Assembly (NCBI RefSeq): GCF_963855985.1
Contig: NC_087097.1
Span: 5,737,001 to 5,801,000, forward strand
Origin: Ostrinia nubilalis
Lineage: Eukaryota > Arthropoda > Insecta > Lepidoptera > Crambidae
DNA: 64,000 nucleotides
Reading direction: 5' to 3'
Shown: in pieces, positions 1 to 64,000 of the stretch
How the letters are laid out: each line of letters begins with the position of its first letter
Numbering within the stretch: the first letter of the stretch is position 1
Position numbers and translations under genes: made by a program
Notes under the pieces: model-generated
The model's input: only the letters and a program-made list of their open reading frames with translations
Database searches by the model: none
Told to the model about the DNA's origin: nothing

Positions 1-1558
1 AGACTAATTTTATTTACCTACTAGCTACGATGGAATCAAAGGTTAACAGAAGTGACAGAGAATGCTTTATTTATGGCTTTAGGTTCGCTTTATGTTACTA
101 TCCATGTCATTAAAGAAAAAGTAAATAAACATTTATTTAGGAAAGATGCTTACCAGATACTTGAAGGATCAGCCGACCCTTCCTTCCGACCTTTCTAGGA
201 CCTATAAGTGGTTACCGGCAAAGGTGTCTACTTTTTTTTCTTTTACTGCAGTACAGTTGACAGCTAGTTTATCCGACCTTTTTGTTGCAAAATGCCCTAA
301 TTACAATAACGTAAGATGCCTCAATATTGAGCTTGATGTACAGATGGGTATGGCCTGCGCATCTTGTGGTCTGGTCTAGGTATAATTGTGCATAGGCTCT
401 TACACTCGGATGGAGATGAAGCAACGACGCAAATTGCAGTACATCGTGACCAGTGGGCGGACTGTCGTGCCACCGCAGCGCCGGGTCACGGCTGTGAGCA
501 CTCGTACGCATCTGTCAACAGTGGTGACATTCCTCGGCTTAGGGGTTAAGTGGAAAAGTACTGTTTCGTCGGTGATTTTGATAAGTTTGCACCATCTTAA
601 ATTCTATAACAAACCTCAAAAATCTGTCAAACTCCATACAAAAAACACCGGTAACCTATCCTTAACGTCACAGTTAAAGTTAGGTGGTACAACTTAGCCT
701 CAGTCTGTATGATGAACTTTATTGCTTGGTTTTGTCAAGCTTTAAAACGTAAAACTTATACGACAAGTTTTCTGTAAGCTTATTATGTTGCTCATTAAAT
801 AAATAAATAAATAATAGATAAATATTTTATCTTTGAGATATAAAACCATGATTATTGTTTAAGACTGGTTATTTAATACTAAGTGAGCTTGAAAATACAA
901 TGTATAAGTTGAGTTCGCATGAAACCTAAAGAAACGCGTAATTTGACCACTGCTTTTGCTATCAAACAACAGGATAAACAAACATGCATTTCAAAATTCT
1001 GACTTTTAAGGGCATAAATTCTTTGTTTCTGGTGGGACGATCAGTTCTATAATAAAATGTGTAGCTTTATATTCAATCAAAATAACCATTTTCAAAACCA
1101 CTAAGATTATAACGAGTTTACAGTTTCCGAGCCTATTATACTTCTGAGCCAATGCAATGACACCGCTCCAGGGGACTTAATTAAAATTGTTCTTGCAATG
1201 CTAGTTCGTAGGCATTTTAAATAAGTTGAGGGCTTTTATGAAACGCTTTGTGGCTTTGCAAGAATCTGAGTGAGGCTATTTTGAGAAATAAATAATGAGT
1301 GGCTTAGATGAAGGCAAGGTTTTGTCATTATTGTTTTGGTGAGACAGAGCTATCATAAATATTAGTTAGATAAAGATAATCTACTCGTAGAATGGTAATT
1401 GAAAAAACAATAATAACAAATCACTGTCTTTGGCGTTTAAGAACAATATTTCTACCTTTAACTTGATCCAATCTTTCATCATCATCATCGTCAGGTCATT
1501 TGTTACCAAAGGAACATGGAGGATTTAGCCTACACACCCTACGATCTGACTCTGTGAT
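1..1558. other. Intergenic sequence, no gene recognised
   Basis: AT-rich flank with no supported coding exon. A GC-richer patch at about 345-545 carries overlapping short ORFs on both strands, none of which resembles a family I know. One MITE lies inside (582-702). The remainder holds only A/T-rich sequence and short simple repeats. Confidence 0.6.
582..702. repeat. MITE family A, copy 1
   Basis: A ~120-bp sequence with inverted ends (TTGCACCATCTTA at the left, TTAGGTGGTACAACTTAGCC at the right). The middle shares ATCTGTCAAACTCCATAC and AAAAACACCGGT with six other copies at 8.7, 17.5, 32.2, 41.7, 48.4 and 55.0 kb. Non-autonomous DNA transposon, no ORF. Confidence 0.8.
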
Positions 1559-1562
1559 TTAA

Positions 1563-2842
1563 CCCATTAACGCCCATAGTGAAACCACGATATATTTTCA
1601 TAATATTTTTTATTATTGCTACTGAATGGATTACAAGTAATCTATAAACACAAAAAAATATTGAAAAAAAATTAAAAACCTTGAAAAAAAACCCTGTACA
1701 CAGGTGTGTACAGTACAGTACAGTGTGGCGGATCAGGTGAGAAATTTCCCGAAGCAAGGTCGCTCTACGCAAAGCGTTTTCAGGCATTTAGAGCAACACC
1801 AACGCCCCTCCTATGGCAAATAACACACCTTAGAGGGTTTACAATACGGTTATGCCCTCCATTGCTTGACTGTAAATATGATGTTGACGATGATGGCCGC
1901 GTCTTCGTTTTATTATTGGGTAAATACGATCTGGCAATAGATCGCCTAAAAGCCAATTGATCCAAGTACGTTGTGTTTTTGGTTTACACGGTAAGTACAT
2001 ATAAGCGCCATGCATTTGAGACCGCCATATCCACTAGTTTGGGTGATTTCATGAGCAGTAGAAAAAATGGGTGATATTTTTCTCCAAGTAGGATTTTCAG
2101 CAACTTCGTTACGAGCACGTTTTTGAGCCGGACCAAGGCTTGAAAGAGTTTCTTCATCGCTATTGACCCACTCCGGCTCTTCATCTGAAGGTTGGTCGCG
2201 TAATAGCTCGATAGTACCTGGTATATCTCAAAGTACCGAGGAAGTCAAATCATCTTATGCACCTTCTTCTTCATCACTAACAACAGCAGGATCAGGTGGT
2301 ACGATGATAAATTTTAGCTCCGTATCGTCATCTTCAGCTGCCATAATGGATTCGATGGCTTCCTCTAGTTTTGAAACTCGTTTTGAGATGATAAACGTTA
2401 TCTATGTGACATCTTCAATCATCAACCTGGTCTTGAAAAAAATGTTTTTCTTAGTATACATTCACCCACTGTACACAAGCGTGTACACCAACATTCTTGA
2501 AAAATTTTTGGTATGTTATATGTATATATTTATTATTTTTTTAGCTTATAATAATAATTAACAATGTAAACTTACCTTGAAACGTAGAATTGAATCAAAA
2601 TAAAGCTAAAATATATTATATCAGTATTATTTCACAACCAGCGCCAGTCACTTTGAGAAAAGGTCGGAAAAAAATGTTAATTAGACATTTATTTTTACAC
2701 CACCCTCCAACTTTTTTATATTTCTTACCTTGTATCGACATCTAGATTAGGTTTTATCAAGTAATTTGACTTAACATTAGAAGTTGCGTTCAGAAATAAA
2801 GTTTAAAGAAGTGTACACACGTGTGTACAGAGGGCGTTAATG
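1563..2842 (-). mobile_element. Decayed piggyBac-like element
   Basis: The element is bounded by perfect 13-bp terminal inverted repeats, CCCATTAACGCCC at 1563 and its complement ending at 2842. Each is flanked by TTAA (1559-1562 and 2843-2846), the piggyBac target-site signature. Subterminal palindromic TGTACAC/GTGTACA motifs occur at both ends (about 1693-1712 and 2812-2828), and another lies at about 2470. At 1,280 bp it is far shorter than an autonomous piggyBac (about 2.4 kb or more). The minus strand still carries transposase fragments, so this is an internally deleted copy. Confidence 0.9.
1780..2410 (-). pseudogene. piggyBac transposase remnant (N- and C-terminal pieces)
   Basis: Read on the minus strand, about 2400-2160 gives an acidic N-terminal region with IIVPPDPAVVSDEEEG followed by in-frame stops, then DEEPEWVNSDEE. 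This resembles the acidic N-terminus of piggyBac-family transposases. About 1965-1780 reads DQLAFRRSIARSYL and then a Cys/His-bearing stretch, like the C-terminal end of the family. The central DDD catalytic domain is missing and several stops interrupt the frame. The fragment cannot encode active transposase. The family call rests on these motifs and the TTAA termini; the fragment boundaries are approximate. Confidence 0.7.
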
Positions 2843-2846
2843 GGTT

Positions 2847-4037
2847 AAGTGAACACTTAAAATCCTTTATTCGACTCTTACGACATCCATGGAAAAAGTG
2901 GCAGTATTATTCTACTCTTCCGAAACCACACGGGAACTTTATTCAAGTTTTAAAATTTCAAAATCGTATGAAATAGAGTCATTGTTCACTTAGTTCACTA
3001 GAATTTTAGAGTCCTAAATTACACTGAACAAATAACGGCAATATAAAAAACGCCATTGTTAAAGCAGTTTACAGCTGAATCTAAAACCGTAAAGATGGTA
3101 TCAATTTTATTGCCAATATCTCGGGTTTGGGCCTAAAGGCCGTTAGATTGATAGATCTGCGTTTCCACTACATGTTGAAATAGTTTTTTATTGCTTGTTA
3201 CAGATTACTTGGCAAGTGTACTCTACATTTCCTAATGCATTCTTTAATGGCAATCTACGGCACACGTTTTGAATGTGTTGAACAACGTCACAATGTTTGC
3301 TTAAACTATGGACTAAAATTCTTAACTAGGTTAAACAAATGAACATCGGAAAAAATATGTAAATACCTAGTTGAAAAACAAACGAATCGCGGATTAATTT
3401 CAATACTTAGTATTTTAATTATGAATTTGGGTCTAAGTTATTACTTGCTTATTTTTATATTTGGTGTATGAATAAATAAATTAATGTTTATAAGGAAATT
3501 TATTTATTTATTATTATTATTTATTATAAGCTCTATACAAGTGCTTACATCATTATCTTCATCATTATAAGCTCTATCATCACAGTTATTTCATATATTT
3601 CTACCACTGCTATTTTGTTAACTGCTTTCTTTTTAATCTGCAAGTGACTTATTTCTAAAATCACAAAAGTCAACCCCTTTAACATATAATAAGTAAGAAT
3701 AATAATAATTTACTCTTAAATTTATGTTAAGTGGCGTGCAGTAATAAGAATTTCAGGTCAAAGTATGGGCCCATCACTCTTAGCCGCCCCTCATTTCCAT
3801 GTCTTGGGTGGTGGCGCTACTGGAATTTTATTAAAATTATTCCATACGATTACGCGTTTGATAGAGTGCCTGCAGTGTGACGGCAATCAGTTTTATTTGA
3901 TACAGCTTGCGAGAGGATATTGTGGATGGCTCATTTCGTTTTTTGATGAGGTATCCAAATTATTGTTGAGTTATGAAAAGTTAGCTATTGGGGTAATGTA
4001 GATAAAATCCTAATTTAAAATATTTATCGCACAATAT
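2847..4037. other. No gene seen
   Basis: AT-rich sequence between the piggyBac and an RTE fragment. A 78-codon open frame at 3765-4001 has no recognisable domain, no flanking splice signals I trust, and an ordinary length for this base composition. Confidence 0.5.
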
Positions 4038-4205
4038 GATCCTCCGATCCGGGCTGGAAGACGTAGCGTGGGCAGGCCTCCTACTAGGTGGACCGACGAT
4101 CTGGTAAAAGTCGCGGGAAGAGCCTGGATGCGTTCAGCGCAGGACCGTGCATTGTGGAAAACCTTGGAGGAGGCCTTTGTCCAGCAGTGGACGTCATTTG
4201 GCTGA
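4038..4205 (+). pseudogene. RTE-type LINE, 3' end of ORF
   Basis: An open frame reads GRPPTRWTDDLVKVAGRAWM and ends with QQWTSFG and a TGA at 4203-4205. This is the characteristic C-terminus of lepidopteran RTE-clade endonuclease/reverse-transcriptase polyproteins. Only the last ~55 codons remain; the 5' part is truncated, as is usual for LINE insertions. Related tails lie at 34.06, 36.4, 54.5 and 57.1 kb. Confidence 0.8.
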
Positions 4206-5291
4206 AACGAACGAATATGATCCTTAACGTGAGATTATGGTGGCTAGTTTTGGAGTATTTAAAACATTATATTGAAGTAGATATCATACTAATATCAACA
4301 CACGATATTGATAGTGCCTTTTGAGAGAAAATAAAAAAAAAGTAAATAAAGTTTAAATTAAGCGAATACTACAGTCGAATTGACCCCACCAACAAAATCC
4401 AGCTCTAAACTTAATAGTTTGGGATGAAGGTAATACAAAATTCTAGTCGTACTCGTATTAAATTTCCAGACCCTCCATTCCGCTCTAGTGCTCATTTAAC
4501 AAAACACCGAAAACACAAATTAAGCAAAACAGCTCAGATGTTCGAATCGCCACACTAATTCCACGGGCGACCCAAAAAGTTTCCACTCTTGCCTACAAAT
4601 AGCAGTGTTGCCTTGAAAAATGGCAACCCCGGCCAGCCGATAATGTACGAGGCAGAACAATCCATCAGGGCGCGGGTAACCCCCTCCAACCCCCATTAGG
4701 GGTTTTGTAGATACGTTTTTACGATTTTTACGATCGCTTGCATAGTTTCGCACTGAAACATGCTTTTGAAAAATACTTTCTGGAATTTCACATGGAATGG
4801 AATTGCTATTTTCGTAATATATTGCGAATATTTTAAAAATATTCTGCTTTATTAAATTTTAATGTACTTCTCATCACCGGCCCACAGGTTTATTAATATT
4901 ACAAAGATATTATTATGTAAAAGAGCTTTCAAAAAGCCAACTTGTCGAGAGTAATAAATTAGTGCATTTTATGAAAATGCTATTTCACGCTACAATTTTC
5001 TATTAAAAGATAAATTAATGTTGAAATGTGCTTCATTCTAATTGGCAATGCTCAATACCGTTGGAAAGTCACAAATGTTGTTGTGCGATTTTTACAAATA
5101 CATTCTATTTGGAAAATACCCTAAAGATATTATTATTTAGGAGAAAAACGTTAAAAGAACAGTTTAGAATTAATAAGAGACTCTAGTCTTACACTTGAAT
5201 AAAACGATCCCATTGTTATTCATACTATTCATTCCTTTTTAATAAAGAACAAATTGTAAGACAGTTAAAAACGAAACCTTTTCTTTTGCAG
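4206..5291. other. No gene seen; upstream of GalNAc-transferase
   Basis: AT-rich. A 77-codon minus-strand frame at 4520-4753 lies in a GC-richer patch with GGCAACAC-like motifs typical of hAT ends, so it is more likely repeat-derived than a gene. Part of this stretch should be the intron before the 5'-UTR exon. Confidence 0.45.
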
Positions 5292-5622
5292 ATCTCAATT
5301 TCAAGAACATGGACGAGAAATGTCGACTGAGTCGGAAATGAAACAGAAAACTAGGAAGAAAATTGTAAAACTTTGGCACGGCGAGACGACGTTATAGCCG
5401 GGCACCTTCTTAAAGCCATGTGAAGTGAAGGGGTCCCGAAGAAACTGTCATATCTAAAAGGCATATCGTGCGACAATCTGACTAAAGACATATCTTTTTA
5501 TTTATGCTAGTCACCTTTTTGTGATAGTTAGTAAAATTGCTCAAATTAAACTCTAAGCTAAATAAGGAGATGTTGAGATTGAACTGACGATATTGAGAAA
5601 GTTGTAAACGAAGTTGAGGATA
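5292..5622 (+). other. Probable 5' UTR part of the first coding exon
   Basis: A strong splice acceptor (CCTTTTCTTTTGCAG ending at 5291) precedes the start codon by 331 bp with no intervening donor of quality. The coding start exon therefore probably begins at 5292, and the promoter lies upstream at a non-coding exon I cannot place. A short upstream ORF of 10 codons (ATG at 5309, stop by 5341) sits in this leader and could dampen translation. That role is inference. Confidence 0.5.
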
Positions 5623-5854
5623 ATGAAATTCACGATGGTTTTCTTAAGACGGAGGACGTTGATTTTGAAAGCCGTGCTGGTGTTGACGGCGGTGTGGTTC
5701 ATGGTTGCTTTGTTGACCACAAATGGTGGGACACGGAACGCTATTGGCGCTCCGCCGATTGAGTACGAAGATCCGGAGGCGAAGCCGTTAAAGATGGCAA
5801 AGCCGACGTCTACGAAACGAAAGAGCGAATCGTATGGCAACAATCTGTCTGACG
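5623..5854 (+). CDS. Pgant9: GalNAc-transferase exon 1: start, membrane anchor, stem
   Basis: The start is the ATG at 5623; it gives [11 protein letters not shown], a short basic cytoplasmic tail. A hydrophobic segment of ~19 residues follows ([17 protein letters not shown]), the type II signal anchor expected for a Golgi glycosyltransferase. The remainder is a Pro/Lys-rich stem. The second in-frame ATG (codon 5) would shorten only the tail. The exon ends in phase 1 at a consensus donor, GTAAGT. Confidence 0.9.
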
Positions 5855-8800
5855 GTAAGTCACTACGAGTAACACAAAACGCTTGGGTGGTGTTTTAGCG
5901 GTTGCTTTGTTTCTTTTTACGTAACCTTTTAGCACTAACTTTTTAAAGGACAGGCAAAAGAAATGTACATAATATCCTTAGGTATATATAATTCTTGCAG
6001 AACATTTAATTCACTTTCCTTTATTTGAGCAAATTATTTTTTTTTTCTTTTATTATCCCTTATATTTTTGACTAATTTACTGCAAAGATTTTTTGCAATA
6101 CTTTGTTTTAGTGCCTCTTAAATACCTTAACGTAACGTTTCTCTTTCTCTGCATGCGTAACACTTTTTTATTTGTTGCTTTTTACTAGATACTATGCATG
6201 ATAATGTACGTTTGTCCATCACAGAACATCGTGCTGTCAATTGGATCGATCGGATATCTGGTTTTGAAGGTAATTTTGAAAACCATTTAGTAAAGAAAGC
6301 AAAAAAATACATCTAATTTGAAAAACATAACGTCACACTCTTGTCAAAGAACGTGTTTCATGATAATTTTCAATTTCAAACGTGCCCTGATTTCAAAAGC
6401 GAATGTGCTCATTATTAAGAATAACTTTTTGCCAGTATTTTTTTCAAATCTTTTGTCCATTCATATAACGTTATATCTCGATGAAAACAATAGAGTCTTA
6501 TAAATTATTTTACTATTACTACGTTTTATAGTTTTAATAAAAAAAGAGGTTGTTTTTATACAGGTTGTTAGGTAAATGGGTATATGAGCCGACACTAGCC
6601 CATGTTAACATGGGCATATAAATGGTATGGTGAAGTCAGAAATTTGATATCTTCATTTTAATTATTTCAATTTTCATACAAATCGGATTTCATAAAATTT
6701 TTTTTGTATGACAATTAAAAAAATTAAATGATATATCAAATTTCTGACTTCACCACACCATTTATATGTCCAGATTAACATGGGCTAGTGTCGGTTCATA
6801 TACCCATTTACCTAACACCCTGTATAAGATGACCAAGTCAAATGTTTCAACAATTTTAAAATAGTACTTGTAAAAAAACATACAATACACAGTGTATTTT
6901 TTCTAAAACTGGATAAGTATGAAGTTCTATTCCCAGAAATACTGCGGACCATTATCAATAAAACATAATGAGAAAAAATCTAGCTTTATTATCTGTGAGG
7001 AAAAAGTAAATGTGCCATTTTATTATGGGTGGTGTCTGTAATAAAATTAATAGTAATTTTATGTGCTTTTCGTTTTATTTTAATGTCGGATGTGTAGTCT
7101 CACTTTTTGCGATTCAACCGCAGATGTTCAATGGTGTCGGTGTATGTACATAACCTTTAGTTTAAAAACTGGAAATGGTGATTGGATCGTTTGGATTAAT
7201 GGTTATGGTGTCTGATTATGTCAATTACTTGTACAGATGATACTATTTTTTGTTATGAAACATCTGTAAATCAGTATCTACTTGAAGATGTATTTTTGTG
7301 ATTGTGTACCATGTTTATTGTGTATGATAAATACAATAAAAATAAAACGTTAATGTAGTTGGATATTATAAACTCAGAAGATTTTTGTCTGATTGTTAGA
7401 TGTCTTCGAGAATTATTTTGAAGCAAAACATAATGGAACCCAATTTAATACAGTCTTAATCTATAGAATTAGAAATTACTTTATCCAGCTTAACCGAGAA
7501 CAAATTGCGAGTGTTCAAATCTGTTGCCTATTTTATTACCGTTTGATGGTTCTAAAGAAATAAGATAACATTATAATATACAACCTGAATTTATTTGCCT
7601 CTGGGCTCAAGCTCGGATCAGGTACCCCAGCAATCATTCCCACGCTCGCCTTCTAAAGGATGTTACAATACTAATAGCTAATATCCTGCAGGCTTAGGTG
7701 TACTAGCTGCCCCTGGCTCGGACAATGCTCCCGGCGAACTCGGCAAACCGGTCGTGCTACCCAAGAATATAAGCGAGGATACGAAGACAGCCGTCTCTGA
7801 GGGATGGAAAAAGAACGCTTTCAATCAGTATGTCAGCGACCTCATATCGATCCGGAGGAAACTGCCCGACCCCAGGGACGAGTGGTAAGGAAATGAAATG
7901 ATAAATATAATGATACATTAGGTCCGGGAAATTGGGAAAAATCCCCGACGGATTTTAGTCTGATTTGATCCGTAGTAACGGAGATTAAGGGCGAGTTGGA
8001 GTAGTGAAATTATGTCGATCGTATCTCACGCACAACTAGTAAATAAGAATGAAGGTTTGACGAGATTTCTATACAGGTTCGGGCATACTAAAGATGAAAT
8101 CACTAAATTAAAAGCTCTGAAACATCTTATTTTAAAATAAAAAGTAATTTCTTGATTTACTTGATTTTATGTTTTTAAAGAGGTTTTTAATACAAATCCC
8201 TGTGACAGCTTGACAAATATTAAGTGGGTATTTATTAAATGTTTAAAAATCTTGTGTCAAACTGGCTGTTATTCTTTATTACTTCTACAGAACTACTCTT
8301 GGCAATATTTTCTCTTTCTTATTAATTTTTCTGTTCCCAGGTGTAAACTCCCGGGTCGATATCTTAGCAACCTTCCGCAGACGTCTGTGGTGATCTGTTT
8401 CCACAATGAAGCGTGGTCTGTACTGCTCAGGACAGTGCACTCCGTTTTGGACAGGTCGCCTGCTCATCTGATAAAGGAAATCATCCTCGTCGATGACTTT
8501 TCTGATATGCGTAAGTGCCTAATACCTTAAGTGCCTTAAGCTAGCTAATAAATAAATGTTATAGTATAGTGAGCGTCAAATAGTTCGTGACACCCAAAGT
8601 AGCCAAAAAGTTCGCAACACGTCTTTGTTATAATTGGAATATGGTTGTATGTGGCCAATGTGGGTGACACGAACTGTTTGTCACTGACTGTACTAGAATT
8701 AGCATTCTCTAAGGCTGGCTTGCACCATCTTATTTTAACTATGACAAACGTCAAAAATCTGTCAAACTCCAAAAAAAAAACAATGGTTATCGTTAAAGTA

Positions 8801-11800
8801 ACGGTCAAAGTTAGGTGGTGCAACTCAGCCTTAGGTTATAATTGCTTATAACAATAAACTGCAAACTTGCTTGCAGTTTGTTTTACGTTTATAAGTTGAC
8901 AGGTCGTATCCTTTTGCCATTAGGGTTGCAATTCGTGATTAAAAATGTAGTCGTCAAACGTGAAAGAAATTGTACGGGAATGGTGTTGTGAGGCAGCTCT
9001 CCCATTGTTTGTTTTAATTATTGTAAAAGATTTGCCTGTGTGGGTCATTTGCGCCACCGATGGTCGATAATAAAATCATATAAATAATTACCTACTAGGC
9101 ACCTATATTTTTAACGAAAGCTTCCTTTATGAAAATAAAAATTGCGTTTCTTTTGGGCAAGTTCACTTTTTCATAGTTCAATCATATTTCTATACCTTAT
9201 AATAAGCTCACTTTGTGTAAAAAAAAAACTTTTATGTTTATTAATTCTAAAAAACATTGTGGTGAAAATTATGTAAAAAAAATTTCACTTAAAAACATTT
9301 TCCTTTTCTATCCTTCATAAAAATGCAAGCGTAACAGTATCTTTATATTACGTTTAGCTAAAGTGAACAGTTCCCACGAGAGCTTTATTGTACTGGTTTA
9401 ACTCGACGTTACTTAGCCTCATTCAGACACGTAAATTTTCTTATCCAGAAATAATTTCATATTTCTAACAGCGTATAATTTCTTCCAGCACATCTGATGC
9501 AGCAATTAGATGATTACATGTCCTCGCTGCCGAAAGTTAGGATAGTGAGGGCGGCGCGGCGGGAAGGACTCATTAGAGCTAGATTGCTCGGGGCACGATA
9601 CGTTACCGCTCCTGTTCTAACGTATCTAGATAGCCACTGCGAGTGCACAGAGGGTAAGCACAATACTGTACAGCTAACGCTAAATCAGCGAAGTAAATTG
9701 CCCCTTAGGGTTGTGATCATAAAGGTCACAAGCTTATGAACAAAGGAGTTTACTGATTCGAAGTCTGCTGGAAACTTCGTGTGTTGCAATTTGGGCTGGG
9801 TATCATAATTTATGATAGTGCCGGTAGCTATTCAACAACCTATGATAAACATTAATGATCCTTATGATAAAATACTAAATATTTCGTTCAAATTCCAGGT
9901 TGGCTTGAACCGCTGCTGGACAGAATTGCACGAAACAAAACAACAGTGGTTTGCCCCGTCATCGATGTGATCGATGATAACACATTAGAGTATCATTATA
10001 GAGACTCATCATCAGTCAATGTAGGTGGGTTTGACTGGAACCTGCAGTTCAATTGGCACCCCGTACCATCAAGAGAGCGAGCGAGACACCAACATACGGC
10101 AGAGCCGGTCTGGTCTCCGACTATGGCTGGTGGTCTCTTCGCCATAGACAAGGAGTTCTTTGAGAAGCTGGGAACGTATGACAGCGGCTTCGATATCTGG
10201 GGTGGGGAGAATCTAGAACTTTCCTTCAAGACGTGGATGTGCGGTGGAACGCTTGAAATTGTTCCGTGTTCGCACGTCGGTCATATCTTCAGGAAGCGTT
10301 CGCCCTACAAGTGGCGAACTGGTGTGAATGTATTGAAGAAGAATTCCGTGCGGTTAGCTGAGGTAAACAAATCTCATTTCAATAGTTAGTTTACTATTGT
10401 TTAATGCAGAAATTACATTATTTTATTGTGTTCTAGGTTTGGCTGGATGACTACGCGAAGTATTACTATCAGCGTGTAGGTAATGACAAAGGAAACTATG
10501 GAGACGTAAGTGGCAGGAAAGCGCTGAGGGAGAAGCTTGGTTGCAAATCTTTTGAATGGTACTTGAAGAATATTTATCCTGAACTCTTCATTCCTGGAGA
10601 ATCAGTCGCTCATGGCGAGGTATGTTTAATACTTAATTACTCACAAATGTTTTTCATCAATATTAAAAAAAGATTTTTTAGAAGTTTGATTTTTAATGAT
10701 TTGGACAAATTATTGTATGCTGATGAGTGCAAAAATATTTACATGTCCTTCAAAATTATTACCTGTACAGATCCGAAATGTCGCCTTCCAAAAGATATGT
10801 TTGGACTCCCCGACGCGCAAGTCGGATCATCATAAACCCGTCGGCCTATACCCGTGTCACCGACAAGGAGGAAATCAGGTCTTCTGTCGTTTTCAATACG
10901 ACCTAACGCGGCAGTACCACTTTGTTCGAGTTTATATTTTCGTTTTTTTATTTAGTCACTTTTATGCACTCTTCCGAAGCACTATCCATGCACGGATTTT
11001 TCACAGCACATGCACGGAATGTTCTCATATTATATGACCCGTAATAGGTACGAAATGAAGCATTCCGATCTCGATTCTGCCTCGATGGGGAGTCTGAAGA
11101 GAATTCTGGAGAAGCAGTACCGTTGATGATTCATAAATGTCACCATGGTGGTGGCAGACAGGTACCTCAGAAAGGGGGAACATTGTTTGGCAAAAAAATA
11201 GAACTGGTACTAAAATTGTGTGATGAACACCATATAACTTATTCTATTATGAGGAATAAGTGATTTGTTTTCGATTTTGTTTATGTTTGTTTTCATTTCC
11301 ATTATCACAAGTAGCATGATCACTTGAAGTCAGTCCTTATGAGGAATCTTAAAGTTATAAGTCCATATCTGAAATTATATTTCAAGCTATGATGGTAAAT
11401 CAATCACGTTCACAAAAGCCCCGTTTATCAAGTGATGATGTTAAACAAGCACGCTTGCTTTTGGCACGCCTATTTAACTTATGGATGGCATCAGATCGCG
11501 AACCCATGGTCGGATATGTGCATCGACTCCGCGGCCGGCCCCGAAGACATGAAGAAATCAGTCAACGTTTGGCCTTGCCACGGGGAGTACGGAAACCAGG
11601 TTTGTCGAGGCAGCCAATTACTGTTCACACATGCTTTCGCTTACATCTTGTAGTGGTTGTTGGTGCTCATCGATTTGTGGTAAGGTTTGTGGGTATTACT
11701 GGTCAAAATCGTTTCGTCTTCTTTATCGATTTCTTTGCCAACTAATTCTCATACGTCATTTTTATCATGTGGGATTCAGTTATAAATGCAATATTAAATG

Positions 11801-13917
11801 AAAAGCGTCTTATTCATAGACGAAACGATTTGCCTCATAATAACAATATTAAAATGCATAGTTCTACTTAGCAAGTACTAATACGCAAAACATTTCCGTG
11901 TCGTACATTTCATTCAGCATTCGACACGCATCTGTTTTGCATGTTCCATTTAACTATTAATAATGCATAAAATACTATAACATTATTATAACGAATACCA
12001 TTACTGATTCATTGTTATGCAATAAACTTCCTCGTGTGTTTAAACTTCACGTAAATTCGAAAGGTTTTGAGTTTTCGCATATTATACTCTTCCAATTTGG
12101 TACTGCCGCAAGGAATTAGATATAGTATAACATATTTTTTATTATACTAACATGTATAGTATAGTCATTGTTTGTTATTTTAATTTGTAGTTACGTAAAC
12201 TGTGTGAGTTTGAGGGTATGGTTTTGGGTGAACTTTTAGGTTCATGATTTAGAATCCAGATTTTAGACATTATTTTTGTAAAGAAATTATTTGAACTTAT
12301 CTGTAGATAAAACAAAATTGAAGGTTTCCATGGGTATTTTTAGCGACAAAGTGTCCCCATAAGCCGAAATCGATAAAGGCTTCATATACACGTACGGTAC
12401 TTAACATCGTCCGGGGGCGTAAGATGTAAAGAACAAAGCAGACTTTAAGCACATTCGGCAATGTGATACCCTTATTAATCCCTTTATACTTATATCGTTG
12501 ATTTAGTATTGTTATATTTATATAGGTAATTCAAATACTTAATGACATAAAATTTGAATAATATGTCTATAAATTACATTACCTGTAAGTAATAATATAA
12601 TGAAGCATTTATTTAAAAAAAATGAAAAATTTTATGCCTTGTTACGTTTTGGCTCAAAATAACTAAATAGGTAAATAATTTCGTAACAAAATAATATTCT
12701 GATCATTTGCATAGAGCACCGCGGCAAAAGAATCATACAGTGGAGTGTAGGGTAGGTATACTTAACATTGATGAAACAAACGCTGGCTGTAACAGCGTAT
12801 TACACTTGAAAATTTCGACGGGTTCATCCAGTGTCTAAGTATCTCAGTTGGAAGAGCAGTCGCCCGGCAAGCGGAAGGTCGTGGGTTCAATTCCCGCCTT
12901 AGGCAGTTCGATTTTTTCAAGTTATTTATAATTTTCAAATCAGTGGAGGAAAAACTTATGAGGTATATCATAATATCTATGCTGTCTCTGGCTTACCTTT
13001 CATCATGCAATAATAATAATGGTTGTAATCAGGTTGCCCAGTATGCTAAAAGTCTTAAGTTCACCCATTTTATTAGGTTACTTTTGTTGGAAAGTATTAA
13101 GATAAAATATTACGCTTTGAAAATATTCTCGCTGTTTCATCCACATTTTATCAGACACATGGCTGTGGATTTGACAGCTCCAATACTTTCTTGGCGTGGT
13201 ACTAATTTTGTCAATTTGTGCCAAATGTTTGAATATATCTTTCGTGTTTTCCAGTACTGGATGTATTCCAAGAACGGTGAGATCAGGCGTGACGAAACGT
13301 GTCTGGATTATTCTGGACATGATGTGGTCCTGTACCCTTGCCACGGCGCCAAAGGCAACCAGCTGTGGTTGTATGACCCTATTGTAAGTTTTATTTACTT
13401 CTGTATAATGTTTATATGTTTAAGATAGATCTAACCACTTGGTTAAATTGAAGCATGCTCTCTATAGGATATAATATCGTGGACTGAATACGATTTTAAT
13501 ATGTCCCTCATAACTTACGAGTAGTGACATTCTTGTCTTGTTGCCAATAGGACAGGACCTTATTGATATGCCTCAGCTGTCCGTCTGTTTGTATTTTGTT
13601 AAGCCTCAAACTTGTTACATTATTCGAATAGAATAAACAATACAGTGCCCGCAATATTCTAAAATCATTAACTATTCCATTCTCTCAATACTAAGAGCCT
13701 ATATTTAGGCCTATGCTTCATGGAATATTTTAAAATATAGACTTCTATTTTCCAGACGAAGCTCCTGAAGCACGGTTCCAGCGAGAAGTGCATGGCGATA
13801 TCCCCCAATAAGGACAAAGTGGTGATGGAGACGTGCAACGAGTCTGAAACCCGTCAGATGTGGAACATGGAGAACTTCAACCCTGACAGACTGACCCCAG
13901 AGCTAACGGCCGAGTAG
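5623..13917 (+). CDS. Pgant9: Polypeptide N-acetylgalactosaminyltransferase (Pgant9-like), spliced gene with three alternative lectin exons
   Basis: The enzyme transfers GalNAc from UDP-GalNAc to Ser/Thr of secreted and membrane proteins in the Golgi, the first step of mucin-type O-glycosylation. Exons: 5623-5854, 7692-7884, 8341-8510, 9489-9653, 9899-10362, 10437-10619, one of 10771-10878, 11048-11161 or 11495-11599, then 13255-13383 and 13756-13917. Every join keeps the frame, giving 601, 603 or 600 residues, normal for the family. Residues ~12-32 form the signal anchor. The GT-A catalytic region starts near 156 ([11 protein letters not shown] at 158-168), with the metal-binding DSH at 246-248, [10 protein letters not shown] at 354-363 and the third metal ligand in VGHIFRK (His382). 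A ricin-type lectin domain with alpha, beta and gamma repeats covers about 470-590. The family call is certain. The Pgant9 orthology is inferred from the alternative alpha exons and is not proven. Confidence 0.95.
6561..6822. mobile_element. Inverted-repeat MITE family D, intact copy (intron 1)
   Basis: Starts CAGGTTGTTAGGTAAATGGG and ends with the complement, flanked by TA on both sides (6559-6560, 6823-6824). The two arms are ~110 bp each, including the shared AATTTCTGACTTCACCA. It folds almost end to end. The TA duplication suggests the Tc1/mariner superfamily. A second copy at 55.67 kb is split by a LINE. Confidence 0.85.
7692..7884 (+). CDS. Pgant9: GalNAc-transferase exon 2: stem and pre-catalytic region
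   Basis: Acceptor TCCTGCAG, donor GTAAGG. It encodes a Gly/Pro-rich stem with LGKPVVLP, followed by [20 protein letters not shown] and KLPDPRDEW. This segment regularly precedes the catalytic domain in the family. Trp142 is split across the next junction. Confidence 0.92.
8341..8510 (+). CDS. Pgant9: GalNAc-transferase exon 3: start of GT-A domain
   Basis: Acceptor TTCTGTTCCCAG, donor GTAAGT. It carries the UDP-binding start of the fold, [20 protein letters not shown], and then [10 protein letters not shown] with the conserved acidic pair. These are hallmark family motifs. Confidence 0.96.
8567..8692. repeat. MITE family B, copy 1 (intron 3)
   Basis: Inverted ends AGTGAGCGTCAAATAGTTCG and the complement of AGTCAGTGACAAACAGTTCG, with GTGACACCCA inside each arm. 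Related copies lie at 24.15 and 49.84 kb. Confidence 0.7.
8710..8834. repeat. MITE family A, copy 2 (intron 3)
   Basis: Inverted ends TAAGGCTGGCTTGCACCATC and GGTGCAACTCAGCCTTA, with the family middle ATCTGTCAAACTCC. It lies only ~18 bp from the family B copy, so two elements were inserted side by side. Confidence 0.85.
9489..9653 (+). CDS. Pgant9: GalNAc-transferase exon 4: DxH metal site
   Basis: Acceptor TTTCTTCCAG, donor GTAAGC. It encodes [15 protein letters not shown] and [14 protein letters not shown]. Asp246 and His248 form the DxH motif that binds Mn2+ and the UDP-sugar diphosphate. The phase 1 end joins GG|T of the EGW motif. Confidence 0.96.
9899..10362 (+). CDS. Pgant9: GalNAc-transferase exon 5: acceptor-binding half of catalytic domain
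   Basis: The longest coding exon. Motifs in order are [86 protein letters not shown] (the Gal/GalNAc-T motif) and [17 protein letters not shown]. His382 is the expected third Mn2+ ligand. The frame is complete, with no stop or missing catalytic residue. Donor GTAAAC, phase 0. Confidence 0.97.
10437..10619 (+). CDS. Pgant9: GalNAc-transferase exon 6: end of catalytic domain and linker
   Basis: It encodes [35 protein letters not shown] and [17 protein letters not shown], the conserved catalytic C-terminus and the linker to the lectin domain. It ends after GAG in phase 0 with donor GTATGT, so any of the three following phase-0 alpha exons can be joined. Confidence 0.96.
10771..10878 (+). CDS. 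Pgant9: Alternative lectin alpha-repeat exon 7a (36 residues, basic)
   Basis: Follows ACCTGTACAG and reads [19 protein letters not shown], then a two-His stretch, and ends [14 protein letters not shown] continues the GE|IRN signature seen in other family members. CLD (Asp481) is the GalNAc-binding Asp and CH..GGNQ closes the repeat, with QYW completed by the next exon. The loop after CLD is basic (Arg, Lys, two His, Lys); net charge over the exon is about +4. The donor is weak (CAG|GTCTTC). If the donor is not used, translation runs on into intron sequence with a hydrophobic tail. Confidence 0.9.
11048..11161 (+). CDS. Pgant9: Alternative lectin alpha-repeat exon 7b (38 residues, acidic loop)
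   Basis: Found by homology to exon 7a. After an AG at 11046-11047 the frame reads [20 protein letters not shown] and ends [12 protein letters not shown] before donor GTACCT. It aligns end to end with 7a (IRN/VRN, CLD, CH..GG.Q), has the same phase-0 boundaries and 114 bp of open frame. The loop after CLD is strongly acidic ([10 protein letters not shown]). The Asn of the usual GGNQ is replaced by Arg, so sugar binding in this repeat may be altered. Its acceptor has a poor pyrimidine tract. It could be a decaying duplicate, but the intact frame and motifs argue for function. Confidence 0.75.
11495..11599 (+). CDS. Pgant9: Alternative lectin alpha-repeat exon 7c (35 residues, mildly acidic)
   Basis: After GGCATCAG the frame reads [20 protein letters not shown] and ends [11 protein letters not shown] before donor GTTTGT. 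It matches exon 7a in phase, in length (35 against 36) and in motif order (CID for CLD, CH...GNQ). Asp480 keeps the sugar-binding position. Net charge is about -3, against about +4 in 7a. The intron to the beta exon is 1,655 bp. Joining 7a, 7b and 7c together would keep the frame but would give a lectin with three alpha repeats, so mutually exclusive use is expected. Confidence 0.88.
12835..12905 (+). repeat. tRNA-derived SINE fragment (intron 7)
   Basis: A tRNA-like A box (TATCTCAGTTGGAAGAGC) and B box (GGTTCAATTCC) are about 40 bp apart, with a CCCGGCAAGCGG anticodon-like region. The acceptor stem does not pair and the residue before the would-be anticodon is C, not T, so this is a SINE head and not a functional tRNA gene. 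Confidence 0.75.
13255..13383 (+). CDS. Pgant9: GalNAc-transferase exon 8: lectin beta repeat
   Basis: Acceptor TTCGTGTTTTCCAG, donor GTAAGT. It encodes [20 protein letters not shown], then [17 protein letters not shown]. The beta repeat has all hallmarks: CLD, CH and GNQLW. Its first two residues complete the QYW motif of whichever alpha exon is used. Confidence 0.95.
13756..13917 (+). CDS. Pgant9: GalNAc-transferase exon 9: lectin gamma repeat and stop
   Basis: Acceptor CTATTTTCCAG. It encodes [35 protein letters not shown] and a 17-residue polar tail ending at TAG (13915-13917). The gamma repeat lacks the CLD Asp (CMA instead) but keeps Cys and QMW, so it is probably structural and not sugar-binding. 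Confidence 0.95.
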   Translation, partial: TKLLKHGSSEKCMAISPNKDKVVMETCNESETRQMWNMENFNPDRLTPELTAE

Positions 13918-14579
13918 CCGGAGGCCTACGATGAGGTCCTCTTCATATAATACGAGAGAAAGACTCATTTGAAATTACCAAACTCGAAGTGAAGTGAAGT
14001 GACTTGTGAGTTTCTACAAATATTTTTTTCGGATAAAACGTCTTTGTGCTGATGTGGTGACGACGCGTTTCACTGCGCTGGTACGTAGGGTAAACGGTAG
14101 TGGGAGTTTTGTAAATGTTGATGCTCCTACAGTTTTGAAAATTTTTGTAGAGTTTAATGAAATCAAGAAAAAATCAGGCTTTTAAAAAGTATAGTTGTGA
14201 CCACTATTTACCACCTGTGTGTAAGACGCTTTACAAGAGGCCATGTATGTAATAAGGTTGTTACTGAAGATTGAAACTTAGTTAATGAAGGTAATTTTAA
14301 AATGCTTGTGTGTGTAGATATAAATGGGGGTAGCTGAAAACTTATTGAATCACTTAATGACCCCACTATGGGCCTAAGTTTCAGAACTGATTTTGATGAT
14401 AATAGAAAAACCCAATAGTTCGACTTGTCTGTATAAGTTCAATGAAGTAGGACTGTATATTATTTTTGAAATAGTTTTAGCTTCACTTGAAATCTATAGT
14501 TTTAAATTGTATTTTGTTTTATTCCATTTGAGAATTATATACCTTGTTTTCATTTGGTATTTTTAAAGTAGCTCAAACA

Positions 14580-14585
14580 AATAAA
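14580..14585 (+). terminator. Candidate proximal polyadenylation signal
   Basis: AATAAA about 660 bp after the stop codon, in a T-rich context. No strong GT-rich element is seen just downstream. Confidence 0.3.
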
Positions 14586-15911
14586 TTTAATTTTAAATTG
14601 TATTGTACCTAGTTATTTTTTAGTCTTAAAAATTTAAAATTAAATTTTATTGAAATTGACATGACGAATTTAAAATTTATTGTTTTGTTTTGTTTCATTT
14701 GTCTAAGATTTTATTTTTATAGCGTTTATGCAAGGTTCTAAAATAATAATCATATCTTTGTTGTATATTTTAATGTATGTTTATGAGAAAAACTTTAGGA
14801 AACATCACGTAATAGTATTTTTGTGAAGTATTAAACACTTGTTTACTATTATTAAATACTTCCCCTTGTACATATCCAATCGTATTAAAATACATATTTG
14901 TCAGTAAATCTTTTATAATATCATATTTATTACAGCTAATATTAATAATGCGGATAAAGACTAGCTTTTACACAATTATTGTGATTTATTTAAATTAGGT
15001 GATAAAATAGTCATTCGGACATAGTTGTTAGAAAATTAAACTAGTTAAATGTAATGTACATTTATAAATAGATAGTGATAAAAATTTTAGAAATCTGTTC
15101 GTTATGGAAAACCTATTGAATATATTTTTTATATGACACACAGAATTACATGTGGGATAGTTTGTTTATTTTCATTTCACACATAAAATGGAATTTACGA
15201 AACTGTAAAATTTTAAGTTACATTTCTGGTAGTTTCATCGAAATGTGACAAAGTTTTCTGTATAAGTTCACACGTAAACATCAAAATCTAAAATTAATTA
15301 ATCTTACATCACGGTTTTCGAAAACCAATTTACTATAAATAAATATGTAAGTAAATATAGAATTGAGTACCTACCAGTACCAGCATGTTCACTTAAAACA
15401 TTCCAATGTGTGATCTAATTTTAATATAAAATGTATCATAGATTTAAAAGTAACTATTTTGATGAAACTGATCAATCTTCCATTTTTAATAAGTTTAAAA
15501 CCAAATTGTATGAATACTGTAAACTACAATTCATGCTTTGTTACATATCAACTTTACTATCATATCACACAGGAAACATATTATTCAACAATACATATTA
15601 TTCGAAACAATATCAAATGAAAATGTTGACATGTCATGAGTAAATATTTTACAAATTTTTCTGGGTTAAACTTGTTTGTAAGTTCCATCTTCTTTACACA
15701 TCATAAAATAACTGCCAGATAGTCTTCCTAGAAATTCTTCTACTTTAAAAAATAAATAGTACAAAATAATTCTGTATAGAAACATCTCCGTTCTGCACTG
15801 ATTTTTCAAGATTTACTTCTATTTTACTGTCATCCGTCAAAAAATCTAACTGTTATAGCATGTATGTATAATATTGTGTTAAAGAGGTATATTTGATATT
15901 ATTGATGTTTT

Positions 15912-15917
15912 AATAAA
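15912..15917 (+). terminator. Candidate medial polyadenylation signal
   Basis: AATAAA followed by a T-rich run about 2.0 kb after the stop codon. Confidence 0.3.
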
Positions 15918-16241
15918 ATATTTTTAACTCAATCATAATCACCCAACTACAAAACGTTAACCTATTGAAATAAAACCGAAAAAAGTAAGGAGCAGTTGCC
16001 TGTATCATTATTTTTGTCTTAATCCAAGTATTTAGTAATAAGTGCTCTTAAGTTCCTTGGGTCAATGAAATATCCTTGCATTTCATGTAAATACTGATGT
16101 TCATGTTTCAAATATTGTTAGTTAATCTTAAAAAATACTGTAACAATAGGGGTCTTTGTATTAATGGCTACAAAATGACGGAGCTGATTCATGATGATAC
16201 TTTTTATTACGACGAATAGCCTAAAATCTAAATGCTCAAGG

Positions 16242-17154
16242 TAGGGGTTGCAAGTCCCGGTACTAAGGAGTGTTACTGAATTCCCGGTACCAGGTCTAAG
16301 CCAGTACCGGGAAAACCGGGAAATTCGGGAATTTCGGTACCCACGTGAATGGTTATTATTTATTAAAACAAATTACCTAATTTGTACGTAACTTTAATAA
16401 AAATGTAAATAGGTTAACAAAAATATTAAACTTTTTCTGTTCAGTTCAATTGGTTTGTTACCTTAATAATAAATCAGTCCAAACAGTTACACAACACGAC
16501 AAAACTAGTTATAAATGCCTATTAAAAATCATAACCGCCATATTCATAAAAAGCAACAATCGTTTAATCAACCTATTTTAGTTAAAATATGTTTTCTCAC
16601 TTTCTATCAATGTCAAATACTGGCAGCGACAAGAGTTAGAGTAGGCGCACACCGTTGATTTTTAGTAGGCCGATAGTTGTGCCCGATTTTAATTTGTATG
16701 AAGAATCGGCCAAATCGAATCGGCGTAGTGTGCGCACTCCCATACATGCCCATACTGATCAACTGCCCGACTAAACTATCGGCCGACGAAAAATCAACGG
16801 TGGGCGCCTACTCTTAGGGACAAAACATAAATTAACTAAATTAGGTTTATAAAAAAACACGCTGTTGAAAGAAATAATAAGTAGTATCTAAGTACAATCA
16901 GATAAAACAATCAGTCTTAAAAGGATAGTAATGAATTAGGAACATTATTAATATTTTTTCATTTGTTGATAGTGTGTACGTAAAAAGATGATGGCATCTA
17001 GTCAAAAAATTGTTATTAAAAATAAATTATTGAAGTCCCGAAAGTACCGAAAGTCCCGGGAATTGCATCGTCAGTACCGGAACTAGATAAAGGATTAGAT
17101 TATCGGGAATTCCCGGGAAAAATGAGTACCGGGATTTCCCGGGAGCAAACCCTA
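16242..17154. mobile_element. hAT-like non-autonomous element
   Basis: Inverted ends TAGGGGTTGC and the complement of TAGGGTTTGC, flanked by a perfect 8-bp duplication GCTCAAGG (16234-16241 and 17155-17162), the hAT signature. Subterminal regions are rich in CCCGGTAC/GTACCGGG. It has no transposase ORF. A second MITE is nested inside it. Confidence 0.88.
16639..16813. mobile_element. PIF/Harbinger-like MITE nested in the hAT
   Basis: Inverted arms of ~42 bp starting GAGTAGGCGCACACCGTTG, flanked by TTA on both sides (16636-16638, 16814-16816). A 3-bp TTA/TWA duplication is typical of PIF/Harbinger. Its position inside the hAT shows that the hAT inserted first. Confidence 0.8.
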
Positions 17155-17469
17155 GCTCAAGGGCTTAAAAGGAAACAAGCACGTATAGAAATACAGCAAA
17201 AAGTTTATTTTACAAAATTGTGAATTAGCCTCCATCAATCCTTGTATTCGTAAACTAAATGAAGTCGGTTAAAATAGTATTAAAACTTGTATAGAATCGT
17301 AGTTCTTATTGTGTCGAGGTAGGACGTTTAAATGTGCCTTATATCATTACGTAGGTAATTATTATATATTTGAATGTTGAAAATTTCTGTATATAAAGCG
17401 GTGTCTCCATTGTATTATAAATAGTATGATAGCGAAATGTTAGACGGCGATAAAGTATAGTATTTGTAA

Positions 17470-17475
17470 AATAAA
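17470..17475 (+). terminator. Candidate distal polyadenylation signal
   Basis: AATAAA with ATGTTGGATTTGTACGATGG starting 7 bp downstream, a typical GT-rich cleavage context. It would give a ~3.6-kb 3' UTR. Confidence 0.4.
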
Positions 17476-17529
17476 GCATTATGTTGGATTTGTACGATGG
17501 TTATTTTATTTATCCTATAATAAGGCTAT

Positions 17530-17654
17530 TAAGGCTAAATTGCACCAACTTACTTTAACCGTAACTTTAACAATAACCGGTGTTTTTTGTATGGAGTTTG
17601 ACAAATTTTTGACGTTTGTTAAAGTTAGAGTAAGACGGTGCAACTCAGCTATAA
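17530..17654. repeat. MITE family A, copy 3
   Basis: Starts TAAGGCTAAATTGCACCAAC and ends GGTGCAACTCAGC, with the family middle on the opposite orientation (ATGGAGTTTGAC). Confidence 0.8.
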
Positions 17655-19578
17655 GAGTGTCATTTATCTTCTTGAAAATTAATCACTTTTGTTAATCACA
17701 CCTGTTTAATCGACTTTTAGTTTTAAATATTATGTAAAAGATAGGTATAAAAACCTTCCAAAAATATGGTTTAAATTGCTATCAACTCTATACTAGATAA
17801 AGTTTGACCGGCGAAAAGAGCGATAAAAAAGAAAGGTGTCAATCTGCCCTAAATCCCTCTTGATAGAGCCAAATGGCTATTTCAGATATCCCACTACACA
17901 GGGGTCAACTAAGCATTTTTTCTCATATCAGTACTTAGCCAATCCATCCATCTCACTCGCTCTAGCCAGCTTCCATACGAGTAAAAAGGACGAATATACT
18001 GACATCGTTTGCAACGTACGGCTTTTCAGTGCCGGACGTAACAAAAAGTAGGAGTCTAGCGTCCACCGGAGTAGGGCGACATGCATGATTGGCAACTTTG
18101 CAAGCTTGGAAAGTCTGCACCGGTAAGTTCTTTTATTTTCAGGGAAAACAGAACAGCCATGTTTTCTGCTGCAGATAAAGTGGAAATACCTATTAAGTAG
18201 GTATGTAAGAAATAACGAACAAAGGAAAAAACAGCTTTAAAGCTTACCATGTTTTCGTTTCATAAAATCAGTGCTTTAATAGTAGGTACACTCATGTCAA
18301 AATGACCTATTGTTGATCTAAAATAGAATCTCACGTTAAGTGCATTAAGTACACTAAAATTGAGCACCTACACTACATTTTAGTAACACTTCGAAATGAA
18401 CTCGTTACATTTTACGATAGTTGCCATTTTTTTCGGGTAGTTACAATTTCTTCCGAGTAAAAACTACACCGGTCCTGTAGGTACAATTACTCAACGTTAT
18501 ACCGCAGTATCAGTGTTTGTGATGTGTTTTGAAGCCTCAACAATATTTTTCGTAAAGTTTGTTTCCACTGTGTTCATTATGTGACAAATGTGTGTTCGAG
18601 AAAGACTTTCCAACATCCAGCACACAATCGAGAGATCTTTGGTATGTAATTCGCTAACTTTATCGTTAACTTCTCGAAATATCGAATACTTTAGCGAAGT
18701 TCCCATCTCCCATTCCACGCAGGCAATGATTGAGTCCATATCTTGAAGTTTTCAATCGCCACTGATTCCATTTTATTCACCAGACCGTGACTGGAATTAA
18801 GCTGTGCTGAGAGATTTTATTTCGTGCGATTTGACAGATTTAGATTTTCATGTCTGCTTTTTACGATTGCTTGAGTTTCGATTGCTCAGCGCAAAGATTT
18901 TGAGTCAGAGGATTGGGAGATAAGGGTTTCAGAAGTGTGAAAGTGTGACTTTTGTGTTCAAATTGTGTGATTTATTTTTGGACATAGTGTAAGTAAATAC
19001 TTGTTGCTTTTTTGCACTGACTGCATACAATTATTAGATAGCCATTGATTATACTACCACGAGGAAGCTCTTGCCTGCCTCTCTCCTGATAGAAAGTTAT
19101 GATTAAGCCGACGGTGGAACCAAGATTTACCTGGAATCGTCAACCATAGAGGAACTGGCTATCGTACCATCAACTGCTGGAACACAACAATGCTGTAGTG
19201 TACAAAGGTGATTTTTGTTTATCCTATTAGGCACGTCATCATCATCAGCTCATTGTGACAATCATGACTCAACATGTTTCCTTCTTCTTTCTGTACTGTA
19301 ACTGTAGTTGGGTAAAAAGCCTGTCTGTTTTCTATGCATTTTATATACTCTCCGAAACAACTGCGGAATGAACTCTTGCCCACATTTTCTCTGCAAAAAG
19401 TCGGCTGCTTCGAAATTCATGTAGAGTTCTGTTACAGGTCGGAAACTTGGTAGCTACGAGTATTTTAATTTTTTTTATCAATAGTACCTGTACTTATTAC
19501 TGTAACACTTTGCATCCTTTGTTACTTTGCATCCTTGCCATATTTACAGAGGTAACTATATTACTGACAAACAAAGTA
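17655..19578. other. No gene recognised
   Basis: Two minus-strand open frames (18056-18250 and 18497-18739, 64 and 80 codons) and a plus-strand frame at 17836-18051 have no recognisable motif. They may be decayed transposon coding sequence; I cannot support a gene. Confidence 0.4.
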
Positions 19579-19580
19579 TA

Positions 19581-20963
19581 GTCCAGTCAATAAAGCATTA
19601 TAGATGGAAATCCGTGGAACACAATTTCTGACCTCGGGACTTTATTTAGACTAGTTAGGAGGTGAACATAGCAAAAGTCCCCGCCCTTAGCCCTTGAGCC
19701 GGCGGGAAGAGGGGGGTTTAAAGGTACCACTTTTCGGTTTTTCGCTTAATCCTCGAAAACTATGCGTCCTAGTGACATGACTACTATGAACCAAATAAAG
19801 CTTATTGAATTAGCTACAGGTGAGATGGTCAAGTTTTTCTATATCTTGTATAGTTTTCGCGACATCTGCTCTAAAAGGCCTGTAATATTGGAAATTTTAT
19901 TTTTGTCTTACATGTTCCCATCAGGAGATAATCGACTAAATCAGCATTGAGCTAATATTCTAGACCTGCGGGAGCATGTTAAGCCTAGTTCCAGGGAGGG
20001 GGCTGCACCGTGCGTATATTTAGACTAACCACTTGGAGCCACTTTTGACTCCTCATCACTCAAAAAGTACTGTGCGTTAACACTTCAAATTTGGCTCATG
20101 TGTTGAGACTTGCAAGATAAACATCAACTTCAAATTTCATAAATATACCTCAAACGGTTCTTTAGGTATTGACGTCCAAAAATCTACATGGCTGACCTAT
20201 AAGACCAAATTCTAACCACTTCCAGGTGACCTTGAAGGTTCAAATTTGGCATCCAGATAGGTTGTTGTGTAAATAAAAAGGAACAAATAAAAAACCAGTA
20301 AATTTTAACATTTCACAGGTGATGGATAGATTTTAGTGTCCTAAATGTCGATTTTTGAACGTCAATACCTAAAAAACCGTTTGAGGTATATTTATGAAAT
20401 TTGAAGCTGATGTTTATCTTGCAAGACTCAACACATGAGCCAAATTTGAAGTGTTAATGCACAGTACTTTTTGAGTGATGAGGAGTCAAAAGTGGCTCCA
20501 AGTGGTTCGTCTAAATATACGCACGGTGCAGTCCCTTACCTGGAATTAGGCTTAACATGCTCCCGCTTGTCTAGAATGTTTGCTCAATGTTGATTTAGTC
20601 GATTTTCTCCTGTTAGGAACATGTAAGACAAAAATAAAATTTCCAATATTACAGACCTTCTAGAGCAGATGCCGCGAAAACTATACAAGATATAGAAAAA
20701 CTTGACTCTCTCACCTGTAGCAAATTGAATAAGCTTTTTTTGGTTCATAGTAGTCATGTCACTAGGACGCATAGTTTTCGAGGATTAAGCGAAAAACCGA
20801 AAAGTGGTACCTTTAAACCCCCCTCTCCCCGCCGGCTTAAGGGCTAAGGGCGGGGACTTTTGCTATGTTCACCTCCTAACTAGTCTAAATAAAGTCCCGA
20901 GGTCAAAAATTGTGTTCCACGGATTTCTCTCTACACCGTCGTTAAAGCATTCATTGACTGGAC
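19581..20963. mobile_element. 1.38-kb foldback element
   Basis: Starts GTCCAGTCAAT and ends ATTGACTGGAC between TA dinucleotides. Two arms of roughly 600 bp are inverted copies of each other with few differences. One example is the pair at ~19762 and ~20772, which both encode MRPSDMTTMNQ on opposite strands. The centre (about 20170-20330) is unpaired. The TA duplication suggests mariner/Tc1 ancestry. No transposase seen. Confidence 0.85.
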
Positions 20964-21318
20964 TAGTATTAGAAAACAGTCTAGGTAAAAAATTGGTTAG
21001 GTGCAGGTTTATGTGGGTTACACAAGTAATTTTCCATTATCTAATAATGAAATAAGTAATTTAATCATTCTTAATTTTCCGGATTTGAGTATAAGTATTT
21101 AATGAAAATATTGAAAATGTAAGCCCCAACACAGCATTTTGGAAGTCCGTTTGCAGAACAGATTCTGATACGAATCCAATTGGATCGGACAAAACCAAAA
21201 CTGCCGGAGCGGCGCGCAGCCAAGCAAGAATTTTAAGATTAAATCCTATGCTGGTATGACTCCAGGGGAATTTCTTGTTAGGGAACCCATTAGGTATCCG
21301 TTTAAGTTTAAAGGATTT

Positions 21319-21666
21319 GCTACACTGGATGAGTTCTGCGGTCTGCGGTCAGGTCAAAGTGAACGCAGCCCGCATCCGCTGTCAGGCCGATCTGACTGTG
21401 GCACGAGCAAAGAACGCAAACCGCAACGCTGACAGATTGCCTTGTCACGACCGCTGACAAATTGTCTTGACCTTTTTTTTATTTACTATATTTTGACGTT
21501 CATAAGTGCCACCAGTGCGCAGTGGTCTAAATTGAATAAAATATTTTTGATTTGATTTTAATTTGATTCTTGCCCGGATCGCTGACCGATTGCCCTGACC
21601 GACAATATTGTTCATACATGATGCGGGCTGCGCTCGCTTTGACCGCAGATCGCATCCAGTATAGCG
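21319..21666. mobile_element. MITE with a LINE tail inserted
   Basis: Inverted ends GCTACACTGGATG and CATCCAGTATAGCG, each followed inward by GTCAAAGTGAACGCAGCCCG or its complement. The middle (about 21470-21570) is not part of the arms and is a LINE 3' tail (see separate entry). Confidence 0.7.
21470..21570 (+). mobile_element. LINE 3' tail (jockey/CR1-like), 5' truncated
   Basis: Carries TTGACGTTCATAAGTGCCAC and CTAAATTGAATAAAATA followed by a TTTTGATT repeat tail. The same 3' end occurs at 56.37-56.44 kb after a reverse-transcriptase C-terminus, which links it to that LINE. Confidence 0.7.
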
Positions 21667-24007
21667 TACCTTTTAGTATATTTTTTAACATTTCGGTTAG
21701 CAGATTGGTAACGGTTACATTTTGAGATTGCCGTGTAAATTTTGAGATTGATATCTTTTAAGTTTGACCTTTATTTTGAGCTTGGTAAAGGCCAAGCTGA
21801 AATAGATTTACTTGCGAAATATACGTCTTATTTTATTTTGTTAAGTTAAAGTACCTACCATGATAAATCAATAATTAAGAGTGGGAAAAAAGTTTCGAAA
21901 TATGTTCTAAGTTTCTTTTCCAACAAACCTCGTTGTTGTTGAGTGCCATTTTCCCCAACAAATCACTCAATTTCTCTCATCTGTATCCAAGGCCTAAAAT
22001 AGCATATCGCCTGCCGTTATTTTGCACTAATTTCCTCAAGCACCACTCAAAATTGCCACAGCAATCACGTTTCATCGTCACCACGTGCACCAAAACAAGT
22101 TGCCGCTCTAATCAACATTTCAGTATTCCATAATCTCCACATTGAGCGACTGAAGCCAACTGAATACCAAACCGGAGCGAACAAACTTGTCCAACTTGTA
22201 ATTTTGGTTCGATTCGAAAACTTTCGGGTTTACGACTATTTTGGTGGTGTTCCAATAGTCATTGAATACAAAAACTTTTTCATTTACGTTTCTGGACGCA
22301 GACTGAATAATATATGAACGAACCGAAGACTGGGGCCCAGAATCCTTTGGCTTTACGGATTTTTTAGCTTTTCAACTGAATTAATGACGTCTTACTCGCG
22401 GAATTTAAGGGTCTTGACGCAAAAATAGATTTGTGTATTACTCCGGAGATCGCTCGTAGATTTGCTGATGTATAAAAACGGAAATGAGATGTCTGGAATA
22501 GTAATTTTAGGATTGTATGAGAAAAGCAATAAAATAATCTTATTCGGATGATGGTACGCTTATGTGCTCAGGTTGTAATAAAATGTTTTATGTGTAGAGC
22601 AGAGCAGTTATTAGGAGTATGTACTTATATTTTACCCTTATTCACATCATCGTGTAGAATGTGCAGGTTGTAATTTGTGTTATCATTAGATTATTACTTT
22701 ATTTATGATTAGACTTGAAAAAATTGCCGCTGTCGGGTAGTGAATTTTGTCACAGTTTTTGATAATTATTAACTTTGATATCTTTTGTTTTGGTTTATCT
22801 TCTTTCTAATTCAAGAAAATTGACAGGAGGAGATATTATTCAATGACAAATAACAATTTCTTGAGTCCGCTGTTAAAATTAATAGCATCATTAATATTAC
22901 AAATGTAGTCCAATACATCACTGCGGGACAATTCGATCTAATTTCCCTGTGACCTGTTTACGGTGGTGATCCATAACTGTCAACGTTGTACGTACATGGA
23001 AATTAGAAATATAATTGCGGTTATTATAGAGGATTAGTTGATATTATGTTAATCAGTCATGGAGTTTATGCGTTCTTAGTAACTGCGTGGCTGCGGCTTA
23101 GATACAATATTTTTCATACCTTTAGAAATAAAACTAACTTGAAAATGCCAGAAAAACACCAGTCTAGACTTAACCTTTTCCAGTTAAATAAAAATCCTTC
23201 GAGACTTTTATATTTTTGAGATTCTTTTAAAGTTCGTCTTCAAAAATCGATGTTAGATCGTTGAGGTCAGAATAAAGTGGCTATTTTCTAATTTACAAGG
23301 CTCAAGATTATTTAAAAAAATTATTGTAAATTCAACAAAAGGATCAAAACCGTTTGAACATTTTTTTTTCTATAGATCTGTTTACTGCTGTATTGTTTAC
23401 TGCTTATTATGGTTCAAAAAACCTGACACCAGAGAATAAACACAACCCACGCTAGCATTAAATTTAAGTACGCACTGTTTTTTCTGGCAACACTGAAATT
23501 ACCTGAACGAAATGTAAATTTATTAAGCAGCCGAGACCCACACGTAATGTGGGTGGTGCCGAGCGAAGAATATAAAAGAATATCCAACATACTTATATTC
23601 AAGTAACATAAAGTTTATTTTCTACGTGCAAAGAAATAAAATATAGAGTTCTTACAGGGATGTTTTACTCCGATCCGATGAATATAACATGACTCGCGTT
23701 CCTTTATTGACTAAATCCAAATAGAAAGAGTTCGAAAATTTCAGGAGCAATGATCGAATGGGTCCGTGAAAACGATAAACGATTTCATTCGATTTGATGA
23801 TTTTGGCAGCTAATAAAAATAGAGATGACCTTTAAAAATTTTATTACTCGTTCGGTTGGTCAGTTAGGTTTTATCGTTTTCATATTAAAGTAAGTATTAT
23901 ATTTCATTTCGATGGTTTTATCTACTACTTTACTAGATAAGGGTTTAAACTTAGATAGATATTATGAACTCCGGGAATTAATGCTCGAGCTAAAACACTA
24001 ATTTTGA

Positions 24008-24035
24008 CCCAGGTGGGATTCGAACCCGCGAATAA
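24008..24035 (-). repeat. tRNA-like T-arm fragment
   Basis: On the minus strand it reads CGCGGGTTCGAATCCCACCT, a perfect B box. There is no A box at the right distance, so it is a SINE remnant. Confidence 0.55.
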
Positions 24036-24144
24036 AGCTGTTATTAGGTGTTGTTATATAATTTTTAAGCAAACTACTTAATTTTATTACGCACAAGACG
24101 AATTTTAGAGGTCTACAATAGTACAGTTAAAAGAATTATGTCGA

Positions 24145-24282
24145 TACAGTCAGATTCAAATAGTATGTTACACCCAGTGACCAAAAAATTGACAACACAA
24201 CCTTATTCCAAGTGTGACAAAGACGTATTGCGAACTTTTTTGCTACTTATTGGATGTCACGAGCTATTCGACGCTGACTGTG
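24145..24282. repeat. MITE family B, copy 2
   Basis: Inverted ends ACAGTCAGATTCAAATAGT and the complement of ACAGTCAGCGTCGAATAGCT. Inside it carries GTTACACCCA and TTGACAACACAACCTTATT, shared with the other copies of the family. Confidence 0.7.
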
Positions 24283-26098
24283 TTTTACTATTACTATTAT
24301 CTATCTCTATTGCAACTACTAAGTAATAAATACATAAATAAAAATAAGGTATCTAATTGCTTATCTTGATGTACTGTCATTTCTTACAATGAAACCTGAC
24401 GCCTGAAAGAAATCTCAGAGCAAACAAACACAGATCTGTTTATGTGATCAAATTGATACAAAGTGACTCGTTTCATATTATATTATTCAGCAGCTACTTT
24501 AGTACTAACATCACCATTTCCTGAGTTATTGAGCAAGTCTCGGATGTATTCATCGGATCCGGAAAATAATGTTGTAATCTTTTATTTACATAACGGGACA
24601 TGTTCCATTAGAAGCCATTACAATACAGTAGAAAGTATTAAAGTCAAGATTAGCCCTGCTCAGCAGTTTGTAGTTATGTTTTTAATATCGTTTACATTCT
24701 TGTCAAAATTAGCCGCCCGCCATAGATATCTGGCATGTCTTCTTAACATAGCTCTCAACCGGACCAATATACGAGTAGGTTAATAGCGGCTCCATAACGC
24801 GCGTATGGCGTATTTTCTATGTAAACTAATACACTTTGGAAATAATCAAACCTTTAACTAGGTACTAGAGCTATCGTGAAACTAGGTTTAAAAGTTATAT
24901 TTAGACATTTTCAAATCCAGTCTTTGAAATTCTCGGTGATTTAATATCCAACTCCGTTAAGCACTAAACGTTTACAAGTTTTACCTAGTGTAAGAGCTTT
25001 ACAAAATTGTTATGATGATTCAAAAAAATATTTCAACTTTCTTTATAAAGCTATGAATACACAGCCGCAGTCAGATTCTAAAATTTAAATTCGCGATCCA
25101 CTTCGTGAGTTCTTGGCCTATAAGGCTCGCTGTAAAAAATCATTTCCCGAGGGAGATTGCCGCGCACCTGCGCCGATATTGGGACGTCCGTTTGCATATC
25201 AAAATGTGAACGATTTTTGTCTTAAGTATGTATGAGGGTCTTTACGTTTGATGTCTTTTATAGCTTGCCTATCGATGAGGCATCGTTTAAAATATTATTT
25301 GACATTAAACATCCATAGGCACAGATCTACACAAGTCTCCAGACTAAAATATTAAAATTTGTCAGTGCCTATAATACTCATAGATCGTTTTATCCACAAG
25401 ACGCGCCTCACCAATTTTTGGTCGAGGGAAACGCTGGATGCGGGGAGTTTGATCTGAGCAATCCGAGCGTCATTATATTGTAGTGTGCGTGTGCACTCAT
25501 GGATAATTTAGCGTGTACCGATAACACTCAAAAGAATGGTGGGGCGCGTCTTCGTGAATGAAACAATCTATACCTACTTCAAATTAGAATGAGTCTAAAA
25601 CCTTATTATTCTTTAAATGATTATGAAACTATCTGGACTATACGCTTACTTAAAATATGCTTATGATTCGGTATACTTGCTTTACTAAGCTAATACTCAC
25701 CCACGCTTTACAATCGTTTAGTAAAGCGAACATTAATTTATAACTCTATTGACTATCCTTAAATTTTAACAAGCTTTCATATGACATCCCGTGTTATTGG
25801 TCCACCCACAATTTATTAACTTTAAAGAAAGTAGGCGTTGTAAAGTCAATAATATCCTCTATTAGTAAAAAAACAACAATCACCAAAGTTGTTTTTAATG
25901 TACTCAAAGTTTTTGCTCAGCGTTTCCTTGTGTATACAATTTATCTTCCGATATTAAGGGCTGCAAACAAAATTGATTAGCGGGGATCTGCTTATCCAGC
26001 AATTTGGACCTTCATAAATTATTGGCTAATGTCTCTCAAGAGTGGGGGCTATGCTCAGACAAATGACCATAATAGATACAGCATGACTACTCTTTGAG

Positions 26099-26336
26099 TA
26101 GGGTTGCCATCTCTAAAATTTGGCAACTAGGACAAGACGCATTAAAACTCTGGATTTTGAAGCCCACAACCCGGATATGTCAACAGGTTTTTTATAAAAC
26201 TTAGTTAAGTACGTTGCCCGGCATTGGCCTAAGACTTATTTTTTTATACTCGAACAGCAAATAAAACCCCGCTCGGACGCTCCCCGGACACCCTCTAAAC
26301 TAAAACAAATCCGGGGAAATCCGGATGACAACCCTA
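26099..26336. mobile_element. hAT-like MITE
   Basis: Ends TAGGGTTGCCATCTC and GATGACAACCCTA, flanked by TCTTTGAG (26091-26098) and CCTTTGAG (26337-26344), an 8-bp duplication with one mismatch. Confidence 0.8.
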
Positions 26337-26344
26337 CCTTTGAG

Positions 26345-27300
26345 AGACTGTTAATCGTTGCATTATTGAAGTTTTGTGCAGCTAAGTAAATTATAAAATC
26401 TTACGAAATGAAATTAAAAATGAAATAATTAAAAAACTATTTACAGGGGCTCATTTAGCTTGCTCATATCATACATTTTCTGTAGCAGATATTCTACTGA
26501 AATAAAATACGGACAACGGCACTACAAACTTTAAATACTGTGGCATATTATTAAATAAATACGATTTTGTAACAAAATTGTGTAGTCTGACGTGCTATCG
26601 ACTGTAGTATTAAATGTACTTAAACCATGTAAGTTTTTCACACTCGTAGTTCAACTCTGAAAACTACAGTATCGCTCTCCATCTTAGCGCATATTAGATA
26701 AAAGTTATACGACAATTTTTTTCAGGAAAGTGTTTTCTTTAACTGGTTAAACCAGGCAATTTCGAAGGATCTCCTTTTACAATACAGTTATAATGTAGCC
26801 TCTATAGCATGCAGTTCTCTGTGTCTACATGAGAGCTCAATTTGAAAACCTTGTTTTAACTCAATTTGTGTACAGCTAATATACACTGTAGCGATGTTTG
26901 GAGTTTTGAAAAGGCAATAATTGCCAGGATATGTGCTGGTTATCGGTCCCGAAGGATGCAGTGGGATTGTATTTAGTTTGTCACGTAGTTAATTGGTACA
27001 GTCGATAGCATATCGGAGATATCGGATTATAATGTGCTTTTGTAATAAAATAGCTCCTATTGCAACTATGTATAATAGCTTCTTTATTTTAAGATTATGG
27101 ATCAAACGAATTCTGAATTCATTTGTCATTTTGAACTTCGTCGTAGTTGAAGTTCATTGTTTTATTTTAAAAACATTTAAACCATGTAACGAGTCATAGC
27201 ACCGATTTTGCTACGAGCCCTATTTTTTTTAAATAAAATAACTCTTTTTTTCCCAAGAATGATAAAATTATAAAATTTTCATTTAGTTCTTAAGTTTAGT
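26345..27300. other. No gene seen
   Basis: AT-rich, with no coding signal beyond a 68-codon frame without a domain. Confidence 0.5.
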
Positions 27301-27339
27301 CTAAAACTAGCGGCCGCCCGCGACTTCGTACGCGTGGAT

Positions 27340-27830
27340 CCCGTTTTACGCCCTTCATCTATCTTACGCGGTTTAGATTTTTTCATACAAATGTTTTTTC
27401 CCGCTAACTCCCGTTCCCGTGAGAATTTTGCAATATTCTGTTGTAACTAAGCTTTAAATTTACTAAGGTACCTGCATGCCAAATTTCAAGCGTCTATCTT
27501 ACGTGGCTTAGATTTTTTCATACAAATGTTTTTTCCCGAACTCCCGTTCCCGTAAGAATTTTGCAATATCCTGTTATAACTAAGCTTTAAGTTTACTAAG
27601 GTACCTGCATGCCAAATTTCAAGCGTCTAACTTAAGCGGTTTAGATTTTTCATACAAAAGGATTTTCCCTCTTGTTCCCGTTTCCGTGGGAATTTCGGGA
27701 ATTCCTTGTTGTAACTAAGCTCTAAGTTAACTAAGGTACCTACATGCCAAAATTCAAGCGTCTAACTTAAGCGGTTTATATTTTACATACAAAAGGATTT
27801 TCCCGCTAATTCCCGTTCCCGTCGGAATTC
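27340..27830 (+). repeat. Tandem array of ~120-bp units
   Basis: Four degenerate units each contain TTTTTCATACAAA, TCCCGTTCCCGT, TAACTAAGCT and ACTAAGGTACCTGCATGCC. The array begins after CCGCGACTTCGTACGCGTGG, a sequence common in lepidopteran dispersed repeats, and ends in the CAGA microsatellite tail. Confidence 0.85.
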
Positions 27831-27924
27831 CTAAGTATCCTATAACCTGCCCAGGAGTATGAAGAATAATTGTACCAAGTTTCGTTAAAATCCGTCGAGT
27901 AGTTTTTGTTTCTATAAGGAACAT

Positions 27925-27925
<1 letters not shown>

Positions 27926-27962
<37 letters not shown>
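27926..27962 (+). repeat. (CAGA)n microsatellite
   Basis: About nine CAGA units after AAATCCGTCGAGTAGTTTTT, the usual 3' tail of this dispersed repeat class. Confidence 0.9.
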
Positions 27963-27965
<3 letters not shown>

Positions 27966-30211
27966 AATTTTACTGATTGCATTTTTGGCATCAGTATCGA
28001 TCACTAATCACCCCCTGATAGTTATTTTGAAAATATATTTCATGTACAGAATTGACCTCTCTACAGATTTATTATAAGTATAGAATAGAATAGGTTAAAT
28101 GCTACAACATTTTCATTCAGTCTATTTTATGGTTTCAGCATTAAAAACTGAAGCCTTCAGTAACTTTAAAACTAAAAGCTTTGCCTTCTAACTTGACTAC
28201 AAAGGCTTAAAACTTTGACATCTTGGAACTTACCTCTCAGTTTTGTCCTCAGGCACAATCGGTCCGATTATTTCAAGAAAATTCTTACTTTGTACGAATT
28301 CAATAATACACTTCCTCTGTCATTATTGGGGTACCTACCTCAGACTGAATTTGTAAAGCCTTAATGCTAGCTAATACGTACTTTGACCTGGGCTTTCGTT
28401 GCGAGCTTTCGCCCCCTCAGCAAGACTTTCAGGCTCTACCTGCCCATTTTATTCACAAAAGCTACGGTGAGGTTTTAGAATGTCTACGAGTTAGTAATTT
28501 TGGAGAGTGCTTTTAAGGTTTCACTGTTTTAAAATTAAAAGAACGGGAATGGTGCTGATATTCAGTTTTTAGAACGTCTCATCACAAAATTGTTTTAAGG
28601 GTTTCAATGAAAACAGGCTAGTTTATCTTTAATACAGGCTCGGTTATGCATACATTGGAACACAGTTAAAGTATGAAATTTTAAGTAGATAGGCATAAAG
28701 TGAAAGTGAAGTGTTAAATATTTAATTATATATTTGTTAAGTTCACATAATTTCTCTAAGAATATTGGTCCTAACTTTCAGAAAAAGACCTACAACCGCA
28801 AAACCTTATTAAACATGCTTGCTTTCTCCACAGTGTAGCTTGTTCCTTCCAACAAAGTTTTACTAGAGAACCTGACCTGAGGTCCAACTCTGGAAACCTA
28901 AAGAAGCTATAGCTATCCCTTTCGCTCACTTCGAGTATCTTTAACGAGTGAAAGAGAAAGATAGAGTGGAATTTGAAATGGTTGTTTAGAATAAACTCCC
29001 TTTTCCTTCCCCTGAAGTTATGTCACAAAATTCAGCTTATACGGAGCGAAATTATCGGTTCTCGCTCTAGTAACTTGTACATTTTTAACCAAGTCCAACA
29101 TTGGTTTGGTAACATTTCAGTTTTCTTTGTTTCAAACTGTTTGAACTGTTCACTTTGCAAGATGTGGACTGTTCAGCTCTGCAATGCGGCTTGTTATATA
29201 AAAATGGAGGGTTTTATAATTTTTGCCTGTCTTTTACACTTGGAGTGTCTGAGAATTCGTTATATTTTTTAATTTCAGCCTGGATTGTAGGCGTAATAAA
29301 ATTAGGTCTAAGTGTTTGAAATTTTAATTTGCATTTTGTATAATATTCAGAATAATTTTGAATAACTTACATTACAATCATTCATTAGTCTGTAGTACTA
29401 AATTGATCTAGATTATGTATGGAAATCAATATACATAAATACATAATAGGCTAGATGACAAAATTTCAATTATTTGTCCGTCAGACAGATAATTAGAAAA
29501 TATTAGACTCATATTTTTTATTTTCTTTCATAATTAAATAATAACAGTGCTATATTGAGTCATCATCCCTCAATTCTCAATGGATAATACAATCCATTGC
29601 AGATTCTCCAACTACTAGAACCACCAAACAGTTACCACTGTCACTTATATTATTTGAAATGTCTGAAAAAAAAAACAAATATCTAACTAGATAAGTATTT
29701 AGGCCCAGGTAAAACCGAAGGCAGCGTTTAGTCTTCCAATATTAACAACCCAACTTCTTGCCTTCATTTTATGCTGACCGTCTTTTTCGTGCGGCCATAA
29801 AACGTCCCTATACTATAAGACAGCGGGCCTTTATACCTTCGCTATACTATAAACGAGCCTACACTTTTTGCTTGTCTATACGCAATGTATCACAAACAGG
29901 GACGTGTATGAGATGCCTTAAAGGGAAAATACACGTCAAACACCTGTTTTTGCCTACACAATTTCCTTGAGGGTTGAAGGACACTAGAAATGTTATTCAG
30001 TTTATTTTTAGATTGTATCACAATATTATCTGATAAGAGGGAAGGATAATGATGACAAATATATTTTTGGTTAAGAATTTACAAACAAAAGAGTAAATAC
30101 AGCACCATCCTACTCTTACCTAATAGTTTTAAATCTGTTTTATAAACTGGTAAAAATATCAGTAGTGTTAAAAATGCGTGATTTCGTAGCACTCGTAGAG
30201 AGACTTAACTA
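27963..30211. other. No gene seen
   Basis: AT-rich. The 99-codon frame at 28973-29272 and the 70-codon frame at 29758-29970 lack domains and splice context. Half of a family C MITE lies at about 29448-29545. Confidence 0.45.
29448..29545. repeat. Half copy of MITE family C
   Basis: Shares ATGACAAAATTTCAATTATT and AATAATAACAGTGCTA with the left arm of the complete element at 45.93-46.21 kb. The right arm is missing. Confidence 0.75.
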
Positions 30212-30213
30212 TA

Positions 30214-30404
30214 CAGAGTGGAAACGATAAGTGATCTCACTCGATTATCTAAATAACTAAATAATAATAAATAAATATTAATATTGGTACCATTATTTTG
30301 AAAGAGCTCGTGAAACACTTTCAGAATCAGTAACCAATTTTTCCGATATCTTGTATACCTAGTTTAGAAATAATCGAGTGAGATCACTTATCGTTTCCAC
30401 CCTG
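30214..30404. mobile_element. MITE with ~34-bp inverted ends
   Basis: Left end CAGAGTGGAAACGATAAGTG, right end the complement of CAGGGTGGAAACGATAAGTG, preceded by TA. Both arms continue through ATCTCACTCGATTAT. Tc1/mariner-like ends. Confidence 0.75.
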
Positions 30405-30744
30405 CATGTATCTGAACTCACACTATCAGTCATCTCGTAGTGATTTGCAGGGGGCTGAAAAAATTATGATGATGATAAAAAAAAAATGTGAACTTTGTGT
30501 AGAGAAACTAGAGAAATGGCATTCAGTGCTTTGTTTTGCATTGATTGCTTCGTACCTACGGTGATTTATTGATGCAAGTACATATTATTTTTACAGTCCA
30601 TCTCAACATAGAACTATTATTTCATTAAATTGGACACAGAAACTGACAAACGCCATTCAACCTTTATATTTGTTACCACATCACCTCAGTTCCAAATTAC
30701 ACACAACATTCTTAATCAGGCCACGCTTACCTCAATTTTTCCTT

Positions 30745-30867
30745 TCATAAATAAATAATTTCCAGGGACACTCCAGAGTCGGGAACGACCGCCCGGTCCC
30801 CTCTCCCCGGGTTCCTAAAGCCGTAAAACAGGAACACAAAGGGAATGATGCCGAGGATGTACTCCAT
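30745..30867 (-). other. Candidate short ORF or start exon, minus strand
   Basis: An ATG with an A at -3 (GATAAGATGG) opens a 40-codon frame starting MEYILGIIPFVFLFYGFRNP, a hydrophobic N-terminus like a signal peptide or membrane anchor. The stretch is GC-rich for this window. Upstream on the same strand are a pyrimidine-rich acceptor-like CTTCTATCTTTTCAAG and, ~500 bp away, a GC-rich island with a GTGAGT donor. No clear donor follows within the ORF, and the opposite strand is open too. Unproven. Confidence 0.25.
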
Positions 30868-30956
30868 CTTATCTTCACGGAGATGTGTAACGCAAAAGAT
30901 ATCTGACAAGACGCTTGAAAAGATAGAAGCGGTTTTCGGGACTTTTTAGAACGCGC

Positions 30957-31040
30957 TGGTAGCTCAGTGGCTTCAACGCTTTGGTATCGATCAACAAAGT
31001 TAAGCGACGTTGTTATGGACAGAAATGGATGGGTGACCGT
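30957..31040 (+). repeat. 5S rRNA-derived SINE fragment
   Basis: GATCAACAAAGTTAAGCGAC and ATGGATGGGTGACCG match the internal promoter half of metazoan 5S rRNA (GTTAAGC... and GGATGGGTGACCG). It is preceded by GGTAGCTCAGTGG, which resembles a Pol III A box. The 5' and 3' ends of a full 5S gene are absent, so it is a 5S-type (SINE3-like) repeat or pseudogene. Confidence 0.65.
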
Positions 31041-31064
31041 TTTGAATATTAAATTATTGTTTAC

Positions 31065-31264
31065 TAGCTTTTGCCTGCGGCTTCACCCGCGTGAAATTTC
31101 ATTTGTCACAGATCGTCACAAATTATAGCCTATATGTTATTCTGGGTTATAAAGAATAATACTGTGAAGTTTGATCAAAATCCGTTTAGTAGTTTTTGCG
31201 TGAAAGAGTAACAAACATCCAGACATCCACACAAACTTTCGCATTTATAATATTAGTAGGATAG
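31065..31264 (+). repeat. Dispersed lepidopteran repeat, 3' end
   Basis: Begins CTAGCTTTTGCCTGCGGCTT, contains GATCAAAATCCGTTTAGTAG and ends CGCATTTATAATATTAGTAG. This consensus is common throughout lepidopteran genomes, probably as a non-LTR or Helitron-type tail. A related copy is at 37.49 kb. Confidence 0.7.
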
Positions 31265-31374
31265 TAGGATTTATTGTTAGTAAAATATGCTGCATCTTGC
31301 TTAATAACGCAACACGCTAAGAGAAGATAAGTTCTAATTATCACTAATAGATGGCGTTATCCCGCTTTGACTCG

Positions 31375-31500
31375 CGGTATCGTCTGTGTCTACTCACGGA
31401 CATTGCCCGCGGGCGGCGTGACCGGAGGGAGCGGCGAGCGTTCGGTGAACGAACGAGCAATGTTCGGTTCGCGAGCGAACATCTAAGAAGACGATCCTGA
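31375..31500. promoter_or_regulatory. GC-rich, CpG-rich island
   Basis: A GC-rich block in an AT-rich region, with GAACGAACGAGCAATG and repeated GTTCG/CGAAC motifs. On the minus strand it ends GGGCAATGTCC followed by GTGAGTAG, a possible donor of a non-coding first exon. Promoter function is inference. Confidence 0.25.
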
Positions 31501-31788
31501 CGCACTCTCTTCAACGACCTTGCACAAAACGGTCTCGATAAAATTGTAAATTTATACCGAATAGATAATTAATTTCATACAGTCCACTCTTTTCATTTAT
31601 AAACTTCCACTACACTCACTATCGAAGTAACAGTCTGATATTTTTCTGGGTTGTTAGAGTTTATCTAATTTTTACTAGCTATTAGATTTCTTTCAGGCAT
31701 AGAAAGTTTACGTGTGTATTAAATTTATTCTAACCAAAATACAATTACTTATCTCTCCCTTATTCAAACATAACGAAATCGGCATATT

Positions 31789-31983
31789 TTATTCCTCCAG
31801 GTGCCAGGCATTGTTTCCCAAAGAGTGTGCCTCCGCACGATAAGCCGCTCGATAAGATTCGTCAATGTTTACGACTTGTCTCATGGACAGTTTGGTGAGG
31901 AGATTGCGGTTATTTTTTGGTTGAAGATTTAAGAGAATTTGCGGTTTTATCCGTAGTCGTCTTAGGAAAATTTTGGCTATCAT
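31789..31983 (-). other. Candidate C-terminal coding exon, minus strand
   Basis: A 64-codon frame ends in TAA inside AATAAA. Its last ~40 residues (for example SMRQVVNIDESYRAAYRAEA) have balanced composition and GC-rich codons, unlike the low-complexity frames around it. I do not recognise the family. It may be the last exon of a gene reading leftward, or a retrocopy. Confidence 0.25.
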
Positions 31984-32174
31984 TCTTTTTAAGAAAGCAT
32001 GCAGTGCCTAAATATTGAGGCGGCAGGTTTTTTTTAATTACAAGGTAACCCCATATCATGAACCCAATCTTAAAAATTGACCACCCGTGTTAAAAAATCT
32101 AGATATTGAGATCCCTAGTTACATCTGTCACCTTTTAGTAGAACATGAATGCATGAACTTTTGGAAATAAACTT

Positions 32175-32354
32175 TAGGCTGGGTTATACCATCTTGCTTT
32201 AACTTTAACTTTAACATCAGGTGCGATTGTGGTCAAATACCTGCCTTGCTATGCATAAAAAAAAAACAAGCGTCAGAAGTTTGTCACACTCCATACATAA
32301 AACAAGTTAAGGTTATAGCTACGGTTAAATTATGTAAAGCAACTCAGCTTTAGT
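32175..32354. repeat. MITE family A, copy 4 (expanded)
   Basis: Starts TAGGCTGGGTTATACCATCT and ends GCAACTCAGCTTTA; it keeps GTCACACTCCATAC. An extra ~55 bp in the left half distinguishes it from other copies. Confidence 0.7.
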
Positions 32355-33209
32355 TTGATAAAACTGGACTGCTCTACTTTCATTACCGCAAAGACAAATA
32401 AAAATGGTTAAATAAACAATAAGGTAATATTTACAAGCACTCCATTTAATTGAATATGAAATTCTCTTTGTCGTTTTCAACTTAACCACACAGCAGAAGT
32501 GAAAATATGTCTAGTTTACAAAGTAAATAACCGAGGTAAATAAAACTACACGACACACCGACTTGCCAGTATACTGTTGCAACTTTAGCTTTGTCGGTTT
32601 TATTTAGTTTTTCCATGTCAATCCGACCTACGGACTCGGTGAGCGATGGTACGAAAGTGGTAAAACTTGGAAAGGCTGACTTAAATACAAAGTTACGATG
32701 GTTTTTTGATGAAATATATAGGGTGACAAAATGAGTGGACATCCTTGTAAGGGATTGTAATGAGTACAGGTAATTTACGGCCAATTTAGTTATGTACTCG
32801 TACTTATGCCTAGGAAAATGTTAATTAATCATGAATTCATGAGATACTTTAATTTTGTTTGTTTTTTCGTCTCTATCAAGTCAATCAATCTTAAAGATCA
32901 TCATGTATACTTACAACTTATTTCTACATCACTTTTTCATTCGGCATCTTGCCAAGATTTAGATTTCTGTTCTTTTCTAAACGCTAGCTACACACTTTAC
33001 GAATATCGTATATCTCTATCTTTTTAGATGACGTCACACGTACATTCCACAGCACGTACACCAAACTACTAACGAGTATACACTACTCTATGTAACAGTA
33101 TGTTGTCGCTCGATCTTGCTACATGACCTGTCACGCTGTGCACACCAAGCCGCAAAGTGCAAAAATGGCAAACTACCACTGACTAAAGTCTCGGTGCAAA
33201 CTTGAGATC
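32355..33209. other. No gene seen
   Basis: Frames of 100 codons (32482-32784, minus) and 73 codons (32806-33027, plus) without recognisable motifs. Confidence 0.4.
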
Positions 33210-33217
33210 CTCTACCT

Positions 33218-33521
33218 CAGGGATGGCGAACCTTTATGTATCAAAGTGCCACTTTTCAAAAAAAAAATGTTTGGTTTAGTCATTGACGTGCCATCAAATA
33301 ACACCTTATGCTATCAATTAGGGGCATTCGTACAAGTGGCACCATTGGCGAGCGACAGGACCGAACTCTACAATGGCGCACTAGACGAGGGTAAATACGA
33401 TAGCCCTTATTCAAAACACATAAATTACTGTTTCATTTTAGTTTTTTTTTATTGGTGGCGTGCCATAAATATTGTGGCGCGTGCCACCAATGGCACGCGT
33501 GCCATTGGTTTGCCATCCCTG
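33218..33521. mobile_element. hAT MITE with perfect TSD
   Basis: Ends CAGGGATGGCGAACC and GGTTTGCCATCCCTG, flanked by a perfect 8-bp duplication CTCTACCT (33210-33217 and 33522-33529). Internal AAGTGCCAC/GTGGCGCG motifs form subterminal repeats. Confidence 0.92.
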
Positions 33522-34059
33522 CTCTACCTTCACAAACTCGCAGTGTCAAATGTCTAGCGGCCCCTACGGGCGCAATTTGAGCACACTTCTGAGCAACTCC
33601 CCAAGCGCCCCTGTCGTGGCTTGTTTGCCACTTTTTTAGCCGAATTTCGCTTCAACATTAAGAAAATCGCGCAAAGAAAGTTCCTAAATTGTTTTGTCAC
33701 TTCCAAATTGGATATGCTAATGTGTGGATAAACAGTGCAACGCGAGCAATATATTTTATTAAACTGTTGGAAACTCCTTTATCTTAGATTGTTAGGGCAC
33801 AGAATAAGTAATAGTACAGGTACAGAAGGATTACTCCGCAAGACTATTTAAATAAATGCGAGTCTTGCTACGACGCGATACAGTGGAATTCAGCTCGCAC
33901 AGCACTACGTACCTACAATTTTATTCACCTACAAGTTTTGTCTCTTTCTATCGCGTGCCTCTGAACTCTTCTTACGCTGTTAGGGTTGCTGTCTAGTGAA
34001 AAAATAATTAATCTACTTATTTGTAATGAGGTACGTCTATGTAGGTAAGTATGCATTCA

Positions 34060-34125
34060 TTATGGAAAACCTTGGGAGAGGCCTTTATCCAGCAGTGGAC
34101 GTCATTTGGCTGAAACGAACGAACG
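34060..34125 (+). pseudogene. RTE LINE 3' end, short fragment
   Basis: GCCTTTATCCAGCAGTGGAC continues into GTCATTTGGCTGAAACGAAC, nearly identical to the tail at 4.2 kb, and ends in a GAAC repeat. Confidence 0.75.
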
Positions 34126-34349
34126 AATTCCGAACAGTAGTCATGGTAGGTTAGGTTCCTATATTATCCTAAGAATTATTGATTACCTACATGGCCAACA
34201 TACCTTTCAGCATCTTTGGGAAGCGAAAAAAAAAGATAAATCCGGTAGATTTCTTACATTTTAAACACCCGAACGCCGCACAATATTTCTTTCTCTTTAT
34301 GTCCATTTTTAAATAATACTTCCATCATAGAATTATAATCATACTACAA

Positions 34350-34470
34350 CGCACGCCAGCATCCTGACGGGCGCGCGCGTGACACTCGACTGATATAATA
34401 CCCGCCGGCGGGGCGCTTCGCTGTAGGTAATTATCGGATGTACCGCGCGGAGTGAGCCAGGCCTGGTTAG
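34350..34470 (+). promoter_or_regulatory. GC-rich promoter-like island
   Basis: Contains GGGCGCGCGCGTGAC, GATATAATACCCGCCGGCGG and TGTACCGCGCGGAG, then TTAGGGGTAAGTTAAG, which looks like a donor for a short non-coding exon on the plus strand. It sits ~400 bp before three tandem modules (34.88-36.11 kb). Promoter activity is inference. Confidence 0.3.
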
Positions 34471-34877
34471 GGGTAAGTTAAGTAGCTATTACAAAGGAGT
34501 GATCGTAGTTGTTCGTGCGAATAATAATGCTGTTTTATTATAATGGCGTATTTATTATCTAGAATTTTTTCTTTGTCACTGAGTCAAACTAGGTACCTAC
34601 ATTGTTATCGAAAGTTGTGTAACCATAATTTTTTTCTCGGCTTTAGGTACGTTAGTTTATCGTTAGTTCGTTTCTGCCAAATGACAAAGCTGGATAAGGG
34701 CCTCCAAAAGATTTCCAAAACGACCGGTCCTTCGCATCTAGTTAGTACAAGGGATTTTATTACTTGAAAAACAAGACAAAAAACTATAAGTACCGTACAT
34801 TAATATGCAACGTTTGAAAACGAGTAAACACGATAAAATAAAAAATGCAATAAGTGGTTACTTAAATAAACTTCTCT

Positions 34878-35005
34878 GTCAAGGAAGACTAGGGAGCGAA
34901 GGAATTACTTCGTAAATATTCAAAAAGACAATGTAACGCGTCAGTCTCGTGGGACGTGAACAACTGAACACGTCACTGCAACTAACGGGAATGTACATGA
35001 AATTT
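34878..35005 (+). repeat. Spaced module, copy 1
   Basis: Contains GAAGGAATTACTTCGTAAAT and the core CGTCACTGCAACTAACGGG followed by AATGTACATGAAAT. It shares order and sequence with copies at 35.43 and 35.98 kb. Confidence 0.7.
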
Positions 35006-35424
35006 CACATTACGAGTAGGTATTATTAAATATTTTGTTGTAATAAGAAACTATCGGTTTGTTGTAATAGTTGTAATAAGAAGCTGTAGGTATACATATA
35101 ATGGCTAATTAGGTACCTATACTATTTTATTTTTCACTTTGAGCTGCTAAGCGTATAAAAAAGTACGAACCTTACGATTATGCATCGCTAGAAGTATTAA
35201 CCTTCATTTATAATAATATGTCATTAATGTTTGTATTCGGTATTATTCAAATTATGATAGAGAAAAACGAGTGGCCATTATTATATTGTTCCCTAGTGGT
35301 TTGACATTGAAGCCTACAGTTTAAACTGAACTCACTAAAAACCAATATAAATTTAAATGTAAAGCAATCCCATGTAATTCTAGTACACGATGGAATTAGA
35401 AAATTAAATATTTCTTTTAAATAG

Positions 35425-35570
35425 AAGAAGGGTGCCCTCTAGGGGCAAAGTGAAGGAATATTTTTTTGTATAATGAACGAGACAATTCATAGTGTCAGCG
35501 TGTCCCGTGGGGGATGAAGACGTCACTGTAACTAACGGGAATGTACATGAAATGTAACATTTCTGTTTAA
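35425..35570 (+). repeat. Spaced module, copy 2
   Basis: Core CGTCACTGTAACTAACGGG at 35521, 550 bp after copy 1; preceded by GTGTCAGCGTGTCCCGTGGG. Confidence 0.7.
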
Positions 35571-35781
35571 AGAAAGAAGGAGCAAGAAAATAAGTTCTTT
35601 CAAATTTAGTTTAAGTTAATCTTCTTGTTTTGTTGTAATGACACTAATTTCTGATTATATGAGCCATTAGCTTCTAGCTTGACTAATTCAATGGAGCTTA
35701 TCTTAATACTTTATTTTTCTTTTAGAAACTCTGGTAGATAACGAGATATAACAAGTCTTTTAAACGTTAATTTTAATTTAA

Positions 35782-35829
35782 TCATTGATATTCATAAGTG
35801 CCTAGTTTGGCACTTATGAATATCAATGA
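35782..35829. repeat. Perfect 21-bp hairpin
   Basis: TCATTGATATTCATAAGTGCC (one arm, 35782-35802) pairs perfectly with 35809-35829 around the 6-nt loop TAGTTT. CATAAGTGCC also occurs in the LINE 3' tails at 21.5 and 56.4 kb, so a snap-back of repeat sequence is one possible origin. Confidence 0.8.
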
Positions 35830-35974
35830 CAATGCACAATGAATAACATTGAATAAATGTTTCATATGAAACAAATCAACGCTACACAGTTTTTTTTAAA
35901 CAAATAATTTCAACATATTAATTCAATCTTACCACACGTCAAGATATAAAAGATATTTAATAACAATATAAAAG

Positions 35975-36115
35975 GGTATCCCTATGGGAAGAAAGCGAAG
36001 GAATTATCCTTTGTAAATATTCAACAAGACACTCCCGGCTGTCAGCGCGTCTCACGGGAATGAACACGTCACTGCAACTAACGGGAATGTACGTAAAATG
36101 TTACATTTCCTCTTT
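35975..36115 (+). repeat. Spaced module, copy 3
   Basis: Core CGTCACTGCAACTAACGGG at 36067, 546 bp after copy 2; preceded by GCTGTCAGCGCGTCTCACGG. Confidence 0.7.
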
Positions 36116-36369
36116 AAAGGGAATATAAATATTATAAGTTGCTACTATACTATCTGTGGGATGAAAGTATGAGATAATTTAGCTGTGTTTGATCTGAGAA
36201 TAATAATACCATGGTCTAGCTACGTTAATAAAATCTACGAATGTATTTTAAATAGTAAGACTATCCTGCTCAAAGTGCGGTTCCAGAATTGTTATAAACC
36301 TTCTAAAATTATACAAAAACAAAATGATTTGTATCCCTATTTAGATCATAAGCAACCTGTCCACACTTT

Positions 36370-36500
36370 ATCATAATCATCATCATCATTTTCAGCCATA
36401 GGACGTTCACTGCTGTACATAGGGCTCCCCAATGATTTCTACAATGGCCGGTTGGTAGCGGCCTGCATCCAGTGCCTTCTCGCTACCTTTATGAGGTCGT
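36370..36500 (-). pseudogene. RTE LINE 3' end, minus strand
   Basis: Reverse complement of an RTE tail. ATCATCATCATTTTCAGCC and CATAGGACGTTCACTGCTGT correspond to the ATGATGATG tail and the C-terminal codons; GGTAGCGGCCTGCATCCAG follows. Fragment only. Confidence 0.75.
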
Positions 36501-37487
36501 CCACACTTTACGAAGCTATTAAATACATAATTGTACAAAAGAACGTAGAACCTCATTCGAAACGCTCCTAAAATCGTAAAGAAACAAAAACAATTCGTAT
36601 CCCCATTTCACGAATCATAAACTCAGCCTGCGCGTTTCGTATGCACTGACTCAATCCGAATCCAACGTATTTATTCATGATAGCTTACTTTTCTGGCCAA
36701 AGTCAAAGGTACGGAAAACGTAGTTTTCCAACATAAAATACGTAAAAAATCGTGCTGCAAAAGATAGTTTGGTACACCTTTTTTGGAAAAAACTGGATAT
36801 TTTGCCGGAAAATTCACAACGTACCTATTTTATTTTTAGGCAAAAGGGAACGTCACTACCGCTGATTTTGTTTTATTCAAAGCGTTATTTTGCCATCTGT
36901 CTTTAAAATCTCTCTTTCTGTTATGAAGTATTGACAACTTAGTACTTCAAGAGCGATCATCGGCATCTAACATAGCTTAATCGAGTCAATGGCTTATTAA
37001 GATGCCAAATCCCGAGTAACACGTCTCTGCTTTTTTATTCATCCTACAATTAATAACAAGCTGTGAACTCGAAATAATTTCAATAACCATTTAACCTGAA
37101 AAGCATTATTTATCAGATAGAATATTCTCAGAAAGCACAATATTGCTGTTTACAAATAAACCTCAAGTTCCAATAAACTGGATCATCCTATAAACCCGCT
37201 CCTTCCCATTTGGATAAAAAGGTGTGAAGCTGTGTAGTTGTACTGTGGTATTGTCAGAGGCGAGGCGGATTCATAAACTGATATAGGTACGTCTGTATCA
37301 AATGATCACAGTTTTAAATATTTGTGTAGGACCTTCAAATTGTAAGATTTGAATGGTAGATTTTCTCACTATTATTTTCTACTTAATATAAATTGCTTAA
37401 ATAAATATTATTAATGCTAAAGTAATTCCGTATGTCAGTCCCGTTTTCGTGTTTAAATAATTTGACTATAAGTTTGATTTATTTCGA

Positions 37488-37625
37488 TAGCTTTTGCTCG
37501 CGGCTTCGCCCGCCTGAAATTCAGTTACAGATCGTTGAAAGCCTATGATAGCCTACAATAATACTATAAAGTTTCATCAAAATCCGTTCAGTCGCTTTTT
37601 GCGTTAGAGTGAATATGGGATGAGT
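37488..37625 (+). repeat. Dispersed lepidopteran repeat, copy related to 31.07 kb
   Basis: GATAGCTTTTGCTCGCGGCT, CATCAAAATCCGTTCAGTCG and GCGTTAGAGTG mirror the order at 31.07-31.26 kb. Confidence 0.65.
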
Positions 37626-38557
37626 GTTCACACAAACGAAGCCTGTACAGAAGTTGTTATAATAAAAATACGAGTATTCATTCATTTCAGGCTCACCTCA
37701 CATTTTCCCCAGAAATATTTTTTCTCACAAATAATTTTGAGTGATTTCTGTTTATATTTTTTCCGCTCGACTATTGTTGATGCCCGCTCCTTTACAAACA
37801 CACAAGTACTCGTCCCATAAAGCGGAAGTGACGAGATATGCGCGCCTTCACCCGCTCGTATCAACTCATGGCTCACTGCGCCGTTCGTTTTTCAAACTGA
37901 ATGGGCTCCCTCTGGTGGAAATAAGTCGATGTGTGTGCAAGTGTGACACTTGTTTTGCTGTTCCGATTCTATTTTCAAAATGGAACGTTGTTTTTATTTG
38001 AATAGTTTGTTCGTTAGCTGCCAGTGAGAAGTTTAGTTCTGATTTTATTGTCTATACCACTGGATCATACAGGTGTGTTTGTGAATTGAATTTGTATAGG
38101 TTTAGCGCTTAGCTCAGTAACTAAGTTCCTGAGTTTGGGAGCGGCACGGGAGGCGTAAAATTGACTTATTAAGACATGACAGGGCATACAAATCAGAAGT
38201 CTCGCTGACGTTTGACCGTCACTAAATCACACTCTCATACCTCAGGCACTGAATAAAGCGCTAGATACATAATACCTTATCAATCTAATACTGTTATGTT
38301 AAAAGTGTTCTTGCTTACATTTCTGTCACTGCTTGGTTTTTGAAAAGCTGCTTGATGTCAACGATTCTAAAAAAATATTTTCAATTCATGATTTATCACA
38401 ATCAAAATCGACTGCCTAGTAACAAAAAGTCAGAGTTACTTTCGAATTTAATAAGTTAATATTGAGGTTACAAAAAGTCAAACTTAATTTAAGGTAATAT
38501 TAATGCGATTAAAAGGTATTACCTACCTCTCCAATTAAGTTTAGCACGTCAAATTTA

Positions 38558-39655
38558 TCCTTGAACTTCAAACAGTATCTCACATGACAGGTGCAAAACA
38601 CCGTAACTCGGTAAACGGCTCAAGTTATAATTTGTGTTGGGAGGCATGCTCGCGGTGAACATGGCAACTTGACGAGTGAGCCCAACAAGTTAGAAATGCG
38701 AACAAGTTAGAGCAAGTCGCAGGTCACAGATTGTTTCGCGGTAGGGGTGGGCCTATCGATTTCGTAATCATCGATATAATTCGTGCATCATGTGGCGTGT
38801 AGAAAATGACGTCATTCATAACTAGTAACAACCAAAGTGTCAGTCTGTACTTAAGTACAGGCCACTAATGGTGTATGACAAGCTTAAAAAGACTGATAAA
38901 GTAAAAAGTATTTTTCTCAGCGTGGAATCAAGTAATGCTGATTGTGATTACAATCTTAAAAATCCTGTTCAAACTGGAAAAAAAATATTATTTTAACAAA
39001 ATAATTACAAAATCCTTGAACTTCAAACAGTATCTCACATGACAGGTGCAAAACACCGTAACTCGGTAAACGGCCCAAGTTATAATTTGTGTTGGGAGGC
39101 ATGCTCGCGGTGAACATGGCAACTTGACGAGTGAGCCCACAAGTTAGAAAGGCGAACAAGTTAGAGCAAGTCGCAGGTCACAGATTGTTTCGCGGTAGGG
39201 GTGGGCCTATCGATTTCGTAATCATCGATATAATTCGTGCATCATGTGGCGTGTAGCAAATGACGTCATTCATAACTAGTAACAACCAAAGTGTCAGTCT
39301 GTACTTAAGTACAGGCCACTAATGGCGTATGACAAGCTTAAAAAAGACTAATAAAGTATTTTACTCAGCGTGATAGTGATTAAAATCTTTAAAATCCTGA
39401 TCAAACTGGAAAAAAAAATTTCAACAAAATAATTACAAAATCCTTGAACTTCAAACAGTAGGTATCTCACATGACAGGTGCAAAACACCGTAACTCGGTA
39501 AACGGCTCAAGTTATAATTTGTGTTGGGAGGCATGCTCGCGGTGAACATGGCAACTTGACGAGTGAGCCCACAAGTTAGAAAGGCGAACAAGTTAGAGCA
39601 AGTCGCAGGTCACAGATTGTTTCGCGGTAGGGGTGGGCCTATCGATTTCGTAAGA
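38558..39655 (+). repeat. Three-copy ~440-bp tandem satellite
   Basis: Units start TCCTTGAACTTCAAACAGTA at 38558, 39013 and 39441 (periods 455 and 428 bp). The third is truncated at about 39655, where ATCGATTTCGTAA passes into unrelated sequence. Units are nearly identical in their first ~220 bp and diverge by indels near the end. Each contains GTAGGGGTGGGCCTATCGAT. Small minus-strand frames inside are not supported as genes. Confidence 0.9.
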
Positions 39656-41704
39656 ATCGAATTTTCATCGACAAATGAAAGGCTACATTTTTTGATTGGG
39701 ATGTAACAAATGAGGTCATAATTTGTAGTCAGACTTTATAAACCGCCTGAAAGACGTTTGACATTACTCATTCAGACTGATGTTAGCGTGTTTTTCTCAA
39801 GGCTTTTTTAGTTAGACTGATCAAAATATTCAGCATCTGAAAAACCACATGAAAATAGAATTTAACAAATTCATTTGATATAAGATTTCGATAGGTTTCT
39901 AGATTCTGAATCCACTTTGTGTGTACGTAAAGCCTCTCAAATATGAAAATAAGATAAAAATAATATTTCGTTAGAAAAAATGAAAAAATATTAATTTGAC
40001 AACTAAATAACACACACAAACACATCAAAACAACGGGGAAAAATAATGTTGTACAAGAGGTTACTCACTCAGTATCATCTTGACAGTTGACATTGGACTG
40101 CCAAGTAAGACACTGGTTTTCAGTAGATAATAGAAACAATGATATTGCCCTCCCCTATTTCTAAGCAAAGTTCTTAAGTGCTTCTATCGATGCACTCGAT
40201 TCAGTATTAAACGTGTTCGAATTCGCGCGATAGAAGTTCCTTGTTGCTTCAACTTGTCTAGGTCTAGACTAAGTTTTATTCCAGTAAGTGAATTGTTACT
40301 AATTCAGCCTTTTCTTCGGATTATTTTACAAAGTTTTCATAATAATATTTTACAGAGGAAAGACTTGAATTTTTGTATGTTTCTAACGAAATAACTCAAA
40401 AAATACAAGACCGATTTAAAAATTGGAATATCGTAGGCACAGTTACATAGAAAAATCGTTGTTCATTATAGATTTAGCATGAATATGCATCGAAAAAATT
40501 ACTAGATTTTAGATTTTGTGTTCCAGAGCAGCAATTAATCGCCTGAAAAATTTTATTTACACTGAAAATTTAAAGGTTTTAAGAAGTAAAATCACAATTC
40601 TAAAGTTATCACCAACCTCAATCAAAAAGAATAGTAATTGCAGGTGTGAGAATAATATTCCGTAATAATACCAGCTAAAAATATTTAATCGAATTGAGAG
40701 ACTCCTCCTGATTTTATTAATTCAGTCACGGCCAGAGCTAGTTTAAAAATGTAGTATATTACGAAAGTTAATAATTTATTTAAAAATAACTGCAGCTACT
40801 CATATTCGCTATTCATAAATATCATCATCTTTGTTATACCTTCCAAACCTCAAAATAATGCATTCAAGCATTTTAAAACATTTTCCTTGAATATGTCTTC
40901 ATCTCTACTTTTACTTTATGCTACTATCTGGAAATTTCATCCGGTACCTTTGAAAATACTTTTCTAACGTGTCCAGCTTTTATTTTGACGGTTTAATCTT
41001 GAATTGTCCCGAAATACAAAGTCTAAATTGGGGCAGGATTTCAAAATGGCAGCAGCTTCGCAAAACGCTTCGACAGGAAATTAAACTAGCGGATCGTTGA
41101 GTTTTTGCATGTGGGAAGCGGCCAATTTCTCTTCTATATTTCTTTTTAAGCCAAACGACAGAAACAGGGTGCTCATCTTTTAAAAAGAACGGTTTAACGG
41201 CCATTTTTATCTATGGTGTTCTAGTTAATAGGACTTATTCGAACAGTTGATCTCACCGCTGCAATTCCTGTATGGCCTGAAATTACAGCTTGACCTTCTC
41301 AAATTATATCTAGGTATTGCGCTTGATTTATCAACAACAGAAATTAACCAGTTAGGTACGCAACCCTAATTATTTTGTTTGTATTGATTTAATAAGTAGT
41401 TCTTTTGAATTGAAAACTCTCGCGAGCGTAAAACTGTTACAAAATGAGATGTTAATAGAACTTTCCCACACTAAAATGTACTTTCAAAAGCCCGAAGTGA
41501 CGAAGCTAAAATTAATAAAAACCTAGAAGATGAGGTTCTATGCGAAATTTTTATAATAGCTTTCAACGTGAACGCAAACTATGCACTCGAGCAAAGTTTT
41601 GGTTCCAACTCTGCAGCTCTACGTAATTGAAAGTTTGCTTATTCACAGGGAACGTAGGGAAGCGTTAAACCTGTTAAGTAAAAAGATTAAAAAATTAAAC
41701 AACA
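39656..41704. other. No gene seen
   Basis: AT-rich. The minus-strand frames at 39783-40028 and 40980-41204 have no domain. Confidence 0.45.
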
Positions 41705-41849
41705 ATTGAGTTGCACCACCTATTTTAACCGTAACTACGTGTATAAGGATTATTTAACCGTAACTATAAAGATAACCGGTGTTTTTTGTATGGAGTTTGA
41801 CAGATTTTTGACGCTTGTTAAAGTTAAAGTAAGATGATGCAAGTTCAAT
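41705..41849. repeat. MITE family A, copy 5
   Basis: TTGAGTTGCACCACC at the left, GTAAGATGATGCAAGTTCAA at the right. The left arm TTTAACCGTAACTA is duplicated (41732-41765), making this copy longer. Confidence 0.75.
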
Positions 41850-44543
41850 CGGAAAAAACAAGACAGCAGAAATGAAAACAATTTTATTGACAGCCGCTGG
41901 ACCTGGTGGATCAAGATCAAAATACAATTCCAGCAGGGGGTTACGGGGTAGGGAATCTACACAGGGGGGTTAAAACTATCCTACAAGAATTTCCTGTAAG
42001 ATAGCTTAAACTAAACCATCCCATGTTCTTACAATGTTTTGTGTGGTGTACAACAAACAAAACCTTATAGATCTGAAAACTTTGGCTATGTGATAGTTTT
42101 TATTACTTAAACTTCACTTTGTCTTAGAACCTTCCCCAATAGTTCACCTTCTACCCTATTTCCGTCTTGGGACTTCCACAATGTTTTCATTTTGTTACCT
42201 CGTGCTGAAACACAATCTTACTATGTCGAAAATTTTATGGCTTCCAATATACCGAACAATGGGACCTGTCAATGACATATTTGTATGACATGAATGCGGC
42301 ACCCGATTATGTTCTATACTGCTTTTGTATAAAGTCCAAAATCCAGCGGGGTGAGTAAAAGGTTACATTCTCGGTTCGAGCACATTTCCAATGCGCCATT
42401 TGGTGCTATTCCTTAAAATCTCTAGTGCTTGAATTCCACAGCGTACAATGGCTACGTTGAAAGTTGAAACAATAACGAGTGAAGTCTTGGGCGGATTGTC
42501 GCGGAGGACCTTTTATACCTTGCGATTGTTTGTAAAAACCCTTCTTTCAGCTTTTTCAGAGTGAGAGTTTGTGAATATTGGAAAAGAAATGGCAAGTTAA
42601 GAAGTGACGAAAACCTAGTTGTAGCTATACATCGGACTGTCTACTTAAAAAGTCACCGGTTGACCCACTCCGAGTCAAATATTTATTTCATGTAAGTTAA
42701 TGTTTATTTTTGGTTGCATGCTTGATTGACATTCGGAGTTTTCACAGACTAATTATTGTAGTATGAACATTATAAAAAGTACACACATTACGAGTACACC
42801 GATTTGTATTAGAAGAATGTAGTTGAAAAAGGTTTGTAGTCTGTGGGGGCTCTTTTTTACTGACTTTTTAAATATTGCACCAAACTTTTAGAATTTTATT
42901 AATTATTCAGATTCCGTTCATAGAACAAAATTTACCTGGCTTGGTTCTTTGATAGCAGATTCAACCTTGCATAGGTCATAATACTCAAAATGCTTATCTG
43001 TACTTATGAATCTAGCTTAATCATTCACTCAACGTCTCTAAGAAGCCACGATCAAAACGTCGTAAGTGTAAACGACATGACACTATCTTAAGTTCAGCTC
43101 TCAGCGTTACGTGCCGATAAGGGAGCGTAAACACCCTGATCCATTACTAAGAACATACTCCAATGCCGGGCTTAATGTCGATAATATGTTCGTGTACACT
43201 TACGAGCTTTTACTTGTAGTCAGTTAAGGCGTTTTAGTGATAGTTGAAAATACGTCAAAAATCTAGTTTTTGTAGAAAGAGTCAAATAATATTATTAACA
43301 AATTTACTATGCATATTTATAAGAGTTAGTTGACAATAAAAACTCTGCCATGAAGACCTAAAACCTAAAATTAATTCTAGGGGAAAACAAAAACAAGTAT
43401 TCCAATGTTCTCGTTACGAAAATATTATGAAAATCCTCGTGATACGGTATTATTGCTCTCAAAGTGATTTAATAAGCATTTTGATGCCTATAAAAAGCAC
43501 TCCTAACGTTATACGGTGAATTATTTCGTTTGATAAATAAATCTCTGTCTTTTCGGTTATTTTCTAATTCTCGCCGACGGCATTTTTGATCTCCTTTTTT
43601 GTCGTAAACGATCAGTTTATCGACTGAGAGAGAGCAGTATTTTAAGTTAATGTTACCGACGATTGCATGTCGTTACACAATGTGGTTTGATTTCGATGTT
43701 TGATATTTTATTGTTAACTCTGACGTCACAAAAATGTTGCCGTCATACTCTCAGTAGATATGAGGGCATCCTATTATTGTATCCTGTGATCCTATTCTAA
43801 CTATGCCATAGAAACTAAGCAAATCTTTCGGCTTCCAGGCTTATCCAGAATTAGTTTCACATACGCCCACCCCACCTTTTTTATCAGACCCCCCAAGGTA
43901 TGCCCCTGTCCTACAATACCCTGACTTTACGTACCAATTGGGGGCTCTCCTTACACTGGTTTAGTACTACATTCTCGGACATAGAACGCCATTTGCATGT
44001 GAAAGAGATCGCCCTACCGCCTGTTTTCGCTGGCATAGTAAACATTTACGTTTGACGGGTGTGAAAATGTTTACATACAGGTCAGTTTTTATATTGGAGG
44101 GTTAACGTTACACGCTTTGTGTACGTTCATTGTGATTAAGAATAAATGCGCAAGGAAAGGGTTGAGTTTTTATGGTCTGTTGAGCTGTTGGAACGTTTGT
44201 AAATTTATTTATGTGGTGTATTATAAAAAGATCCTTTTTTCATGTAAAATTATGGTAATGTTATTACAATGTCTTGACGTGTGTTGAAAATAGCATCAAA
44301 AGTGAAGTACCTACTGTTATTTATTTAGTAACTCATAGGCATCTAACTAAGTATTTACAACGCATATTACATTTTTGAACGGGTAGAGATTCGCTTTTTA
44401 TGTTTTAAATTCTTGGAAATTGTAAAGTTTTAGTCAGTTATTATTTACGCCATCGCAATTTAATCAAGATCAGAAATCGGCTAAAAGCTAGCTAACAAAA
44501 GACCGAGACAGAGCAAAGGGACGACAACAGTGCGATTGCAATG
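41850..44543. other. No gene seen
   Basis: No coding exon, RNA gene or repeat that I can name. Confidence 0.4.
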
Positions 44544-44725
44544 AGGGTTTTCGCAAATGAAAGATCCGCTAGAGGGCGGGACGTGGATGTGGGGTATGAC
44601 TGCTGCGTGATTAGTGGATTTTGACATATCTGTCAATGTCATGTCAAAAATAACCAATCATGCAGCATTTGGACCTCGCGACTACGTATTGCCATCTGGC
44701 GGATTTTTCATTCGCGAAAACACTC
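44544..44725. mobile_element. MITE with imperfect ~55-bp inverted arms
   Basis: GAGGGTTTTCGCAAATGAAA at the left pairs with the complement of GAGTGTTTTCGCGAATGAAA at the right; both arms continue with ATCCGC. Target duplication not clear. Confidence 0.65.
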
Positions 44726-45927
44726 TTTGTCACTGTGCACCAGTAAATAATTGAACTTTTATTATTAATCATACAATAGTACCTGTCTTGTCTACCTACA
44801 TGTTAACATGTGATTAATATGACGGCCACAGGTGCTTCCGCGAATCCCAACCTCGAACCGTTTTCAAAAAATCTATAGATGCTATTTGCAAACAGTTCTG
44901 GCCCACCCTGTACAGTGTAAAAGTCACCTTATAATAACCACCTAATTAATACCCATCACCTATACTTAAAAAAAACTTCGTTCCACAGATTTCTTAGCGC
45001 TCTCTATCAAGCATACAAGGTATGATTAATGTGGGAGCAGAGATTGTCGGGCTATCGTTTCATCATCGTTTTAATTGCAACCAATTTAGTTATGTTTATG
45101 CCTAGGCAAAAGTCAACCATTTAAAAGATATTTTGATTTTGTATGAAACCAAGTCAGCCTTTATAAGGCCCGGCCGAGCGGAGCCAAGAAGCGTCACGCG
45201 TCAGGCGAACGAATTTTTCTATAGAATTTGACAGAGGCGGCGGCGCCGTGCGGATCGGAGAAGAAAAGTGGAAATAGTAACATCTGATTAGGTTTAAAGA
45301 ATTTATTCTCATAAGAAATTTACATTTCACTTATAATGAGATACTAAAATATTTAATAAATAAGTTACAAATTAGCCACTGGTACTAGTAGCTGCTAGCC
45401 AAAACACTTCAATTGATTGGTTATTCAAAACACTTCTCCGCTCCGTTAAGGCGATTAGAGTCCTCAATGACCTTGGGCGTTTGACCTTCACGCCGCGAGC
45501 AACACCCGCGTACCCCGCACCAAAAACTCCGATTTGACACCGATCAAAAATACACGGGCATAGGTAGATACAGAATAGAAGCTCTTTCTTCATACATTAC
45601 TGCCTATTATTTTAAACTTAAATTGATGAACCTTGATGTCGGTGTCATTTAACTCAGGCGTAAAGGTATTTAATAAAAATAACAAAATCCATGAACATTT
45701 TGTACGGGATAAAATTTTATTTTATTTTTCGTAAATTTTCTAATGCTTTTGTCGGTTCAGTCGTTCTCGAAATTTGAACAAACCCGACTTTATTACAAGC
45801 TTTTATTTAGCTTGCAATTTATGATGTATGTAGGTAATTACATAAATGTTTGTTCGGGTGGAATCTTGCAAGCTGAATTAGTTGCAAGCTGAATTAGTTA
45901 GACCAACTTCCTGACGACAACTAGGCT

Positions 45928-46211
45928 AGATGACAAAATTTCAATTATTTGTCCGCCAGACAGATAATTAGAAAATATTAGTTATTATTTATTTTCTTTC
46001 ATAATTAAATAATAACAGTGCTACATCGAGTTGAAATGGCGCGATACGCCACGCTTGAGTAGAATTTTTACTCAACTGTGACGTCACGACGCGACATTTC
46101 AACTCAATATAATACTGTAATTATTCGATTTTATGGAAAAAATTAAAAAATATGAGTCTAATATTTTCTAATTATCTGTCTGACGGACTAAATAGAATTT
46201 CGATTTCATTA
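45928..46211. mobile_element. MITE family C, complete copy
   Basis: Left arm ATGACAAAATTTCAATTATT and AATAATAACAGTGCTA; the right arm is the complement. The centre is a smaller inverted pair (GTTGAAATGGCGCG and CGCGACATTTCAAC) around a TGACGTCACG-containing loop. Confidence 0.8.
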
Positions 46212-46694
46212 CCCAGTCATCATCCCTATTGGAACGCATTAGTACCTACCTAGTATGGTCTATGGCTTAAAAAAGCAAATGTTTCTGCTTTTGTCTATCA
46301 CTTATGAAGAATAAACTGAAAATGTATTTGTCTTTTTATTAGAAATCCTTCATCAATTGATTGAGTTCAAATTTCGGATATACATGTAATTCGGGTGACA
46401 ATGCAATATTGTGATGACATGGAGCTGGAAACTGCAGGGTCTGATGATGGAGCTGGAATGTGGCTGAATGTTTTAAAACAAGCTCTTTTATGCTAATAAT
46501 TTTGGTTTCATGACATGCTCCTAAAATTCATCACCTTATAAGAGGATTTTAGTTTTTATCTGCGAAACTTTTTAATAGTACGTTTCATGGTTTGGTAATT
46601 TAGGGAAGTTTATTTGCACTTAACATGAAAAATATGGTATCAATGTACTGAGTACCTATGCACCTTCAGTGGCAACAACAAGGTCTACTGGGTA

Positions 46695-47739
46695 GGGGAG
46701 ACTGGGTACGGTTGAAACAAAGGACGGTTGAAACAGAGCAAATATCTCGTAAACGGTTCCTCGGGGAGTGAGGGGTCCTAGGGGAAAACGAATTTAGTGC
46801 CTAAAACTTCCATAGCCGTTGACGTTGTGTGCAAAACGCCATATTGTTTTTTACTACCCAAAAGTAAGTATTTTTCTTCAGTCATTAACGCTTATACTAC
46901 CTGTTCTTTTTATATGAATGTATCGAGTGTGCGTTTGAGATTATAATGAAGCTTGTAGAATAAGGGACAGTAACTATTTTTAATGTGTTATCATTAGTGT
47001 CGAAACTATAAAGTATATTTTACCAAAAGTGGGGTTGGGGACGGTTGAAACATTTTTTGTGGGTACGGTTGAAACAGAAAATTTATTAATGTTTATTTTT
47101 TGTAGATACCGAGAGTTTGGGTAAGGAAGATTTCCAGAGAGGAAATTGACTTAGTAAAGCATAAGAGAAGGTAAAAGCTGGAGATTCACTGCGGAAAGCG
47201 GCGGAAAAGTCAAAAGTATGGTTTGAAAAAAAAAAGTATTTCGTTAACTTTATTCAGAATGTTAATATTATTTTATTATTAATGTTTATTAGATTTGGAA
47301 ATAAAATATCATTTAGTTAATCATATTTCTGTTATTTTTTTAAATGTTTACTACTTATCAAAGGCTAATTAATGTTTTAGAAATATTAAATACTTAGACT
47401 GATTAATGTCGTCATGTGGTACTATAATTTTAATATTCTTAGTATTCATGATAAATAAAAAACGTTTTATTAGTACTTATTGTATTATTTGTATGTATTT
47501 CAACAGATCCCAATCGCTGTTTCAACCGCCCCTGGCATGGGGACGGTTGAAACAAAATTTCTTTTTTTTTAAATTTCGTATATTTCTAAAAATAGTAACC
47601 CGAGAACTATAATGATAAAGCCATATCGTAGCTAAAACTTCAAATTTCAATTTCACGTATCGTAATCGTCACCTGGTTATTAAACAACAAAATTATAGAC
47701 AGTAAAAGCAAAATTGTTTCAACCGTACCCAGTCTCCCC
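46695..47739. mobile_element. 1.05-kb DNA element with repeated ACGGTTGAAACA motifs
   Basis: Inverted ends of 27 bp including the TA (GGGGAGACTGGGTACGG, then TTGAAACA) at 46693-46719 and 47715-47741. The terminal motif GGTTGAAACA recurs inside at about 46727, 47043, 47066 and 47543, with GTTTCAACCG near 47519. No transposase. A 68-codon frame at 47406-47612 spans the internal motif and is not a gene. Superfamily unclear; a TA target site is possible. Confidence 0.8.
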
Positions 47740-47924
47740 TACCTATAGTCTACTAAAGGCGTGAAATAGATTAATTTCACTAAAAATTAAAACCAACTCC
47801 AAAACGAATCACCAAAAGGTAGGACACCGACACCGACTCCGAAAATGGCTAATTTTGTAATCAGTATCCAAATTTTTAATAAGCTCTATAGAACAATTCA
47901 ATACCACTTTATCTTAATTTTTTT

Positions 47925-48025
47925 TAATGTGACAGGAGGCAAACGAGCAAACGGATCACCTGTTGATAAATGATTACCGTCACCCATAGACACCCGCAGA
48001 CCCAGGGGCGTTACAGGTGTTATTT
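47925..48025. repeat. Dispersed lepidopteran repeat fragment
   Basis: GGAGGCAAACGAGCAAACGG, ATCACCTGTTGATAAATGAT and ACCGTCACCCATAGACACC form a sequence order common in many lepidopteran genomes. Class uncertain. Confidence 0.6.
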
Positions 48026-48355
48026 TTAATTGTGGTATTTTCGCGAAGAAACATATTTAAAATCTAATTCTAATAAGTATGAAAAATTTGTTTCTTCACG
48101 TAAATCGATTAAGTTACAGATTCTGACTAGCTCCTAATTTGGATACTGATTGCAAAGGCCTAGTAAATAAATAACGTAATAATTTTTCTACTTGTATTTA
48201 TCTAGTGCAGTTGTTTTGGAGTCAATTATAGTTTTTTTACACTAATAGATTCTATTCAGGTAGAAAATAGCGCCTGAGCGCGTCATAATTCAATTGTATC
48301 GTCTGACTGCACGTACTCTATGAACAATTCTGACATAAAATCTATTGTCGAACAA

Positions 48356-48486
48356 AAGCTGGGTTGCACCATCTTACTTCAACTTTGACAAGCGTCAAAA
48401 GTCTGTCTAACTCCATACAAAAAACACCGGTTATCGCCAAAGCTACGGTCAAAGTTAGGTCACGTCAGGTGGTGCAACTTAGCCAA
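48356..48486. repeat. MITE family A, copy 6
   Basis: AAGCTGGGTTGCACCATCTT to GGTGCAACTTAGCC, with CTAACTCCATAC and AAAAACACCGGTTATC. Confidence 0.82.
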
Positions 48487-48571
48487 AGAAAAAATTCATT
48501 TTGATCGCTAATGTCAGTTTGTAGCGAGTGACACAACCTCCCCATCTGAAGGCCAGCGGCCGACTGCCGCC

Positions 48572-49046
48572 CAGTGTTGCCAGTCGGGTCTAGTCAGAAA
48601 TTACCAGAAATATAAAAAAAAGTAACCTTTTTGAATAAAAAGTAACCTTCATACGAGCGAGCGTGCGGAGCGATGATTGTGTAAGGTTGTTCATGGATGG
48701 AAAATGAATACATTAAATTTAGATGATCAAATTTTGATCATCTAAATTTGAAAAGTGACCAGTCGTATAAAAACGTTTCATGGATTTGCGTTTTATTATC
48801 GAAAAACATTCGCTAAAACTCATTTTTTTAACAAATAATAAATCAAATTCAAGTTTAAATGCACTTTATGACATAATTTTTAAATTGTCACTATTAATAT
48901 TTTTTACTGAATAACCTGTAAAAGTTAATTCTACAATTTCTGAAAAATCACCTAAAAGTAACCTTTTCATTAGTGTAACCTAAAAGTAACCATTGCAGTT
49001 CAAAAGTAACCTAAAAGGTTACAAAAGTAACCTTCTGGCAACACTG
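48572..49046. mobile_element. hAT MITE with perfect TSD
   Basis: Ends CAGTGTTGCCAG and CTGGCAACACTG, flanked by a perfect 8-bp duplication CTGCCGCC (48564-48571 and 49047-49054). AAAAGTAACCTT repeats many times near both ends, a likely transposase-binding array. A 35-nt palindrome lies inside (48715-48749). Confidence 0.93.
48715..48749. repeat. Perfect 35-nt palindrome inside hAT MITE
   Basis: AAATTTAGATGATCAAA, one central T, then its exact complement. Confidence 0.9.
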
Positions 49047-49837
49047 CTGCCGCCCGCACCCCGCGAAGGCCCCCTCAACAGCAAAACGTTCGGAATTTAT
49101 CAAAAGTAAAATTTATGAATGAAAGTAATGTTCGATTGAAAAACGCAACGTGTCATTTAAAGATTAAAGAATTCCCAATCTATTCGTGGAAAAATCTTTT
49201 AAATTAACATAGCCGTTTTGGAGGAGTAGGGAATTTAAGTAAAAAATCGATGTCCCGTATTTATTTTTTTAATCCAAAACAAAGAGACGTAGCGAAAATT
49301 CAAACGTCACAAATGTAGTCCTTGAACTGTTGTATAACATATATTTTTTTCAACTATTTCTGTCCAGCAGTAAAAGAGGAGTAGGCTTTACAAAATGCCC
49401 ATTTAGCGCGGATTGAGGACACTAATCGCCTTAAGCTACGCCTTGGTGGAAAATTGGCCTAATAATACCTAGTCAATACCAATCAACTAGACTTAAAAAA
49501 AAAACTTCGTTCCACAGATTCTCAGCGCTCTCGATCAAGCAGACAAGGTATGATTAATGTGGAGCAGAGATTGTCGGGTATCCACCACGTCCGGGTGATG
49601 TATTGCCCGACTACTCGGGATATATCTTGATTTGGGTCTTTAGAGGTTTAGCTACTGTTTTGTGATCGTTTATTATGATAGAGGTCGGGACCCATATTAG
49701 AAAATGAGGCTCTAAATTCGATTGAAACTTAAGAAGAGATTTGGTTCTGCGATTGGGCTATTTAAATATAAAGAATTGATGGATTGAAATACTTCATACA
49801 GGGAGTAGAGGATCTCAAAAGAAACTTTTATTAAGTG

Positions 49838-49955
49838 GTAGAGTCAATCTCAAATAGTTCGTAACACTCAAAGTGGCCAAAAAGTTGACAACACAAGACA
49901 ACCTTAATAATACATCGTAACAAAGACGTGCTACGAAATATTTGGTTGGCAAACT
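49838..49955. repeat. MITE family B, copy 3 (left part)
   Basis: GAGTCAATCTCAAATAGTTC, GTAACACTCAAAGTGGCC and AAGTTGACAACACAAG match the left arm of the family. The right end is degraded. Confidence 0.6.
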
Positions 49956-51029
49956 ATTTATTACTTACATGAGTAGGCACTACAGCTTCATTTCAGCAGT
50001 GTTACTACAGTCATGCTATGGTTATAAGTACCCTTGAAATATCATTTTTATTTGGTTAAAATGGTAGCGAGCGACCTGTGAAAAACATATTCGCAGAATT
50101 CCAAAAATCTCTTAAAAATATTCAAAGTGAGTTATTTTCCCAAAAAGTTACTTGATTCACACGTCGAGGTGTTGATGGAAAATATGGAAAAGTTGATGAA
50201 TATTGCAAACAATGTTAACGTTGTTGACTAATTAAGAATTCTTCGTTTTCGGGTTGTGGAATATTGCGATGTAATGGCGGTAGGACACGCATGAGTATGA
50301 CGTGTTCTTACAAAGGGATGAGCGAAGAACCTTAAAGTATATTTAGATTAAGGGTTTCTTATTGATATTAATTAATGTCATTATCTAAAATGCCCAAAGA
50401 TAATGATGTGGGCATGGTTATAAATGTAAAAAAATGCTATTTTTTGAAACCTATTATTATGAAACAATGTTCAAACAAGTGTGATTGTATACTCATTTTT
50501 TAATACTCAATTTTATTATATTGACGCCATAACCTCAATTTTTTTAATAAGTGATTATGTTTAAAAGGCTACGTAGAGTTGAAAAAAAAACGAATGAAAG
50601 TTATAAGAAGAAATTATTATTTCTCTACTTATAGATATGACCGTATTATTTCTGATTGCTAGCAATAGAATCTTTCTGTAATCATTACTGGCTATGGAAC
50701 AATACAAACACTAGCTTCTTTAATAATAATTGTGTGAATACTGAGTCATCGTCTAGAATGTCCATCCGAACTGTTTACATTACTATCAGCAATATGTTTC
50801 GCCTTTTACGAGACTATTTAGGGAGTGTATCAGATAGCCATCAAAATGCTTATTAAATTGCCTTGGGAGCAATAACATCGGATCACGGAGGCATTTGCCG
50901 CAGTTTCATGGGGTTCCCCATGATATTAACGCTACGCTTTCAACATCGTTGGTATAAATTATATGCCATGGTGAAATTTTAAAGTGAGAAATGGGTTAGA
51001 AGTTTATTTAAAAAGTTATTTAAGGAGTA

Positions 51030-51240
51030 AAATTTATGAATGGAAGAAAAAATCTAAAGCCTACTTACTTTTATGTAACTTTTTTTACATTGTCATAAGT
51101 ATAAATTCGTACCTATGTTCATTAAATAATGTAGTATTCTAATGGTGAAAGAATATTCAAAAATCGGTCCAGTAGTTTCGGAGCCTATTCAATAGAAACA
51201 AACAATCAAATATTTCCTCTTTATAATACAAAAAAATTGT
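51030..51240 (+). repeat. Dispersed repeat 3' end
   Basis: TCTAATGGTGAAAGAATATT, AAAATCGGTCCAGTAGTTTC and GGAGCCTATTCAATAGAAAC, then a short AAACAAACAATC tail, form a well-known lepidopteran non-LTR-type 3' end. Confidence 0.7.
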
Positions 51241-51989
51241 ATAGATTATCTAGTTTATAGCTAGTTAGTTACAAAATTAATTAATGTTGTCACTACCACA
51301 GATCATAGTATATTTAACTAGACCTTGATTAGGACTTACACCATTATTTTGGTTCTATTCTAAAATACATAGAATACTTTATTGATGCGATGTCTTAACC
51401 GGTGCAAATAAGTGTTCGGTAATGTTATAAATTGAAACATTCTGGCTAGAGATGTGCCGCTGAGAAAGTTCTCGTTCCCGGCAATATTCCCAGTGAGAAT
51501 ATTCTCGAGAACCGAGAACGCTCCCGGGAATATTCTCAGTGTTCTCGACAGAATACATTTAGTTTTAATTTTAATTTTGTTGTTTATATGTGATATTATT
51601 TGTAATGTTTCGATGTTTTATTAACTGGGCGTTAAGACTAGTCGTTATAAACAAGGCATGAAACGTGTGAGTGAGATATTGCTGTCTTGCTCACTCTTTT
51701 CGTGGCGAACGCGTACCGCCGCTTTAGGACTCGGCTACGGTATTTGAACATAAGTGTGCCTCTGAGTTTTAAGGCCCTTGCCACCCTGGCGGATTGCAAG
51801 CGGATTCAAAGTGGATTTAAAGCGGAGTGGCAACGCGACGGAGAAGCCGCGTGAAAATATCGTAAAGCTACCCAAAGGCTGCCCAGCCGAGCTGGATTCG
51901 ATTATTGACCTTTTTTTTCGAAGTTGGACCTACCTAACTGGACTGTTTGTCCCAGGTATACATTATTGTCAACAACCTCGAGTGTAGAG

Positions 51990-52690
51990 TCTCCAACTTT
52001 TAGAGGAGTGGGTGCAACACGGTCTTTAGACATGATTTTTAAATCTTGTCCATGTTCATTTTGAGACCCACTTGTTGAGAGACTCTATTGAGGCCATCGA
52101 GCATTGTGCCTAGATCTTCCACGATCTCAGCCATGACTACGATATCGTCTGCTGTCTGGGTGATGTACTCGCCGTTGATATTTATGCTGAATCCGCTCCA
52201 GCCCAGAAGCTTGAAAACATCTTCCAGGGCGGTGGTGATGACGTCTCCCTGTCTCACCCCTCGCTGCAACTGGATAGGTTTCGGGCCCTGATCTTAAAAC
52301 GGACTGTCACTGTGGCGTGTTTGTACAAGCCTTTCAACACTTTAATGTATCAATAGTCAATTTGGCACAGTTGAAGAGACTGAAGCACTGCTCATGTTTC
52401 AAACGAATCGAAGGCTTTCTCATAGTTCACAAACGCAAAGTGGCTGATTATACTCCTTGATCTTCCGTATAATCTGCCGTTGCGTATATTATTATGGTAT
52501 ATGGTACTAAAGCGTTTTCGGAAACCTGCTTGTTCCGGGGGCTGAAAGTCGTCAAGCCTGCTAGCGTAACAATTCGTAATGACTATCGAAAACAGCTTGT
52601 AGACATGGCTCAGAAGCGAAATGGGTCTATAATTCTGCAACAAGGTTTTGTCACCTTTTTTGAAGAGGAGTACCTATTACCATTCTTCTA
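51990..52690 (-). pseudogene. RTE-clade reverse transcriptase fragment, frameshifted
   Basis: On the minus strand 52643-52392 reads [20 protein letters not shown], then [16 protein letters not shown] and [10 protein letters not shown] (palm motif A, with Asp changed to Asn). After a frameshift, 52269-52039 reads RGVRQGDVIT and TADDIVVMAEIVEDLGTM, the catalytic (Y/F)ADD motif C with its first aromatic residue lost. It is clearly an RTE-type palm domain, dead by frameshift and active-site change. It was inserted into the hAT element. Confidence 0.88.
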
Positions 52691-52869
52691 AGTGTCGGAT
52701 CAATCTGGCTAGCATGTACTTTCTATAAAAATGTGTCAAATGATCCGTCAGACGTTACCAGAAGTGGCGAAACATGCCCTTACTAAGCGATTGTGAAATA
52801 TGACCTTAATATCAAATAAGAATAGTTTAAAAAACTAAAAACACGCTTTTAATTACTAACAGCACTAAA

Positions 52870-53130
52870 AAGCCAAAAATCATTAGGACCCTGGACATCA
52901 TCTAGCATTAAAGTGCTCGAAAAGACAAACCCAACGAACCCAAACTCGATGAGTTTCCGCCGTTTCGTCTAGGAGTTCCTATGGCTACCTCCTGACTCCA
53001 TCATTAGGACCCTGGACATTATCTAGCACTTAAAGATCTCAAAAAGACATCCAATGACCCCAAGCTCGATGTGATTCCGCCGTTTCGTTTAGGAGTTTTT
53101 TTGGCCACCTTCCAGTCCCATCATTAGACC
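52870..53130 (+). repeat. Two tandem ~115-bp units
   Basis: ATCATTAGGACCCTGGACAT recurs at about 52880 and 52999. Each is followed by a CTCGATG stretch and CCGCCGTTTCGT, then TAGGAGTT. It resembles a dispersed lepidopteran repeat with an internal duplication. Confidence 0.75.
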
Positions 53131-54509
53131 AGCTGGTACCACAATATTGTATTGTCATTTCTAATCTACATAATAATTGCCAAGTTTCATGATGATACAA
53201 GACTTAGAAGTGCGTGTAATTCAGATTCTAAGATTCCATTACATAGTAGTTACATACACGACGACCTAATAAGAGCGTGTTAAAAACGAAAAAATGGACA
53301 GTTACATTATTTAATTACGTGTAAAAAGAAATTTATGTCATCTTACATTATCATTAAAACGACATTTCACGACGAAAAAAATAATATATAATAAAGGTGC
53401 TGTTGCCAAGAATATTGCCGAGAAAGTTCCCGAGAATATTCTCGGGAACACTGAGAATATTCTCGGGAACACTGAGAATATAGCCTTACACTGCAAATAG
53501 AGTGTATTGTTTAATATACACTTATCTGTTGACTTAATTTAATACTATTTTACTTAAGAAAGTTTGTTTATTTCCATTTGATAAACATGATTCTCAACCT
53601 TTCTCACTTAGAAGAACGCTCCCGGGAACGCTCCCGAGAATATTCTCAGTTGAGAGAGCGTTCTCGGGAACGGCACATCAATAATTCTGGCTGCCTCTTG
53701 GACCGTGGGTCCAAGCACCCATAAACTGTACCCTGAGAGGTCAGACCGTTTAGCTGAGTCATCAGGTCATCAGGTCTAGATTAATATTTGTGTGGAGTCT
53801 GTAGAGCCAATGGATTTAATGCAAGGATAACGTGACAAGTATTTTACGCGATAAAAATTATTAGACAAATCAACAAGTAATTTTACAAAAGAACGACCGA
53901 TTTTTATAAAAGAACCTCCTCCTTTTGTTTGCCTTCTCAATTCGGTTGGTATTATTTTTTTATTAAGCTGCTGAATTAGTACTCGAATAATGATAGATAT
54001 TGGCCGTAGTTTCAGTATCCCATTTTAAATTATCTTGCTATAAGTATCCGCGACTTTGTACGCATGAAAATACATAGTTTGAATTATTATTCCAAGATTT
54101 TCATTGATGCTCTGCTCCTATTCATTGTAGAGTGATTATTATAGCATTTTTTATAACCTTCCTTGATAAATGGGCTATCCAACGTAATTTTTTTTTTAAA
54201 TCGGATCAGTTAATTCTTGAGATTAGCGCGTTCAACAAAAAAAAATATCTTCAGCTTTTATCACATCTATTCTAGTATAGATAATAATAATGGTTTGGCT
54301 TACAGATATTTCCTAAATTCAAATAGGGAGGAGTGTCTAGACAAAACACAAATTTATTTACATCTAAATCTTGTCCACTTCAGGTTCTGTTGGTCCGCAA
54401 AACTTCTAAGTATACTCCAAATGGGCCTTACTACGGATTTTTCAATTTCCGCTTCATTTATTATTATAAACTGATAGATTCAGAGATAATTTGATCAATT
54501 TATGGGTGT

Positions 54510-54680
54510 TTCTGGAGGGCATAGGACGTCCACCCACAAGGTGGACCGACGACCTTACAAAGGTAGCAGGAAGGCGCTGGAAGCAAGCCGCTGCCAACCG
54601 GTCATTATGGAAATCATTGGGGTGACGTATGTTCAGCAGTGGACGTCCTATGGCGGAAAGGATGATGATGATGATGAGGG
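54510..54680 (+). pseudogene. RTE LINE 3' end with ATG repeat tail
   Basis: CCACCCACAAGGTGGACCGA encodes the RPPTRWTDDL-type motif; GTTCAGCAGTGGACGTCC and an ATGATGATGATGATGA tail follow. Truncated 5' and frame-disrupted. Confidence 0.8.
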
Positions 54681-55038
54681 TTTCAATTTAGTACACATTA
54701 AGCTCAACAAAAGCATCTAAATAATATAGTTAGTATTTAGAATCTTGATGCTAATATTATGGTACCTAAGTACTTAGCCAAGCTGACTGACTGATTTTGC
54801 TAGGAATATGGAAATAAATCATTTTTATAAGACGGAATGTCAAGACCGCCCATAATAACATTCATACGACATTTGTAGTTACACGTGTCTCGGGATATTT
54901 ATCCCCCAGTAACATGATACCCTCTTTTTATTTGCTGTAGGCAACACAGATGGCACATTTTATTTCGACTTGCCAATAAAGCCTTCACTCAAAATTACAT
55001 GAGAATGTTGAAATATTAGATTGAAATTAAGCAAAATC

Positions 55039-55162
55039 TAAGGCTGAGTTGCACAAACTTACTTTAACCGTAACTATAATAATAATTGGTGTTTTTGTAT
55101 GGAGTTTGACCGATTTTTGACGTTTGTTAAAGTTAAAGCAAGATGGTGCAACTCAGGCTTAG
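55039..55162. repeat. MITE family A, copy 7
   Basis: TAAGGCTGAGTTGCAC at the left and GGTGCAACTCAGGCTTA at the right; the best preserved ends of the family. Confidence 0.85.
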
Positions 55163-55673
55163 TTACCTACCTAAAACTTCATCATAATGTCTGTTGCTTT
55201 GTTGATTTCTCCGAAATATTATACTATTCTTAACAGGAAAAGGAGCTTCATTCTTTGCTTTTTCAACAAAGCTAATTGCAATATTCCATTTTATTTAAGA
55301 ATAACGCTCGTATTCGTAAACGATACTTGCTTAAGTGAAGCAGCAAATCGAACGCACAGCGTTGAATAGAGCTCTGTGTGTCACCCTGTGCGTCAACGTG
55401 TACTGTGAGGCCTCATAGTAATGCTTGTGAATACGGGAATAAATAGTATGCGAAATAGAAGAAATGAAAACCCATAGTAGGTTCCCTGATTTCGTATACA
55501 GCCCAGGATATCTTTACCAAACCGCTAGTTGTACTAAAGTATTCCTTATCCAAGAGTCTGAAGGTGTTCGACAAATTCTATTTTAGATTCCTTTAAATTT
55601 TGTATCGGCTACTCTTTCTCTATTGGTGGTCTGCACATTTATTATTAAATTGTTTGAAGCGTAAACATGTATA

Positions 55674-56577
55674 CAGGGTGTTAGGTAAATGGGTATATGA
55701 GCCGACCGCGACACTAGCCCATGTTAACATGGGCATATAAATGGTATGGTGAAGTCAGAAATTTGATAGTTATCATCATTTTTTTTTTAATTTTCATACA
55801 AAATAAATTTTATTTACGTGACTCGCTTAGAGAAGTTTTTAAAGAAATCAATATACTGACTGTGGCTTCGCAATACATATTTGATAACATTATGTATGTC
55901 CGTAAACATATACATTTATTTACTAAGAAAAGTGACGTCCACTCATTTAACACGAGACATAAGAATAAACTTGCTGTTCCATCATTTAGGTTGCATAAGA
56001 TAGGTAATTCATTCTTGGGGAAATGTATTACCATATTTAACAAAATACCACACAACCTTGTCGAATTGCCAATAAACAAATTTAAGATACATATAAAAAA
56101 TACCCTTATGTCCAAAGGGTACTACAAGGTTCGAGACTATATTGATGACAAGGATGCGTGGTCAGTTCAGTCTGCACATATTTGATGTACTTAAATTTGA
56201 CTATTCTTACCGTTAGATAATTCCTGGCAATAAGTGGTGACTGAGTTTGTTCCGGCGTTTCTTCTCAGCACTTGCCATATGTTTGTCTCGAAGCGCTGGT
56301 AGGGCCCAAAAGATAAGGAGACATGTAAAGTGCCCCATAAGGGCTACCTTTTTCTTTTTTTATTATTTTCTATTGACGTTCATAAGTGCCACTTGTGGTC
56401 TAAACTGAATAAATATTTTTGATTTTGATTTTGATTTTGATTTTATAAAATCCGATATGTATGAAAAATAAAATAATTAAAATGAAGATATCAATTTTCT
56501 GACTTCACCATACCATTTATATGACCATGTTAACATGGGCTAGTGTCGGCTCATATACCCAGTTACCTAACACCCTA
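55674..56577. mobile_element. MITE family D, copy split by a LINE
   Basis: Left part (55674-~55804) and right part (~56446-56577) together equal the intact 262-bp element at 6.56 kb, starting CAGGGTGTTAGGTAAATGGG and preceded by TA. The centre is replaced by ~640 bp of LINE sequence. Confidence 0.88.
55805..56445 (+). pseudogene. LINE ORF2 C-terminus and 3' tail (jockey/CR1-like)
   Basis: The frame to the stop at 56183-56185 ends with DVHSFNTRHKNKLAVPSFRL, SFLGKCITIFNKIPHNLVEL and SKGYYKVRDYIDD, the usual region after the reverse-transcriptase domain of arthropod jockey/CR1-like LINEs. The 3' UTR ends in ATAAATATTTTTGATTTTG repeats. 5' truncation removed the RT catalytic motifs. Clade assignment is approximate. 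Confidence 0.8.
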
Positions 56578-57061
56578 TAGACCATTAAAGGCTTTTCCTT
56601 CAAATTACTATTTTGTTGTTTATATTACAGTGTAGAGACCAAAATTGTAACAAAGATGGGTTGTAACAAAGTCAGTTTCTCTGAATCTAAGATGAACCTA
56701 AGCTATCGAGCAAGCTTCGCAAATTCGTTGCTTTTCGACACTCCACAGTTTGCGTATAATTTTCAAATCGCTAACTGTCATAGTCTGGCGTGACCAGGTC
56801 AAAACCGCACTCAATGGTTCACTCCACTAGTGCACAAGAAAGGCTGCAGTGCGGGAGGAATGGCGACGGATTGTAAGGCTTGCAACCGGACCTGGTGTGA
56901 CGATCACGACCACTCTGGCAACAGTGTAGCGACGAAGAAGAAGAAGAACTGTCATAGGCGCAGAGAATTCGGCTTTGTGACAACTCATCTTTATTACAAT
57001 TCTCCTCGGTCTCCTATTTTTGAGCTTTTATACAGGTACTCTAGTCTCAGATCAAATTAAT

Positions 57062-57190
57062 GTTATCATCATCATCATCATGATTTCAGCCATAGGACGT
57101 CCACTGCTGAACATAGGCCTCCCCCAATGCTTTCTATGTTGATCGATTGGTAGCGGCCTGGGTCCAGCGCTTCCCTGCTACCTTTACGTT
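57062..57190 (-). pseudogene. RTE LINE 3' end, minus strand
   Basis: ATCATCATCATCATCATG, then CATAGGACGTCCACTGCTGA, ACATAGGCCTCCCCCAATG and TGGTAGCGGCCTGGGTCCAG: reverse complement of the RTE tail. Confidence 0.8.
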
Positions 57191-57747
57191 AGCAAATAAT
57201 GTTATATGTATCCATAAATTCCAGCAAATCGTTCTATCGCTAATGGAAATGACATTGGGAACTTTTTGCCCCACTTTTCGAAAAGTAGCGGACACAAACG
57301 AAACCTATCACAGATGAAACATCCTAATATCCAATTAATTTCCGTGCATTTTTTTTTTCTCTCTTATATGGGAATATTGAGAAAATGAAGTTTTAATATT
57401 TTATTTTACATTTAAACTTTTTATTGCATCTAAATATTAATAATATCATCACAAAAATACGCCAAATGACATCTGTCGTTGTGATCTGTGCTTTAACTTA
57501 TTACTGAACCAACTGATTGCTATGTATTACGGACATTATCGAGTTTGCTCTTTGATTGGGTTTCGGTTTAAAATGGATAGACAAAACCGTTGTCTTTTAG
57601 TTGTGATCGATCTGTGTTGCGGCGCAGAGAACATAGACTATCTCAAGCATTCCTTAAGACAAACAGAGGTCACGTGGAATTTCTTTTACAAGAAATAGCG
57701 CCACAATATAATTAGGTAAAATATACACATAGGTAACATTTTTGACG

Positions 57748-57832
57748 ACCTCCGTGGCGGAGGCGCACACACCGGTTTTCAAGGTATGCCGGGCCAATCC
57801 TGAGGTCCTGGGTTCGATTCCCGGCCGGGACA
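57748..57832 (+). repeat. tRNA-derived SINE head
   Basis: TCCGTGGCGGAGGCGCACAC resembles an A box region and GGTCCTGGGTTCGATTCCCG is a clear B box. The anticodon arm is not tRNA-like. Following sequence (TATAGAAAACGATC...) is the SINE body. Confidence 0.65.
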
Positions 57833-58894
57833 ATATAGAAAACGATCTTTTCACATTGTCTCTGGTTTGGGTGTGTTGTGGTTCGTCGTTCCCGTTTTCC
57901 ATAACACAAATGCCTTACCTACTTATTTTGGGTTGGAGTACCTAATGTATGAGATGTTGTCTAATATTAATTAATTTATAATATTTTATTTATTTATATT
58001 TTTTTATTTATTTATATTATTTTATTTACTTTTATTGGTTACTCTGCAATGCCAAACAACATAACATGTAAAAATATCAAATCATTTTAGACAAATATAT
58101 TTTCAACTTAGACTCGTCATATCTCAGAATTCCCATATGTCACAACATAGCGCTTTAAGTGAATATACCTACAAGTATAAAGCTTTGAAATAAAATACGT
58201 TTCATCTTTGTCCGCCGTGGGGCATTTTCTCATAGTAAAGTTCCCAATGTCCTTTGCGGCTGCTCTTCGCTTTGCTACATGAGAGAACGAGTTTAATAGT
58301 TTTCTGAGAGATTACCAATGGCTTAATAGGATAGTTTACGTAGCAGTGATTTTTAAGTAACATGAGTGAATTTGGTTTTACAGTGTTTAGGCGAAAAAAT
58401 AAATCGAGAAACGATTCTATACTCGTACTTCGTCGTGATATAGAAAAATAATTAAATTTTAGATACTAAACTTTTTAAAAACGTCTTTATGGTAATTGGT
58501 GAGGCTATCTCAGTTAAACTTGTTATTTTTCCATAATTACCTTTTTTTCAATAGACACCTCGCATTTATCGTTGATTATCTCCTGCACACTTTATGAGGT
58601 TGGCCATAAAAATACCATAAAACGAAGATTACTCAGCTTAGGAAATATGTTCTTTATTAGGGTCTGTTTAGAGATACTAAAGCTTTAGTAAACCGTGTCT
58701 CATAATTTGCCTTCGGCAAGCATAAAATATTTTATGCTACGTGTATACGGCGCGTTGTAAAAAACCAGTAGTGATCGGTGCTTCAAGCATGAACAGGACT
58801 GCTGTCTGAGGGCCGCATTTGAAATAACTCTTTAAGTATAAATGATGCTTAGGTTTACGCAAAAGTAAATTAGTCACAGCTTAAAGCTTCATCA

Positions 58895-59125
58895 AAGGTG
58901 ACTGACTGACTGACTGATTGATATAGTGATCACTGACTGACTGACTGATTGACATAGTAATCTATCAACGCACAGCCCAAACCACTGGACGGACGGATCG
59001 GGCTGAAATTTGGCATGCAGGAAGATGTTATGACGTAGGCATCCGCTAAGAAAGGATTTTACGAAACTCGGGTGGAGTTTCGTAAAATCCTTTCCCAAAA
59101 CGGGACGTAAAACGGCCGCTAGTAT
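58895..59125 (-). repeat. Dispersed lepidopteran repeat with (TGAC)n tract and snap-back hairpin
   Basis: GACTGACTGACTGACTGATT occurs twice, then ATCTATCAACGCACAGCCC, GCTGAAATTTGGCATGCAGG and GACGTAGGCATCCGCTAAG, a common lepidopteran repeat. It contains a perfect 19-bp hairpin (59051-59093). Confidence 0.7.
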
Positions 59126-59147
59126 TTCATAAATGCATTTTTAAATA

Positions 59148-60243
59148 CAGTGTGAGTCACGTTAAAGTGTACATATGAAAATAGATGAAACTAGACCTAT
59201 TTTTATCGACAAAAAAGAGGTCAAAAATTTTTTGAGATTTTTTTTTAATTTTTTATAGAATTTTTTTTCTTCCATTTACTTATTGTAAAGAAAACATAAT
59301 AACTTTTAAACTAAGCGGTATATCCTGATAAAATAAAAACAGTAATAATGCTAAATAACAGGCGATACTAAAAAAATACACAAAAAATGCCAACAAATAA
59401 TAAAAAATGATACTTTTTGAAAAAAATCTGCTTAAAAATTCGTGTTTTTTTGGTTATTTGATAAATTTCTCCAAAAAATGCCCCTATAACAGGTAGTTTT
59501 TATTACTTTGTATTATTCTCTATCGTATTATCTTTGTAAAACCAAAAATCGCATGTCTCTATCCCTATCACAACATTTGCTGTGATCGTTTGAACAAAGG
59601 CCGGCCACAACATTATTTTCCGCTGCAGGTAGAGACAATTTTAATTTTAACTAAAATGCTTATTTTACTTCGAAATCTTTTGTTTTTATTTGAAATCTAA
59701 CTTGTCTTTATCAAAATTACAAATCTAGAGCCATTTTCAGTTTCGTTCTTAACGAAACGTTGAATGGCGCGCCCGGAGAGGCTTAGTTCAAACGATCATT
59801 GCAAACGTTGTGATAGGGATAGAGACATGCGATTTTTGGTTTTACGAAGGTAATACGATAGAGAATAATACAAAGTAATAAAAACCACCTGTTATAGGGG
59901 CATTTTTTGGAGAAATTTATCAAATAACCAAAAAAACACGAATTTTTAAGCAGATTTTTTTCAAAAAGTATCATTTTTTATTATTTGTTGGCATTTTTTG
60001 TGTATTTTATGTATTTTTTTTAGTATCGCCTGTTATTTAGGATTATTACTGTTTTTATTTTATCAGGATATACCGCTTAGTTTAAAAGTTATTACGTTTT
60101 CTTTACAATAAGTAATCGGAAGAAAAAAAAATCTATAAAAAATTAAAAAAAAATCTCAAAAAAATTTTGACCTCTTTTTTGTCGATAAAAATAGGTCTAG
60201 ATTCATCCATTTTCATATGTACACTTTAACGTGACTCACACTG
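59148..60243. mobile_element. 1.1-kb mariner-like foldback, copy 1
   Basis: Starts CAGTGTGAGTCACGTTAAAG and ends with the complement, with TA on both sides. The two arms are ~480-500 bp inverted copies; the centre holds AATGGCGCGCCCGGAGAGGC. No transposase; open frames inside are fortuitous. Confidence 0.9.
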
Positions 60244-60680
60244 TATATTAATTTACCCCTTTACTTCAGATTCCGTTGACTCAATAACTTTTTATACACA
60301 CGATAATGTATTTACCCCTATTCACTCATTTCACTGGCCATTCAAAACCATTTCTTAATGCAACGCAAAAGCGACCGCAAATTCATCAAAGTCAAAGTAA
60401 AAAGTCTGCAAGGATAAACCGTACGGCGGCGGCCGGCCGGTTAAAAATGCAAAGGCTCTTTACTCGGGTAAACATTTCTTTTGTGGACGTTTGAGTGCTA
60501 GCGACTCGTGTGGTGGCAATCGATAAGTTGTGAAAAAAGTTTTTTGAATCTGGTAGACTAGTGGAAGCGATTTAGATTTTGGTGGTGAATCGAGCAACAC
60601 TATCTTAACGGTATTCAACGAACGACTGGCTCAAAAGGGCTTGCGCCTTGCACCCAGAGCCATGAAACACAATCACTATA
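60244..60680. other. Spacer between twin foldbacks
   Basis: A single-copy-looking stretch with a GC-rich patch (CGGCGGCGGCCGGCCGG at about 60423). The 62-codon frame at 60306-60494 has no domain. Confidence 0.4.
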
Positions 60681-61784
60681 CAGTGTGAGTCACGTTAAAG
60701 TGTACATATGATAATAGATGAAACTAGACCTATTTTTATCGACAAAAAAGAGGTCAAAAAATTTTTGAGATTTTTTTTTAATTTTTTATAGATTTTTTTT
60801 TCTTCCAATTACTTATTGTAAAGAAAACGTAATAACTTTTAAACTAAGAGGTATATCCTGATAAAATAAAAACAGTAATAATGCCTAATAACAGGCGATA
60901 CTAAAAAAATACATAAAATACACAAAAAAGGCCAACAAATAATAAAAAATGATACTTTTTGAAAAAAATCTGCTTTAAAATTCGTGTTTTTTTGGTTATT
61001 TGATAAATTTCTCCAAAAAATGCCCCTATAACAGGTGTTTTTTATTACTTTTTATTATTGTCTATCGTATTATCTTTGTAAAACCAAAAATTGCATGTTT
61101 CTATCCCTATCACAACATTTGCTATGATCGTTTGAACAAAGGCCTGCCACAACATTATTCTCCGCTACAGTTAGAGACAATTTTAATTTTAACTAAAATG
61201 CTTATTTTACTTCGAAATCTTTTGTTTTTATTTGAAATCTAACTTGTCTCTATCAAAATAACAAATCTAGAGCCATTTTCAGTTTCGTTGTTAACGAAGC
61301 GTTGAATGGCGCGCCCGGAGAGGCTTAGTTCAAACGATCATTGCAAACGTTGTGATAGGGATAGAGACATGCGATTTTTGGTTTTACGAAGGTAATACGA
61401 TAGAGAATAATACAAAGTAATAAAAACCACCGATTATAGGGGCATTATTTGAAGAAATTTATCAAATAACCAAAAAAACACGAATTTAAAAGCATTTTTT
61501 TTTTTTTAAAGTATCATTTTTCATTTTTTGTTGGCCTTTTTATGTATTTTATGTATTTTTTTAGTATTGCCTGTTATTTAGCATTATTACTGTTTTTATT
61601 TTATCAGGATATACCGCTTAGTTTAAAAGTTATTACGTTTTCTTTACAATAAGTCATTGGAAGTAAAAAAATTCTATAAAAAATTAAAAAAAAATCTCAA
61701 AAAAATTTTGACCTCTTTTTTGTCGATAAAAATAGGTCTAGTTTCATCTATTTTCATATGTACACTTTAACGTGACTCACACTG
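60681..61784. mobile_element. 1.1-kb mariner-like foldback, copy 2
   Basis: Same ends, same centre and same orientation as copy 1, only ~440 bp away, again flanked by TA. A few substitutions and short indels separate the two. Confidence 0.9.
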
Positions 61785-61814
61785 TATTATAGTAAAACAA
61801 AGTCGCTTTCCGCT

Positions 61815-62048
61815 TAGAGTTGCCAGTTTGGCTTTTTACGGGCTTGTCCGGCCTGTCCGGCTTTTGTTAGGCTTTTTATTTAGCTGGTGCACCAGGCAAA
61901 AATCGAGCTAGTATATGATGTTGGGCAACCGATGATAATAGTAGTCACTCGTGAGCTATAACACTAATTGCTTCCCCGTTTAAGGTAAAATATCCGGCCA
62001 AATGAAGCACAGAGTCCGGTTTTTGTGTTTTTGGACCTGGCAACCTTA
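61815..62048. mobile_element. hAT-like MITE
   Basis: Ends TAGAGTTGCCAG and CTGGCAACCTTA, flanked by TTTCCGCT (61807-61814) and TATCCGCT (62049-62056), an 8-bp duplication with one mismatch. Confidence 0.8.
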
Positions 62049-62531
62049 TATCCGCTGTCTGTCCCTATGTATGCATAGATCTTTAAAACTACGCTACGGA
62101 TTTTGATGCGGTTTTTTTAACAGATAGAGTGATTCAAGAGGAAGGTTTTTATGTATACTCGTACCTACTTAGCGCCCGTCTACTCGTAAATCCGGGGCGG
62201 GTCACTAATAATATTATACAAAAAAGTTTGGATATTCATTCTTTTTGTGTTGATTAAGAGACAGTATTTAACAATTACATTATCGTGTGTATAAATAGTG
62301 ATTGAGTTAACGAGGATCCTAAAAGAGTTTGTAAAGGTACGAGGCGAGAATTGCCTGTGTTAGCGAGCGTCACAAAGAGGGATTAAATTTTGAGCGTTAA
62401 AGCTTCGTCACAAAGCTTAAAATCGAATCTTGCTATGTTACTAGAGAATGATCCTGGTAAGTGAGAATTGAGATTTTTAGAATTGAAAGTGTAACCCAGG
62501 CGGGTTACAGGGTTGAGATCAAGCTTTTTTA

Positions 62532-62783
62532 ATGTGGGCAGGTATTGTCAAGTTCGAAAGCAAAAATCTATTCAGTCTAAGTCCTTGTAAATCAATTTTG
62601 CTATTAGTTTTGACCTGGGCAATTCTGATTCATGTTCGTGTCGACAACAAACCTACACAGCGTCCGTCCCAAAACTACTACAAGAGAGGCGTTGTTAAAA
62701 GCATTAATAAAATCCAACCCCAACAACTGCACGCAGGACACACAACAATCTGGGCAATTGATAGGAATTTTTATTTATTTTAG
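62532..62783 (+). other. Weak candidate exon with hydrophobic segment
   Basis: An 83-codon frame with a membrane-like stretch (SILLLVLTWAILIHVRV) and then a Gln/Asn/Lys-rich part. A second overlapping frame is also open and the GTATTG after GGGCAG gives no clear start. I do not recognise a family and see no donor at its end. Confidence 0.15.
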
Positions 62784-62789
62784 GTTTAT

Positions 62790-64000
62790 TTTATTTTATT
62801 TTTCTTTATTAAGGAAACAAACAGCATGAGTTGATACATGTGAACTTAAAAAATAAAAACAGTACAATAGCCTTATTATCAGTTTCCACAGATAAACTTT
62901 ACGAGTTAATCGAAAGGTATGCAGAGTGCGAGCATTAATTATATTATATTTTAATTTTCATCATCCATTTAGACCATTTCAAGTTTCTCCGGATCATAAT
63001 ATTATTATAGAATTCAAAGAAACCACTACTTACTTAGTCTACTCCAAGAGTTTCCTAGGATATCTTTAGAAATTAAACTATGACCAAGTTTTATTTAATC
63101 CGCAGCAAGTTGGTAGATCCCATTAAATGCAGGGACAAGTTCTGTTTTCACTCAGTGGCACTCGTTAAGCTCTATTTACGGTTGGCTAATTTGTTTTTGT
63201 TCTAAACTAGGGGATTCCCCGTAAACAGACAGATTAATATGAATAAATGAAGAGGTTTTTTCTTTTGATTCTTTTTTCTTTCGCCACAAAATGATAAAAC
63301 CACGATTTTTCTTATCAATCTTTGGCAATTGATTTCCCGTTATAAAAATATGAAGAATGTACTTATGTGTAACTTTCTTTATTGAACACTGTCATTAATG
63401 AGCACAATTTGTAATTAAAATATTAATTGAACGACAAATTCAAAACACTATTTGTGTGCTTCTTACGTATGTATTTATGTATTACATTACCTGAACATGG
63501 CCTTAGCCAAATCTTAACTCATCATTGACAGAGTGAATAACTTTGTTACAAGTGTAAAGTTTATTTAGTTAAGTAATTATAACAACAATCAGCTGAATCA
63601 CCTCTAACAAAACAAAATCACCAAATAAAACAAAGCACGATCAATTAATCACACGTTACCTCCCAAGCGGGGAGCATTACAAAACTCGGAAATTTTCCAA
63701 ACTCGACAATTTCATAACAACATCCGATTTTGGAAAACCGGCTGCAGTGGAATCCAATTTGCTGCCTTCGGACCCTGCCTTTGTCTCTACGGGTAAGGAC
63801 ATGTAGAGATGCTCGTTAGCTGATACGTGTATCGATATTTTTACCTTTTGTGTTGGGATCTGTTGTTGCTGGCGTTCGATGTTGCTGTTTAATTAGAGAA
63901 TTTACAGTCGTATAGGGATGCGATCGATGATGAGTTATAGAGCTAGTTTTGATAGAGTAAACTTTTAAAAAAATGGCTAAACCAACATGTAACAGAGAAT
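62790..64000. other. No gene recognised at window end
   Basis: AT-rich to 63650. A GC-richer stretch at about 63660-63800 ends CTTTGTCTCTACGGGTAAGG, a donor-like site that could belong to a non-coding or partial exon running off the window. Not supported further. Confidence 0.3.

What the first reader, a model, noticed from the sequence alone, without database searches (positions are those of the whole stretch)
10771..11599. Three tandem, interchangeable lectin alpha-repeat exons in one GalNAc-transferase gene
Seen: three consecutive open segments of 108, 114 and 105 bp, all phase 0 at both ends, lie between the last catalytic exon and the beta-repeat exon. All align as the same alpha repeat (IRN/VRN/IAN start, C(L/I)D, CH, final Q). 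Known: Drosophila Pgant9 switches, as I recall, between two lectin segments, changing mucin substrate preference. Inferred: this insect has a three-way version, giving enzymes of 601, 603 and 600 residues with one catalytic domain and three specificities. The middle exon is easily missed by annotation because it is short and the same DNA is open in another frame.
Basis: partly seen in the sequence, partly recalled or inferred. Interest (0 to 1): 0.88.

Follow-up and report, generated by a model that had tools for sequence, protein, structure and literature searches.

The report
Three swappable lectin exons, one glycosyltransferase
In a moth (very likely the European corn borer), one gene for a sugar-adding enzyme carries three related exons for the same small piece of the enzyme, encoding a positive, a negative and a neutral loop; they are likely swapped by alternative splicing, which would change which secreted proteins the enzyme decorates.

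Summary
The gene is pgant9, very likely of Ostrinia nubilalis. Exons 10771-10878 (a), 11048-11161 (b) and 11495-11599 (c) have AG/GT borders and phase 0 at both ends, giving 601, 603 and 600 residues. A profile of six relatives' b exons finds 11048-11161 at E 2.1e-14; the profiles show no fourth copy in the window. The addition is exon b, seen so far only in Lepidoptera. Its loop is acidic in 7 of 7 sequences, against +2 in 19 of 21 lepidopteran a types and 0 in 31 of 33 c types. It diverges fast (mean identity 46%, against 91% and 86%). In flies the c-type exon itself is acidic; Lepidoptera keep a neutral c and have b. Not shown: junction reads, mutual exclusion, substrate effects. Listed proteins of only 6 of 55 named lepidopteran species contain b, so rare use or loss is possible. 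Verdict: new variant of a known switch.

The parts
5623..5854 (+). pgant9 coding exon 1: start codon, cytoplasmic tail, apparent membrane anchor
6225..6269 (+). optional 45-nt stem exon (EHRAVNWIDRISGFE), present in the O. nubilalis model P0067
   Evidence: tblastn 100% at 6224-6271; AG/GT borders read; inserts at the same site in Bombyx and Cydia isoforms
7692..7884 (+). pgant9 coding exon
8341..8510 (+). pgant9 coding exon, catalytic domain
9489..9653 (+). pgant9 coding exon, catalytic domain with DSH motif
9899..10362 (+). pgant9 coding exon, catalytic domain
10437..10619 (+). last constant exon before the switch, ends in phase 0
10771..10878 (+). alpha exon a: basic loop (+2), counterpart of fly 9A
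   Evidence: E 3.4e-26
11048..11161 (+). alpha exon b: acidic loop (-3), third exon seen in Lepidoptera
   Evidence: E 2.1e-14 with a profile of six relatives
11495..11599 (+). alpha exon c: neutral loop (0), counterpart of fly 9B
   Evidence: E 2.6e-23
13255..13383 (+). beta-repeat exon, starts and ends in phase 0
13756..13917 (+). last coding exon, gamma repeat and stop
10908..10919 (+). possible arm 1 of a long-range RNA stem, 29 nt after exon a (lead only)
12098..12109 (+). possible arm 2 of that stem, in the intron before the beta-repeat exon (lead only)

Best explanation
This is the pgant9 gene, in which three consecutive phase-0 exons each encode the alpha repeat of the lectin domain with a basic (a), acidic (b) or neutral (c) loop, and one of them is likely chosen per mRNA by alternative splicing, which would steer the enzyme to differently charged substrates. 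Shown by sequence: the gene model, the three homologous exons, their interchangeable phases, the loop charges, and the presence of b in predicted proteins of six other Lepidoptera. Inferred: exons a and c descend from an old two-exon switch (A type then C type recurs in insects and crustaceans). Inferred: b arose by a further tandem duplication, and if it has a single origin, before Pyraloidea, Papilionoidea and Noctuoidea split (superfamilies recalled). Inferred: the loop sits near the active site as in fly PGANT9A/B, so the a form would favour acidic, the b form basic and the c form uncharged or already glycosylated acceptor stretches. Untested: tissue-specific choice, and whether exactly one exon is used. 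Frame gives no safeguard, because skipping or double inclusion also stays in frame; exclusion would have to come from splicing factors or RNA structure.
For: Gene identity: fly PGANT9A and 9B (6e4q, 6e4r) are the best solved relatives, E 1.4e-277 and 3e-273. Exons and phases. Profile hits at the exact borders. Relatives: b lies between a and c in predicted proteins of Pieris macdunnoughi and Danaus chrysippus, before c in Leptidea sinapis, after a in Arctia plantaginis, and alone in named isoforms of P. brassicae (X4) and D. plexippus (X3). Loop charge (distinct sequences): lepidopteran a +2 in 19 of 21, c 0 in 31 of 33, b -2 to -5 in 7 of 7. The a/c pair is old: A then C in 12 of 12 parsed non-lepidopteran tandem predictions, from bee, wasps, ant, sandfly, mosquito, louse, thrips, aphid, Daphnia, crayfish and crab. 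a types form one side of a branch at 97/91. Mechanism precedent: PMC6115407, where loop charge governs peptide preference. A model of the Danaus b isoform matches 6e4r best, tied with 6e4q in the second look.
Against: No RNA reads were available. Only 6 of 97 listed lepidopteran rows, from 6 of 55 named species, contain b, and the listed O. nubilalis protein carries c, so b may be rare, tissue-restricted or lost in many. Four of the six b species are known from automatic or unnamed predictions that string alpha exons together. b diverges fast: mean identity 46% over 21 species pairs, against 91% (a, 21 pairs) and 86% (c, 10 pairs); relaxed constraint cannot be told from adaptation without relatives' DNA. 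In both trees Arctia b falls apart from the other six (one clade in 2% and 0% of 200 bootstrap trees), so it could be a separate duplication, although one clade is not rejected (p-AU 0.43). Danaus b lacks the Asp of the CxD motif. P0125, a row that did not parse, holds two C-like segments far apart, against the simple A-then-C picture. The structure model is only moderate (mean pLDDT 68; loop residues 498-501 under 50).
Confidence: 0.7

Rival explanations
1. The working switch is two-way (a and c), as in other insects; b is a decaying or hardly used duplicate.
For: b is absent from listed proteins of 49 of 55 named lepidopteran species, O. nubilalis included, and diverges fast.
Against: b is open and in phase in the window and recurs in predicted proteins of six species of two other superfamilies (recalled taxonomy), with an acidic loop in 7 of 7; a profile of those six finds it at E 2.1e-14; two species have named b isoforms.
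Confidence: 0.22
2. The exons are not exclusive: some mRNAs include two or three alpha repeats, lengthening the lectin domain.
For: Predicted proteins of P. macdunnoughi, D. chrysippus, Leptidea, Arctia and Colias eurytheme hold two or three in a row, as do 12 non-lepidopteran rows; every combination stays in frame.
Against: The five lepidopteran rows are all called unnamed protein product, while the numbered isoforms listed for Lepidoptera hold one alpha exon each; four repeats would break the three-fold trefoil (established knowledge of the fold). Among non-Lepidoptera some numbered isoforms do hold two, such as Nasonia X2.
Confidence: 0.07
3. b changes sugar binding by the alpha lectin site or protein stability, not peptide charge preference.
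For: GalNAc-T lectin domains bind GalNAc on already glycosylated substrates (PMC6115407 passage); Danaus b lacks the CxD Asp.
Against: The Ostrinia b exon keeps CLD; the charge of the loop is kept while the sequence is not; charge preference was shown for the fly pair.
Confidence: 0.25

Closest known systems
Drosophila pgant9 (CG30463) exon 8A/8B switch, Ji et al. 2018, PMC6115407
   Same: Same gene (E about 1e-277), same protein segment (alpha repeat), same principle of alternative exons with different loop charge; exon a matches 9A and exon c matches 9B.
   Different: Two exons in the fly, three here. The acidic loop is in the c-type exon in the fly and in the extra exon b here, while c is neutral. 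Expression and activity are tested in the fly, untested here.
Tandem duplicated exon events in GALNT13 / Pgant5 / gly-5, listed in PMC9741552 (section 17 read)
   Same: Same enzyme family; homologous exons substituted by splicing in vertebrates, arthropods and nematodes (named in that section).
   Different: Other genes of the family; the section does not name pgant9 or a third exon.
Docking/selector control of mutually exclusive exons, PMC6071210 (start of abstract seen in listings)
   Same: A strong complementarity joins the intron after exon a with the intron before the next constant exon.
   Different: One candidate pairing only, no convincing selectors for b and c, no conservation test.

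Membership tests
Polypeptide GalNAc-transferase (GT27), PGANT9 ortholog | GT-A catalytic domain plus C-terminal ricin-type lectin domain | tested here: met
   PF00535, PF02709 and PF00652 above cut-off in all three isoforms
Polypeptide GalNAc-transferase (GT27), PGANT9 ortholog | Closest to PGANT9 rather than other GalNAc-Ts of known structure | tested here: met
   925 and 911 bits to 6e4q/6e4r, next 557.5 bits to GalNAc-T1
Pgant9 alpha-exon switch | Alternative homologous exons encoding the alpha repeat, same phase | tested here: met
Pgant9 alpha-exon switch | Loops of opposite charge | tested here: met
   Loop +2 (a), -3 (b), 0 (c)
Pgant9 alpha-exon switch | Alternative forms expressed tissue-specifically | not testable with these tools
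   No RNA-seq held. Six unnamed short-contig (lgn) rows taken as lepidopteran hold a (5) or c (1), none b
Pgant9 alpha-exon switch | Different substrate preference of the forms | not testable with these tools
   Needs enzyme assays
Mutually exclusive tandem exons | Neighbouring homologous exons of similar length, same phase | tested here: met
   108, 114, 105 nt, phase 0/0. DNA alignment against base shuffles: a-b z 4.5, a-c 5.3, b-c 1.5; control with the beta-repeat exon 3.0, 2.4, 1.0
Mutually exclusive tandem exons | Exactly one exon per mRNA | not testable with these tools
   Phases do not enforce it; introns of 169 and 333 nt make steric exclusion unlikely (lengths, reasoning mine)
Docking/selector RNA structure | One docking site pairs with a selector by each exon | tested here: inconclusive
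   12-bp stem for a: 1 of 500 shuffles as strong, but 10 of 43 other stretches of the window have as strong a stem with loop over 300 nt and 19 of 43 with any loop. Against the same docking site, 35-nt windows downstream of b and c are matched by 1118, 2082 and 891 of 9980 background windows; one inside exon b by 60 of 9980

The most novel reading that the evidence does not exclude
Lepidoptera turned an old two-state glycosyltransferase switch into a three-state charge selector (basic, neutral, acidic) by adding a fast-evolving acidic exon, and that exon tracks lineage-specific basic cargo such as silk glues, saliva mucins or eggshell proteins.
Probability: 0.3. Interest if true: 0.75.

Novelty: new variant of a known kind. 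Interest (0 to 1): 0.55.

Why it matters
The fly work showed that one exon swap can retune a glycosyltransferase to cargo charge. A three-state version in which one state evolves quickly while its acidity is kept makes a direct test possible: whether enzyme specificity follows the charge of secreted mucins and silks. It also suggests an order of events: the a/c pair is old; acidity lies inside the c-type exon in Drosophila, thrips and Nasonia, and in a separate exon in moths and butterflies. The third exon is missing from most listed predicted proteins, so studies of Lepidoptera that rely on them would overlook one form.

Tried and rejected
Considered and rejected: (1) chance open frames: rejected by profile hits at exact borders. 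(2) Gene copy or assembly duplicate: the nearest paralog found, at C10 about 5.819-5.825 Mb, shows a single alpha-like exon, and the two intron stretches searched matched only themselves in the genome. (3) A fourth alpha exon: none found in the window. (4) RNA stem as the exclusion mechanism: strong against shuffles (1 of 500) but not against real sequence (10 of 43), chosen after looking, no relatives' DNA; kept as a lead only. (5) Search limited to 45 residues around b: two candidates, none at E <= 10. (6) Deciding whether b came from a or c: best partners differ by species, DNA favours a in Ostrinia, tree unresolved; left open.

Literature: no paper on a three-way pgant9 switch or on pgant9 in Lepidoptera showed in the listings of searches of an open-licence library; listings are capped and subscription papers are mostly missing. 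PMC12776162 (fly GalNAc-T1 ortholog) was seen in the listing only. The Plodia silk gland paper (PMC12661448, passages only) reports Pgant5; pgant9 was not searched for in it by name.

Full report
Observation. The three segments exist exactly where stated. Joined to exons 5623-5854, 7692-7884, 8341-8510, 9489-9653, 9899-10362 and 10437-10619 upstream and 13255-13383 and 13756-13917 downstream, they give 601, 603 and 600 residues, with phase 0 on both sides of every alternative. Introns around them are 151, 169, 333 and 1655 nt. Profiles trained without the window's rows (52 a, 6 b, 111 c distinct sequences) find a, b and c at these exact borders with E 3.4e-26, 2.1e-14 and 2.6e-23 in a six-frame scan of the window, and no fourth copy. 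Five relatives' a exons are identical to the window's, so the a profile contains that sequence; none is identical for b, and for c only P0067, which was left out.

What gene and species. The best solved relatives are fly PGANT9A and 9B. The window's contig is 16,894,606 bases long, the length given for the longest contig of P0067, 'putative polypeptide N-acetylgalactosaminyltransferase 9 isoform X2 [Ostrinia nubilalis]'. P0067 carries exon c and a 45-nt optional stem exon at 6225-6269, and its exons match the window at 100%. So the source is very likely O. nubilalis, and the gene is already annotated, at least in its c form. Whether the b form is annotated in this species was not seen. Isoforms with and without an insert at the site of the optional exon also occur in Bombyx mori (P0081/P0082) and Cydia pomonella (P0055/P0056).

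Relatives. Of 268 hits to residues 440-560 of the b isoform, the best 120 are listed. I take 97 rows as lepidopteran, 91 by name and six unnamed ones by sequence, from 55 named species by hand count. By content they are 54 a, 36 c, 2 b, 2 a-b-c, 1 a-b, 1 b-c and 1 a-c. Exon b occurs in six species: Pieris macdunnoughi, P. brassicae, Danaus plexippus, D. chrysippus, Leptidea sinapis and Arctia plantaginis. In P. macdunnoughi and D. chrysippus the order a, b, c of the window is kept. The other 49 species, O. nubilalis included, show only a and/or c in the listed rows. Their DNA could not be read (apart from this window), so absence there is not established; nor can predicted proteins show broken copies.

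Age of the pair. A search with a phylloxera sequence (Daktulosphaira, P0119) gave 671 hits, the best 120 listed. Alpha segments fall into two kinds: a 37-residue A type and a mostly 35-residue C type. In 12 of 12 parsed non-lepidopteran tandem rows A comes before C: a bee, two wasps, an ant, sandfly, mosquito, louse, thrips, aphid, Daphnia, crayfish and crab. One unparsed row, P0125, holds two C-like segments far apart. A tree of 59 hand-picked segments (of 261) puts all a types on one side of a branch (97/91) and six of seven b types together (100/97); Arctia b is a long branch elsewhere. In a tree of 43, one clade of all seven b appears in 0% of bootstrap trees but is not rejected (p-AU 0.43). 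Only 37 columns support these trees.

Charge. The loop between CxD and the second cysteine carries net +2 in 19 of 21 distinct lepidopteran a types, 0 in 31 of 33 c types, and -2 to -5 in 7 of 7 b types; in Ostrinia +2, 0 and -3. Other c types (mostly insects and crustaceans) lie between -1 and +1 in 68 of 79, and at -2 or below in 11 of 79, including Drosophila 9B (-3), two thrips (-3) and Nasonia (-3). The acidic state is thus in the c-type exon in flies and in the extra exon in Lepidoptera. Over the whole exon, a, b and c of Ostrinia have net +4, -1 and -3, so by that count c, not b, is the most negative; my reading rests on the loop, the part that Ji et al. place near the active site (PMC6115407 section 8).

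Rate. Over seven species, mean pairwise identity is 0.91 for a (21 pairs), 0.46 for b (21 pairs) and 0.86 for c (10 pairs; c was not at hand for D. plexippus and Arctia). b is 35 to 40 residues long. So b is kept acidic while its sequence changes. Whether this is adaptation or weak constraint cannot be said from proteins alone.

Splicing control. Phases give no safeguard against skipping or double inclusion. Acceptors of a, b and c have pyrimidine fractions 0.56, 0.56 and 0.50, against 0.56-0.78 for the other exons, which fits regulated exons but is weak evidence. A 12-bp perfect complementarity joins the intron after a (10908-10919) with the last intron before the beta exon (12098-12109); 1 of 500 shuffles has as strong a stem, and both sites matched only themselves in the genome. 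But 10 of 43 other half-overlapping 2,635-nt stretches of the window have as strong a stem with a loop over 300 nt (19 of 43 with any loop), the strongest of them long inverted repeats. It would bring a next to the beta-repeat exon and loop out b and c; untested.

Known kind. The paper on tandem duplicated exon events lists GALNT13 / Pgant5 / gly-5 (PMC9741552 section 17), so exon substitution is known in other members of this enzyme family. The three-state form of pgant9 did not show in the paper searches named under Tried and rejected, but named isoform models for two butterflies already contain b. I rate it a new variant of a known kind.

Change on recheck. The count of non-lepidopteran tandem rows was mended from 13 to 12.

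Noticed in passing
window 6225-6269: Optional 45-nt exon in the stem region (EHRAVNWIDRISGFE); Bombyx and Cydia isoforms occur with and without an insert at the same site, so the gene could make six proteins.
   Followed up: partly
window 12832-12906: tRNA-like element inside the intron before the beta-repeat exon: ARAGORN calls tRNA-Ala with anticodon GGC, Rfam tRNA 46.7 bits. As I recall GGC is unusual for eukaryotic tRNA-Ala, so it may be a tRNA-derived repeat; the genome copy search did not complete.
   Followed up: partly
L007 232-1661 (G000 C7 about 1.734-1.736 Mb): Eight tandem copies of 178 bp, 99% alike, of part of a GalNAc-transferase exon with an apparent splice donor; real amplification or assembly artefact.
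   Followed up: partly
G000 C10 about 5.819-5.825 Mb (L010-L011): A second, pgant9-like gene in the same orientation about 68 kb downstream, 51-68% identical in the matched catalytic exons, with one alpha-like exon.
   Followed up: partly
window 6570-6823 and 55709-56548: Inverted repeats sharing the stretch CACTAGCCCATGTTAACATGG, one inside a pgant9 intron; look like a small transposon family.
   Followed up: no
window 19708-20826, 59373-60008, 60713-61752: Long inverted repeats with perfect arm stretches of 88, 122 and 47 bases; probably transposon ends.
   Followed up: no
window about 4050-4205: Stretch reading like the 3' end of a LINE reverse transcriptase gene, recognised from memory only.
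   Followed up: no
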